Source: Betaproteobacteria bacterium
Lineage (GTDB): Bacteria; Pseudomonadota; Gammaproteobacteria; Burkholderiales; SG8-39
Direction of reading: 5' to 3'
Assembly: GCA_029863065.1 (NCBI GenBank)
Contig: JAOTWE010000004.1
Location: 1 to 35,417, forward strand
Length of the DNA: 35,417 nt
Below are positions 1-35,417 of this stretch, one piece after another. The translations under genes and the position numbers were made by a program. The number at the start of each line of letters is the position of its first letter. Position 1 is the first letter of the stretch. The notes below the pieces were generated by a model. It was not told the origin of the DNA. It made no database searches and worked only from the letters and a program-made list of their open reading frames with translations.

Positions 1-570
1 AATCCCCTGGCGCGCGCCGCCCTCGGCTCGCTGGGCACCCGCTGTTGGGCGATCGTCGCGCTCGGCGCGGTGCTGACGCTGGCGCGCTTCTCTGAGGCGT
101 TTCTGTTGCTGCGTGCGCAGGAGCTCGGCGTCGCGCTCGCCCTGGTACCGCTGGTGCTCGTCGTCATGAACGTCGTCTACACGGCGGTCTCGTACCCGGC
201 GGGCGTGGCGGCCGACCACGGCCACCGGCGCGCGCTGCTGGTCTGGGGCCTCGCCGCCCTGATCGCCGCCGACCTGACGATCGGCGCCTTCGCCTCGGTG
301 GCGGCGCTCGGCGCCGGGATCGTGCTCTGGGGCGTGCACATGGGCCTCACGCAAGGATTGCTCTCTACGCTCGTCGCCGATGCGGCGCCACCCGACTTGC
401 GCGGCACCGCCTTTGGGGTTTTCCACCTGATCTCGGGGGCGGCGCTACTTGCGGCGAGTGTGCTGGCCGGCTGGCTATGGACTGCGTACGGCGCCGGCGC
501 CACGTTCTTCGCCGGCGCCGCGTTCTGCGCCGTCGCGCTCGCCGGACTGCTTATCGCCCTACGCAAATAG
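1..570 (+). CDS. MFS transporter, C-terminal part (5' end outside window)
   Basis: The frame is open from the first base and runs to a TAG at 568-570, so the gene begins upstream of the window and only about the last 189 residues are seen. The visible part is very hydrophobic and shows at least four or five membrane helices, with the loop 'GVAADHGHRRALL' resembling the MFS loop 2-3 signature (G-x-x-x-D-x-x-x-R-R) and a late 'PPDLRGTAFGVFHL' resembling the second-half repeat of that motif. Substrate cannot be told. The ATG at position 70 is internal, not the start. It converges on the threonine aldolase gene, with 9 nt between the two stop codons, and both stops lie in one palindrome. Confidence 0.8.
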   Translation, partial: NPLARAALGSLGTRCWAIVALGAVLTLARFSEAFLLLRAQELGVALALVPLVLVVMNVVYTAVSYPAGVAADHGHRRALLVWGLAALIAADLTIGAFASVAALGAGIVLWGVHMGLTQGLLSTLVADAAPPDLRGTAFGVFHLISGAALLAASVLAGWLWTAYGAGATFFAGAAFCAVALAGLLIALRK

Positions 571-585
571 GGACTGTCCCTATTT
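565..585. repeat. Perfect 10-bp inverted repeat spanning two convergent stop codons
   Basis: Arms AAATAGGGAC (565-574) and GTCCCTATTT (576-585) flank a single T. The left arm supplies the TAG stop of the MFS gene and the right arm supplies the TAG stop of the threonine aldolase on the other strand. The arrangement can act as a bidirectional terminator. The sequence resembles the GGGAC/GTCCC REP-like palindromes often found at gene ends in betaproteobacteria; that resemblance is from memory, not from a search. Confidence 0.65.
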
Positions 586-1557
586 AAAGCTTTTGAACGC
601 GGCGATCGCCCGTTCGATGCCCGCCGCGTCGACGTCGAGGTGGGTCACGAGGCGCAGGCGCGCCCCCGGCAGCACGCTGATGCCGTGCTTGGCCAGGTGC
701 TCTGCGAGGCCGGGGGCCGAATCGATGAACACCATGTTCGACTGCGGCGCGGCTGCGCCGATGCCCTTCGCCAGGCGCTCGGCGTTGGCATGGTCCTCGG
801 CCAGGCGCTCGACGTTGTGCTCGAGCGCGTACAGCCCCGCCGCGGCGAGCACGCCCGCCTGGCGCATGACGCCGCCGAGGATCTTGCGCGCGCGCTTCGC
901 GCGCGCGATGAAGTCCTTCGAGCCGAGGAGCATCGTACCCGCGGGGGCGCCCAGGCCCTTGGACAGGCACGAGGACACCGAATCGAAGCCGTGGCACAGT
1001 TCCTTCACCGGCATGCCGAGCTTGACGGCGGCGTTGAAGATGCGCGCGCCATCGAGGTGGGTCGACAATCCGCGTCGCTTCGCCAGCGCCAGCGCCTCGC
1101 CGAAGTACTGGCGCGGAATGACACGCCCGGTGATCGTATTTTCCAGCGCCAGCAGCCGCGTCCTGGCGAAGTGCGGGTCGTCGGGCTTGATGGCGGCCTC
1201 GATTTCCTTGAGGTCGAGCGTGCCGTCGGGCCGGTTGACGATCGCCTGCGGCTGGATCGAGCCGAGCACCGCACCGCCGCCCGCCTCGTAGCGGTAGGTG
1301 TGCGCTTCCATGCCCACCAGCACCTCTTCGCCGCGCTGGCAGTGGCTCATCAGCGCGGCGAGGTTGGACTGCGTGCCGGTGGGAAAGAACAGCGACGCGT
1401 CGAAGCCGAAGAGCTCCGCCGCGCGCGCCTGCAGGCGGTTGACCGTGGGATCGTCGCCGAACACGTCGTCGCCGACTTCGGCCTCGGCCATGGCGCGGCG
1501 CATGCCCGCCGAGGGGCGCGTTACGGTGTCGCTGCGCAGGTCGACCACGGCCGCCAT
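580..1557 (-). CDS. ltaE: Low-specificity L-threonine aldolase
   Basis: A 325-residue PLP-dependent fold-type I aldolase that cleaves L-threonine or L-allo-threonine to glycine and acetaldehyde in the cytoplasm. The family hallmarks are clear: N-terminal 'VDLRSDTVTRPS', 'GDDVFGDDPTVNRLQ' near residues 29-43, the cofactor-holding 'THLDGARIFNAA' near 166-177, and the PLP lysine in 'SCLSKGLGAPAG' (K200). Length is normal for the family (about 330-350). The ATG at 1557 is preferred because the open frame upstream (to 1767) is the shadow of the hydrolase gene; GGGTAGG lies just before this ATG. Last gene of the minus-strand operon, 5 nt after the hydrolase stop. Glycine/threonine metabolism has no evident link to the ion transporters upstream. 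Confidence 0.93.
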   Translation of the reverse strand: MAAVVDLRSDTVTRPSAGMRRAMAEAEVGDDVFGDDPTVNRLQARAAELFGFDASLFFPTGTQSNLAALMSHCQRGEEVLVGMEAHTYRYEAGGGAVLGSIQPQAIVNRPDGTLDLKEIEAAIKPDDPHFARTRLLALENTITGRVIPRQYFGEALALAKRRGLSTHLDGARIFNAAVKLGMPVKELCHGFDSVSSCLSKGLGAPAGTMLLGSKDFIARAKRARKILGGVMRQAGVLAAAGLYALEHNVERLAEDHANAERLAKGIGAAAPQSNMVFIDSAPGLAEHLAKHGISVLPGARLRLVTHLDVDAAGIERAIAAFKSFK

Positions 1558-1562
1558 CGTGC

Positions 1563-2375
1563 CTACCCGTCGCGGCGCGTGAATTCGAGCAGCGCGCGCG
1601 CGAAGGCCTGCGGGCGCTCCATCGGGATCAGGTGGCCCGCGTCGCGGAACTCGATGCGCTTCAGTCCCGCGATGCGCGCGGCGAGCTGTTCCACGTCCGC
1701 CGCCACGTAGAACACGCGGTCGTGCAGCCCGGTCATCGACAACACCGGGAGCTTCAGCTTCTCCCACGGGAAATTCCAGTCCGTGGCGAGCGAGCCCTCG
1801 ATCAGGCGGTACAGTCCGTCGGCGCGGTCCATCGGCTGATAGGGCTCAGCGGCGAATACGCCCGCGCGCATCGCCGCGAGCTGCTCCGGGTTGACGAGCT
1901 GCGGCAGGTTCGCCTCCATGATGAGGCGCGTGCCGCCGGCGCGCGCCAGCGCCGCCGTCGCCTGGTTGATCCATTCCAGGCGCACGCCGGGCTTGCGCAG
2001 CGTGTTGATGAGCACCAGCGCTGCGGCGGGCATGCCGGCGAGCACCGCCTGCGCCGCGAACAGGCCGCCGATCGACAGGCCGACCACGATCGGCTTCGGC
2101 GGCTTGATCTGCGCGACTAGCCGCTTCAGGTCCTCGACCACGAGCTTCGGCGTGAGCGCGGTGTCCGCGCCGAAGCGCGTCTGCGCCTGGCCGCGGAAGT
2201 TCCACGCCAGCGTGCCATAGCCGGCAGCGCGCAGCGCCGGTCCGATCTCGGCGTGCTGCCAGGTGCCGGTGTTGCCGGTGAGCGCGTTGACGAACACGTA
2301 CGTCGCGCCTGCGGCGCCGGGCGCGTCGTATTCGTAGTACAGGGCTTCGCCGGGGGCGATGTCGAGGTGGGCCAT
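1563..2375 (-). CDS. Alpha/beta hydrolase
   Basis: A 270-residue alpha/beta-hydrolase-fold protein. It has the oxyanion strand 'YVFVNALTGNTGTW' (note N-A rather than H-G), the nucleophile elbow 'VVGLSIGGLFAAQ' (S101 within G-L-S-I-G), an acid in 'GLHDRVFY', and the catalytic histidine in 'DAGHLIPMERP'. The cap and late region resemble 3-oxoadipate enol-lactonase and related esterases, but the substrate is not identifiable. It starts 2 nt after the MFS stop; GGAG sits 5 nt before the ATG and overlaps the TGA of the MFS gene, indicating coupled translation. The longer upstream open frame is the antisense-free shadow of the MFS gene and is rejected as coding. Confidence 0.88.
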   Translation of the reverse strand: MAHLDIAPGEALYYEYDAPGAAGATYVFVNALTGNTGTWQHAEIGPALRAAGYGTLAWNFRGQAQTRFGADTALTPKLVVEDLKRLVAQIKPPKPIVVGLSIGGLFAAQAVLAGMPAAALVLINTLRKPGVRLEWINQATAALARAGGTRLIMEANLPQLVNPEQLAAMRAGVFAAEPYQPMDRADGLYRLIEGSLATDWNFPWEKLKLPVLSMTGLHDRVFYVAADVEQLAARIAGLKRIEFRDAGHLIPMERPQAFARALLEFTRRDG

Positions 2376-2377
2376 GG

Positions 2378-3652
2378 TCACTCCAGGTGCGCGGGATGGG
2401 ACACGCCCTTGGGCGTGCGCAGGTAAAGCGCGGCGGCGAGCGCGCAGGCGATCGGGATGAGCGCGAGCAGGCGCAGGACGAGCGTCGGGCTGCCGAGGTA
2501 GTCGAAGGCGAAGCCCACCGGCAGCGGGCCGAGCGAGGCGCCCACCACCGCCACCATCTGCCCCGTGCCCTGCAGGGTTCCCACGTGCTTGCGCCCGAAG
2601 TAACGCGGCATCAGGTAGCCGAACAGGGTGAGGCTGAAGGCGTTGTTGAGGCCGAAGAGCGCAGCATAGGCGATGGCGCTGGCGAGATCGCTCACCAGCG
2701 TCACGCCGACGAGCGCCGCCGCCATCACCACGAGGCCCGCGGCGAACACGTAGCGCGTGCGCACGCGATCGAACATGCGCCCGACGAGCGGCATCGACAC
2801 CGCGAGCACCAGCGCCGAGACCGGAAACACGCGCGCCGCGATCGCGGCGGCCACGCCCTGCGCGGTGAGGATCGACACTTGGTAGAAGTGCAGCGTGGTC
2901 ACCAGCATCGCCATCGCGAACCAGCCGGCGGCAAGGAGATAGAAAGTCGGCGTGCGCAGCGCCGCGGGCAGATCCAGGCCGTCGATCGCCGCCGCGGGCG
3001 CGCTCGCCGCGGCGGCGGCGTCGCCGTCGGGGCGCAGCCCCTGGTCCTCGGGCTTGTCGATCACCAGCAGCAGCACCGGCGGCAGCAGGATGAGCCACGT
3101 CGTGAGCCCGAGGATCACCCATGCCCAGCGCCAGCCGAGCTGCGCAATGAGGAACTGGCCGAGCGGCGGATGCACGGCCATCGAGGCGGCGAAGCCGAGC
3201 GACATCAGGCCCGTGGCGAAGCCGCGCTTGCGGCTGAACCACTGCGCGACCATGTTCGCCGAGTTCATCATGAGCGAGCCCTGGCCGAGAAAGCGCAGCG
3301 CGCCGAAGCCGAGGGCGAGCGTGACGAGGCCGCCCACCGCGCCGAAAGCGACACAGGCGACACCGAGCAGCAGTGCAACGACGCTGGTCATGCGCCGCGC
3401 ACCGTAGCGGTCGACGAGCCGGCCCATCTTCGGCAGCAGGAACGCGGCGACCAGGGTGGCGATGCCGTAAGCCCCGGCGATCGCAGTTTTCGACAGGCCG
3501 AGGTCCCTGCCGATGGGACCGACGAACACACTGAAGGTGTGCGATTGCCCCGGGCCGCTGGCGAAGAATCCCAAGCCGGCCACGGCGAGGATGGTCCAGC
3601 CGTAGAAGGCGCGCGCGTTGAGCGCGGCGAACAGGCGCGTGCGGATCGTCAT
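2378..3652 (-). CDS. MFS transporter (OFA/monocarboxylate-like)
   Basis: A 424-residue polytopic protein with about 12 membrane segments in two halves. A central charged loop rich in D/A near the middle separates them. The N-terminal 'ARAFYGWTILAVAGLGFFASGPGQSHTFSVF' type of start, and the loop 'GRLVDRYGARRMT' (MFS signature 2-3), place it with oxalate/formate- and monocarboxylate-type MFS carriers. Its N-terminal ATG overlaps the stop of the antiporter gene by 4 nt (ATGA), fixing the start at 3652. The transported compound is unknown; the downstream hydrolase and aldolase could act on what it imports, but that is only inference from position. Confidence 0.88.
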   Translation of the reverse strand: MTIRTRLFAALNARAFYGWTILAVAGLGFFASGPGQSHTFSVFVGPIGRDLGLSKTAIAGAYGIATLVAAFLLPKMGRLVDRYGARRMTSVVALLLGVACVAFGAVGGLVTLALGFGALRFLGQGSLMMNSANMVAQWFSRKRGFATGLMSLGFAASMAVHPPLGQFLIAQLGWRWAWVILGLTTWLILLPPVLLLVIDKPEDQGLRPDGDAAAAASAPAAAIDGLDLPAALRTPTFYLLAAGWFAMAMLVTTLHFYQVSILTAQGVAAAIAARVFPVSALVLAVSMPLVGRMFDRVRTRYVFAAGLVVMAAALVGVTLVSDLASAIAYAALFGLNNAFSLTLFGYLMPRYFGRKHVGTLQGTGQMVAVVGASLGPLPVGFAFDYLGSPTLVLRLLALIPIACALAAALYLRTPKGVSHPAHLE

Positions 3653-4917
3653 GCCGTCTTGCGTCCGTGCCAGTAGCCCAGCATCAGCGGCTTCACGCTC
3701 AAACCGTGCATCACGATCGACAGCGTCACGACGATGAGCGTCAGGTGGATCAACTCGAGCGCGAGCGGCTCCGGCAAGCCGTGCTCGATGGCGTACATCA
3801 GGTAATAGAGCGAACCGATGCCGCGCACGCCGAACCAGCCGATCATGCCGCGCATCGGCCAGGGCGTGCGCGTGCCCGACAGTCCGGCGAGCACGCTCAG
3901 CGGCCGCGCGACGACGAACACGAACAGCGCCAGGCTCACCGCGCGCCAGCTCCACGAATCCAGAAACAGCGTGCCGCCGATCAGCAGCACGAGCAGGATC
4001 TCGGAGAGCCGCTCCAGGTGCTCCTTGAAGACCAGCGAATCGACGCTCACCTGCGCGATCGGCGGCGCGTCGTCGCCGGCGGTCGGTTCCGGCGCCGGCG
4101 CGCCGGCCAGGCCGAGCTCGGTCTGGCGCAGTGCCACCGCGGCGAAGAACACCGCCAGGAATCCCCAGGTCTGGGCCAGTACCGCGAGGCCGTAGACCGC
4201 GCCGATCATGCCCAGGCCGATCATGTCGTCGTAGCGCTCGCTGTCGGGGTCGGCGCGCCGCAGCCGGGCGGCGAGATGCGCGATCGCCACGCCGCCGGCG
4301 ACGCCGAGGGCGATCCCGCCTGCCGTCGCCCAGAGCACGTCGACCAGCACCCAGCGCAGGCCGAGCGCGCCCAGCTCGTGCAGGCCGAGGAGTCCCAGGC
4401 CCAGCATCACAAAGGGAAACGCGCTACCGTCGTTCATGCCGGCTTCGCAGGTGAGGTTGAAGCGCAGCCGGTCCCGGTCTTCGGCGTGGCGCACCTGCAC
4501 GTCGCCCGCGAGCACCGGATCGGTGGGCGCAAGGATCGCGCCGAGCAGCAGGGCGGCGCCCAGCGGCAGCTCGAGCAGGTAATAGCCGAAGGCGGCGACC
4601 AGGATGACCGTGATCGCGATCGACACGAACGCGAGCAGCACCGGCGAGCGCCAGCGCGCCCAGGTCACCGGCGCCGGCAGCTTCACGCCCGCGGCGAACA
4701 AGGAGACCAGCACCGCCGCTTCGGTCAGCACCTCGAGCACCGCCGACTCCTTGAGCGGGTTGAAGTGGAACAGGCCGAGCACCGTCGGGCCGACGATCAT
4801 GCCCACGGCCAGATAGACGATCGCCATCGTCAGCGGCAGGCGCCGCATGAACGGCGACAGCAGGCCCATGGCGAGCATCAGCCCGCCGACGACCAGGAAG
4901 CCGATGGCGCTGATCAT
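3649..4917 (-). CDS. CPA1-family cation/proton antiporter (NhaP-like)
   Basis: A 422-residue membrane protein with about 12-13 helices. Signatures of the CPA1 family are visible: 'ILAPTDPVLAGDVQV' (T132-D133-P134) and 'TCEAGMNDGSAFPF' (E158, N162-D163), the latter being the ion-binding N-D pair of NhaP/NHE-type electroneutral exchangers. It would exchange Na+ or K+ for H+ across the inner membrane, for pH or salt balance. The ATG overlaps the kup stop by one base (TGATG), and its own stop overlaps the MFS start. Neighbouring a K+ uptake system suggests K+/H+ homeostasis as a shared task. Cation choice (Na+ versus K+) cannot be read from the sequence. Confidence 0.92.
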   Translation of the reverse strand: MISAIGFLVVGGLMLAMGLLSPFMRRLPLTMAIVYLAVGMIVGPTVLGLFHFNPLKESAVLEVLTEAAVLVSLFAAGVKLPAPVTWARWRSPVLLAFVSIAITVILVAAFGYYLLELPLGAALLLGAILAPTDPVLAGDVQVRHAEDRDRLRFNLTCEAGMNDGSAFPFVMLGLGLLGLHELGALGLRWVLVDVLWATAGGIALGVAGGVAIAHLAARLRRADPDSERYDDMIGLGMIGAVYGLAVLAQTWGFLAVFFAAVALRQTELGLAGAPAPEPTAGDDAPPIAQVSVDSLVFKEHLERLSEILLVLLIGGTLFLDSWSWRAVSLALFVFVVARPLSVLAGLSGTRTPWPMRGMIGWFGVRGIGSLYYLMYAIEHGLPEPLALELIHLTLIVVTLSIVMHGLSVKPLMLGYWHGRKTA

Positions 4918-6788
4918 CAGAGCTGCACCTTGGTGCCGAGCTCGATCACCCGATTGACGGGCAGGTTGAAGTAGTCCGCGGCGCTGCCGGCGTTGCGCGA
5001 CAGGGCGGTGAACAGGCGCTCACTCCAGCGCGCAACCAGCGGCCCGCGCTCCGCCGGCACCAGCGTCTGGCGGCTGAGGAAGAACGAAGTGGTCATCATG
5101 TCGAATTCCAGGAGGCGGCGGCTGGTGGTGGTCAGATCGTGGGCGACGTCCGGGTTCTGCATGAATCCGTAGCGCAGCGTCATCTTCCAGAAGCCCTGTT
5201 CCAGGAGCTCGAGCTCGATGCGCTGCTCGGCGCTCACCATCGGCTCGTCGCCAACCTCGATCGTGAGGAAGACCACGCGCTCATGCAATACCTTGTTGTG
5301 GTTCAGGTTGTGCAGCAGTGCCGGCGGCGTCGAGTCCGGATTGGTGGTCAGGAACACCGCCGTGCCCGGAACGCGCACCGGCGGCTCGCGCATCAGCGAT
5401 TCGAGCAGCCGCTTGAGCGGCACCGTGGACAGGCGCACGCGCGCCAGCAGCCGCCCGCGCCGCCAGGTGAGCATCAGGCTGCAGGCGATGACGCCGAGCA
5501 CGAGCGGCAGCCAGCCGCCGTCGGGCACCTTGAGCAGCGCCGAGGAGAACAGCGTCGCCTCGATCGCCAGGAAGAAGCCGCTCGCGGCTGCGCACAGCCA
5601 CAGCGGATAGCCCCAGCCAAAGCGGATGACGAAGAAGGTGAGGATCGTCGTCGCCATCATGGTCCCCATGACCGCCACGCCGTAGGCCGAGGCCAGCCGC
5701 TCGGAGGAGCCAAAGCCGACCACCGCGCCCAGCACCGCGGCAAACAGGATCCAGTTCACCGCCGGCACGTAGATCTGCCCGGCGGTGCTGGCCGAGGTGT
5801 GCAGGATCTTCATGCGCGGCAGGAAACCGAGCTGGATCGCCTGCTGCGTCACCGAGAAGGCACCGGAAATTGTCGCCTGCGAGGCGATCACCGTCGCCGC
5901 GGTGGCGAGCGCCACCATGGGGTACAGCGCCCAGGGCGGAAACGCGAGGTAAAAGGGGCTGGTGATCGCCGTAGCGTCCCGCATCAGCAGCGCCCCCTGG
6001 CCGAAATAGTTGAGCACCAGCGCCGGCGCCACCATCCCGAACCAGGCGATGCGCACCGCCTTCTTGCCGAAGTGGCCCATGTCCGCGTACAGCGCCTCGG
6101 CGCCGGTGATGGCGAGCAGCACCGAGCCGAGCACCACGAACGAGCTGGCGCCGTAGCCGGTGACGAAGCCGAGCGCGTGCACCGGGTTGAGCGCGCCGAG
6201 CACCGCAGGGTTCTGCGCGATGTTCCAGATGCCCGACGCGCCGAGCGTTGCGAACCACAGCGCGCACACCGGGCCGAAGAGCGCACCGACCGCCCCGGTG
6301 CCGTGCCGCTGCATGAGGAACAGCGCCGCCAGCACGCCGGCGGCGAGCGGCACCAGGTCGCGCTCGGCGCCGGCCGCGCCGAGCGACAGCCCTTCGACCG
6401 CCGAGAGCACCGAGATCGCCGGCGTCAGCACTGCCTCGCCGAAAAACAGCGACGCGCCGATCACGCCCGCCAGCATCACCGGCGCGCGCCAGCGCGCGTG
6501 CCCGCGCAAGGCGCGCGAGGCGAGCGCGAGCAGCGCCATGATGCCGCCCTCGCCCTTGTTGTCGGCGCGCATCACCAGCGTCACGTATTTCAGCGACACG
6601 ACGATCATCAGGATCCAGAAGATCGTCGACAGGCCGCCGAGCACGGCAGCGTCGGTGAGCGGGATGCCGTGCCCCGGGGCGAAGGTTTCGCGCACGGCAT
6701 ACAGCGGGCTGGTGCCGATGTCGCCGTAGACGACGCCGAGCGCGAGGAGCGTCAGCGCTGCGGTCGAAGCGGAGCGGGCTTGCGGCAA
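4917..6788 (-). CDS. kup: Kup low-affinity potassium transporter
   Basis: A 623-residue K+/H+ symporter of the KUP/HAK/KT family, the same length as E. coli Kup. The N-terminal signature 'GVVYGDIGTSPLYA' begins near residue 18, followed by 'MRADNKGEGGIMALLALA' and 'LFFGEAVLTPAISVLSA'; after 12 helices there is a cytoplasmic domain of about 170 residues. The start is a TTG at 6786-6788, because an in-frame TAG, the stop of the upstream regulator gene, lies just four codons before it. No clear Shine-Dalgarno is present, so translation is probably coupled to the regulator. Second gene of the operon, followed by the antiporter with a TGATG junction. Confidence 0.96.
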   Translation of the reverse strand: MPQARSASTAALTLLALGVVYGDIGTSPLYAVRETFAPGHGIPLTDAAVLGGLSTIFWILMIVVSLKYVTLVMRADNKGEGGIMALLALASRALRGHARWRAPVMLAGVIGASLFFGEAVLTPAISVLSAVEGLSLGAAGAERDLVPLAAGVLAALFLMQRHGTGAVGALFGPVCALWFATLGASGIWNIAQNPAVLGALNPVHALGFVTGYGASSFVVLGSVLLAITGAEALYADMGHFGKKAVRIAWFGMVAPALVLNYFGQGALLMRDATAITSPFYLAFPPWALYPMVALATAATVIASQATISGAFSVTQQAIQLGFLPRMKILHTSASTAGQIYVPAVNWILFAAVLGAVVGFGSSERLASAYGVAVMGTMMATTILTFFVIRFGWGYPLWLCAAASGFFLAIEATLFSSALLKVPDGGWLPLVLGVIACSLMLTWRRGRLLARVRLSTVPLKRLLESLMREPPVRVPGTAVFLTTNPDSTPPALLHNLNHNKVLHERVVFLTIEVGDEPMVSAEQRIELELLEQGFWKMTLRYGFMQNPDVAHDLTTTSRRLLEFDMMTTSFFLSRQTLVPAERGPLVARWSERLFTALSRNAGSAADYFNLPVNRVIELGTKVQL

Positions 6789-6797
6789 GCGAGGTCG

Positions 6798-8063
6798 CTA
6801 GCGCTTGGCCCGAAGCCTGGCCCTGGCCGCCGCCACCGCGGCGGCCGCCTTGGCGGCGACGTCCGGCTTGGCCGGTGCCGCTCTGGCCGGCGCCGCCTTG
6901 GGCGGCGCCTCCGCGGCCGCGGCCGCCGGCGCGTTGCGCGTCGGGCTGAAGTCCAGATTGATCAGGTCGCCGAGCGCGTCGGAATAAGCGTCGCGCACCT
7001 TGCGCATCATCGGCAGCGCCTTGGCGAAGGCCTCGGCAAGCGAGGGATCGAACTGCGTGCCGAAGCCGTCCTTGATCAGCTTCGCCGCCTCGTCGATAGT
7101 TAATGGCTTCTGGCGGTAGAACTGCGTGGTGGTCATGGACTCGAAGGCGTCGACCAGCGCCATGGCGCGGCCCGGCCAGGGAATGTCGTTGCCCTTGAGC
7201 TTCTTGGGGTAGCCGGTGCCGTCCCAGCGCTCGTGGTGCGTGAGCGCGAGCTTGGCGGCGAGCGCCAGCACCGGGTCTTGGTGCTCGCCGATGATCTCGG
7301 CGCCGAGCTGTGGGTGGCGCCGTACGCGTTCGAGCTCGGGCGCCGAGAGCTTTCCAGGCTTGCGCAGAACTTCAGCGGGCACGCCCATCTTGCCGATGTC
7401 GTAGAGCGGCGAGGCTTTCTGCAGCAGCTCGGCGACCTCGGGCTTCATGCCGGCGGCCTGGGCGATGAGCCTGGCGTACTGGCTGATGCGCGCCACGCGG
7501 TTGCCGGCGGCGGCGCTCTCGTGGAATTCCATGGCGCGCGCCAGGCGCCGGATGAGCTGCGAGCGCGCGTCCTCGAGCTGCGCGGTGCGCTGCTGCACTT
7601 CGCGCTCGAGCGCCGCCTGGCGGCCGGCGAGCGCGAGGTGGATGCGCACCCGCGCCAGCAGCAGCTTGGCATTGATCGGCTTGGTGAGATAGTCCACCGC
7701 GCCGGCGTCGAGCCCTTCGAGCTGCTCGGCGGGCTCGACGCGGCCGGTGAGGAAGATCACCGGGATGTGCGCCGTGGCCGGGTCCTCCTTGAGCAGCAGG
7801 CAGATTTCGAAGCCGGTGGCGCCCGGCATCTCGACGTCGAGCAGGATCAGGTCGGGCTGCGGCGCCGCCGCGGCGAGCGTCAGCGCCTCGCCGCCGTCGG
7901 TGGCAAGCTTCACCTCGTAATTGCCGGCAAGCGCTTTGCCGATCAGGGCAAGAAGGTCTTCCGCGTCGTCTACCGCGAGGATGACCGGCCGGGCGTCGTT
8001 CTGGCTCACCGCAGCTAGTCTACCTTCTGCTCCGCGGCCGCGCTTGACGCGAAACACGTTCAT
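6798..8063 (-). CDS. Response regulator with degenerate HD-GYP output domain
   Basis: A 421-residue protein. The receiver domain (about 27-145) keeps the acidic pair 'VDD' (32-33), phospho-acceptor D76 in 'LILLDVEMPG', T106 and K128. A coiled linker leads to an HD-GYP-type domain (about 170-335) that retains H-H-E (276-278), 'WDGTGYP' (280-286) and D305. However, the histidine of the HD pair is Y221 ('LYDIGK') and the usual histidine of the TG-x-H segment is R189. The tail from 360 is a low-complexity A/P/K run. Loss of two metal-ligand positions suggests that c-di-GMP hydrolysis is weak or absent. The ATG at 8063 lies inside the oppositely directed cold-shock promoter; GTG at 8009 (product starting VSQNDARP) is a reasonable alternative start. 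First gene of the operon. Confidence 0.9.
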   Translation of the reverse strand: MNVFRVKRGRGAEGRLAAVSQNDARPVILAVDDAEDLLALIGKALAGNYEVKLATDGGEALTLAAAAPQPDLILLDVEMPGATGFEICLLLKEDPATAHIPVIFLTGRVEPAEQLEGLDAGAVDYLTKPINAKLLLARVRIHLALAGRQAALEREVQQRTAQLEDARSQLIRRLARAMEFHESAAAGNRVARISQYARLIAQAAGMKPEVAELLQKASPLYDIGKMGVPAEVLRKPGKLSAPELERVRRHPQLGAEIIGEHQDPVLALAAKLALTHHERWDGTGYPKKLKGNDIPWPGRAMALVDAFESMTTTQFYRQKPLTIDEAAKLIKDGFGTQFDPSLAEAFAKALPMMRKVRDAYSDALGDLINLDFSPTRNAPAAAAAEAPPKAAPARAAPAKPDVAAKAAAAVAAARARLRAKR

Positions 8064-8070
8064 GTATAAT
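8044..8070 (+). promoter_or_regulatory. Sigma-70-type promoter of the cold-shock gene
   Basis: TTGACG (8044-8049) and a perfect TATAAT (8065-8070) are separated by 15 nt, with TG directly before the -10. The expected transcript start is near 8077. The short spacer is offset by the consensus -10. It overlaps the start codon region of the minus-strand regulator gene. Confidence 0.7.
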
Positions 8071-8076
8071 CCGCGC

Positions 8077-8192
8077 CGCTGGTTTCCTCAAGCAGTTCCG
8101 CAGGCACTTGTTCTTCCCGCGTCTTCTACTTGGTGTTCCGGCAGTGGGCGAAAGCCCGTGACCCGTTAATTTTTACTGAGAGGCAATTCGAC
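8077..8192 (+). promoter_or_regulatory. Long 5' leader of the cold-shock mRNA
   Basis: About 115 nt separate the predicted transcript start from the ATG at 8193. Long leaders of this size are typical of cspA-type mRNAs, where they refold on cold shock. A GGGCGAAAGCCC hairpin lies near 8145-8156, and GAGAGG (8178-8183) is the likely ribosome binding site 9 nt before the ATG. The thermosensing role is inferred. Confidence 0.5.
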
Positions 8193-8396
8193 ATGGCAAC
8201 AGGAACAGTCAAGTGGTTCAACGACGCGAAGGGCTTTGGCTTCATCACCCCGGACGGCGGCGGCAAGGACCTGTTCGCGCATTTTTCCGCGATCCAGGGT
8301 TCGGGCTTCAAGAGCCTGAAGGACGGCCAGAAGGTCTCTTTCGACGTCACCACGGGACCGAAAGGCGACCAGGCGACGAACATCAAGCCGATGTAG
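8193..8396 (+). CDS. Cold-shock protein (CspA family)
   Basis: A 67-residue single cold-shock domain that binds single-stranded RNA/DNA and acts as an RNA chaperone in the cytoplasm. RNP1 'KGFGFI' (13-18) and RNP2-like '[10 protein letters not shown]' (25-34, with F in place of the usual V/H order) are intact, and it begins with the standard '[11 protein letters not shown]'. GAGAGG precedes the ATG at 8193; the in-frame extension upstream to 8130 is leader sequence and is rejected. It is monocistronic, with a strong promoter upstream and a rho-independent terminator downstream. The csp paralogue letter cannot be assigned from one copy. Confidence 0.97.
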
Positions 8397-8400
8397 TGCC

Positions 8401-8427
8401 GTAGGGTGGGCCATCGGCCCACCGTAC
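8401..8427. repeat. Intergenic palindrome, copy 1 (GGGTGGGCC type)
   Basis: GTAGGGTGGGCC (8401-8412) and GGCCCACCGTAC (8416-8427) form a 12-bp inverted repeat with one mismatch and a 3-nt loop, directly after the cold-shock stop codon. A closely similar copy lies at 21411-21431, ahead of the transaldolase gene. This is a REP-like dispersed element by appearance. Confidence 0.6.
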
Positions 8428-8432
8428 AGACG

Positions 8433-8458
8433 AAAGGCCCGCGCGAGCGGGCCTTTTT
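8433..8458 (+). terminator. Rho-independent terminator of the cold-shock gene
   Basis: Perfect 10-bp stem AAAGGCCCGC (8433-8442) and GCGGGCCTTT (8447-8456), GCGA loop, then TT-A-TTTT. It also lies just past the stop of the reductase gene on the other strand, and the A-run on the left arm makes it likely to work in both directions. Confidence 0.9.
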
Positions 8459-8462
8459 ATTT

Positions 8463-9443
8463 TCAGGCCAGGCCTTTGGCCCGCGCCTTGTGGGCGGCGA
8501 GCGCCGCCAGGGCTTCGAGCGCCGGCGCCGCCACGCCGGCGGCGCGCGCGAACCAGAGCGGCGCCATGAGGATGGCGTCGATCTCCATCGGCCGGCCGCG
8601 CTCGTAGTCCTGCAGCATCGACGTCTTGTGCTGCGGGCCGCCGGACTGGTGCGGCGGCGGCAGCGGTGCACCCTCGGTGTCGACGCCGTGCGCCTGCGCC
8701 ACCCTTTTGGCCTCGTCGTGCACGCGCCGCCGCAGCTCGGCGAGTGCCGGGTCGGCCATCGCCTCCTTCACCGACTCGCCGGTCACGACGCCGATCGCCG
8801 AGCTGCCGACGTTGATGAGGAGCTTCGCCCAGACGGAGCGGCGGATATCGGTTTCGACCGGCGCCTGGATTTCGGCCTGCTCGAGCGCCGCGCGCAATGC
8901 GGCAACACGGCCGGAGGCTTTGCCGTCGGGCTCGCCCAGCACCAGCACGTTGCGCTGCGGTGCGTTGTTGCGCACCACCCCAGGCTCGACCACTTCGTTG
9001 GCCGAGTAGATCACCCCGCCGATCACCCTGTGGGGCGCCACCGCACGCGCCAGCGCCCCGCCCGGGTCGAGCCGCTGCAGCTCGGCCGGTGGTGGCGGCC
9101 GGCCAGCGAGCCCCTGCGCGTACCACCAGGGAATGCCGTTCTGCGCGAAAACCACGCCCGTGTCGGGTCCGAGCAGCGGACCGATGCCGGCCGCGAGCGC
9201 GCCGAGGCCGGTGGCTTTCAGCGCCACGAGCACGCAGTCCACGCGGCCGAGGTCCGCCGCGTGCTCCGCCGCGTGCACCCGCGCCACGATGCGCCGCTCG
9301 CCCTTGAGCAGGGTGAGGCCGTTGCGGCGCATCGCCACGAGGTGCGCGCCGCGCGCGACGACCGACACGTCGTGCCCCGCGGCCGCCAGTTGCGCAGCAA
9401 AATGACCGCCCACCGCGCCGGCGCCGAATACGCAGATTTTCAC
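8463..9443 (-). CDS. panE: 2-dehydropantoate 2-reductase family protein
   Basis: A 326-residue NADPH-dependent ketopantoate reductase (ApbA/PanE family), which makes pantoate for coenzyme A synthesis. The N-terminal Rossmann motif 'FGAGAVGGHFA' is present, then 'VVARGAHL' after strand 2. The catalytic region has 'VWAKLLINVGSSAIGVVTGES' (proton-donating lysine) and 'HKTSMLQDYERGRPMEID' (substrate-binding K/S and catalytic D/E), all at family spacing. Several paralogues of this family exist in many betaproteobacteria and act on other 2-oxoacids, so pantoate synthesis is likely but not proven. It is divergent from the cupin gene, with only 25 nt between the two starts, so promoters must overlap. 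Confidence 0.87.
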   Translation of the reverse strand: MKICVFGAGAVGGHFAAQLAAAGHDVSVVARGAHLVAMRRNGLTLLKGERRIVARVHAAEHAADLGRVDCVLVALKATGLGALAAGIGPLLGPDTGVVFAQNGIPWWYAQGLAGRPPPPAELQRLDPGGALARAVAPHRVIGGVIYSANEVVEPGVVRNNAPQRNVLVLGEPDGKASGRVAALRAALEQAEIQAPVETDIRRSVWAKLLINVGSSAIGVVTGESVKEAMADPALAELRRRVHDEAKRVAQAHGVDTEGAPLPPPHQSGGPQHKTSMLQDYERGRPMEIDAILMAPLWFARAAGVAAPALEALAALAAHKARAKGLA

Positions 9444-9468
9444 GCCGCCTCTCCGTTAAAGTGTCGCC

Positions 9469-9852
9469 ATGCGCACATTCGTCAAAGTGGTGCTGTTCAC
9501 GGATCGCGACGGCCGCGCCCGCTTCCGCGAGGAAGAAGTGCTGCTCACCGAGGGCACGCCGCAGACCCTGCTTTCCCCAGTGTACCCGGGCGCGGGTTAC
9601 CAGCTGCGGCGCAGTCCCGTGGGCTTTCGCAGCGACTGGCACTGCACGCCGGCTCCGCAGTGGGTGTTCATCCTCGAGGGCGAGATGGAGATCGGGCTGC
9701 GCGACGGCGGCGCTCGCGTCTTCAAGCCCGGCGAACATTTCTATTCGGCGGACACGCTGCCCGCCGGCGAGACCTTCGATGCCGCGGTGCACGGCCACTG
9801 GAGCGCGCAGCGCGGGCCGCAGCCGCTGGTGACGCTTTTCGTCAGGAACTGA
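9469..9852 (+). CDS. Small cupin-fold protein
   Basis: A 127-residue protein with one cupin barrel. Cupin motif 1 is seen as 'DWHCTPAPQWVFILEGEMEIG' spread over residues 47-67, and motif 2 as 'FKPGEHFYSADTLPAG' near 84-99. The motif-1 H-x-H pair is incomplete (H-C-T), so metal binding may be altered. No specific function is recognised; stand-alone cupins of this size are dioxygenase-like, isomerase-like or ligand-sensing. The next gene starts 27 nt downstream in the same direction, so the two may be co-transcribed. Confidence 0.8.
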   Translation: MRTFVKVVLFTDRDGRARFREEEVLLTEGTPQTLLSPVYPGAGYQLRRSPVGFRSDWHCTPAPQWVFILEGEMEIGLRDGGARVFKPGEHFYSADTLPAGETFDAAVHGHWSAQRGPQPLVTLFVRN

Positions 9853-9879
9853 GGCGCGCAAGCGCCTATAGTCTGCCGC

Positions 9880-10659
9880 ATGGCCGGTCACATCTATCGC
9901 CTGTCCACATCGGGGCGTCGCGCGTGGGAAAAAGAGGACCACGCGGTGCCCGCTGCCTACCGGCGCATCCTCGGCATGCTCGACACCGAGATGCACGCCG
10001 ACGTGCTGCGCGGCTACCTGCGCCGCTATTCCAACCAGCTGATCCTCGAGTGGCTGGCCGAGCTCGAGGAGCTCGGCCTGGTCGAATCGCGCGCGGACGA
10101 GGCGGTGCACGACCTCGATTTCACCGGCGGCTTCAAGCTGCCGCAGCTGATCGCCGAGGACCGGGCGCGGCTCGCGCGGGACGCGCAGGCCGCCGACAGC
10201 GCGCTTACGCGCAAGGGCGTGTACCTCGCGACCGAGCGCATCAAGAACCGGCCACCCTCGAGCAAGGCGCCCGCGGAGACCGTGGTGCTGATCGTCGAGG
10301 ACGACCCCGACCAGCTGGCGCTCGCGCAGCTGCGGGTGAAACTGGCGGGATTCGCGTCGCGCGCCGCGGATTCGGCCGGCGCGCTGCAGGAATCGTTGAA
10401 CAGGTACGAGGCGCCCGACCTGCTGCTGCTCGATATCCTGCTGCCGGACGGCGACGGCTTCGATATCCTCGCCGGCCTGCGCAGCCACCCGACGCACGCC
10501 CTATTACCCGTCGTCATGCTGACCGTGAAGGACGATCCGACGGACGTCCAGCGCGGGCTCGGCCTGGGCGCCGACGGCTACGTCACCAAGCCCTACAGCA
10601 AGAAGATGCTCGAGGAAGTGCTCTGGCAGGTGCTGCGGCTGGACGAGCCCGGCGCGTGA
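9880..10659 (+). CDS. Response regulator with C-terminal receiver and N-terminal helical/winged-helix-like domain
   Basis: A 259-residue protein with reversed architecture. Residues 1-125 form a helix-rich region ('ILGMLDTEMHADVLRGYL', 'ILEWLAELEELGLVESR') that looks like a winged-helix helix pair, followed by a P/S/K linker. The receiver (about 134-255) is complete: E140-D141-D142, phospho-acceptor D185 in 'LLLLDILLPDGDGF', T215 and K237 in 'VTKPYSKKML'. It should be phosphorylated by a histidine kinase, none of which is encoded nearby. Its N-terminal family is not recognised with certainty. The gene converges on the methyltransferase gene, with 50 nt between the stops. Confidence 0.82.
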   Translation: MAGHIYRLSTSGRRAWEKEDHAVPAAYRRILGMLDTEMHADVLRGYLRRYSNQLILEWLAELEELGLVESRADEAVHDLDFTGGFKLPQLIAEDRARLARDAQAADSALTRKGVYLATERIKNRPPSSKAPAETVVLIVEDDPDQLALAQLRVKLAGFASRAADSAGALQESLNRYEAPDLLLLDILLPDGDGFDILAGLRSHPTHALLPVVMLTVKDDPTDVQRGLGLGADGYVTKPYSKKMLEEVLWQVLRLDEPGA

Positions 10660-10709
10660 TCAGGTCCTGAGGCTTACCCGCGGCGGCATGCCGCCCTTCG
10701 GCATCAGCG

Positions 10710-11333
10710 TCACGCGCGCCAGCTGCTCGCCAGCCAGGGCTGCGATTCGCGCGGCAGTCCGGCAGGGCGGTAGTAGTGGTTCAACTCGGCGAACCCGGCG
10801 CCGGCGGCGAATGCCCGCCACGTTTCCCAGTCGAGGAACGCGCCGTAGCGGCCGCGGTTCCAGCCCTCCTCGTTGCCGCCGTGCGGGTTCGAGCAGAAGA
10901 GCACGCCGCGCGGCTTGAGGGCGCGCTTCAGTTCCCGCAGCACACGCGGCAGCTCCTGGGTGGGCACGTGAAAGAGCGAGGCGTTGGCGAAGATGCCGTC
11001 GAAGCTCGCCGGCGGCAGATCGAGCGCGAGGAAATCCTGTTCCAGCACCTCGCAGCCGGTTGCCGCGCGCGCCATGCCGGCAAACGCGGGCAGCCCTTCG
11101 AGGCCGACCGGCGCATGCCCCAGGTCCTTGAACGTCTTCAGATCCCTGCCCGGCCCGCAGCCCAGATCGAGTATGCGAAACGGCGGCGCGCCCTCGATGT
11201 GGCGCAGCAATTCGGCGACGTTCTGGCTGACGTCGTGGTCCTTCGTGCCGCGCCGGAAATCGTCCACGCGCTGGCCGTAGTGCGCCAGCGTCGCCGACGT
11301 GATTTGTTCCAGGTCGTGCCGACCGAGCTTCAT
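10710..11333 (-). CDS. Class I SAM-dependent methyltransferase
   Basis: A 207-residue Rossmann-fold methyltransferase. Motif I is 'ILDLGCGPGRDLKTF' (about 54-68), motif II acidic residue lies in 'PVGLEGLPAFAGMA', and motif IV is 'FDGIFANASLFHVP', typical of the UbiE/Methyltransf_11-type group. The substrate is unknown. The ATG at 11333 (product MKLGRHDLEQ) is chosen over a TTG 36 nt upstream, which would overlap the probable promoter of the adjacent small gene. It is divergent from the 33-codon gene at 11381. Confidence 0.85.
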   Translation of the reverse strand: MKLGRHDLEQITSATLAHYGQRVDDFRRGTKDHDVSQNVAELLRHIEGAPPFRILDLGCGPGRDLKTFKDLGHAPVGLEGLPAFAGMARAATGCEVLEQDFLALDLPPASFDGIFANASLFHVPTQELPRVLRELKRALKPRGVLFCSNPHGGNEEGWNRGRYGAFLDWETWRAFAAGAGFAELNHYYRPAGLPRESQPWLASSWRA

Positions 11334-11380
11334 GCGGCGCCCATCTGGCGGATAATGCGCCACTGACAAGGAGTACTCGA

Positions 11381-11482
11381 ATGCCCAAGGGAACGCAGCG
11401 CAGCAACCGCGAGAAGAAGAAGCCCAAGCAGCCCGTGAAGCCCGTCGCGCCGGCCAAGCCGGGGCGCCTGCCCTGGAAGTAA
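11381..11482 (+). CDS. Small basic protein, 33 residues
   Basis: This short gene has an excellent ribosome binding site, AAGGAG at 11368-11373, 7 nt before the ATG, and ends at TAA 11480-11482 ahead of a hairpin terminator. The product begins MPKGTQRSNREKKKPKQ and ends GRLPWK; it is lysine/proline rich and probably disordered and nucleic-acid or ribosome associated. The 'QRSNRE-KKPK' core resembles small uncharacterised proteins I have seen annotated in betaproteobacteria, from memory only. Function unknown. Confidence 0.7.
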   Translation: MPKGTQRSNREKKKPKQPVKPVAPAKPGRLPWK

Positions 11483-11497
11483 GCCCCTGAAATGAAA

Positions 11498-11530
11498 CGC
11501 CCCGGTCGGTATCCCGCCCGGGGCGCTTTT
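11498..11530. terminator. Bidirectional hairpin terminator between two small genes
   Basis: CGCCCCGG (11498-11505) pairs with CCGGGGCG (11518-11525). On plus it is followed by CTTTTCC, on minus by TTTC-ATTTC. It would end both the 33-residue gene (plus) and the 26-residue ORF (minus). Confidence 0.75.
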
Positions 11531-11556
11531 CCTGCTGTTAAGGCACGGCCGGCTTG

Positions 11557-11637
11557 TCAGCTGGCGATGCTCCCTTGACCGCGAAATGATCCGGTTGCGG
11601 AGTCCAGCCTGCCGGTGGTGCCTTGGTCGTCTCTCAC
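11557..11637 (-). CDS. Putative 26-residue microprotein
   Basis: A GTG at 11635-11637 opens an ORF of 26 codons ending in TGA at 11557-11559. The product begins MRDDQGTTGRLDSATG and ends GSIAS; it is polar, with no membrane segment. The main evidence is translational: AAAGGAGGTGAT lies immediately upstream (11641-11652 on the complement), which is an almost complete match to the 16S anti-Shine-Dalgarno, 7 nt from the GTG. A promoter-like element lies at 11670-11699 and a hairpin terminator at 11498-11525. It could alternatively be a small RNA rather than a coding gene. Function unknown. Confidence 0.5.
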   Translation of the reverse strand: MRDDQGTTGRLDSATGSFRGQGSIAS

Positions 11638-11644
11638 TGGATCA

Positions 11645-11699
11645 CCTCCTTTCGTGGTTGCCAGCCTGCAGTGTAGCAGGACAGAATTCCCCCCATGAA
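11645..11699 (-). promoter_or_regulatory. Promoter and very strong ribosome binding site of the 26-codon ORF
   Basis: On the minus strand, TTCATG (11694-11699) and TACACT (11670-11675) are 18 nt apart, with TGC before the -10 (extended -10). The expected transcript start is near 11663, giving a short leader that is mostly the AAAGGAGG site at 11645-11652. The -35 overlaps the start codon of the divergent 54-residue gene. Confidence 0.45.
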
Positions 11700-11859
11700 C
11701 ATGTCCTCCGAAGAAGTGAAGCAGTTCTGGCGCGGCTACTGCGAACGCCGGAAGGTGGCGAAGGACGTCGTCGCGAAGGGCGAGGCGGAGATCGACAAGG
11801 ATCCTGAGTTCTGGGCCGACCAGACGATGGACCAGCTACTGGCGCTGGTCACGCGCTGA
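11695..11859 (+). CDS. Small conserved-looking protein, 54 residues
   Basis: An ORF from ATG 11695 (a second ATG lies at 11701) to TGA 11857-11859. The product begins MNMSSEEVKQFWRGYCERRK and continues with 'GEAEIDKDPEFWADQTMDQLL'; it is a mixed-charge, helix-forming cytoplasmic-type sequence with aromatic residues spaced like a real small protein. Upstream only a weak AGGA is visible. Its last 24 nt overlap the 3' end of the FecR-domain gene on the opposite strand. Not recognised as a named family. Confidence 0.6.
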   Translation: MNMSSEEVKQFWRGYCERRKVAKDVVAKGEAEIDKDPEFWADQTMDQLLALVTR

Positions 11860-12684
11860 GCGGCGGCGCTCGCGGCGCTCCTGGGCCTGCGGGCGCGGCG
11901 GCCGCTCGGCCTTGCGCAGCTCGCGGCGCGGCGCATCCTTCAGCGAGCGGTTGGGTTGCAGCTGCCGCCCGCCCCGCTCGCGCCTCAGAAATTCCCTTCG
12001 CGCCTGGCGGCGCTCGACGATCGTCTTGCGCGCGCCGCGCGCGCGTTCCACGAAGCGCCGTTCGAACCGTCCCGGCCTGAAGAAGGCCGGCACCGACGCG
12101 AGCAGCCGCGGCCGCGCGCCGCGCGCCCGCGCACGGAACACCGCGCGGTTCGCGGGCACTTCGACCACTCCATCCGGGCCCTGCATGAAAGCGCGGCCCT
12201 CGTTCACCTTGTCGTAGCTCCCCGGCTCGCCGCGCGGATCGCCATCGAGGAGGTGCGAGGGCTCGTGGTCGGTGCCGCGAACGCCGATGGTGACGAGCGG
12301 CGTGCGTATCTTGTAGTTCGAGCGGTTGTACTGTCCGATCCAGCCGGTGATCGACCGCAGCGCCCCCTTGGCGAGCTCGATCAGGCTGCGGTCGCCCTCG
12401 CCGCCGTCGGCGACGTACTCGGCGATCGTGATCTTGGAATTCTCGCGCACGATGAGGGAAGCCCCGTCGGCCATCTGCAGGTGGATTTCGCCGTTCGGGA
12501 AGGTCGTGACCGTGTCGCCCTCGAACACGTTTTCGCTGTTGACCGGCAGGCGGGTCTTGCGGTCCTTGCCTTCGAGCAGGACGTCGCCGTCGGTGAGCTC
12601 GATGGTGCCGGCGATGCGCGGGGCGATGTCCTGGGCCTGTGCGCTGGTGGCAAGCAAGGCTCCCACTAGCAGCGCGCGAATCAT
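11836..12684 (-). CDS. Secreted FecR-domain protein with a basic tail
   Basis: A 282-residue protein. The ATG at 12684 gives a clear signal peptide ('MIRALLVGALLATSAQA'), with AAGGGG upstream; the extra upstream codons to 12708 are not needed. Residues about 30-170 form a FecR-type beta domain ('VNSENVFEGDTVTTFPNGEIHLQMADG', 'RTPLVTIGVRGTDHE'), a fold seen in periplasmic FecR proteins and in stand-alone exported proteins of unknown role. The last ~95 residues are extraordinarily rich in arginine ('RRFVERARGARKTIVERRQ' and following), with no recognised fold. There is no adjacent FecI sigma factor or TonB receptor, so iron-sensing is unlikely. Divergent from selO. Confidence 0.82.
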   Translation of the reverse strand: MIRALLVGALLATSAQAQDIAPRIAGTIELTDGDVLLEGKDRKTRLPVNSENVFEGDTVTTFPNGEIHLQMADGASLIVRENSKITIAEYVADGGEGDRSLIELAKGALRSITGWIGQYNRSNYKIRTPLVTIGVRGTDHEPSHLLDGDPRGEPGSYDKVNEGRAFMQGPDGVVEVPANRAVFRARARGARPRLLASVPAFFRPGRFERRFVERARGARKTIVERRQARREFLRRERGGRQLQPNRSLKDAPRRELRKAERPPRPQAQERRERRRSARDQRQ

Positions 12685-12754
12685 GGCGTCACACCCCTTT
12701 CCTCGCAATGGTCGTTCGGAATGGTAGCAGCAGGAACTGCGCTAGCATCGGCGC

Positions 12755-14344
12755 ATGAATTCCGCATTGGCGCCTCGCGGCAGCGCGCTTCTCGAACTGA
12801 GCGACGCGCGGTTCGAGAATACCTTCGTGCGCGATTTGCCGGCCGATGCCGCGGCTTTGAACACCCGGCGGCTGGTGCTGAAGGCGAACTACACGCGGGT
12901 CGCGCCGACGGCGGTGGCGGCGCCGCGCCTGCTCGCCTGGTCCGATGCCCTGGGCCAACAGCTCGGGCTCGCCCGCCCGGCGGCCACCGGCCCCGGCACA
13001 GAGGTGCTGGCGGGCAACCGCGTCCTGCCGGGCATGGAGCCCTATGCGGCGCGCTACGGCGGCCACCAGTTCGGCGTCTGGGCGGGACAGCTCGGCGACG
13101 GGCGCGCCATCACCCTGGGCGAACTGATCGCGCGCGACGGCTCGCGGCAGGAATTGCAGCTGAAGGGCGCCGGCCTGACGCCCTATTCGCGCACCGCGGA
13201 CGGGCGCGCGGTGCTGCGCTCCTCGCTGCGCGAATTCCTGTGCAGCGAGGCGATGCATTTCCTGGGCGTGCCGACGACGCGCGCCCTGTCTTTGGTCGGC
13301 ACCGGCGAATCCGTGATCCGCGACATGTTCTACGACGGCAATCCGCAGGCCGAGCCCGGCGCGGTGGTGTGCCGCGTGGCGCCTTCGTTCCTGCGCTTCG
13401 GCAATTTCCAGATCCATGCCGCGCATGGCGAGGCCGAGGAACTGAAGCGGCTGGTGGACTACGTGATGCGCCGGCACTTCCCGGAAGCTGGTTCGTTGAC
13501 AGCGTGGTTCCACGAGATCTGCCGCCGGACCGCGGTCCTGATGTCGGACTGGATGCGCCTGGGCTTCGTGCACGGCGTCATGAACACCGACAACATGTGC
13601 GTGCTCGGCTTGACCATCGACTACGGCCCCTACGGCTGGCTCGAGGGCTACGACCCGATGTGGACGCCGAACACCACCGACGCCGAGGAGCGGCGCTACT
13701 GCTACGGCAATCAGCCGCAGATCGCGCTGTGGAACCTGGCGCGGTTCGCCGAGGCGCTGCTGCCTTTGATGCCCAAGGAGGATCTGGAAGCGGGGCTGGA
13801 ACTCTATGGCGACGTCTACCAGGAGAGCTTCGGCCGCGCTTTGGCGCAGAAGCTCGGCCTGGCGGCGCTCGATCAGGAAGGCGACGAGGATCTCCTCACT
13901 GGGCTGTTCGCGGTGCTGAATGGCGTGGAGACTGACTTCACGCTTTTCTTCCGCGGACTTTCTTCGGTTACTGAGTCTGGTGACGACGCGCAACTGGTCG
14001 CGCCGCTGCGGCGGTCGTTCTACGCAGAGACTCCGGCGGCGCACGTCGCGCGCCTGGCTGCGTGGCTGCGCCGGTATCTGGCGCGCGCTGCCCGCGATGG
14101 GGGATCTGCGGCCGCTCGGGCGCAGCGCATGAACGGCGTCAACCCGAAGTACGTTCCCAGGAACTACCTGGCGCAGCAGGCGATCGACTCGCTTGCCGAA
14201 GGCGATGCTGCCGTTCTGGAGCGGCTGATGAAAGTGCTGGAGCGGCCGTACGACGAGCTGCCGGAGAATGACGCTCTCGCCGAGCGCCGTCCGGAGTGGG
14301 CGCGGCACAAGGCCGGGTGCTCGGCGCTGTCCTGCAGTTCCTAG
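12755..14344 (+). CDS. selO: Protein adenylyltransferase SelO (YdiU family)
   Basis: A 529-residue pseudokinase-fold enzyme that transfers AMP to Ser/Thr/Tyr of target proteins in redox stress responses. Hallmarks: 'YGGHQFGVWAGQLGDGRAITLGE' region (101-123), 'ELQLKGAGLTPYSRTADGR' (133-151, with the ATP-contacting K137), 'HGVMNTDNM' (273-281, catalytic D279 and metal ligand N280) and 'TIDYGPYG' (D289). The protein ends in 'CSALSCSS', matching the conserved C-S-S end whose cysteine replaces the selenocysteine of animal SelO. The length is slightly above the E. coli protein. Divergent from the FecR gene; 70 nt separate the starts. Confidence 0.95.
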   Translation: MNSALAPRGSALLELSDARFENTFVRDLPADAAALNTRRLVLKANYTRVAPTAVAAPRLLAWSDALGQQLGLARPAATGPGTEVLAGNRVLPGMEPYAARYGGHQFGVWAGQLGDGRAITLGELIARDGSRQELQLKGAGLTPYSRTADGRAVLRSSLREFLCSEAMHFLGVPTTRALSLVGTGESVIRDMFYDGNPQAEPGAVVCRVAPSFLRFGNFQIHAAHGEAEELKRLVDYVMRRHFPEAGSLTAWFHEICRRTAVLMSDWMRLGFVHGVMNTDNMCVLGLTIDYGPYGWLEGYDPMWTPNTTDAEERRYCYGNQPQIALWNLARFAEALLPLMPKEDLEAGLELYGDVYQESFGRALAQKLGLAALDQEGDEDLLTGLFAVLNGVETDFTLFFRGLSSVTESGDDAQLVAPLRRSFYAETPAAHVARLAAWLRRYLARAARDGGSAAARAQRMNGVNPKYVPRNYLAQQAIDSLAEGDAAVLERLMKVLERPYDELPENDALAERRPEWARHKAGCSALSCSS

Positions 14345-14360
14345 AACCCGAGTCCCGGCT

Positions 14361-16541
14361 TCAGCGCGGGGCCTTCCCCCGCGCGCCCTGAAGCGCCTGC
14401 GCCCGGGCGCCGAAAGCTTGTGCGTCGCGCTCGAGGCGCATCTCGAAGCGGCGTTCGCCGCGGTCGGCCATGACGGGCCCGGTGGCCGATGCGGCAACCG
14501 GCGCCGGCTCGGGCGCCCGGCTGCCCAGCGGACCGATCTGGTTGCCGACTGCAAATGCCGCCGCCAGGGCAAATCCGATCACAAGCCACGGCCGTGGGCG
14601 CCGCGGCCCGTGCCTGAGCCTTGCCGCGGCAGTCTCGGCGTCGAGCGCATGACGTTCTTCCCCCAACTGCTCGGCGCGCACCGTGTCGGCCTGCGCCTCG
14701 GCGACGCGCGCCTCGACCCGGCGCTCGGCCTCGTGCCGGGCGCGGCTGCGCTCGAGCGCGTGCGCTTCCGCCTTGGCGCTCGCCCGCGCCTGCCGCGCGG
14801 CGCGTTCCTCCGCGCGCAGGCGCTCGCGCGCCGCGCGCTCGAGCTCGCCGTCGAGCTGCCGCCGTTGCAGCGCTTCGGCTTCGCGCCGCGCGTCCGCGGC
14901 AATATGCTCCTCGGCGGCCGCCGCCAGGGCACGCTCCGAGGCCATGCGCTCAGCGGCGCTGCGTTTGGCGCTCGCCTCCTCGCCGGCACGGGCGCTTGAC
15001 TCCTGCGCTGCGCGCTGCTCGCGCTCGGCGCGCTCCGCGGCCGTCGCAGCCGCCGCGCGCTCGGTCTTGGCGCGCGCCGCGGCCTGCTCGCGGGCGCCCG
15101 CCTCCGCCTTGTGGCGGGCCCGCGCGGCCTGCGCCGCCTGCCGCTCGACTTCGGCACGCGTGCGCAGAGCACGCTCGAGCTCGGTGTCCATCTGCCGGCG
15201 CGCCTCGGCCTCGTCGCGCAGCGCCGCCTCGGTCTGCGCCTGCGCCGCGGCTTGCGCCGTCGCCGCCTGCTCCGCCGCGAGCCGCTCCCCGGCGGCGCGC
15301 CGCGCCGCCTGCTCGGCCGCGTGCTTCGCACTTACTGCGATTAGTGCCTCGGTCTGCGCCGCCTCCCGGTCGCGCGCCGCCTGTGCCAGCTCGGCATCGG
15401 CCGCCTCGTGCTCGAGCGTGCGCTGCGCCGCTGCGGCCTCGGCTGCGGCGCGCGCCTGCGCCGCGCCCGTCGCTTCGCGCTCGGCAACCGCACGCAGCTG
15501 CGCAGCTTCCGCGGCTTGCGCCCCGGCCTGCGCGCGCTCGCGCGCCTTCGCTTCGGCCGCCCGGTCCAGGCGCTGCCGCTCCTCGGCGAGTGCCGCCGCC
15601 GTGGCTTCGGTCTGCTCGCGCTCGCGCGCCTGCGCCAGGGCGCGCTCTTCGACCTCGTGGCGCTCCTCGGCGAGCCGTGCAGCCTCCTGCTCGGCCTGCG
15701 CGCGCGCCTGCGCGCGGTGCGTGGCCTGCGCATCCTTGGCTTCGCGCTCGCGCGTGGCGGCAAGGGCGCGCTTTTCCGCCGCCGCGCGCTCCTGCGCCAC
15801 GACGCGCGCCGCCTCGCTCGCCTCGGCGCGCGCCGCCGCGGCCAGCGCCGCTTCGTTCTCGCGCCGCGCGCGTTCCTCGGCGAGCTGGGCCGCCTTGCGC
15901 TCGGCTTCGGCGTTACGCCGCGCCTGTTCCTCCGCCGCCGATTCGATCGCCTTGCGCTCCTCGGCCAGGCGCGTCGCCTCGGCTTCCGCAGCGCTGCGCG
16001 ACTCGATCTCGCGCTTGAGCTTTTTCTCCGCCGCGTCGCGCTCGCGCGCGGAATCGTGCGCCCGGCGCTCGGCGTCGGCGCGCGCCGCGACCCCGCGCCG
16101 GGTCTGCTCCTCCGCGGACAGCCGCTCGCGCATGAGCGCCGCGGCCTTGGCTTCGGCCTCGGCGCGCTCGCGCGCATGCTGCGCGGCGGCATCCTCCTGG
16201 CGCCTTCGCGCCTCGGCCAGCTCGGTCGCGCGCCGCTCCGCCTGCTCGCGCGCGCGCGCCTCGGACAAGGCATGCGCCTCGGCGCGCTCGCGGTCGGCGA
16301 TCAGCCGCGCTGCCTTGGTCTCGGCCTCGGCCCGGGAGTGCGCGATGCGCCGCAGCTCCGCCTCGGCGGTCTGGCGCTCGCGCGCCAGGTCAAGGCCGCG
16401 TTTTTCCTCGATGATCCTGGCCTGCTGGGTCTGCTCGGCGCCGCGCTCGCCCTCGATGCGCTCGCGCAACTCCCCGGTCTGCTGTTGCAACTTGGCCGCG
16501 CCGCGCTCGGCCTGTTTGAGCTTGTCGATGATGCGGCTCAT
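14361..16541 (-). CDS. Giant coiled-coil membrane protein built of 28-residue repeats
   Basis: A 726-residue protein of A, E, R, Q and K. Residues about 1-640 are one uninterrupted predicted helix; residues 651-670 (PWLVIGFALAAAFAVGNQIG) are a single membrane segment preceded by a very basic 'RHGPRRPR'; a 56-residue tail follows. By positive-inside logic the coiled coil is cytoplasmic and the tail periplasmic. From residue 52 to about 640 there is a degenerate 28-residue unit (LAEER-like start) repeated about 21 times, with one 14-residue half unit. Family not recognised; it resembles filament-like or tether proteins only in composition. It begins 21 nt after korB stops, so it is probably in the kor operon. 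A 2-kb antisense open frame here is a composition artefact. Confidence 0.8.
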   Translation of the reverse strand: MSRIIDKLKQAERGAAKLQQQTGELRERIEGERGAEQTQQARIIEEKRGLDLARERQTAEAELRRIAHSRAEAETKAARLIADRERAEAHALSEARAREQAERRATELAEARRRQEDAAAQHARERAEAEAKAAALMRERLSAEEQTRRGVAARADAERRAHDSARERDAAEKKLKREIESRSAAEAEATRLAEERKAIESAAEEQARRNAEAERKAAQLAEERARRENEAALAAAARAEASEAARVVAQERAAAEKRALAATREREAKDAQATHRAQARAQAEQEAARLAEERHEVEERALAQAREREQTEATAAALAEERQRLDRAAEAKARERAQAGAQAAEAAQLRAVAEREATGAAQARAAAEAAAAQRTLEHEAADAELAQAARDREAAQTEALIAVSAKHAAEQAARRAAGERLAAEQAATAQAAAQAQTEAALRDEAEARRQMDTELERALRTRAEVERQAAQAARARHKAEAGAREQAAARAKTERAAAATAAERAEREQRAAQESSARAGEEASAKRSAAERMASERALAAAAEEHIAADARREAEALQRRQLDGELERAARERLRAEERAARQARASAKAEAHALERSRARHEAERRVEARVAEAQADTVRAEQLGEERHALDAETAAARLRHGPRRPRPWLVIGFALAAAFAVGNQIGPLGSRAPEPAPVAASATGPVMADRGERRFEMRLERDAQAFGARAQALQGARGKAPR

Positions 16542-16562
16542 GGCGGTCCTGCCCCTCGCCGC

Positions 16563-17618
16563 TCAGCGCAAGCCGGCGTTGATCTTGTCAAGCAAGGCCG
16601 AACCCGGGCACAGCTCCTTCTCCCCGAGCCGGTTGAACGGCGCCTCAAAAGTATTGAGGTGCTGGTGCAGGTCCTCCGCGTCCGGCGCCAGGTACAGCAG
16701 GCCGGTGAGGACCTCCCCCTTCGCCGCCGCCTGCGCGATGTGGGTAATCGCGTTGATCTTGTCCGACGGGTCGTACTCCGCGTCGAGCTTGCGCAGCTTG
16801 ATGATCGAGCCGTCGTGCTGCGGCACCTCGATGACGCCGCCCTCGGAGTAATCCACCGTGATCGCGTCGCGGCTGGGCCAGAAATCCAGGCGGTTCACCG
16901 CCTCGTTGTGCTCGCGCACGTAGTCGTAGCTCTTGGTCGAGCCCGGGTGGTTGTTGAAGGCGACGCAGGGCGAGATCACGTCGATGAACGCCGCCCCCTG
17001 ATGCCAGATCGCCGCCTCGACGAGCGGCGTGAGCTGCTGCTTGTCGCCGGAAAAGCTTCGCGCCACGAACGTCGCGCCCATCAGCAGCGCGAGCGACACG
17101 GTATCCACCGCTGCATCGGCATTCACCATGCCCTTTTTCGCCTTCGAGCCCTTGTCCGCGGTCGCCGAGAACTGGCCCTTGGTCAGGCCGTACACGCCGT
17201 TGTTCTCCAGGATGTAGGTCATGTTGACGCCGCGCCGCATGACGTGCGCGAACTGCCCCAGGCCGATGGACGCCGAATCGCCGTCGCCGGATACGCCCAG
17301 ATAAATCAAATCACGGTTCGCCAGGTTCGCCCCGGTCAGCACCGACGGCATGCGCCCGTGCACGGTGTTGAACCCGTGGGAATTCCCCAAAAAATAATCC
17401 GGCGTCTTCGAAGAACAACCAATTCCGGACAGCTTCGCCACACGGTGCGGCTGGATGTCGAGCTGGAAGAAGGCCTGGATCAGCGCGGCGGAAATCGAGT
17501 CGTGGCCGCAGCCCGCGCACAGCGTGGACACCTTCCCCTCGTAATCCCGCCGGGTAAACCCCAGCTTGTTCTTCGCCAGCATCGGGTGGTGCAGCTTGGG
17601 CTTCAGTACGTAGGTCAC
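16563..17618 (-). CDS. korB: 2-oxoacid:acceptor oxidoreductase, beta subunit (thiamine diphosphate-binding)
   Basis: A 351-residue subunit that binds thiamine diphosphate and a [4Fe-4S] cluster. 'STLCAGCGHDS' (C34, C37), C68 in 'GIGCSSK' and C218 in 'ISPCVAF' fit the four cluster ligands of Kor-type beta subunits. The TPP motif is 'GDGDSASIG' (111-119) followed by 'ENNGVYGLTKGQF' (139-150). It decarboxylates a 2-oxoacid such as 2-oxoglutarate to the acyl-CoA with electron transfer to a low-potential acceptor. The GTG start at 17618 overlaps the korA stop by 4 nt (GTGA). The substrate is inferred from closeness to KorB; other 2-oxoacids remain possible. Confidence 0.9.
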   Translation of the reverse strand: MTYVLKPKLHHPMLAKNKLGFTRRDYEGKVSTLCAGCGHDSISAALIQAFFQLDIQPHRVAKLSGIGCSSKTPDYFLGNSHGFNTVHGRMPSVLTGANLANRDLIYLGVSGDGDSASIGLGQFAHVMRRGVNMTYILENNGVYGLTKGQFSATADKGSKAKKGMVNADAAVDTVSLALLMGATFVARSFSGDKQQLTPLVEAAIWHQGAAFIDVISPCVAFNNHPGSTKSYDYVREHNEAVNRLDFWPSRDAITVDYSEGGVIEVPQHDGSIIKLRKLDAEYDPSDKINAITHIAQAAAKGEVLTGLLYLAPDAEDLHQHLNTFEAPFNRLGEKELCPGSALLDKINAGLR

Positions 17619-19465
17619 GCGGCCTTGTCCTTCTTGATCGGCCGCACGTTCAGGGCCGACACGATCTCGGAAATCTCCCTGGCGATGAAGCGCGCCGTGA
17701 TCGGCGTGCCGTCGTAGTGCAGCACCGAAATCAGGCAGGCCGGGTTGACGCCCGCCTCGTTGACCAGCAGCGTCTTCAGCTGCGCATCGCGGTTCTGCTC
17801 CACCACGAACACCTTGGCATGCGACTGGCAGAAGTCGTAGATCTCGTCCTGGAACGGGAAGGCGCGCACGCGCAGCGCGTTGACGAAGATGCCTTTGTCC
17901 GCCAGTGCCTCCAGCGCCTCGTGCATCGACGGCGAGGTCGAGCCATAGTAGATGCAGCCGAAGCGCGCCGGCTCGCGCGCCGGCGTCAGCAGCGGCTTGG
18001 GCAAGAGCGTCTTGGCGAAGTCGTGCTTCTTCAGCAGGCGCTCCATGTTGTAGGCGTAATCGGCGCCCGCCTCGGAGTACACCGCGTAGGGGTTCTTGCT
18101 CGTGCCGCGCGTGAAGTAGGCGCCCTTCGATTCGTGCGTTCCCGGATAGGTGCGGTACGGGATGCCGTCGCCGTCGACGTCGAGGTAGCGCCCGAATTCC
18201 TTGCCGCCATCCAGCATCTCGGCGGTCATGACCTTGCCGCGGTCGTAGACGCGGGCGTCGTCCCACTGCAGGGGCTTGCACAGCCGCTGGTTCATGCCGA
18301 TATCCAGATCCGTCATCAGGAACACCGGTGTCTGCAGCCGCTCGGCGAGATCGAGCGACAGCGCCCCGAAATTGAAGCACTCGTGCGGATCCTCGGGAAA
18401 GAGGAGCACGTGCTTGGTGTCGCCGTGCGAGAGGTAGGCGCACTTCAGGACGTCCGACTGCTGCGTGCGTGTCGGCATGCCGGTGGAAGGCCCGCCGCGC
18501 TGGACGTCGATGATCACCGCCGGAATCTCGGCGAAGTACGCGAGGCCCACGAACTCGCTCATCAGCGATATCCCGGGGCCGGAGGTCGCGGTGAAGGCGC
18601 GCGCCCCGTTCCAGCCCGCGCCGCAGACGATGCCGATCGAGGCGAGCTCGTCTTCGGCCTGGATGATGGCGAACTTGTTCTTGCCGGAGTCCGGGTCGAC
18701 GCGCAGCTTCTGGCAGTAGCGGGTGAACGCCTCCGCCAGGGAAGACGAGGGCGTGATCGGGTACCAGGCGCACACCGTCGCCCCGCCGTAGACGCAGCCG
18801 AGCGCGGCCGCGGCGTTGCCTTCCATGAAGATCCGGTCGCCGACCGCGTAGGCGCGCTTCACCTTCAGGCCGAGCATGCCCTTCAGCTTCTCGCCGGCGT
18901 AGTTGAAGCCCATCTGGAAGGCATTGAGATTGGGCTTGAGGAGCTTTTCCTTGCCCTTGTATTGCTCGCCGATCAGCTCGGCGATCACTCCGGGCTCGAT
19001 GTCCATGAGCGCCGAGAGCGCGCCGACGTAGATGATGTTCTTGAACAGCTGCCGCTCGCGCGCGTCGGTGAAGGTGGCGTTGCTGATCTCGGTGAGCGGC
19101 ATGCCGATGACGTTGACGTCGTCGCGGAATTTCGAGGGCGGCAGCGGCTTGGTGTTGTCGTAGAACAGGTACCCGCCGGGCTCGATCTCCTTCACGTCCT
19201 GGCTCCAGGTCTGCGGGTTCATCGCCACCATCAGGTCGACCCCGCCGCGCCGCCCGAGCCAGCCCTTCTCCGTGACGCGCACCTCGTACCAGGTCGGCAG
19301 GCCCTGGATGTTGGAGGGGAAGATGTTCCTCGGGCTGACCGGGATGCCCATGCGCAGGAACGATTTGGCGAACAGCTCGTTGGCGGAGGCCGAGCCCGAG
19401 CCGTTGACGTTGGCGAACTTGACGACGAAGTCGTTCAGCGACTCGATGCGCTTCATGGACATCAT
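17615..19465 (-). CDS. korA: 2-oxoacid:acceptor oxidoreductase, fused gamma-alpha subunit
   Basis: A 616-residue fusion. The N-terminal ~190 residues are the gamma (CoA-site) domain: 'ANVNGSGSASANELFAKSF', 'QGLPTWYEVRVTEKGWLGR', 'VDLMVAMNPQTWSQD'. The rest is the alpha domain that pairs with the TPP subunit: 'WYPITPSSSLAEAF', 'EDELASIGIVCGAGWNGAR', 'TATSGPGISLMSEFVGLAY', 'RGGPSTGMPTRTQQSD'. This is the KorA-type layout of 2-oxoglutarate:ferredoxin oxidoreductase. The tandem ATG at 19465 overlaps the stop of the upstream gene (ATGA), fixing the start despite a much longer open frame beyond it. Acts with korB and the flavin-ferredoxin protein. Confidence 0.92.
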   Translation of the reverse strand: MMSMKRIESLNDFVVKFANVNGSGSASANELFAKSFLRMGIPVSPRNIFPSNIQGLPTWYEVRVTEKGWLGRRGGVDLMVAMNPQTWSQDVKEIEPGGYLFYDNTKPLPPSKFRDDVNVIGMPLTEISNATFTDARERQLFKNIIYVGALSALMDIEPGVIAELIGEQYKGKEKLLKPNLNAFQMGFNYAGEKLKGMLGLKVKRAYAVGDRIFMEGNAAAALGCVYGGATVCAWYPITPSSSLAEAFTRYCQKLRVDPDSGKNKFAIIQAEDELASIGIVCGAGWNGARAFTATSGPGISLMSEFVGLAYFAEIPAVIIDVQRGGPSTGMPTRTQQSDVLKCAYLSHGDTKHVLLFPEDPHECFNFGALSLDLAERLQTPVFLMTDLDIGMNQRLCKPLQWDDARVYDRGKVMTAEMLDGGKEFGRYLDVDGDGIPYRTYPGTHESKGAYFTRGTSKNPYAVYSEAGADYAYNMERLLKKHDFAKTLLPKPLLTPAREPARFGCIYYGSTSPSMHEALEALADKGIFVNALRVRAFPFQDEIYDFCQSHAKVFVVEQNRDAQLKTLLVNEAGVNPACLISVLHYDGTPITARFIAREISEIVSALNVRPIKKDKAA

Positions 19466-21285
19466 GCCGCCTTCCTCTCGCGGCTGCGGCAGCCGGGCCC
19501 GGCGTCGGTCATTTCCAGCAGGAACTTCTGCATGTCCCAGGCCCCGGTCGGGCAGCGCTCGGCGCACAGGCCGCAGTGCAGGCACACGTCCTCGTCCTTC
19601 ACCATCACGCGCCCGGTCTTCAGGCCGTCCTGCAGGTACAGGTCCTGCGTCAGGTTCTTCGCCGGCGCGTTGAGGCGCGCGCGCAGCTCGCTTTCCTCGC
19701 CGTTGGCGACGAACGAGATGCAGTCCATCGGGCAGATGTCGACGCAGGCGTCGCACTCGATGCACAGCTTCGAGGCGAACACCGTCTGTACATCGCAGTT
19801 GAGGCAGCGCTGCGCCTCTTTCCAGGCGGTCGCAACGTCGAAGCCGAGCTCCACCTCGGCCTTCACGTTCTTCAGCGTCAACTTGATGTCGCGCCAGGGC
19901 ACCTTGTAGCGCGCGTCGCCGGCGATCTCGTTGTCGTAGCTCCACTCGTGGATGCCCATTTTCTGCGACAACAGGTTCACGCTCGGCGCCGGGCGCTCGC
20001 GCAGGTCCTCTGCATTGAGCAGTTTGTCGATGGAGATGGCGGCGTCGTGGCCGTGCGCCACTGCCCAGATGATGTTCTTCGGCCCGAAGGCGGCGTCGCC
20101 GCCGAAGAAGACGTTTCTTGCGCTCGACTGCAAGGTGGCCTTGTCGAGCACCGGCAGGCCCCACTGGTCGAACTCGATGCCGGCATCCTTCTCGATCCAG
20201 GGAAAGGCGTTCTCCTGCCCCACCGCCACCAGCACGTCGTCGCACTCGAACGTCTGCTCCGGCTCGCCCGTCGGCACCAGGCTGCGTTTGCCCTTGTCGT
20301 CGTACACCGCCTTCACCTTCTCGAAGCTCATGCCGGTGAGCTTGCCGTTCGCGTGCAGGAACGCCTTGGGCACGAGGAAGTTGAGGATCGGAATGCCCTC
20401 GTGCTGCGCGTCCTCCTTCTCCCAGGGCGAGGCCTTCATTTCCTCGAAGCCCGAGCGCACGATCACCTTGACGTCGCCGCCGCCGATGCGCTTCGAAGTG
20501 CGGCAGCAGTCCATGGCGGTGTTGCCGCCGCCGAGGACGATGACGCGCTTGCCGATCTTCGTGGTGTGGCCGAAGGACACCGAAGAGAGCCAATCGATGC
20601 CGATGTGGATGTTGTTCGCCGCTGCCTTGCGCCCCGGGATCTCGAGGTCGCGCCCGCGCGGCGCGCCCGAGCCGATAAAGATCGCGTCGTAGCCCTGGGC
20701 AATGAGCTTCTTCATGGAGTCGATCTTCACGCCGCCCCGGAACTCGACGCCGAGATCGAGGATGTAGCCCACCTCCTCGTCGATCACCTCCTCGGGCAGG
20801 CGAAAGCGCGGAATCTGCGACCAGATCATGCCGCCGGCGCGCGGGTCCTGGTCGAACACGGTCACCTGATAGCCGAGCGGCGCCAGGTCGCGCGCGACCG
20901 TGAGCGAGGCGGGGCCGGCGCCCACGCAGGCAATCTTCCTGCCGTTTTTTTTCGCCGCCGGCTTCGGCATGCGGCCTTTCATGTCATCGCCTTTGAAATC
21001 GGCGGCGACGCGCTTCAGCCGGCAGATGGCGACGGGTTCGGGCTTGGCCTGGTTATCCTCCTCGACGCGGCCGCGCCGGCAGGCGGGCTCGCAGGGGCGG
21101 TCGCAGGTGCGGCCGAGGATCCCCGGGAAGACGTTCGATTTCCAGTTGACCATGTAGGCATCGGCGTACCGGCCTGCGGCGATCAAGCGGATGTATTCGG
21201 GAACCGGGGTGTGGGCGGGACACGCCCACTGGCAATCGACGACTTTATGGAAATAGTCGGGATTCTTGATATCGGTGACCCGCAA
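19462..21285 (-). CDS. NAD(P)-linked flavin oxidoreductase fused to a 2[4Fe-4S] ferredoxin domain
   Basis: A 607-residue GltD-like protein that would shuttle electrons between Kor and NAD(P). The N-terminal part has 'CQWACPAHTPVPEYI' and 'CDRPCEPACRRG' cysteines as in glutamate synthase small subunits. The FAD site is 'ACVGAGPASLTVARDLA', and the NAD(P) site 'VIVLGGGNTAMDCCRTSKRIG' lies further on. The C-terminal ~120 residues hold two ferredoxin motifs, 'CIECDACVDICPMDC' and 'CLHCGLCAERCPTGA'. The start is TTG at 21285, selected because AAGGAG (21294-21299) lies 8 nt upstream; codons upstream to 21399 are non-homologous. First gene of the kor operon. A related arrangement occurs in phenylglyoxylate:acceptor oxidoreductases, so 2-oxoglutarate is not the only possible substrate. 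Confidence 0.9.
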   Translation of the reverse strand: MRVTDIKNPDYFHKVVDCQWACPAHTPVPEYIRLIAAGRYADAYMVNWKSNVFPGILGRTCDRPCEPACRRGRVEEDNQAKPEPVAICRLKRVAADFKGDDMKGRMPKPAAKKNGRKIACVGAGPASLTVARDLAPLGYQVTVFDQDPRAGGMIWSQIPRFRLPEEVIDEEVGYILDLGVEFRGGVKIDSMKKLIAQGYDAIFIGSGAPRGRDLEIPGRKAAANNIHIGIDWLSSVSFGHTTKIGKRVIVLGGGNTAMDCCRTSKRIGGGDVKVIVRSGFEEMKASPWEKEDAQHEGIPILNFLVPKAFLHANGKLTGMSFEKVKAVYDDKGKRSLVPTGEPEQTFECDDVLVAVGQENAFPWIEKDAGIEFDQWGLPVLDKATLQSSARNVFFGGDAAFGPKNIIWAVAHGHDAAISIDKLLNAEDLRERPAPSVNLLSQKMGIHEWSYDNEIAGDARYKVPWRDIKLTLKNVKAEVELGFDVATAWKEAQRCLNCDVQTVFASKLCIECDACVDICPMDCISFVANGEESELRARLNAPAKNLTQDLYLQDGLKTGRVMVKDEDVCLHCGLCAERCPTGAWDMQKFLLEMTDAGPGCRSRERKAA

Positions 21286-21293
21286 CTGCTCGT

Positions 21294-21299
21294 CTCCTT
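21294..21299 (-). promoter_or_regulatory. Ribosome binding site deciding the TTG start at 21285
   Basis: AAGGAG on the minus strand, 8 nt from TTG 21285. No ATG or GTG in the frame has a comparable site, and the family homology starts within a few residues of this codon. Confidence 0.8.
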
Positions 21300-21410
21300 G
21301 ACGGCGCCGATCTGTTGCCCGCGCGCGACGGCTGCCGTAAAACGAAAGTCTACTACCGGATAAAGCACGGGGAAAGGCTTTGTTTTCAAAAACCTGCAAC
21401 GGTTATCAGA

Positions 21411-21431
21411 GGGTGGGCCATGGGCCCAGCC
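21411..21431. repeat. Intergenic palindrome, copy 2 (GGGTGGGCC type)
   Basis: GGGTGGGCC (21411-21419) and GGCCCAGCC (21423-21431) form a 9-bp inverted repeat with one mismatch and a 3-nt loop. It shares the GGGTGGGCCAT-n-GGCCCA core with the copy at 8401-8427. It lies in the gap between the kor operon and the divergent transaldolase gene. Confidence 0.6.
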
Positions 21432-21452
21432 TACTGCGGGTAAGCTATCCGA

Positions 21453-22412
21453 ATGACCAGCCAGCTCGATTCCCTCAAGCGCCATTCCACCGTGGTCGCC
21501 GATACCGGCGACATCGACGCCGTGGCGCGCTGGCAACCCCAGGACGCCACGACCAATCCCTCGCTGCTGCTGGCGGCGGCGCAGGACCCGCGCTTTCGCC
21601 CCCTGGTCGACGAGGCGCTGGCGCACGGCCAGGGTGCCACCGCGCCGACGCTGGAATGGCTGTTTGTCCTGTTCGGCCGCGAAATCCTGAAACACATGGC
21701 CGGCCGCGTTTCCACCGAGGTGGACGCGCGCCTGTCGTTCGACACCAAGGGCTCGATCGCCAAGGCGCGCCGCTTCATCGAGCTCTACGAGGCCGCGGGC
21801 GTGGCGCGCGAGCGCGTGCTCGTCAAGCTCGCCTGCACCTGGGAAGGCATCCGCGCCGCCGAGCGGCTCGAGCGCGAGCGCATCCACTGCAACATGACGC
21901 TGCTGTTTTCCTTCGCCCAGGCGCTCGCCTGCGCCGACGCGGGCGTGACGCTGATCTCGCCCTTCGTCGGGCGCATTTACGATTGGCACAAGGCGGCGAG
22001 GAAGGTGGAGGACATCCCGATCGCCGAGGACCCGGGCGTCGCCTCGGTGACGCGCATCTATCACTACTACAAGAAATTCGGCTACGCGACGCAGGTCATG
22101 GGCGCGAGCTTCAGGAAGACCGGGCAGATCCTGGCGCTCGCCGGCTGCGACCTGCTCACCATCGCGCCGGACTTGCTGGAAAAGCTCTCTCGGGCGCAGG
22201 GCGAAGTCGCGCGCCGCCTTTCGCCGCAGGATGCAGCCGGGCAGGCCCTCGAGAGGATTTCGCTCGACGAACGCGGCTACCGCTGGCGCCACAACGAAGA
22301 CGCCATGGCGGTGGAAAAACTCGCCGACGGCATCCGCCGCTTCGATGCCGACGCGCGCAAGCTCGAGCAATACGTAATGGCGCTGGTAACGAACAAGCGC
22401 GCCGTTGCCTGA
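21453..22412 (+). CDS. tal: Transaldolase
   Basis: A 319-residue transaldolase of the TalB class, moving a dihydroxyacetone unit between sugar phosphates in the pentose phosphate pathway. '[11 protein letters not shown]-type' N-terminal segment ('[16 protein letters not shown]', acid D17/D20), '[13 protein letters not shown]' (28-40), the Schiff-base lysine K125 in '[13 protein letters not shown]', '[18 protein letters not shown]' and '[12 protein letters not shown]' are all in place. Length matches E. coli TalB (317). The crotonase gene follows with an 8-nt overlap. Confidence 0.97.
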
Positions 22413-23190
22413 GCGCGTGGGCGAGCGCATCCAGACCGCACTCGAGGAGCGCGCCGGCGGGCGCGTGGCGCGCATCACCCTCGGCAATCCGGCGAAGCTG
22501 AACGCGCTCGACGCCGCGGCGATCCTCGAGCTCACCGAAGCCATGGGCAAGCTCGCCGGCGACGCGCGGCTGCGCGCCGTGGTGCTTACCGGCGAGGGCG
22601 ACAAAGCCTTCTCCGGCGGCATCGACGTGCACGAACTGGGGTCCGCCACGCAGGCGACGGCGCGCGCGGCCATCACGCGGCTGCACCGGTGCATCACGGC
22701 GGTGCGCGAGTGCCCGGTGCCGGTGATCGCCCGCGTGAACGGCTATTGCATCGGTGGCGCCCTCGAGCTCGCGGCGGCCTGCGACCTGCGCGTCGCCGCC
22801 GACCATGCGCGCTTCGGCATGCCCGAAGTGCGCCTGGGCATCCCCTCGGTGATCGAGGCGGCGCTGCTGCCGCGCCTGATGGGCGCAGGGCGCGCGCGCT
22901 GGCTGCTGCTCACGGGCGAGCTGATCGACGCCGCCGAAGCGCTGCGCTGGGGCCTGGTGGAACGCGTGGTGGCCGTGCAGGGACTGGACGCCGAGGTCGA
23001 CCACGCGCTCGATGCCATCCTCGCCGGCGGCGCCGAAGCGATACGCGTGCAAAAACGCCTGAACCGCGCCTACGAGGAACTGCCCTTCGCCGAGGCCGTG
23101 GCCGCAAGCATCGACGCCTTCGAGCAGGCCTACGCCACGGGCGAGCCGGGGCGCATGGTCGGCGACTACTTGCGCCGCACGCGGAAGTAG
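22405..23190 (+). CDS. Enoyl-CoA hydratase/isomerase (crotonase) family protein
   Basis: A 261-residue crotonase-fold acyl-CoA enzyme. Oxyanion-hole backbone positions lie in '[11 protein letters not shown]' (69-78) and '[17 protein letters not shown]' (113-129). Both catalytic glutamates of hydratases are present: E121 ('ALELA') and E141 ('[11 protein letters not shown]'). A 2-enoyl-CoA hydratase activity is therefore credible; exact substrate unknown. The start is ambiguous: TTG 22405 overlaps the transaldolase stop, and GTG 22417 is an alternative with four fewer residues; neither has a clear ribosome binding site. The last 25 nt overlap the end of the convergent small membrane protein gene. 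Confidence 0.88.
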
Positions 23191-23360
23191 AGCCAGAGCA
23201 GCGCGTACAGCAGCGCCGGCACGGCGATCGCCAGCGCAAGCGGCTGCACCGCCTTCGCCTCCTCGCCCTCGCTGAAGGCGAGGATGGTGGCGGCGTTGAG
23301 CACGCAAACCACGACCCAGATCACCGAGGCGAGCAGCCAGAAGCGCTTCCAGAGCGCCAT
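23166..23360 (-). CDS. Small two-helix membrane protein
   Basis: A 64-residue protein with two hydrophobic segments (about 6-28 and 40-58), separated by an acidic 'SEGEEAKAVQP' loop and ending in a basic 'FRVRRK' tail. This implies both termini in the cytoplasm. Its ATG overlaps the stop of the upstream gene by one base (TGATG), so it is translated with it. The 3' end overlaps the crotonase gene on the other strand. The family is not recognised, and no function is proposed. Confidence 0.75.
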   Translation of the reverse strand: MALWKRFWLLASVIWVVVCVLNAATILAFSEGEEAKAVQPLALAIAVPALLYALLWLYFRVRRK

Positions 23361-24031
23361 CAGCCGATCGGCAGCCGCCGCAGCTGCTCGAGGTCCTGTT
23401 CGGCCTGCACCTCGGCGTCCTTCGCCGCCTGGTGCAGGCGGGCGCGCGCCGCTTCCTCCAGGAACGGCGTGCCCGGCGCCGCGGCGCGCAGCTTGTCCTG
23501 GGAATCGCGGTGCGCCCTGTACAGTGCGGCGAGCGCGCCGAGCGCCGTGCGGTAGTCGAAATTGTCGCGCTCGGCCCGTTCCTTGAGCGCCAGCGCGCGC
23601 TGGATCCAGCCAGGGCCGCGGCCCTCGGCGTGCTCGATGTGCGCGGCAAGCGCGCGGCGGCTGGCGCGCGATGCGGCAAGCGCGCGCGCGGCGTTGGCCT
23701 GCACGCGCAGGATGGCCTGCACGTCGACCAGGTAGAGCTCCGCCGCCTCCGCCAGCGACTTGTTGCGCGAGACGTCCTCCGCGCGCAGGCGCTCGAGGTG
23801 CCGCGCCAGCGCGTCGGCGTGCGTCTGCAGGCGATCCGCAGCCTGCGGCGCATCGAGGGCGGTGCCGGCCGCCTCGCGCAGCCGCGCCGTGGCGTCGGCA
23901 GCGCTCGCCGTGGCGCTCGATTCCAGGTCGTGCTTCTTCTTCACGCCGTAGAACAGGCTGCCGGCGATGGCGAGCACGATGACCGCGGCGAAGCCGCCGA
24001 GGAGGATCTTGCTGCGGGAGGACGAGCGCAT
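23360..24031 (-). CDS. Membrane-anchored helical protein of unknown function
   Basis: A 223-residue protein. A basic N-terminus 'MRSSSRSK' precedes one membrane segment (about 9-29, 'ILLGGFAAVIVLAIAGSLFYG'); the remaining ~190 residues are almost entirely helical, with alanine, arginine and leucine in heptad-like spacing, and should lie in the periplasm. There are no cysteines or recognisable domain. It precedes the 64-residue protein in a two-gene unit and is divergent from the hydrolase gene. The topology suggests an inner-membrane accessory or scaffold protein, but this is inference. Confidence 0.75.
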   Translation of the reverse strand: MRSSSRSKILLGGFAAVIVLAIAGSLFYGVKKKHDLESSATASAADATARLREAAGTALDAPQAADRLQTHADALARHLERLRAEDVSRNKSLAEAAELYLVDVQAILRVQANAARALAASRASRRALAAHIEHAEGRGPGWIQRALALKERAERDNFDYRTALGALAALYRAHRDSQDKLRAAAPGTPFLEEAARARLHQAAKDAEVQAEQDLEQLRRLPIG

Positions 24032-24112
24032 GGGGCTTCAGGAAGCGGGCAACACGCGATTTTACGCCGCCTGCTAGAGTTGGCCCCGTACCTGATCGAA
24101 GCGAGGTCCACC

Positions 24113-24928
24113 ATGCTGCCCGAACGGAAATCCGCCGCCGAGATTACCTATCGCGAATCCGGCAGGCGGGACGCGCCCGCGCTCGTGCTGCTGCATGGCA
24201 TCGGCTCGACCTCGGCGGGCTGGCGCCTGCAGTACGGGCCGCTCGGAGAGCATTTCCGGGTGGTGGCCTGGGACGCGCCCGGCTACGGCGGCTCCAAGCC
24301 GCTCGCCGGCGAGGCGCCGAGCGTCGAGGACTATGCCCGCGCCCTGGCGCGTCTGCTCGACGCGCTCGACATCCGCTCGGCCATCATCGCCACCAACTCC
24401 TGGGGCACGCCCACGGGCGTCGTCTTTGCACGACTGTTCCCGGAACGGGTGCGCGCGCTCGTGCTCGGCGGGCCCGCGGCCGGCTGGGGCTCGGCGCCCG
24501 AGGCAGAACGTGCGAAGCGCATCGCGGCGCGCCTCGAGCGCGTCGCCACGCTCGGCATCAGGAAGATGCGCGAGGACGACGCCGCCGAGCTGGTCGCGCC
24601 CGGCACGCGCGCCGAGGTGCTCGAGTGGATCAAGGGCGCCGAAGGTCTGAATATCGACGGCTACGCGCAGGCGGCGCGCATGCTCGCGGCGGTCGACGTG
24701 CCGCGCGCAGCGGCGGCGGTGACGTGCCCGGCGAAGGTCGTCGCCGGCGAACTGGACCGGCGCACGCCGCCCGAGACCAACGCGAAGCGCATCGCCGCGG
24801 CGCTGCGCAACGGCTCGCTGCTGATGGTCCCGAACTGCGGGCACCTGCCGCACCTGGAATATCCGGAGATCTTCAACGCGGCGGTGCTGGAGATGCTGAA
24901 GACGCTCAGCCAGCCCAGCGCCGCCTGA
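24113..24928 (+). CDS. Alpha/beta hydrolase
   Basis: A 271-residue alpha/beta hydrolase. 'LVLLHGIGSTSAGWRLQY' (24-41) is the oxyanion H-G loop, 'VAWDAPGYGGSKP' follows, the nucleophile is S96 in 'ATNSWGTPTG' (N-S-W-G rather than the usual G-x-S-x-G), the acid lies in 'AGELDRRTPPE' and the histidine in 'PNCGHLPHLEYPE'. GAGG at 24103-24106 precedes the ATG at 24113, so the long upstream frame is not coding. The family includes esterases, lactonases and C-C hydrolases; the substrate is unknown. It is followed after 20 nt by the FMN-dependent oxidase and likely shares its transcript. Confidence 0.88.
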   Translation: MLPERKSAAEITYRESGRRDAPALVLLHGIGSTSAGWRLQYGPLGEHFRVVAWDAPGYGGSKPLAGEAPSVEDYARALARLLDALDIRSAIIATNSWGTPTGVVFARLFPERVRALVLGGPAAGWGSAPEAERAKRIAARLERVATLGIRKMREDDAAELVAPGTRAEVLEWIKGAEGLNIDGYAQAARMLAAVDVPRAAAAVTCPAKVVAGELDRRTPPETNAKRIAAALRNGSLLMVPNCGHLPHLEYPEIFNAAVLEMLKTLSQPSAA

Positions 24929-24948
24929 GCACGGCGTCACGCATCGCC

Positions 24949-26028
24949 ATGAACGCACCGCACGCCGAAGAGATCCTCACCCTGCAGGAAATCGTCGCCG
25001 CCGCGCGCGCCAACCTGCCGCCCGGGCCCTGGGCGTACCTGATCGGCGGCGCCGAGACCGAGACCACGGTGCGCCGCAACCGCCAGGCGCTCGACTCGAT
25101 CGCCTTCCGGCCGCGCGTGCTTCGCGACATGCGGCGGATCGACGCCACGGCGTCGGTCCTCGGCCGGCGCATGCGCCTGCCGGTGCTGCTGGCGCCGATC
25201 GGCGGCCTCGAATCCTTCGTCGAGGGCGGTGCCGCCGCGGCGGCGCGCGGCGCTGCGCAGTTCGGCGTGCCGCAGATGCTGTCGTCGGTCTGCAAGCCGG
25301 GGCTGGAGGCGACTGCCGCGGCCGCCGACACGCTGCGGTTCTTCCAGCTCTATGTGCGTGGCGACGACGTGTGGGTGGATGAACACGTGCGCCGCGCCCG
25401 CGCGCACGGTTACACGGCCTTCTGCCTGACGGTGGACGTCGCGATGTACAGCCGGCGCGAGCGCGACCTGGCCGGCCGCTTCGTCAAACCCTGGCGTGCG
25501 GACGCGGCTGCCGGCCGCGACTACCAGGCCGCGCTTTCCTGGGACCAGGTCAAGCGCTTCAAGGACAAGCACGACCTGCCGCTGATCCTCAAAGGCATCG
25601 CCACGGCCGAAGACGCCGGCATCGCCGTGCAGCATGGCGTCGAAGTGGTGTACGTCTCCAACCACGGCGGGCGCCAGCTCGACCACGGCCTGGGGAGCAT
25701 CGCGGTGCTGCCGGAAATCATCGCCGCGGTCGCCGGCCGCGCCCAGGTCTGGGTGGACGGCGGCTTCATGCGCGGCACCGACGTGGTGAAAGCCATCGCC
25801 CTTGGCGCGCAGACCGTGGGCCTGGGCCGCCTTCCCTGCCTCGGCCTCGCCGCCGCGGGCGTGGCGGGCCTGGTGCGTGCCCTGGAAATCCTCGAAGAAG
25901 AGATCCTTGCGTGTCTCGGCCTGCTCGGCGTCGCCTCGCTGGCCGAGCTCGGCCGGCCGCATGTCGCGGCGGCAGCCCCGGTCGGCCTGCCGGGAACCCT
26001 GAGCGCCTTCCCGCTGTTGGGAGACTGA
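24949..26028 (+). CDS. FMN-dependent alpha-hydroxy-acid dehydrogenase/oxidase
   Basis: A 359-residue TIM-barrel flavoprotein of the L-lactate/glycolate/mandelate oxidase family, oxidising 2-hydroxyacids to 2-oxoacids. FMN contacts are seen in 'PVLLAPIGGLESF' and 'QLYVRGDD'. 'LILKGIATAEDA' has the flavin lysine, and the active pair H239 and R242 lies in 'VSNHGGRQLDHG'. 'VWVDGGFMRGTDVVKAIALGAQTVGLGR' (given here as its family region) binds the phosphate. No membrane-insertion loop is obvious, so it is probably soluble. It is unclear whether the electron acceptor is oxygen or a quinone. Confidence 0.9.
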   Translation: MNAPHAEEILTLQEIVAAARANLPPGPWAYLIGGAETETTVRRNRQALDSIAFRPRVLRDMRRIDATASVLGRRMRLPVLLAPIGGLESFVEGGAAAAARGAAQFGVPQMLSSVCKPGLEATAAAADTLRFFQLYVRGDDVWVDEHVRRARAHGYTAFCLTVDVAMYSRRERDLAGRFVKPWRADAAAGRDYQAALSWDQVKRFKDKHDLPLILKGIATAEDAGIAVQHGVEVVYVSNHGGRQLDHGLGSIAVLPEIIAAVAGRAQVWVDGGFMRGTDVVKAIALGAQTVGLGRLPCLGLAAAGVAGLVRALEILEEEILACLGLLGVASLAELGRPHVAAAAPVGLPGTLSAFPLLGD

Positions 26029-26071
26029 AACCCGGAACGGGTATCCTGTTATATAGACGGAAGGTCGGACA

Positions 26072-27823
26072 TTGGCACTGAAGACACTCGGGCGGTACCG
26101 CATTTTGGGGGAGCTTGGCCGCGGCGCCATGGGGGTCGTGTATCGCGCCGTCGATCCACTCATCGAGCGCGAGGTCGCCCTGAAGACGCTGCACGCCGAG
26201 CTGCCGGCGGACGTGGCTGACGAGATCCGCGCGCGCTTCCTGCGCGAGGCGCGCTCCGCGGGCCGGCTCAACCATCCCAACATCGTGACGATCTTCGACG
26301 TCGGCCAGGAAGGCGGCGCCGCCTATATCGCGATGGAAATGCTCGAAGGGCCGTCGCTGCACCAGATGCTGAAGGAACGCGAGCGCATTCCCTTCCATAC
26401 CGCCGCCGACGTCGTCGCCCAGGTGGCCGACGCGCTGCACCACGCCCACCAGTTCTCGATCGTGCATCGCGACGTCAAGCCGGCCAACGTCGTGGTGGCG
26501 CCCTCGGGGCGCGCCAAGCTCACCGATTTCGGGGTCGCCTTCGTTCCCGCCTCGGACGTCACCCAGACCGGCTCGGCGCTCGGCTCGCCGCGCTACATGG
26601 CGCCCGAGCAGGTGCTCGGCCAGCCGATCGACGCGCGCGCCGACATCTTCTCGCTCGGCGTCGTGCTCTACGAGCTGCTCACCCGGCGCACGCCCTTCGA
26701 ATGGCCGGGCGACACCACGGTGTTCGCGCTGATGCAGCGCATCGCCGGCGAGCCGCATCCGCCCCTCAGGCAGATCGACCCTCAGATCCCGGCTGGGTTC
26801 GACCGCATCATGGACCGAGCGCTGGCCAAGCGGCCGCAGGACCGCTACCAGAGCGCGAGCGATTTCGCGATCGACCTGCGCAACTACCACAGCCTGGGCG
26901 GCGGCACCGAGTTCGCCAAGACCGTACCCCAGGAGATCCTGCGCTCGCCGGCGGCGGCGGCCGACGAGCAGAAGGTGCGCAACCAGCTGATCGACGACCT
27001 CGACCAGTTCGCGAAGAACTTCGAGGCTGAGGAAAAGCAGCGTCTGCGCGCGGAGCAGGAAGCGCGCCTCAGGAAGGAGCGGGAAGTCCTGGACTGGGGC
27101 GCGGCCGAGGAGCAGAAGCGCGCGGCGTTCGAGCGCGGCCTGGGCAAGCCGCCCGAGACCGACCCGAAATGGATGAGCACCACGCGCCGCATGGAAGCCG
27201 TCGAGATCCTGCGGCAACAGGCCGCGTTCAGGAAGAAACAGGCGGCGGCCAGGCCGACGGCGATGGCGGCGCTCGACGCCGCCATGCGCGCCGCACTGCA
27301 GTACCTGACCGAGTTCGGCCGGGAGATGAACGAGCAGCAGCCGCATGCCGGCGCGCCGTACGAATTCATCTATGTCGGCAAGCTGCCCGAGGTGAACCTC
27401 ACCCAGGCCGCGGTCGGCAATCGAACGCTCAAGCTGCCCGAGGGCAGGGAACTTTGCGCGCAGGTCCAGTTGCGTTACTGGGTGCGCGCGGCCCAGCCGC
27501 CGAAGTTCATGCTCCTGGGTGAGGACGTCGGCCGCTGCGAGGAGTACCTGAAGTCGCTACGCGTCGAGTTCCAGCACCGGGCGCGCCAGGACGCCAGGGA
27601 CCGGCCGGTGCAGTTCGTCGTCACCGGGCCCCTGCCGTGCGAAGTCAACATCCGGGCCGATTTCGAGGCGGCGACCGCCACCGTCGAGCTGGTCAACGTG
27701 CGGCGCTTCGGCCGCGTCACCGTGCGCCTGGACGCGGAAACGTTCAAGGAGGCGATCGACGACCTCGCGCGCTACGTGCTCGGCGTCGACGACGATTTCA
27801 GGAAACTGATCGCGAAGGCCTGA
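26072..27823 (+). CDS. Soluble serine/threonine protein kinase with a unique C-terminal domain
   Basis: A 583-residue Hanks-type kinase. Key residues: glycine loop '[12 protein letters not shown]' (15-26), K38 in 'VALKTL', E59, '[10 protein letters not shown]' (131-140, D134, K136, N139), D152-F153-G154, and APE (177-179). The kinase domain ends near 270. A charged, coiled-coil-like linker follows (about 310-345). The last ~190 residues are a beta-rich/helical region with no family I recognise and no membrane segment, unlike most PknB-type kinases. The start is TTG 26072 with GGAAGG about 7 nt upstream; the homology begins right after it. Probably a single-gene unit, closed by a weak hairpin. 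Confidence 0.92.
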
Positions 27824-27834
27824 CAACTGCGGCC

Positions 27835-27855
27835 CGGCGCGTTGGCGCCGCGTCT
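27835..27855 (+). terminator. Weak hairpin after the kinase gene
   Basis: CGGCGC (27835-27840) and GCGCCG (27845-27850) flank a GTTG loop, followed by CGTCTTT. It is a short stem with a poor T-run, so terminator strength is doubtful. It lies between the kinase gene and the end of the convergent TPR membrane protein gene. Confidence 0.4.
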
Positions 27856-27886
27856 TTCCTCTGTAGGCCCCGACCCCATCCACGTT

Positions 27887-29581
27887 CTAGGTCGGAGCAC
27901 TCGTGGAAATTTCCGATTTCTTTTCGCCCGTCGCTTTGCCGCAGACCTCCTGCACGCCCAGTGCGCAACTGCGCGCATAGTCCTTGCGCGCTGCGGCCTG
28001 GTCACCCAATGCGTCGAATACCTTGGCACGGCCCCAATATGACCTGTAGTAATTCGGATCGAGCAGGATGGCGACGTTGTAATCTTTCAGCGCCTCGCGA
28101 TACCTTCGCGTCATCAGGTAGGCGAGCGCCCGGTCGTTATAGAGCAAATTGTGCGTTGGCAAGAGCCGGATCCCTTCGGTGAAATCCCGTATCGCCTCTT
28201 CGTAACGCGGCTTGTTCAAATACGCCATTCCCCGGTTGTGATAGATCCTGCCCAGCTTGATGGGGTTGTGCTTGTCCCGGGCGAGGGCGAGGGTATCGCT
28301 CCACAGCAGCAGCGGATCGGCGAAGCGCGTCAGCTGGTACCAGCTGGCGGGAACCAGGGCCAGGATGATTGCGCCCAGGACGATCGCCGATTGCCGGGCG
28401 GCGAGCTTGTGCACCAGAAACGGCAAGGATGCGAAGATGCAGGGCATCCACAGATAACTTCGATAAAGCACGAATATTTCCTGGATGCGCACCGTCGAAA
28501 TCTCCGTTGCGAACATCAGCCACGGTGCAAGCAGGGCGAACCCCAGCAGGCCTTTTCGCCCGCGCTGCCACAGCAGGCGCAGGGCCGCCAGTGGATACAG
28601 CGCGAAGGCGATCAGCCCGGCTGTTTCCGGCCATGCCCACAGGCGGGGGGCGAAGCGCTCCACCATGTCGATCGACATCCAGGCCGGGTTCGGCACGATC
28701 CACAGCAACAGGTACTTGAAATACAGGTAGCCCTGGGTCAGCAGCGCCAGGGGATAGGGATTCCGTGGGTCGACATGCTGCGTCGCCAGCAACCTCGCGC
28801 CATCGGGTTCATAAGCAGCGCCGATGATCCCGAAAGACTTGATCGGCAGCACGACCAGCGCCGCAGTCGCCGCGTAGAGCAGGAATACCGGCCAGACCCG
28901 TGCCAGTAGCCGCTTGTCGGGCCCGCGCAGCAGCAGGAGCAAGACCAGCGCCACGGCCGGCGCCATGACGGCGTGTTCCTTGGAGAAGACCGCCAGCGCA
29001 TAGGCCAGCGTGGATGCCCACAGCCAGCGGCGCTGATCGCGGATCAATCCTTCGAGAAACAGAATCCAGGTCGCCAGGCTGAAAAGCGTCGCCATCAGGA
29101 TGCTGCGCTGGATCAGGTACGCCACGCCATAGACGGCGGCGGGATTCAGGGCGAAGAGCAGCGCGCCGGAAAAAGCCAGCCAGGACAAGGGCAGCGCAGC
29201 CGGGACGCGGGATTCTTCCGGGAGCACGCTCGCAAACAGCCTGCCGAAAAGCAGGAACAGGAGCGAGGCGTTGGCGACGTGCAGCGCCAGATTGCCCAGG
29301 CGCAGCCAATGCAGCTCGTCGCCCATCAGTGCGCGCGTCCATTCGATGCTGACATAGGGTAGCCAGCGCAGGTCGAGACCCAGAATCGTCCTTAGGGTCC
29401 CCGGACGACCGATCTCTCCCAGAACGAGATCATCCAGCACCAGGGGGCTGGACAGGAAATTGCCGTAAAGGGCGGCGCAGGCGATGGCGAGCAGTGCGTA
29501 TTGCAGCACGCGGGCGCCGGCGGAAGATTGATCGACCGGGTGCTTCAAGAAGAGTCCGAGACCACCCGCAATTCGCCCCAT
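27887..29581 (-). CDS. Polytopic membrane protein with C-terminal TPR repeats (TMTC/GT-C-like)
   Basis: A 564-residue protein with about 11-12 membrane helices followed by three tetratricopeptide repeats (about 445-545: 'RIYHNRGMAYLNKPRYEEAI', 'YNDRALAYLMTRRYREAL', 'YWGRAKVFDALGDQAAA'). The first external loop carries 'SPLVLDDLVLGE', like the D-D motif of GT-C lipid-linked glycosyltransferases; 'HVANASLLFLL', 'YLIQRSILMATLF' and 'FSKEHAVMAPAVAL' also match the TMTC-like architecture of predicted O-glycosylating proteins. A glycosyltransferase role is inference. The ATG at 29581 is preferred over the frame start at 29629, with GAGGG just before it. It is convergent to the kinase gene. Confidence 0.8.
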   Translation of the reverse strand: MGRIAGGLGLFLKHPVDQSSAGARVLQYALLAIACAALYGNFLSSPLVLDDLVLGEIGRPGTLRTILGLDLRWLPYVSIEWTRALMGDELHWLRLGNLALHVANASLLFLLFGRLFASVLPEESRVPAALPLSWLAFSGALLFALNPAAVYGVAYLIQRSILMATLFSLATWILFLEGLIRDQRRWLWASTLAYALAVFSKEHAVMAPAVALVLLLLLRGPDKRLLARVWPVFLLYAATAALVVLPIKSFGIIGAAYEPDGARLLATQHVDPRNPYPLALLTQGYLYFKYLLLWIVPNPAWMSIDMVERFAPRLWAWPETAGLIAFALYPLAALRLLWQRGRKGLLGFALLAPWLMFATEISTVRIQEIFVLYRSYLWMPCIFASLPFLVHKLAARQSAIVLGAIILALVPASWYQLTRFADPLLLWSDTLALARDKHNPIKLGRIYHNRGMAYLNKPRYEEAIRDFTEGIRLLPTHNLLYNDRALAYLMTRRYREALKDYNVAILLDPNYYRSYWGRAKVFDALGDQAAARKDYARSCALGVQEVCGKATGEKKSEISTSAPT

Positions 29582-30000
29582 GTTGCACCCTCGCCGCTTG
29601 CAAATTTGCCGGCCACCAGCGTCCTGCATCCAGACAAGATAATCAATCGCGCCCGCATTTTGCGCTTTGGCGGTCGCAGCGACTGCAACCCGATTCTGCA
29701 GCTCTGTCTAACAGGTTGAGTGACAGCGGGTGGCGTAGGGGGCGCAGGGTGTGCGCGCCCGGCCCGCGCTGGCGCAGGCACGTTGCCCTTACCGCCGCCT
29801 TGGCGGCAGCGGTCACTAAGCTCCCCTCTTTCGGCGTGGAAAAGAATTCGCAAGTAACGGCGCTTCGCTCCTGATGGGACAGGAACGGAAAGCCATCCGC
29901 GAGGCCGGGGGTATGGGAGGGAATTTCGACCTCCGGGGGAGTTCCTCTACGGAGCCGTCTGCCCCTCACGCTTAATACGGCTGCTTTCTCTTCTTGTTCC
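29582..30000. other. Non-coding or decayed DNA
   Basis: Upstream of the TPR protein gene there is a ~420-nt stretch with no ORF that looks like a gene. The short open frames on both strands have no recognisable features. A GC-rich imperfect hairpin 'CCGCCGCCTTGGCGGC' lies near 29792. The promoter of the TPR gene should be close to 29600-29650 but I cannot point to clear elements. Confidence 0.4.
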
Positions 30001-30117
30001 TTACGCGGCGACTACCGAAGCGTCCTTTATGACGATGAACCTGCCGTTGTATTGCTCGACCAATTCCTTTTGATGGTCGACGCAATACCGAAACTCTTTC
30101 TTCGGTGGGCTTTCCAT
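30001..30117 (-). pseudogene. Short DUF5678-like ORF, probably truncated
   Basis: A 38-residue ORF from ATG 30115-30117 to TAA 30001-30003. It begins MESPPKKEFRYCVDHQKELV and continues 'EQYNGRFIVIKDASVVAA'. The pattern H-x-x-E-L-V-x-x-Y-N-G-x-F-x-V-I-K-D resembles the start of DUF5678 proteins, small bacterial proteins often linked to a downstream retropepsin-like gene. Here the sequence stops right after the first strand, where family members continue about 20-40 residues, and no protease gene follows. No good ribosome binding site is visible. It is likely a remnant. Confidence 0.45.
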
Positions 30118-30388
30118 GAAACCCCAACCTAATCGGCGGATTCTAAGTCCCAAGGCTTACGGGTTGCAAGACATCAACGTCCAGTCTACGAGCACTAGGC
30201 CTTGAAGAAATTTCACAAAGAGCGAATACGAATGTGCTGTTACGTCAATCGTTTCCGTGCGGGCAACTAATGCATTCATACAAATGCCGGTCTTTTCCGT
30301 TCTCTGGCCCCAGTACTACGTATTGTCTAGCGGTGGTCGCGCCGTCACGCCGAGGGCGGCACCGGCGTTGCTCCTTGATCTAGTCCAG
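30118..30388. other. AT-richer spacer, no gene recognised
   Basis: About 270 nt of lower GC than the flanks. A 71-codon plus-strand frame (30257-30472) crosses the hairpin at 30389 and the SNase fragment on the other strand, and its sequence looks like a shadow. I see no tRNA, repeat or promoter in it. Confidence 0.35.
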
Positions 30389-30409
30389 ACCCCGCTTCGG
30401 CGGGGTTTT
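30389..30409 (+). terminator. Rho-independent terminator without a recognisable gene upstream
   Basis: ACCCCGC (30389-30395), TTCG loop, GCGGGGT (30400-30406), then TTT-CG-TTTG. It is a typical strong terminator on plus, yet no plus-strand gene precedes it, so it probably outlived a lost gene of the former element. Confidence 0.7.
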
Positions 30410-30418
30410 CGTTTGTCC

Positions 30419-30625
30419 CTAGCGTTTGCGCCTGAACTCCCAAGGTGGCGCTGGGTTCCGATCTGCCCATAGCCCGTGGCTCGCTGCTCGCGCCTTTTCC
30501 TGAACCGCGTACAACGCCGAGCCCTTCGGCGCGTACTTGACGTAGACCCACGCCATGCCCCGGCGCACCTGCTCGGCGTTCGCATCCATGCCGGCGTAGT
30601 AGACGCGGCCTGCGGGCCGGTGGTG
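30419..30625 (-). pseudogene. C-terminal fragment of a thermonuclease (SNase-like) gene
   Basis: About 68 residues ending at TAG 30419-30421 match the C-terminal third of SNase/thermonuclease proteins: 'GRVYYAGMDANAEQVRRGMA', 'WVYVKYAPKGSALYAVQEKA' and 'GLWADRNPAPPWEFRRKR'. The catalytic Arg/Asp/Glu of the N-terminal barrel are absent, because upstream of 30625 the frame continues into unrelated sequence and a tRNA fragment. The fragment is therefore inactive. A second, diverged SNase fragment lies inverted to it at 30709-30839. Confidence 0.75.
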
Positions 30626-30666
30626 GCACAGTCTTGGCACACCCGAGGGGTGGTAGGGTTTTTCTA

Positions 30667-30711
30667 TGGTGGCTCGTATTGGGGTCGAACCAGTGGCCCC
30701 TGCTTTGTGAG
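30667..30711 (-). pseudogene. 3' half of a tRNA gene (Val-CAC-like), truncated at the anticodon loop
   Basis: Reading the minus strand from 30711 to 30667 gives a canonical tRNA 3' half: anticodon loop CTCACAA (anticodon CAC), stem AGCAG, variable GGGCC, T-stem ACTGG, T-loop TTCGACC, T-stem CCAAT (four of five pairs), acceptor ACGAGCC, discriminator A, and an encoded CCA. Spacing is exact at every step. The 5' half is missing: the sequence beyond 30711 does not pair with AGCAG and instead belongs to an SNase fragment. This is what an integrase crossover in the anticodon loop would leave. Confidence 0.6.
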
Positions 30712-30839
30712 GGAATAGCCTGGGTAAGTACACACCGCAGAACTCGACGCTATACGCAATAGAGAACGAAGCCCGGATACAACGCCGGGAGCTTTGGGCC
30801 GATCCGAAACCATTGTCGCCATGGGAGCGGCGCAATTAG
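30709..30839 (+). pseudogene. Second SNase-like gene fragment, frameshifted
   Basis: 'EGIAWV' (codons from 30709) and, after a frame change at about 30726, 'KYTPQNSTLYAIENEARIQ' and 'RRELWADPKPLSPWERRN' to TAG 30837-30839. Together these match the C-terminal end of thermonucleases. The frame break drops roughly two residues where functional members have 'WVY-x-KY'. It is only about half identical to the fragment at 30419-30625, so the two come from different SNase genes rather than one inverted duplication. Confidence 0.65.
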
Positions 30840-30948
30840 GCGGGCACTACGCAGCGGCCAGCGCAAGTGCGGGTGGCGCGTCGTCAACTGCCGCTCCCGA
30901 CTGCCTGCCGTCGCGCCAGTCGCCGCAGCAGCAACCCGCCGACCGGAT

Positions 30949-30987
30949 TCTAGACACCATCTAGACACGCCGCCCCTTGGGGGCGGC
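30949..30987. repeat. Tandem TCTAGACAC and adjacent 8-bp hairpin
   Basis: TCTAGACAC occurs at 30949-30957 and again at 30960-30968, followed directly by GCCGCCCC (30969-30976), TTG, GGGGCGGC (30980-30987). No T-run follows. It may be an integrase arm-site or att-type feature, or a worn terminator. Confidence 0.4.
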
Positions 30988-31167
30988 TGTGTCGTCGTAA
31001 CTCACTGATTTAGTTGGCGTCTCCACGGGGAACCGATACGTTCGCGGCAACGCTAGAGATACCGTTCGGGGAGGTGGTGCGAGAGGCCGCATAGCTCACC
31101 ATCTTCGCCACTTCCACGGCAGCACCGGGGCAGAGCCTCCGCGAGGGATTGCGCGGAACGGGGAAAA
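30988..31167. other. Spacer upstream of the PEP-CTERM promoter region
   Basis: A minus-strand frame (31010-31360) ends in 'AASRTTSPNGISSVAANVS' but runs back through the sigma-54-type promoter and both 18-bp boxes, so as a whole it cannot be a live gene. The part below 31160 could be a remnant of a former coding sequence; family not recognised. Confidence 0.3.
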
Positions 31168-31185
31168 TGTCGGAATTCTTTACAG
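31168..31185 (+). promoter_or_regulatory. TGTCGG-N5-TTTACAG box, distal copy
   Basis: TGTCGG, AATTC, TTTACAG. It is one of three 18-bp copies in the window, 63 bp upstream of the proximal copy. Its position fits an enhancer site for a sigma-54 activator. Confidence 0.6.
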
Positions 31186-31230
31186 GGTTTTGGGCCAATA
31201 CCGCGGAAATCATGCGATTGGGGGGAATCC

Positions 31231-31248
31231 TGTCGGTAAATTTTACAG
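31231..31248 (+). promoter_or_regulatory. TGTCGG-N5-TTTACAG box, proximal copy
   Basis: TGTCGG, TAAAT, TTTACAG. The GG of the -24 element (31313) begins 82 bp from the start of this box, nearly the same as in the second promoter (81 bp). PrsR, the sigma-54-dependent activator of PEP-CTERM genes, is the likely binder by known biology of these genes. Confidence 0.7.
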
Positions 31249-31311
31249 TCCCAGTCAGACCGCAACTGCATAGATCAATTAATCCCATGAATGCATTATG
31301 GATTCTGTTTT

Positions 31312-31326
31312 GGGCACAATTTATGC
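31312..31326 (+). promoter_or_regulatory. Sigma-54-type -24/-12 promoter of the PEP-CTERM gene
   Basis: GGGCAC-AATTT-ATGC: GG (31313-31314), ten bases, GC (31325-31326). It is close to the consensus TGGCAC-N5-TTGC. The expected transcript start is near 31338, giving a ~64-nt leader to the ATG at 31402. Confidence 0.65.
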
Positions 31327-31401
31327 GTGCATACGCGGGTAGATCGCGGCTCCGAATCAAAGTTTGGGGCTAAAGATAGCTAAATGGCCGGGAGAACTTC
31401 G

Positions 31402-32070
31402 ATGAACAACCCTTCTAATCCTTTCCGTGCTTCCGCATTGGCGATGCTGGTGGGAGGCATGCTTGTTTGCGGTTACGCAAGCGCGGCACTCATCACCTTT
31501 GACACGGTCGTCACAGGCTCAACCAGCTTCGGCTTCGATGGCGATGGCGATGGAACCAACGACGTTATCTTCACTACCACCGATCCCAGCGGATTTAATA
31601 CTTTTGGTCCGGGAACCAATATGACGTTCATCCATGAACCCGGGCTCGAAGGGACGTCGCTGCTGAACCCCGACCTGCGGGTGGATTTCCTCCGCCGCGC
31701 CACCGGATCGCTCACGTTCGGTTTCGCGCTGGACTCGTTTGTGTCGGACCCGGCGTATTTCGCCAGTATCAGGGTGTTTGATGCCAGCGCAACTGAGATT
31801 GCGAATGCAGCGCAGCAAGGAGAATTCACCATTACCGTTCCGCCTTCCGGCCTCAGTTCGTACCCGGAGGGCCAGATTTCCTTGGCTTTCGCCGGTGAGG
31901 CCGCGTATGCGACCTTCGATTTCACCTCGACATTTGGCCGCTACATCATTGACGACTTGGAGGGCACCTTCGGCAGCACGGAGCGGCCGCCGCTTCCCGA
32001 ACCCGCCACGCTCGCGCTTCTCGGCCTCGGCCTCGCTGGACTCGGATTCAGCAGACGCAAGAAAGCGTAA
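31402..32070 (+). CDS. PEP-CTERM sorting-domain exported protein
   Basis: A 222-residue protein with a signal peptide ('ALAMLVGGMLVCGYASAA') and a textbook C-terminal PEP-CTERM tripartite tail: 'LPEPATLALLGLGLAGLGFS' then 'RRKKA'. Such proteins are exported, cut near the P-E-P by an exosortase (XrtA/EpsH) and linked to exopolysaccharide. The body is a D/G/T/S-rich beta domain ('FGFDGDGDGTNDVIFTTTDP' could bind Ca2+) of no named family. ATG 31402 is chosen over 31384 because GGGAGA precedes it and it begins the signal peptide. No exosortase is in the window. Driven by the sigma-54-type promoter and two upstream boxes. Confidence 0.92.
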   Translation: MNNPSNPFRASALAMLVGGMLVCGYASAALITFDTVVTGSTSFGFDGDGDGTNDVIFTTTDPSGFNTFGPGTNMTFIHEPGLEGTSLLNPDLRVDFLRRATGSLTFGFALDSFVSDPAYFASIRVFDASATEIANAAQQGEFTITVPPSGLSSYPEGQISLAFAGEAAYATFDFTSTFGRYIIDDLEGTFGSTERPPLPEPATLALLGLGLAGLGFSRRKKA

Positions 32071-32418
32071 TCACAGCAGCACCCAAACAGAGACCCCGCT
32101 TCGGCGAGCGCATCCTTTGACCAAAGTCAAGACGCATTGATCGGGAAGGCTTAAGAATTGTACCCAACAGCCCCGCTCAGGCTAAGCGAGGCTAGAGAGC
32201 CATCTAAAGGGATCGACCTTCTAAGGTCGGCCCGCTGTTTCAGCTTTGGGCCCGGGGGCCCGCCTTCTCGGTACGTGCCTGTACCCCCTATCGGCAATCT
32301 GGTCGCGTGCGGTGATATTGGGCACGTAATCGGAGGATCAATCTTTCCGCCCGCGGAAAATAACCTGCTTGTGCGGCGGCAGCACGCTGCCTGCGAATAA
32401 GAGGAAAGGATCAGACTC
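32071..32418 (+). other. Hairpin-rich leader ahead of the multicopper oxidase gene
   Basis: The 348-nt gap holds a series of inverted repeats on the sense strand: CGACCTT/AAGGTCG (32214-32229), GGGCCC/GGGCCC (32248-32261), GGTAC/GTACC (32270-32285), TTTCCGC/GCGGAAA (32344-32359) and GGCAGC/GCTGCC (32378-32391). GAGGAAAGGA (32401-32410) serves as ribosome binding region. No 18-bp box or GG-N10-GC promoter is seen. It may be a structured 5' UTR; no known riboswitch class is recognised. Confidence 0.4.
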
Positions 32419-34554
32419 ATGGCCAGTCGCAGAACGTTTCTGAAGTACACCGGTGCCACCACCTTGACGTTGTTTGCCTACGGCAAGCTCGGCGGGTTGC
32501 GCGAGGCGATCGCGCAGATCCCGGGCGGCACGCTCAATCCGCTTGGCGTTCCGAAGTATCAGACGGCGATGCTCATCCCGCCGGTGATGCCGAAAGCGGG
32601 CGTCGTCAATCAGCGGGGCGGCAAGCCGATCGATTACTACGAGATCTCGATGAAGCAGTTCGCGCAGCAGATCCTGCCCGCCGCGCTGCCCGCCACCACC
32701 GTCTGGGGCTACGGCTCCGTCAATGGGGCGGGCAGCAAGAATGCGCTGCTGCTTCACAACGCGCCGTCGCTCACCATCGAGGCCGATGTCGGCCGGCCGG
32801 TGCAGGTGAAGTGGATCAACGACCTCAAGGACGTGAACGGAAACTTCCTGCCGCATCTGCTGCCCGCGGATCAGACGCTGCATTGGGCCAACCCGCCGGG
32901 CGGCACTGCTGGCCGTGACACGCGCCCGACGTTCGCCTCGACGCCTACCCCTTACACCGGCCCGGTGCCGATGGTGACGCACGTGCACGGCGCCGTGGGT
33001 GTGGCCGACGACAGCGACGGTTATGCCGAGGCCTGGTACCTGCCGAATGCCGGCAACATTCCCTCCGGCTATGCCACCAACGGCACCTGGTACGACTTCT
33101 TTGCCGCCAAGGCCTTGGCGAACTACGCGGTCAGCTGGGGACCTGGCTTTGCGAATTTCCGGTACCCCAACCACAACCGCGCCTCGACCCTCTGGTACCA
33201 CGACCACACGCTCGGCATGACGCGACTGAACGTGTATGCAGGCCCAGCGGGCTTCTACCTTATCCGCGGCGGGCCGTCGGGCGATGCTGCCGTTCTCGAC
33301 ACGCGCATCGGCACGGCCGCCGTGCTGCCCGGTCCGGCGCCCAAGGACGGCGACAAGTTCCCGCCCAACAAGACCTACTACGAGATCCCGATCGCAATCC
33401 AGGACCGCTCGTTCAACGCCGACGGTTCGCTCTTCTATCCCGACACACGGGCCTTCTTCGACGGCATCGCCGGCCCCTACATCCCCGACACCGACGTCTC
33501 GCCGATCTGGAACCCCGAGTTCTTCGGCAACATGATGATGGTGAACGGGAACACCTGGCCCTTCCAGGTGGTCGAGCAGCGGCGCTACCGCCTGCGCTTT
33601 CTCAACGGCTGCCAGTCGCGCTTTCTGATCCTGGATTTCAGCGGCATCCCCGGTGTCGAGGTCTGGCAGATCGGCAACGAGGGGGGATTCCTGGCGGCGC
33701 CGGTGAACCTCACCGCCACCAACGGCAACCGGCTGCTCATGGGGCTCGCGGAGCGCGCCGACGTGATCGTCGACTTCACCAACGTGGTTCCTGGCCGCTA
33801 CATCCTCGGCAATGTCGGTCCGGACGAGCCCTTTGGTGGCGGCGTGCCGGGGGTCGACTTTCCCGTCGCGGATCCGGCGAGCACCGGGCAGATCATGGCC
33901 TTCAACGTGGTGCCGGCATTGGCTGCGGATCCGACCACGCCCCCAATGTTCCTGCAACTGCCCGCGATCACGCCGCTGCCGGCGGCCACGGCCGTACGGC
34001 CCCTCGCCCTGCTCGAAGAGGCATCGGCCTTCTTCGCCGACGCTCCCGCCGAAGCGCTGCTCGGCACGGCGCAAGGCGACCCCAACGTGGGCCCCGCGGC
34101 ATTGGTCAAGCGACTGTGGATGGACCCGGTCACCGAGAACCCGGCCGTGGGCGCCACCGAGATCTGGGAAGTCTACAATGCCACCGTCGACGCCCACCCG
34201 GTGCACATCCACGAGATCGCCTTCGAGGTCCTGAGCCGCCAACCTATCTTCGTCGATGAAGCGAACGGGACGGTGGAGGTGGTTCCGGGCTCGGTGCCAA
34301 CGCCCCCGGAGCCGTGGGAGACCGGCGTCAAGGACACCGTGATCGCCTACCCAGGCCAGGTGACGCGCGTGAAGGCGCAGTTCGCGACCGCGGGCCAGTA
34401 CGTCTGGCACTGCCACATCGTCGAGCACGAAGACAACGAGATGATGCGGCCTTACCGCATCGGCCCCGTACAGGCCGCGCAGCCGCAGGCGCAGCCGCTG
34501 GCCTCGCTGGCAACGCGACCGACGAAGTTGTTCATGCGCCGGCGTCGGCGCTGA
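32419..34554 (+). CDS. Tat-exported multicopper oxidase, CotA type
   Basis: A 711-residue multicopper oxidase. A Tat signal ('SRRTFLKYTGATTLTLFAYG') directs the folded enzyme to the periplasm. All copper motifs are intact: 'THVHG' (187-191), 'WYHDHT' (259-264), 'HPVHIH' (593-598) and 'HCHIVEHEDNEMM' (664-676, with type 1 ligands C665, H670 and M675). The last is nearly that of CotA laccase (HCHILEHEDYDMM). It oxidises phenols, bilirubin or possibly Mn(II)/Cu(I) while reducing oxygen to water. It is about 200 residues longer than CotA, mainly from inserts between cupredoxin domains, and ends in R-R-R-R-R. It lies between two secreted-protein genes but lacks their promoter box. Confidence 0.94.
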   Translation: MASRRTFLKYTGATTLTLFAYGKLGGLREAIAQIPGGTLNPLGVPKYQTAMLIPPVMPKAGVVNQRGGKPIDYYEISMKQFAQQILPAALPATTVWGYGSVNGAGSKNALLLHNAPSLTIEADVGRPVQVKWINDLKDVNGNFLPHLLPADQTLHWANPPGGTAGRDTRPTFASTPTPYTGPVPMVTHVHGAVGVADDSDGYAEAWYLPNAGNIPSGYATNGTWYDFFAAKALANYAVSWGPGFANFRYPNHNRASTLWYHDHTLGMTRLNVYAGPAGFYLIRGGPSGDAAVLDTRIGTAAVLPGPAPKDGDKFPPNKTYYEIPIAIQDRSFNADGSLFYPDTRAFFDGIAGPYIPDTDVSPIWNPEFFGNMMMVNGNTWPFQVVEQRRYRLRFLNGCQSRFLILDFSGIPGVEVWQIGNEGGFLAAPVNLTATNGNRLLMGLAERADVIVDFTNVVPGRYILGNVGPDEPFGGGVPGVDFPVADPASTGQIMAFNVVPALAADPTTPPMFLQLPAITPLPAATAVRPLALLEEASAFFADAPAEALLGTAQGDPNVGPAALVKRLWMDPVTENPAVGATEIWEVYNATVDAHPVHIHEIAFEVLSRQPIFVDEANGTVEVVPGSVPTPPEPWETGVKDTVIAYPGQVTRVKAQFATAGQYVWHCHIVEHEDNEMMRPYRIGPVQAAQPQAQPLASLATRPTKLFMRRRRR

Positions 34555-34790
34555 TCGCCGCGCGGCGACGCCGTGCCGCGACATCCCCCGCCGCGCTGCC
34601 GCGCGGCGGGGCTCCCAGCCTTGCACCGCCTCATTCGTCCGTCCAGGCTCTAGAAGCTCGCTGGCGATCATGTCGAGTCTAAAAATAAGCTCGGGTGTCG
34701 TCTGATCGGCAGTGCCGCGTCAAGATCTGAGCGGCAGTACTCGGGTCACGCGCGGGATTGATCTTCCTATGCCTATTGGATGGCAAGAAT
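34555..34790. other. Intergenic DNA with one long hairpin
   Basis: CCCCGCCGCGC (34586-34596) and GCGCGGCGGGG (34601-34611) form a perfect 11-bp stem with a TGCC loop just after the oxidase gene. There is no T-run, so it may be a rho-type or RNA-stability hairpin. The remaining ~180 nt show no gene. Confidence 0.5.
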
Positions 34791-34808
34791 TGTCGGGAAA
34801 CTTTACAG
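34791..34808 (+). promoter_or_regulatory. TGTCGG-N5-TTTACAG box upstream of the last gene
   Basis: TGTCGG, GAAAC, TTTACAG. It lies 81 bp (start to GG) before the GG-N10-GC element at 34872, the same geometry as in the PEP-CTERM promoter at 31231. Confidence 0.7.
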
Positions 34809-34870
34809 ATCCGCCAAGAAGAAATAGATGAGAACCCGTATGTGACTGGCCCAACACGTTTTTTATATTT

Positions 34871-34885
34871 CGGTATACCTGTTGC
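34871..34885 (+). promoter_or_regulatory. Putative sigma-54-type promoter of the last gene
   Basis: CGGTAT-ACCTG-TTGC: GG (34872-34873), ten bases, GC (34884-34885). The -12 part (TTGC) is consensus, while the -24 part is weak (CGGTAT versus TGGCAC). It is supported mainly by its constant distance to the upstream box. The leader to ATG 34938 would be about 40 nt. Confidence 0.5.
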
Positions 34886-34937
34886 TTATTCCTTAGCCAA
34901 AATCGCTTGCCTCCCGCACCGCGAAAGGAAGTCGCCA

Positions 34938-35417
34938 ATGATCAAGAGATTTTTCGCTGTGATCGCACTGAGCCTGCTCACTGGCAGCGTTTGCGCTGCC
35001 GTGATTACGGCGAACAGTTCATACACCGACTCGACGGGGGGCAATGACTTCGCACTAGGTCAGTCGGTGACGACGCCTTCAGGCGGGCCGTGGGACAACA
35101 TTAGCTTCAATTTCATCAATTCGGCGGGATCTCCTTACGCCAACGGCACCCTTTACTTGCTTGCGCTGGAGTATTTGGGCACCACGGTGGGATTGAGCAG
35201 TTCGACGCCAGGATTCGTAGCAACTAGCTCGAGCAGTGCTGGCGGGATTTGGGCCTTCGCCTCGTCGGTTGCCCTACAAGCGGCCACGACTTATTGGTTC
35301 TACATGGATACTCTGTTCGACGGAACTGAGCAGGTTCGTTACAGTGCTGTAAACCCGTACGCCGGTGGCAGTTCCTATCAAGCTGACGGCGCAGCGGGGA
35401 CTTTTTCAGCCCATGTC
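34938..35417 (+). CDS. Exported protein, probably PEP-CTERM (3' end outside window)
   Basis: The frame is open from ATG 34938 to the window end (160 residues). AAGGAAG lies just before the ATG. A signal peptide is clear ('MIKRFFAVIALSLLTGSVCA'), and the mature part starts with A-V-I-T and is rich in S, T, G and Y, as in beta-sandwich PEP-CTERM proteins ('SYTDSTGGNDFALGQSVTT', 'PYANGTLYLLALEYLG'). The sorting tail would lie beyond the window, so the class is inferred from the signal peptide, composition and shared upstream box. The product resembles choice-of-anchor type domains in layout only. Confidence 0.75.
   Translation, partial: MIKRFFAVIALSLLTGSVCAAVITANSSYTDSTGGNDFALGQSVTTPSGGPWDNISFNFINSAGSPYANGTLYLLALEYLGTTVGLSSSTPGFVATSSSSAGGIWAFASSVALQAATTYWFYMDTLFDGTEQVRYSAVNPYAGGSSYQADGAAGTFSAHV

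Follow-up and report, generated by a model that had tools for sequence, protein, structure and literature searches.

A 14-residue-repeat helical rod with a probable C-terminal membrane anchor, a putative tether for a CheY-HD-GYP module in Betaproteobacteria

The 726-residue protein described here consists for most of its length of a helical repeat of exactly 14 residues, whose R(i)-E(i+4) pattern is unusually regular, ends in a probable transmembrane segment and short tail, and has relatives whose genes directly follow, or are fused to, genes for CheY-HD-GYP response regulators. Judged from sequence, we lean toward regarding it as a membrane-anchored helical tether or scaffold for the HD-GYP module. 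Its gene lies in a stretch of 35,417 nucleotides of betaproteobacterial DNA, referred to below as the window, and comprises the following features:

14361..16541, minus strand: gene of the 726-aa repeat protein (open reading frame)
16494..16541, minus strand: N-terminal motif MSRIIDKLKQAERGAA, proposed docking site (family pattern MS(R/K)(L/I)xDxLKxAExxR)
14625..16388, minus strand: 42 tandem 14-residue units of an Ala/Arg/Glu-rich helix, residues 52-639 (autocorrelation and predicted helix)
14532..14588, minus strand: probable transmembrane segment, residues 652-670 (hydropathy; N-terminal side positive)
14364..14531, minus strand: C-terminal tail, predicted periplasmic (alignment of 20 tails, by eye)
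about 14403-14447, minus strand: conserved tail motif FEMRLERDAQAFGAR (alignment of 20 tails, by eye)

The open reading frame, which an earlier note on this DNA had already delimited, was confirmed at 726 aa, of which 227 are Ala, 122 Arg, and 118 Glu. Comparison with an 82% identical relative (L001, the metagenome-assembled genome 'Betaproteobacteria bacterium isolate S06.Bin099') gave a dN of 0.10 and a dS of 0.52 over 398 codons (dN/dS about 0.19), with 37, 40, and 120 substitutions at codon positions 1, 2, and 3, respectively, indicating that the reading frame is real and under purifying selection. Searches of Pfam, NCBIfam, PHROGs, and PDB sequences returned no match to the protein, and within these libraries the earlier statement that the layout belongs to no named family therefore stands. 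An NCBIfam match to ClfA (E 0.095), obtained with one homologue only, was taken as a chance match, and among the matches listed in literature searches (HD-GYP with coiled-coil or scaffold; 14-residue repeats) no title names the repeat family. At the DNA level, Tandem Repeats Finder detected no array spanning the gene, only short ones, the longest having an 84-base unit in 2.2 copies with 74% matches; recent tandem duplication of DNA was accordingly rejected.

Alignment searches gave matches in 41 of 98 genomes of the same family (E ≤1e-6) and in 21 of 300 genomes of the order (E 1e-10), the window's own genome being included in both counts; proteins with other heads are among the matches, and a transmembrane segment is missing from some of the order-wide ones. 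Among the 46 loci examined, from 40 genomes, the start motif is present in 27 (one of them degenerate, G095) and absent from 14 that have other heads or are truncated or frame-broken, while the repeat filter found no repeat open reading frame in 5. The motif loci with both ends, including the window's, constitute the 20 complete members, which range from 390 to 1151 aa; those left out (L001, L052, L060, L064, L075, L077, L079) are truncated, except for L060, where only a short second copy was caught. In the N-terminal motif, L8, A11, and acidic residue 12 are each found in 20 of the 20 complete members, and K9, R15, and D6 each in 19; because a loose regular expression covering residues 1-6 served to choose the members, M1-D6 are partly selected, and only the later motif positions are independent. 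This motif may represent a docking site. In G076 (L060:7252-11037), the kor genes precede two repeat genes: the first encodes a long protein with the motif, a transmembrane segment, and tail, and the second a copy of 246 aa that has the same N-terminal motif but no clear transmembrane segment.

The identity autocorrelation of residues 41-640, compared with 2000 composition-matched shuffles, showed peaks at lags 14, 28, 42, 56, 70, 84, 98, and 112 (z 7.8-11.2), the next-best lag up to 120 having a z of 3.2. The unit is thus 14 residues long, and not 28 as had first been described. Its phase is continuous over 42 units from residue 52 to residue 639—that is, one unbroken array—and the "half step" formerly placed at residue 290 amounts to a single unit. 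The pattern may start about two units before residue 52, to judge by eye from R28/E32 and R42/E46. Position 5 is R or K in 36 of the 42 units, so that the recurrent arginine noted at this position is retained, albeit in a unit of 14; position 9 is E or D in 38 units, position 12 is A or L in 38, and position 2 is charged in none. A wider set of 670 units was chosen for R5/E9/A2/A12 and is biased at those columns. The same periodicity was seen in every one of the 20 complete members, that of the window among them, with 14, 28, 42, and 56 being the best four lags between 1 and 60. Over residues 52-639, odd units are indistinguishable from even ones (p 0.32), although the two differ within residues 52-289 alone, the first 17 units (p 0.02); over the 20 complete members, again including the window's, parity gave a mean z of -0.27 with two members below p 0.05, and no consistent 28-residue super-period is present.

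A charge periodicity of 28 or 28/3 residues, as in the four-heptad charge bands of myosin rods, had been expected from the earlier description. However, the power of net charge at 28 (p 0.64) and at 28/3 (p 0.10) did not exceed that of 2000 shuffles, whereas it did so at 14 (p 0.003), and the values at 7, 14/3, and 2.8 were each reached by none of the 2000 shuffles. Positive charge alone gave p 0.0495 at 28/3, an uncorrected value that counts against dismissing this period. With a unit of 14 residues and no net-charge peak at 28 or 28/3, the myosin analogy fails on its own test, and the protein differs from myosin-rod-like 28-residue proteins in both unit and charge periodicity. On autocorrelation, charge spectrum, and parity, a 28-residue repeat with charge bands and a half step was rejected.

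AlphaFold2, given an input alignment of two rows, predicted helix over residues 2-516 and 521-643 (mean pLDDT 74.3, pTM 0.23), with pLDDT below 50 over residues 644-692; together with the 14-residue periodicity, this bears out the very long periodic helical rod proposed before. R-to-E pairs at i+4 were counted 52 times against 23.7 expected (z 7.6), and E-to-R pairs at i+4 34 times against 23.8 (z 2.6), with like-charge pairs being depleted and oppositely charged pairs at i+3 showing no excess. Such an excess of opposite i,i+4 pairs is the mark of single alpha-helices of the ER/K type, and this charge pattern is the only one of the tested family definitions that the protein matches. With 3.5 residues to the turn, one conserved face of the helix is made up of positions 1/8, 5/12, and 2/9, and its center alternates between R and A/L, unlike the leucine core of a classical coiled coil. 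The pattern of the rod is compatible with a single extended helix as well as with a loose Ala-coil.

These properties bear on whether the rods might instead form a filament or other oligomer, packing into a membrane-tethered cytoskeletal network in which the enzyme neighbors would be incidental passengers. The long predicted helix and the variable length of the members would suit such a network, and other bacteria are known from one survey to have coiled-coil rod proteins that assemble into filaments (PMC2680258); but net charge is without a band at 28 or 28/3, the alternation of R and A/L at the center of the conserved face leaves no hydrophobic a/d core, and opposite charges are paired within one helix, making a filament quite improbable. 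Crescentin and FilP, which are intermediate-filament-like, have a long coiled-coil-like rod in common with the repeat protein, but their repeat and gene context are unlike. Furthermore, the definition of intermediate-filament-like rod proteins in the same survey excludes transmembrane segments and other known domains (PMC2680258), and the repeat protein has a predicted transmembrane segment at residues 652-670, with a hydropathy of 1.61.

This C-terminal segment, starting at residue 652, is the most hydrophobic 19-residue stretch of the whole chain. Within the last 130 residues, the highest hydropathy over 19 residues ranges from 1.24 to 2.61 across the 20 members; the segment of the window protein is thus only moderately hydrophobic, and AlphaFold2 does not model it, giving no confident helix at residues 652-670. 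The C-terminal membrane anchor of the earlier description accordingly remains a likely one, on the strength of the hydrophobic segment. The N-terminal flank of the segment is the more positive one in 19 of 20 members, from which the rod is predicted to be cytoplasmic and the tail periplasmic. The tails vary between 27 and 61 residues and, in the alignment of 20 inspected by eye, carry near their end a motif of the form hydrophobic-x-hydrophobic-(K/R)-(L/M/I)-(D/E). Complete members have in common this motif around LKLD, as in LKLDYRLQ or LQLDADAAGFAAR, and it can be made out by eye whether members are fused, split, or otherwise built.

With respect to gene context, the recurrent partner of the repeat gene is a gene for a CheY-HD-GYP c-di-GMP phosphodiesterase, found directly upstream in 11 of the 46 loci (G006, G018, G080, G084, G087, G089, G094, G095, G096, G097, and G098). 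In G087 and G096 the contig ends and the repeat filter found nothing, so that the repeat gene there rests on alignment-search matches. The two genes overlap by four bases, start to stop, in G006 and G018. In five of the 11 coupled loci (G006, G018, G094, G097, and G098) a gene for the potassium transporter Kup comes after the repeat gene, in the order HD-GYP, repeat gene, (amidohydrolase in three), Kup. In the other 35 loci an HD-GYP gene is not found directly upstream, which in some is due to a contig end or another head; next to the motif-bearing gene of G016, G049, G050, G051, G052, G056, and G059 there is an ApbA-type gene instead. Conversely, G090 and G100 have kept the HD enzyme and lack the repeat gene.

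In six further genomes, which surfaced in the order-wide search and the HD-GYP search, the enzyme and the repeat are encoded in one gene; two of these fusions are complete, one is cut by a contig end, and three are interrupted by a stop or frameshift. The complete fusion of G225 (1332 aa) comprises a receiver (Pfam Response_reg, 11-123), an HD-GYP domain (HD_5, 168-324), the repeat array, a transmembrane segment, and the tail TTPLKLRLDGEWQ. The fusion of G262 contains the same Response_reg and HD_5 domains and is the one that runs off its contig, and that of G353 (L119) is interrupted by one in-frame TAG not far beyond its HD-GYP part, which may reflect an error, a pseudogene, or another cause. 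The remaining three are from the window's own family: G051 has one complete frame of 742 codons with a transmembrane segment and the tail APIELRLD, and in G076 and G107 a stop or frameshift disrupts the fused frame. All three show a weaker repeat periodicity (0.046-0.061 above median). In a midpoint-rooted tree of the HD-GYP domains, the fused forms, the adjacent forms, and the window's own HD-GYP gene fall into one group of 22 rows (group figures 91/95, not starred by the tool). Fusion and adjacency are no proof of physical interaction; nevertheless, the fusions are better fitted by a membrane-anchored tether than by a filament.

On the reading that we prefer, the repeat protein would be a single-pass inner-membrane tether or scaffold with its N-terminus inside: a cytoplasmic rod of 14-residue units would lead from the N-terminal docking motif to a transmembrane anchor near the C-terminus, beyond which a short tail would reach into the periplasm. 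In the split versions, the enzyme encoded immediately upstream would dock to the N-terminus, whereas in the fused versions CheY-HD-GYP would take the place of the N-terminal motif. The rod would then anchor the enzyme to the membrane, either directly at a site set by the tail or no more than tens of nanometers from it, and c-di-GMP would thereby be removed locally. One open question is how the many c-di-GMP enzymes of a single bacterial cell are kept apart, and an enzyme that occurs both beside a putative tether gene and as a fused chain would allow a direct test of physical tethering.

Alternatively, the protein could be a spacer of mechanical length, whether single helix or loose Ala-coil, whose ends bridge cytoplasmic and periplasmic partners unrelated to c-di-GMP in the manner of TolA. 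Both ends are conserved while the length varies, the tail is predicted to be periplasmic, and 14-residue-repeat proteins are also found with other heads, all as a spacer would have it; yet the six HD-GYP fusions and the 11 adjacent pairs would be left unexplained, and we regard this alternative as rather unlikely. TolA consists of a long Ala-rich charged helix, located in the periplasm, with an N-terminal anchor. What the two share is a long charged helix rich in Ala, placed between a membrane anchor and an interaction element at one end; unlike in TolA, the anchor of the repeat protein is C-terminal, where the chain is most hydrophobic, its helix is predicted to be cytoplasmic, and no Pfam or NCBIfam family is matched.

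Returning to the tether for an HD-GYP module, the neighboring enzyme, like the head of the fusions in G225 and G262, shares two Pfam domains with RpfG-type CheY-HD-GYP c-di-GMP phosphodiesterases, Response_reg and HD_5, neither of which is present in the window's repeat protein (0 Pfam families). RpfG-type enzymes are not known to carry a rod of 500-1000 residues, a transmembrane segment, or a tail. In its presumed mode of working, the repeat protein comes closest to AglZ and FrzS of Myxococcus xanthus, whose receiver and long coiled coil can be likened to the receiver-rod coupling of the repeat family (PMC2680258, PMC1974792). This likeness is one of description, the accessible parts of these sources mentioning no HD-GYP domain or membrane anchor for either protein, and an N-terminal receiver of this type is absent from the window protein and present in its fused relatives (Pfam).

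In the window, the genes corresponding to the HD-GYP partner and its neighbors are the following:

6798..8063, minus strand: CheY-HD-GYP response regulator (Pfam Response_reg and HD_5; sequence; tree)
4917..6788, minus strand: Kup potassium transporter (Pfam K_trans)
8463-9443, minus strand: ApbA-type gene

The HD-GYP protein is 66% identical to that of G018, but has YDIGK in place of HDIGK, the catalytic, metal-binding histidine of the HD motif being lost, with HHERWDGTGYP intact. Its gene and that of Kup are 9 bases apart and the repeat gene is found 6.3 kb away, behind kor, as if the repeat gene had moved. PA2572, a YN-GYP variant of Pseudomonas aeruginosa, does not hydrolyze c-di-GMP (PMC3774798), suggesting by analogy that the window's enzyme is likely inactive. 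In the same tree group, the unlinked enzymes of G000, G003, and G020 have YDIGK for HDxGK, and those of G090 and G100, likewise unlinked, keep HD. The HD pair is intact in 17 of 17 linked enzymes versus 4 of 14 unlinked ones (Fisher 2e-5), but the tree shows few independent events, so that a loss of the histidine tracking loss of the neighboring tether gene is only suggestive and was not accepted. For this count, G102 (A for H; contig ending 63 bases on) and G075 (no motif found) were dropped from the 33 enzymes examined, and the 10 of 40 places in the HD-GYP search that have no locus, among them G076 C59 (YDIGK) and G076 C12 (motif not matched), were not counted. Given the distance and the YDIGK sequence, the HD-GYP link may not operate in the window; the client of the repeat protein may have changed there, and the rod may either keep its tether role with an inactive regulator or serve another client.

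Upstream of the repeat gene, the window contains a set of kor-like genes:

16563..17588, minus strand: korB-like 2-oxoacid:acceptor oxidoreductase beta subunit (Pfam TPP_enzyme_C)
17615..19450, minus strand: korA-like 2-oxoacid:acceptor oxidoreductase alpha subunit (NCBIfam TIGR03710, 564.7 bits, above the cut-off of 482.75)
19462-21399: NAD(P)/Fe-S protein, upstream of the korA-like gene

The korB-like gene, which scores 201.4 bits against NCBIfam PorB_KorB and so remains below the cut-off of 261.9, ends 21 bases before the repeat gene. It is thus conceivable that the repeat protein is a kor accessory in this lineage, anchoring a soluble kor complex to the membrane, the more so as the repeat gene also follows kor in G001, of the window's genus, and in G076, of another genus. 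However, these three are the only ones of the 46 loci in which the two adjoin within the fetched stretches, and the repeat gene is absent from all four of the other kor loci that have 4 kb or more of downstream sequence (G003, G006, G017, and G020). As G003, G017, and G020 have no match to the repeat gene anywhere in the genome, only G006, which has it elsewhere, shows kor and the repeat gene both present and apart. In this comparison, the contig of G018 ends after 295 bases, and G002 and G089 have no korB match. An accessory function in this lineage is therefore highly improbable, the case for it as a general role is weak, and kor, from which homologues had been expected to be traced, does not hold as a general context.

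Several other neighbors were observed. An ApbA-type gene recurs near the repeat gene both in coupled loci (G006, G084, G095, and G097) and in uncoupled ones (the seven named above and G060). A gene with a FecR domain (11836-12708) is next but one to the repeat gene in the window, and in G021 (L083:3298-6059) a CHASE2-adenylate cyclase and a short secreted protein, FecR-like by eye with 0 Pfam families, are encoded upstream of the repeat gene. The window also encodes a PEP-CTERM sorting-domain protein (31384-32070, plus strand; TIGR02595, 26.1 bits, cut-off 16).

More broadly, the tether described above could belong to an unnamed modular family of tethers up to about 90 nm long when fully extended, in which exchangeable cytoplasmic heads—the docking motif, the CheY-HD-GYP enzyme, or others—would be combined with a constant rod, transmembrane segment, and periplasmic motif, positioning c-di-GMP breakdown and being linked to an envelope partner; this extension is possible but doubtful. 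In another family of the order (f15, g36), 14-residue-repeat proteins are encoded just downstream of fliR (L014, L125, L087, L089, L091, L092, L098, and L099), and those inspected have neither the window-type start motif nor a clear transmembrane segment. FliR was identified near the repeat locus in six of seven genomes of this family, with no match in G275 (L103), and both FliM and FliR were identified in the neighborhood of L014; these repeat cousins hint at a flagellar or polar site.
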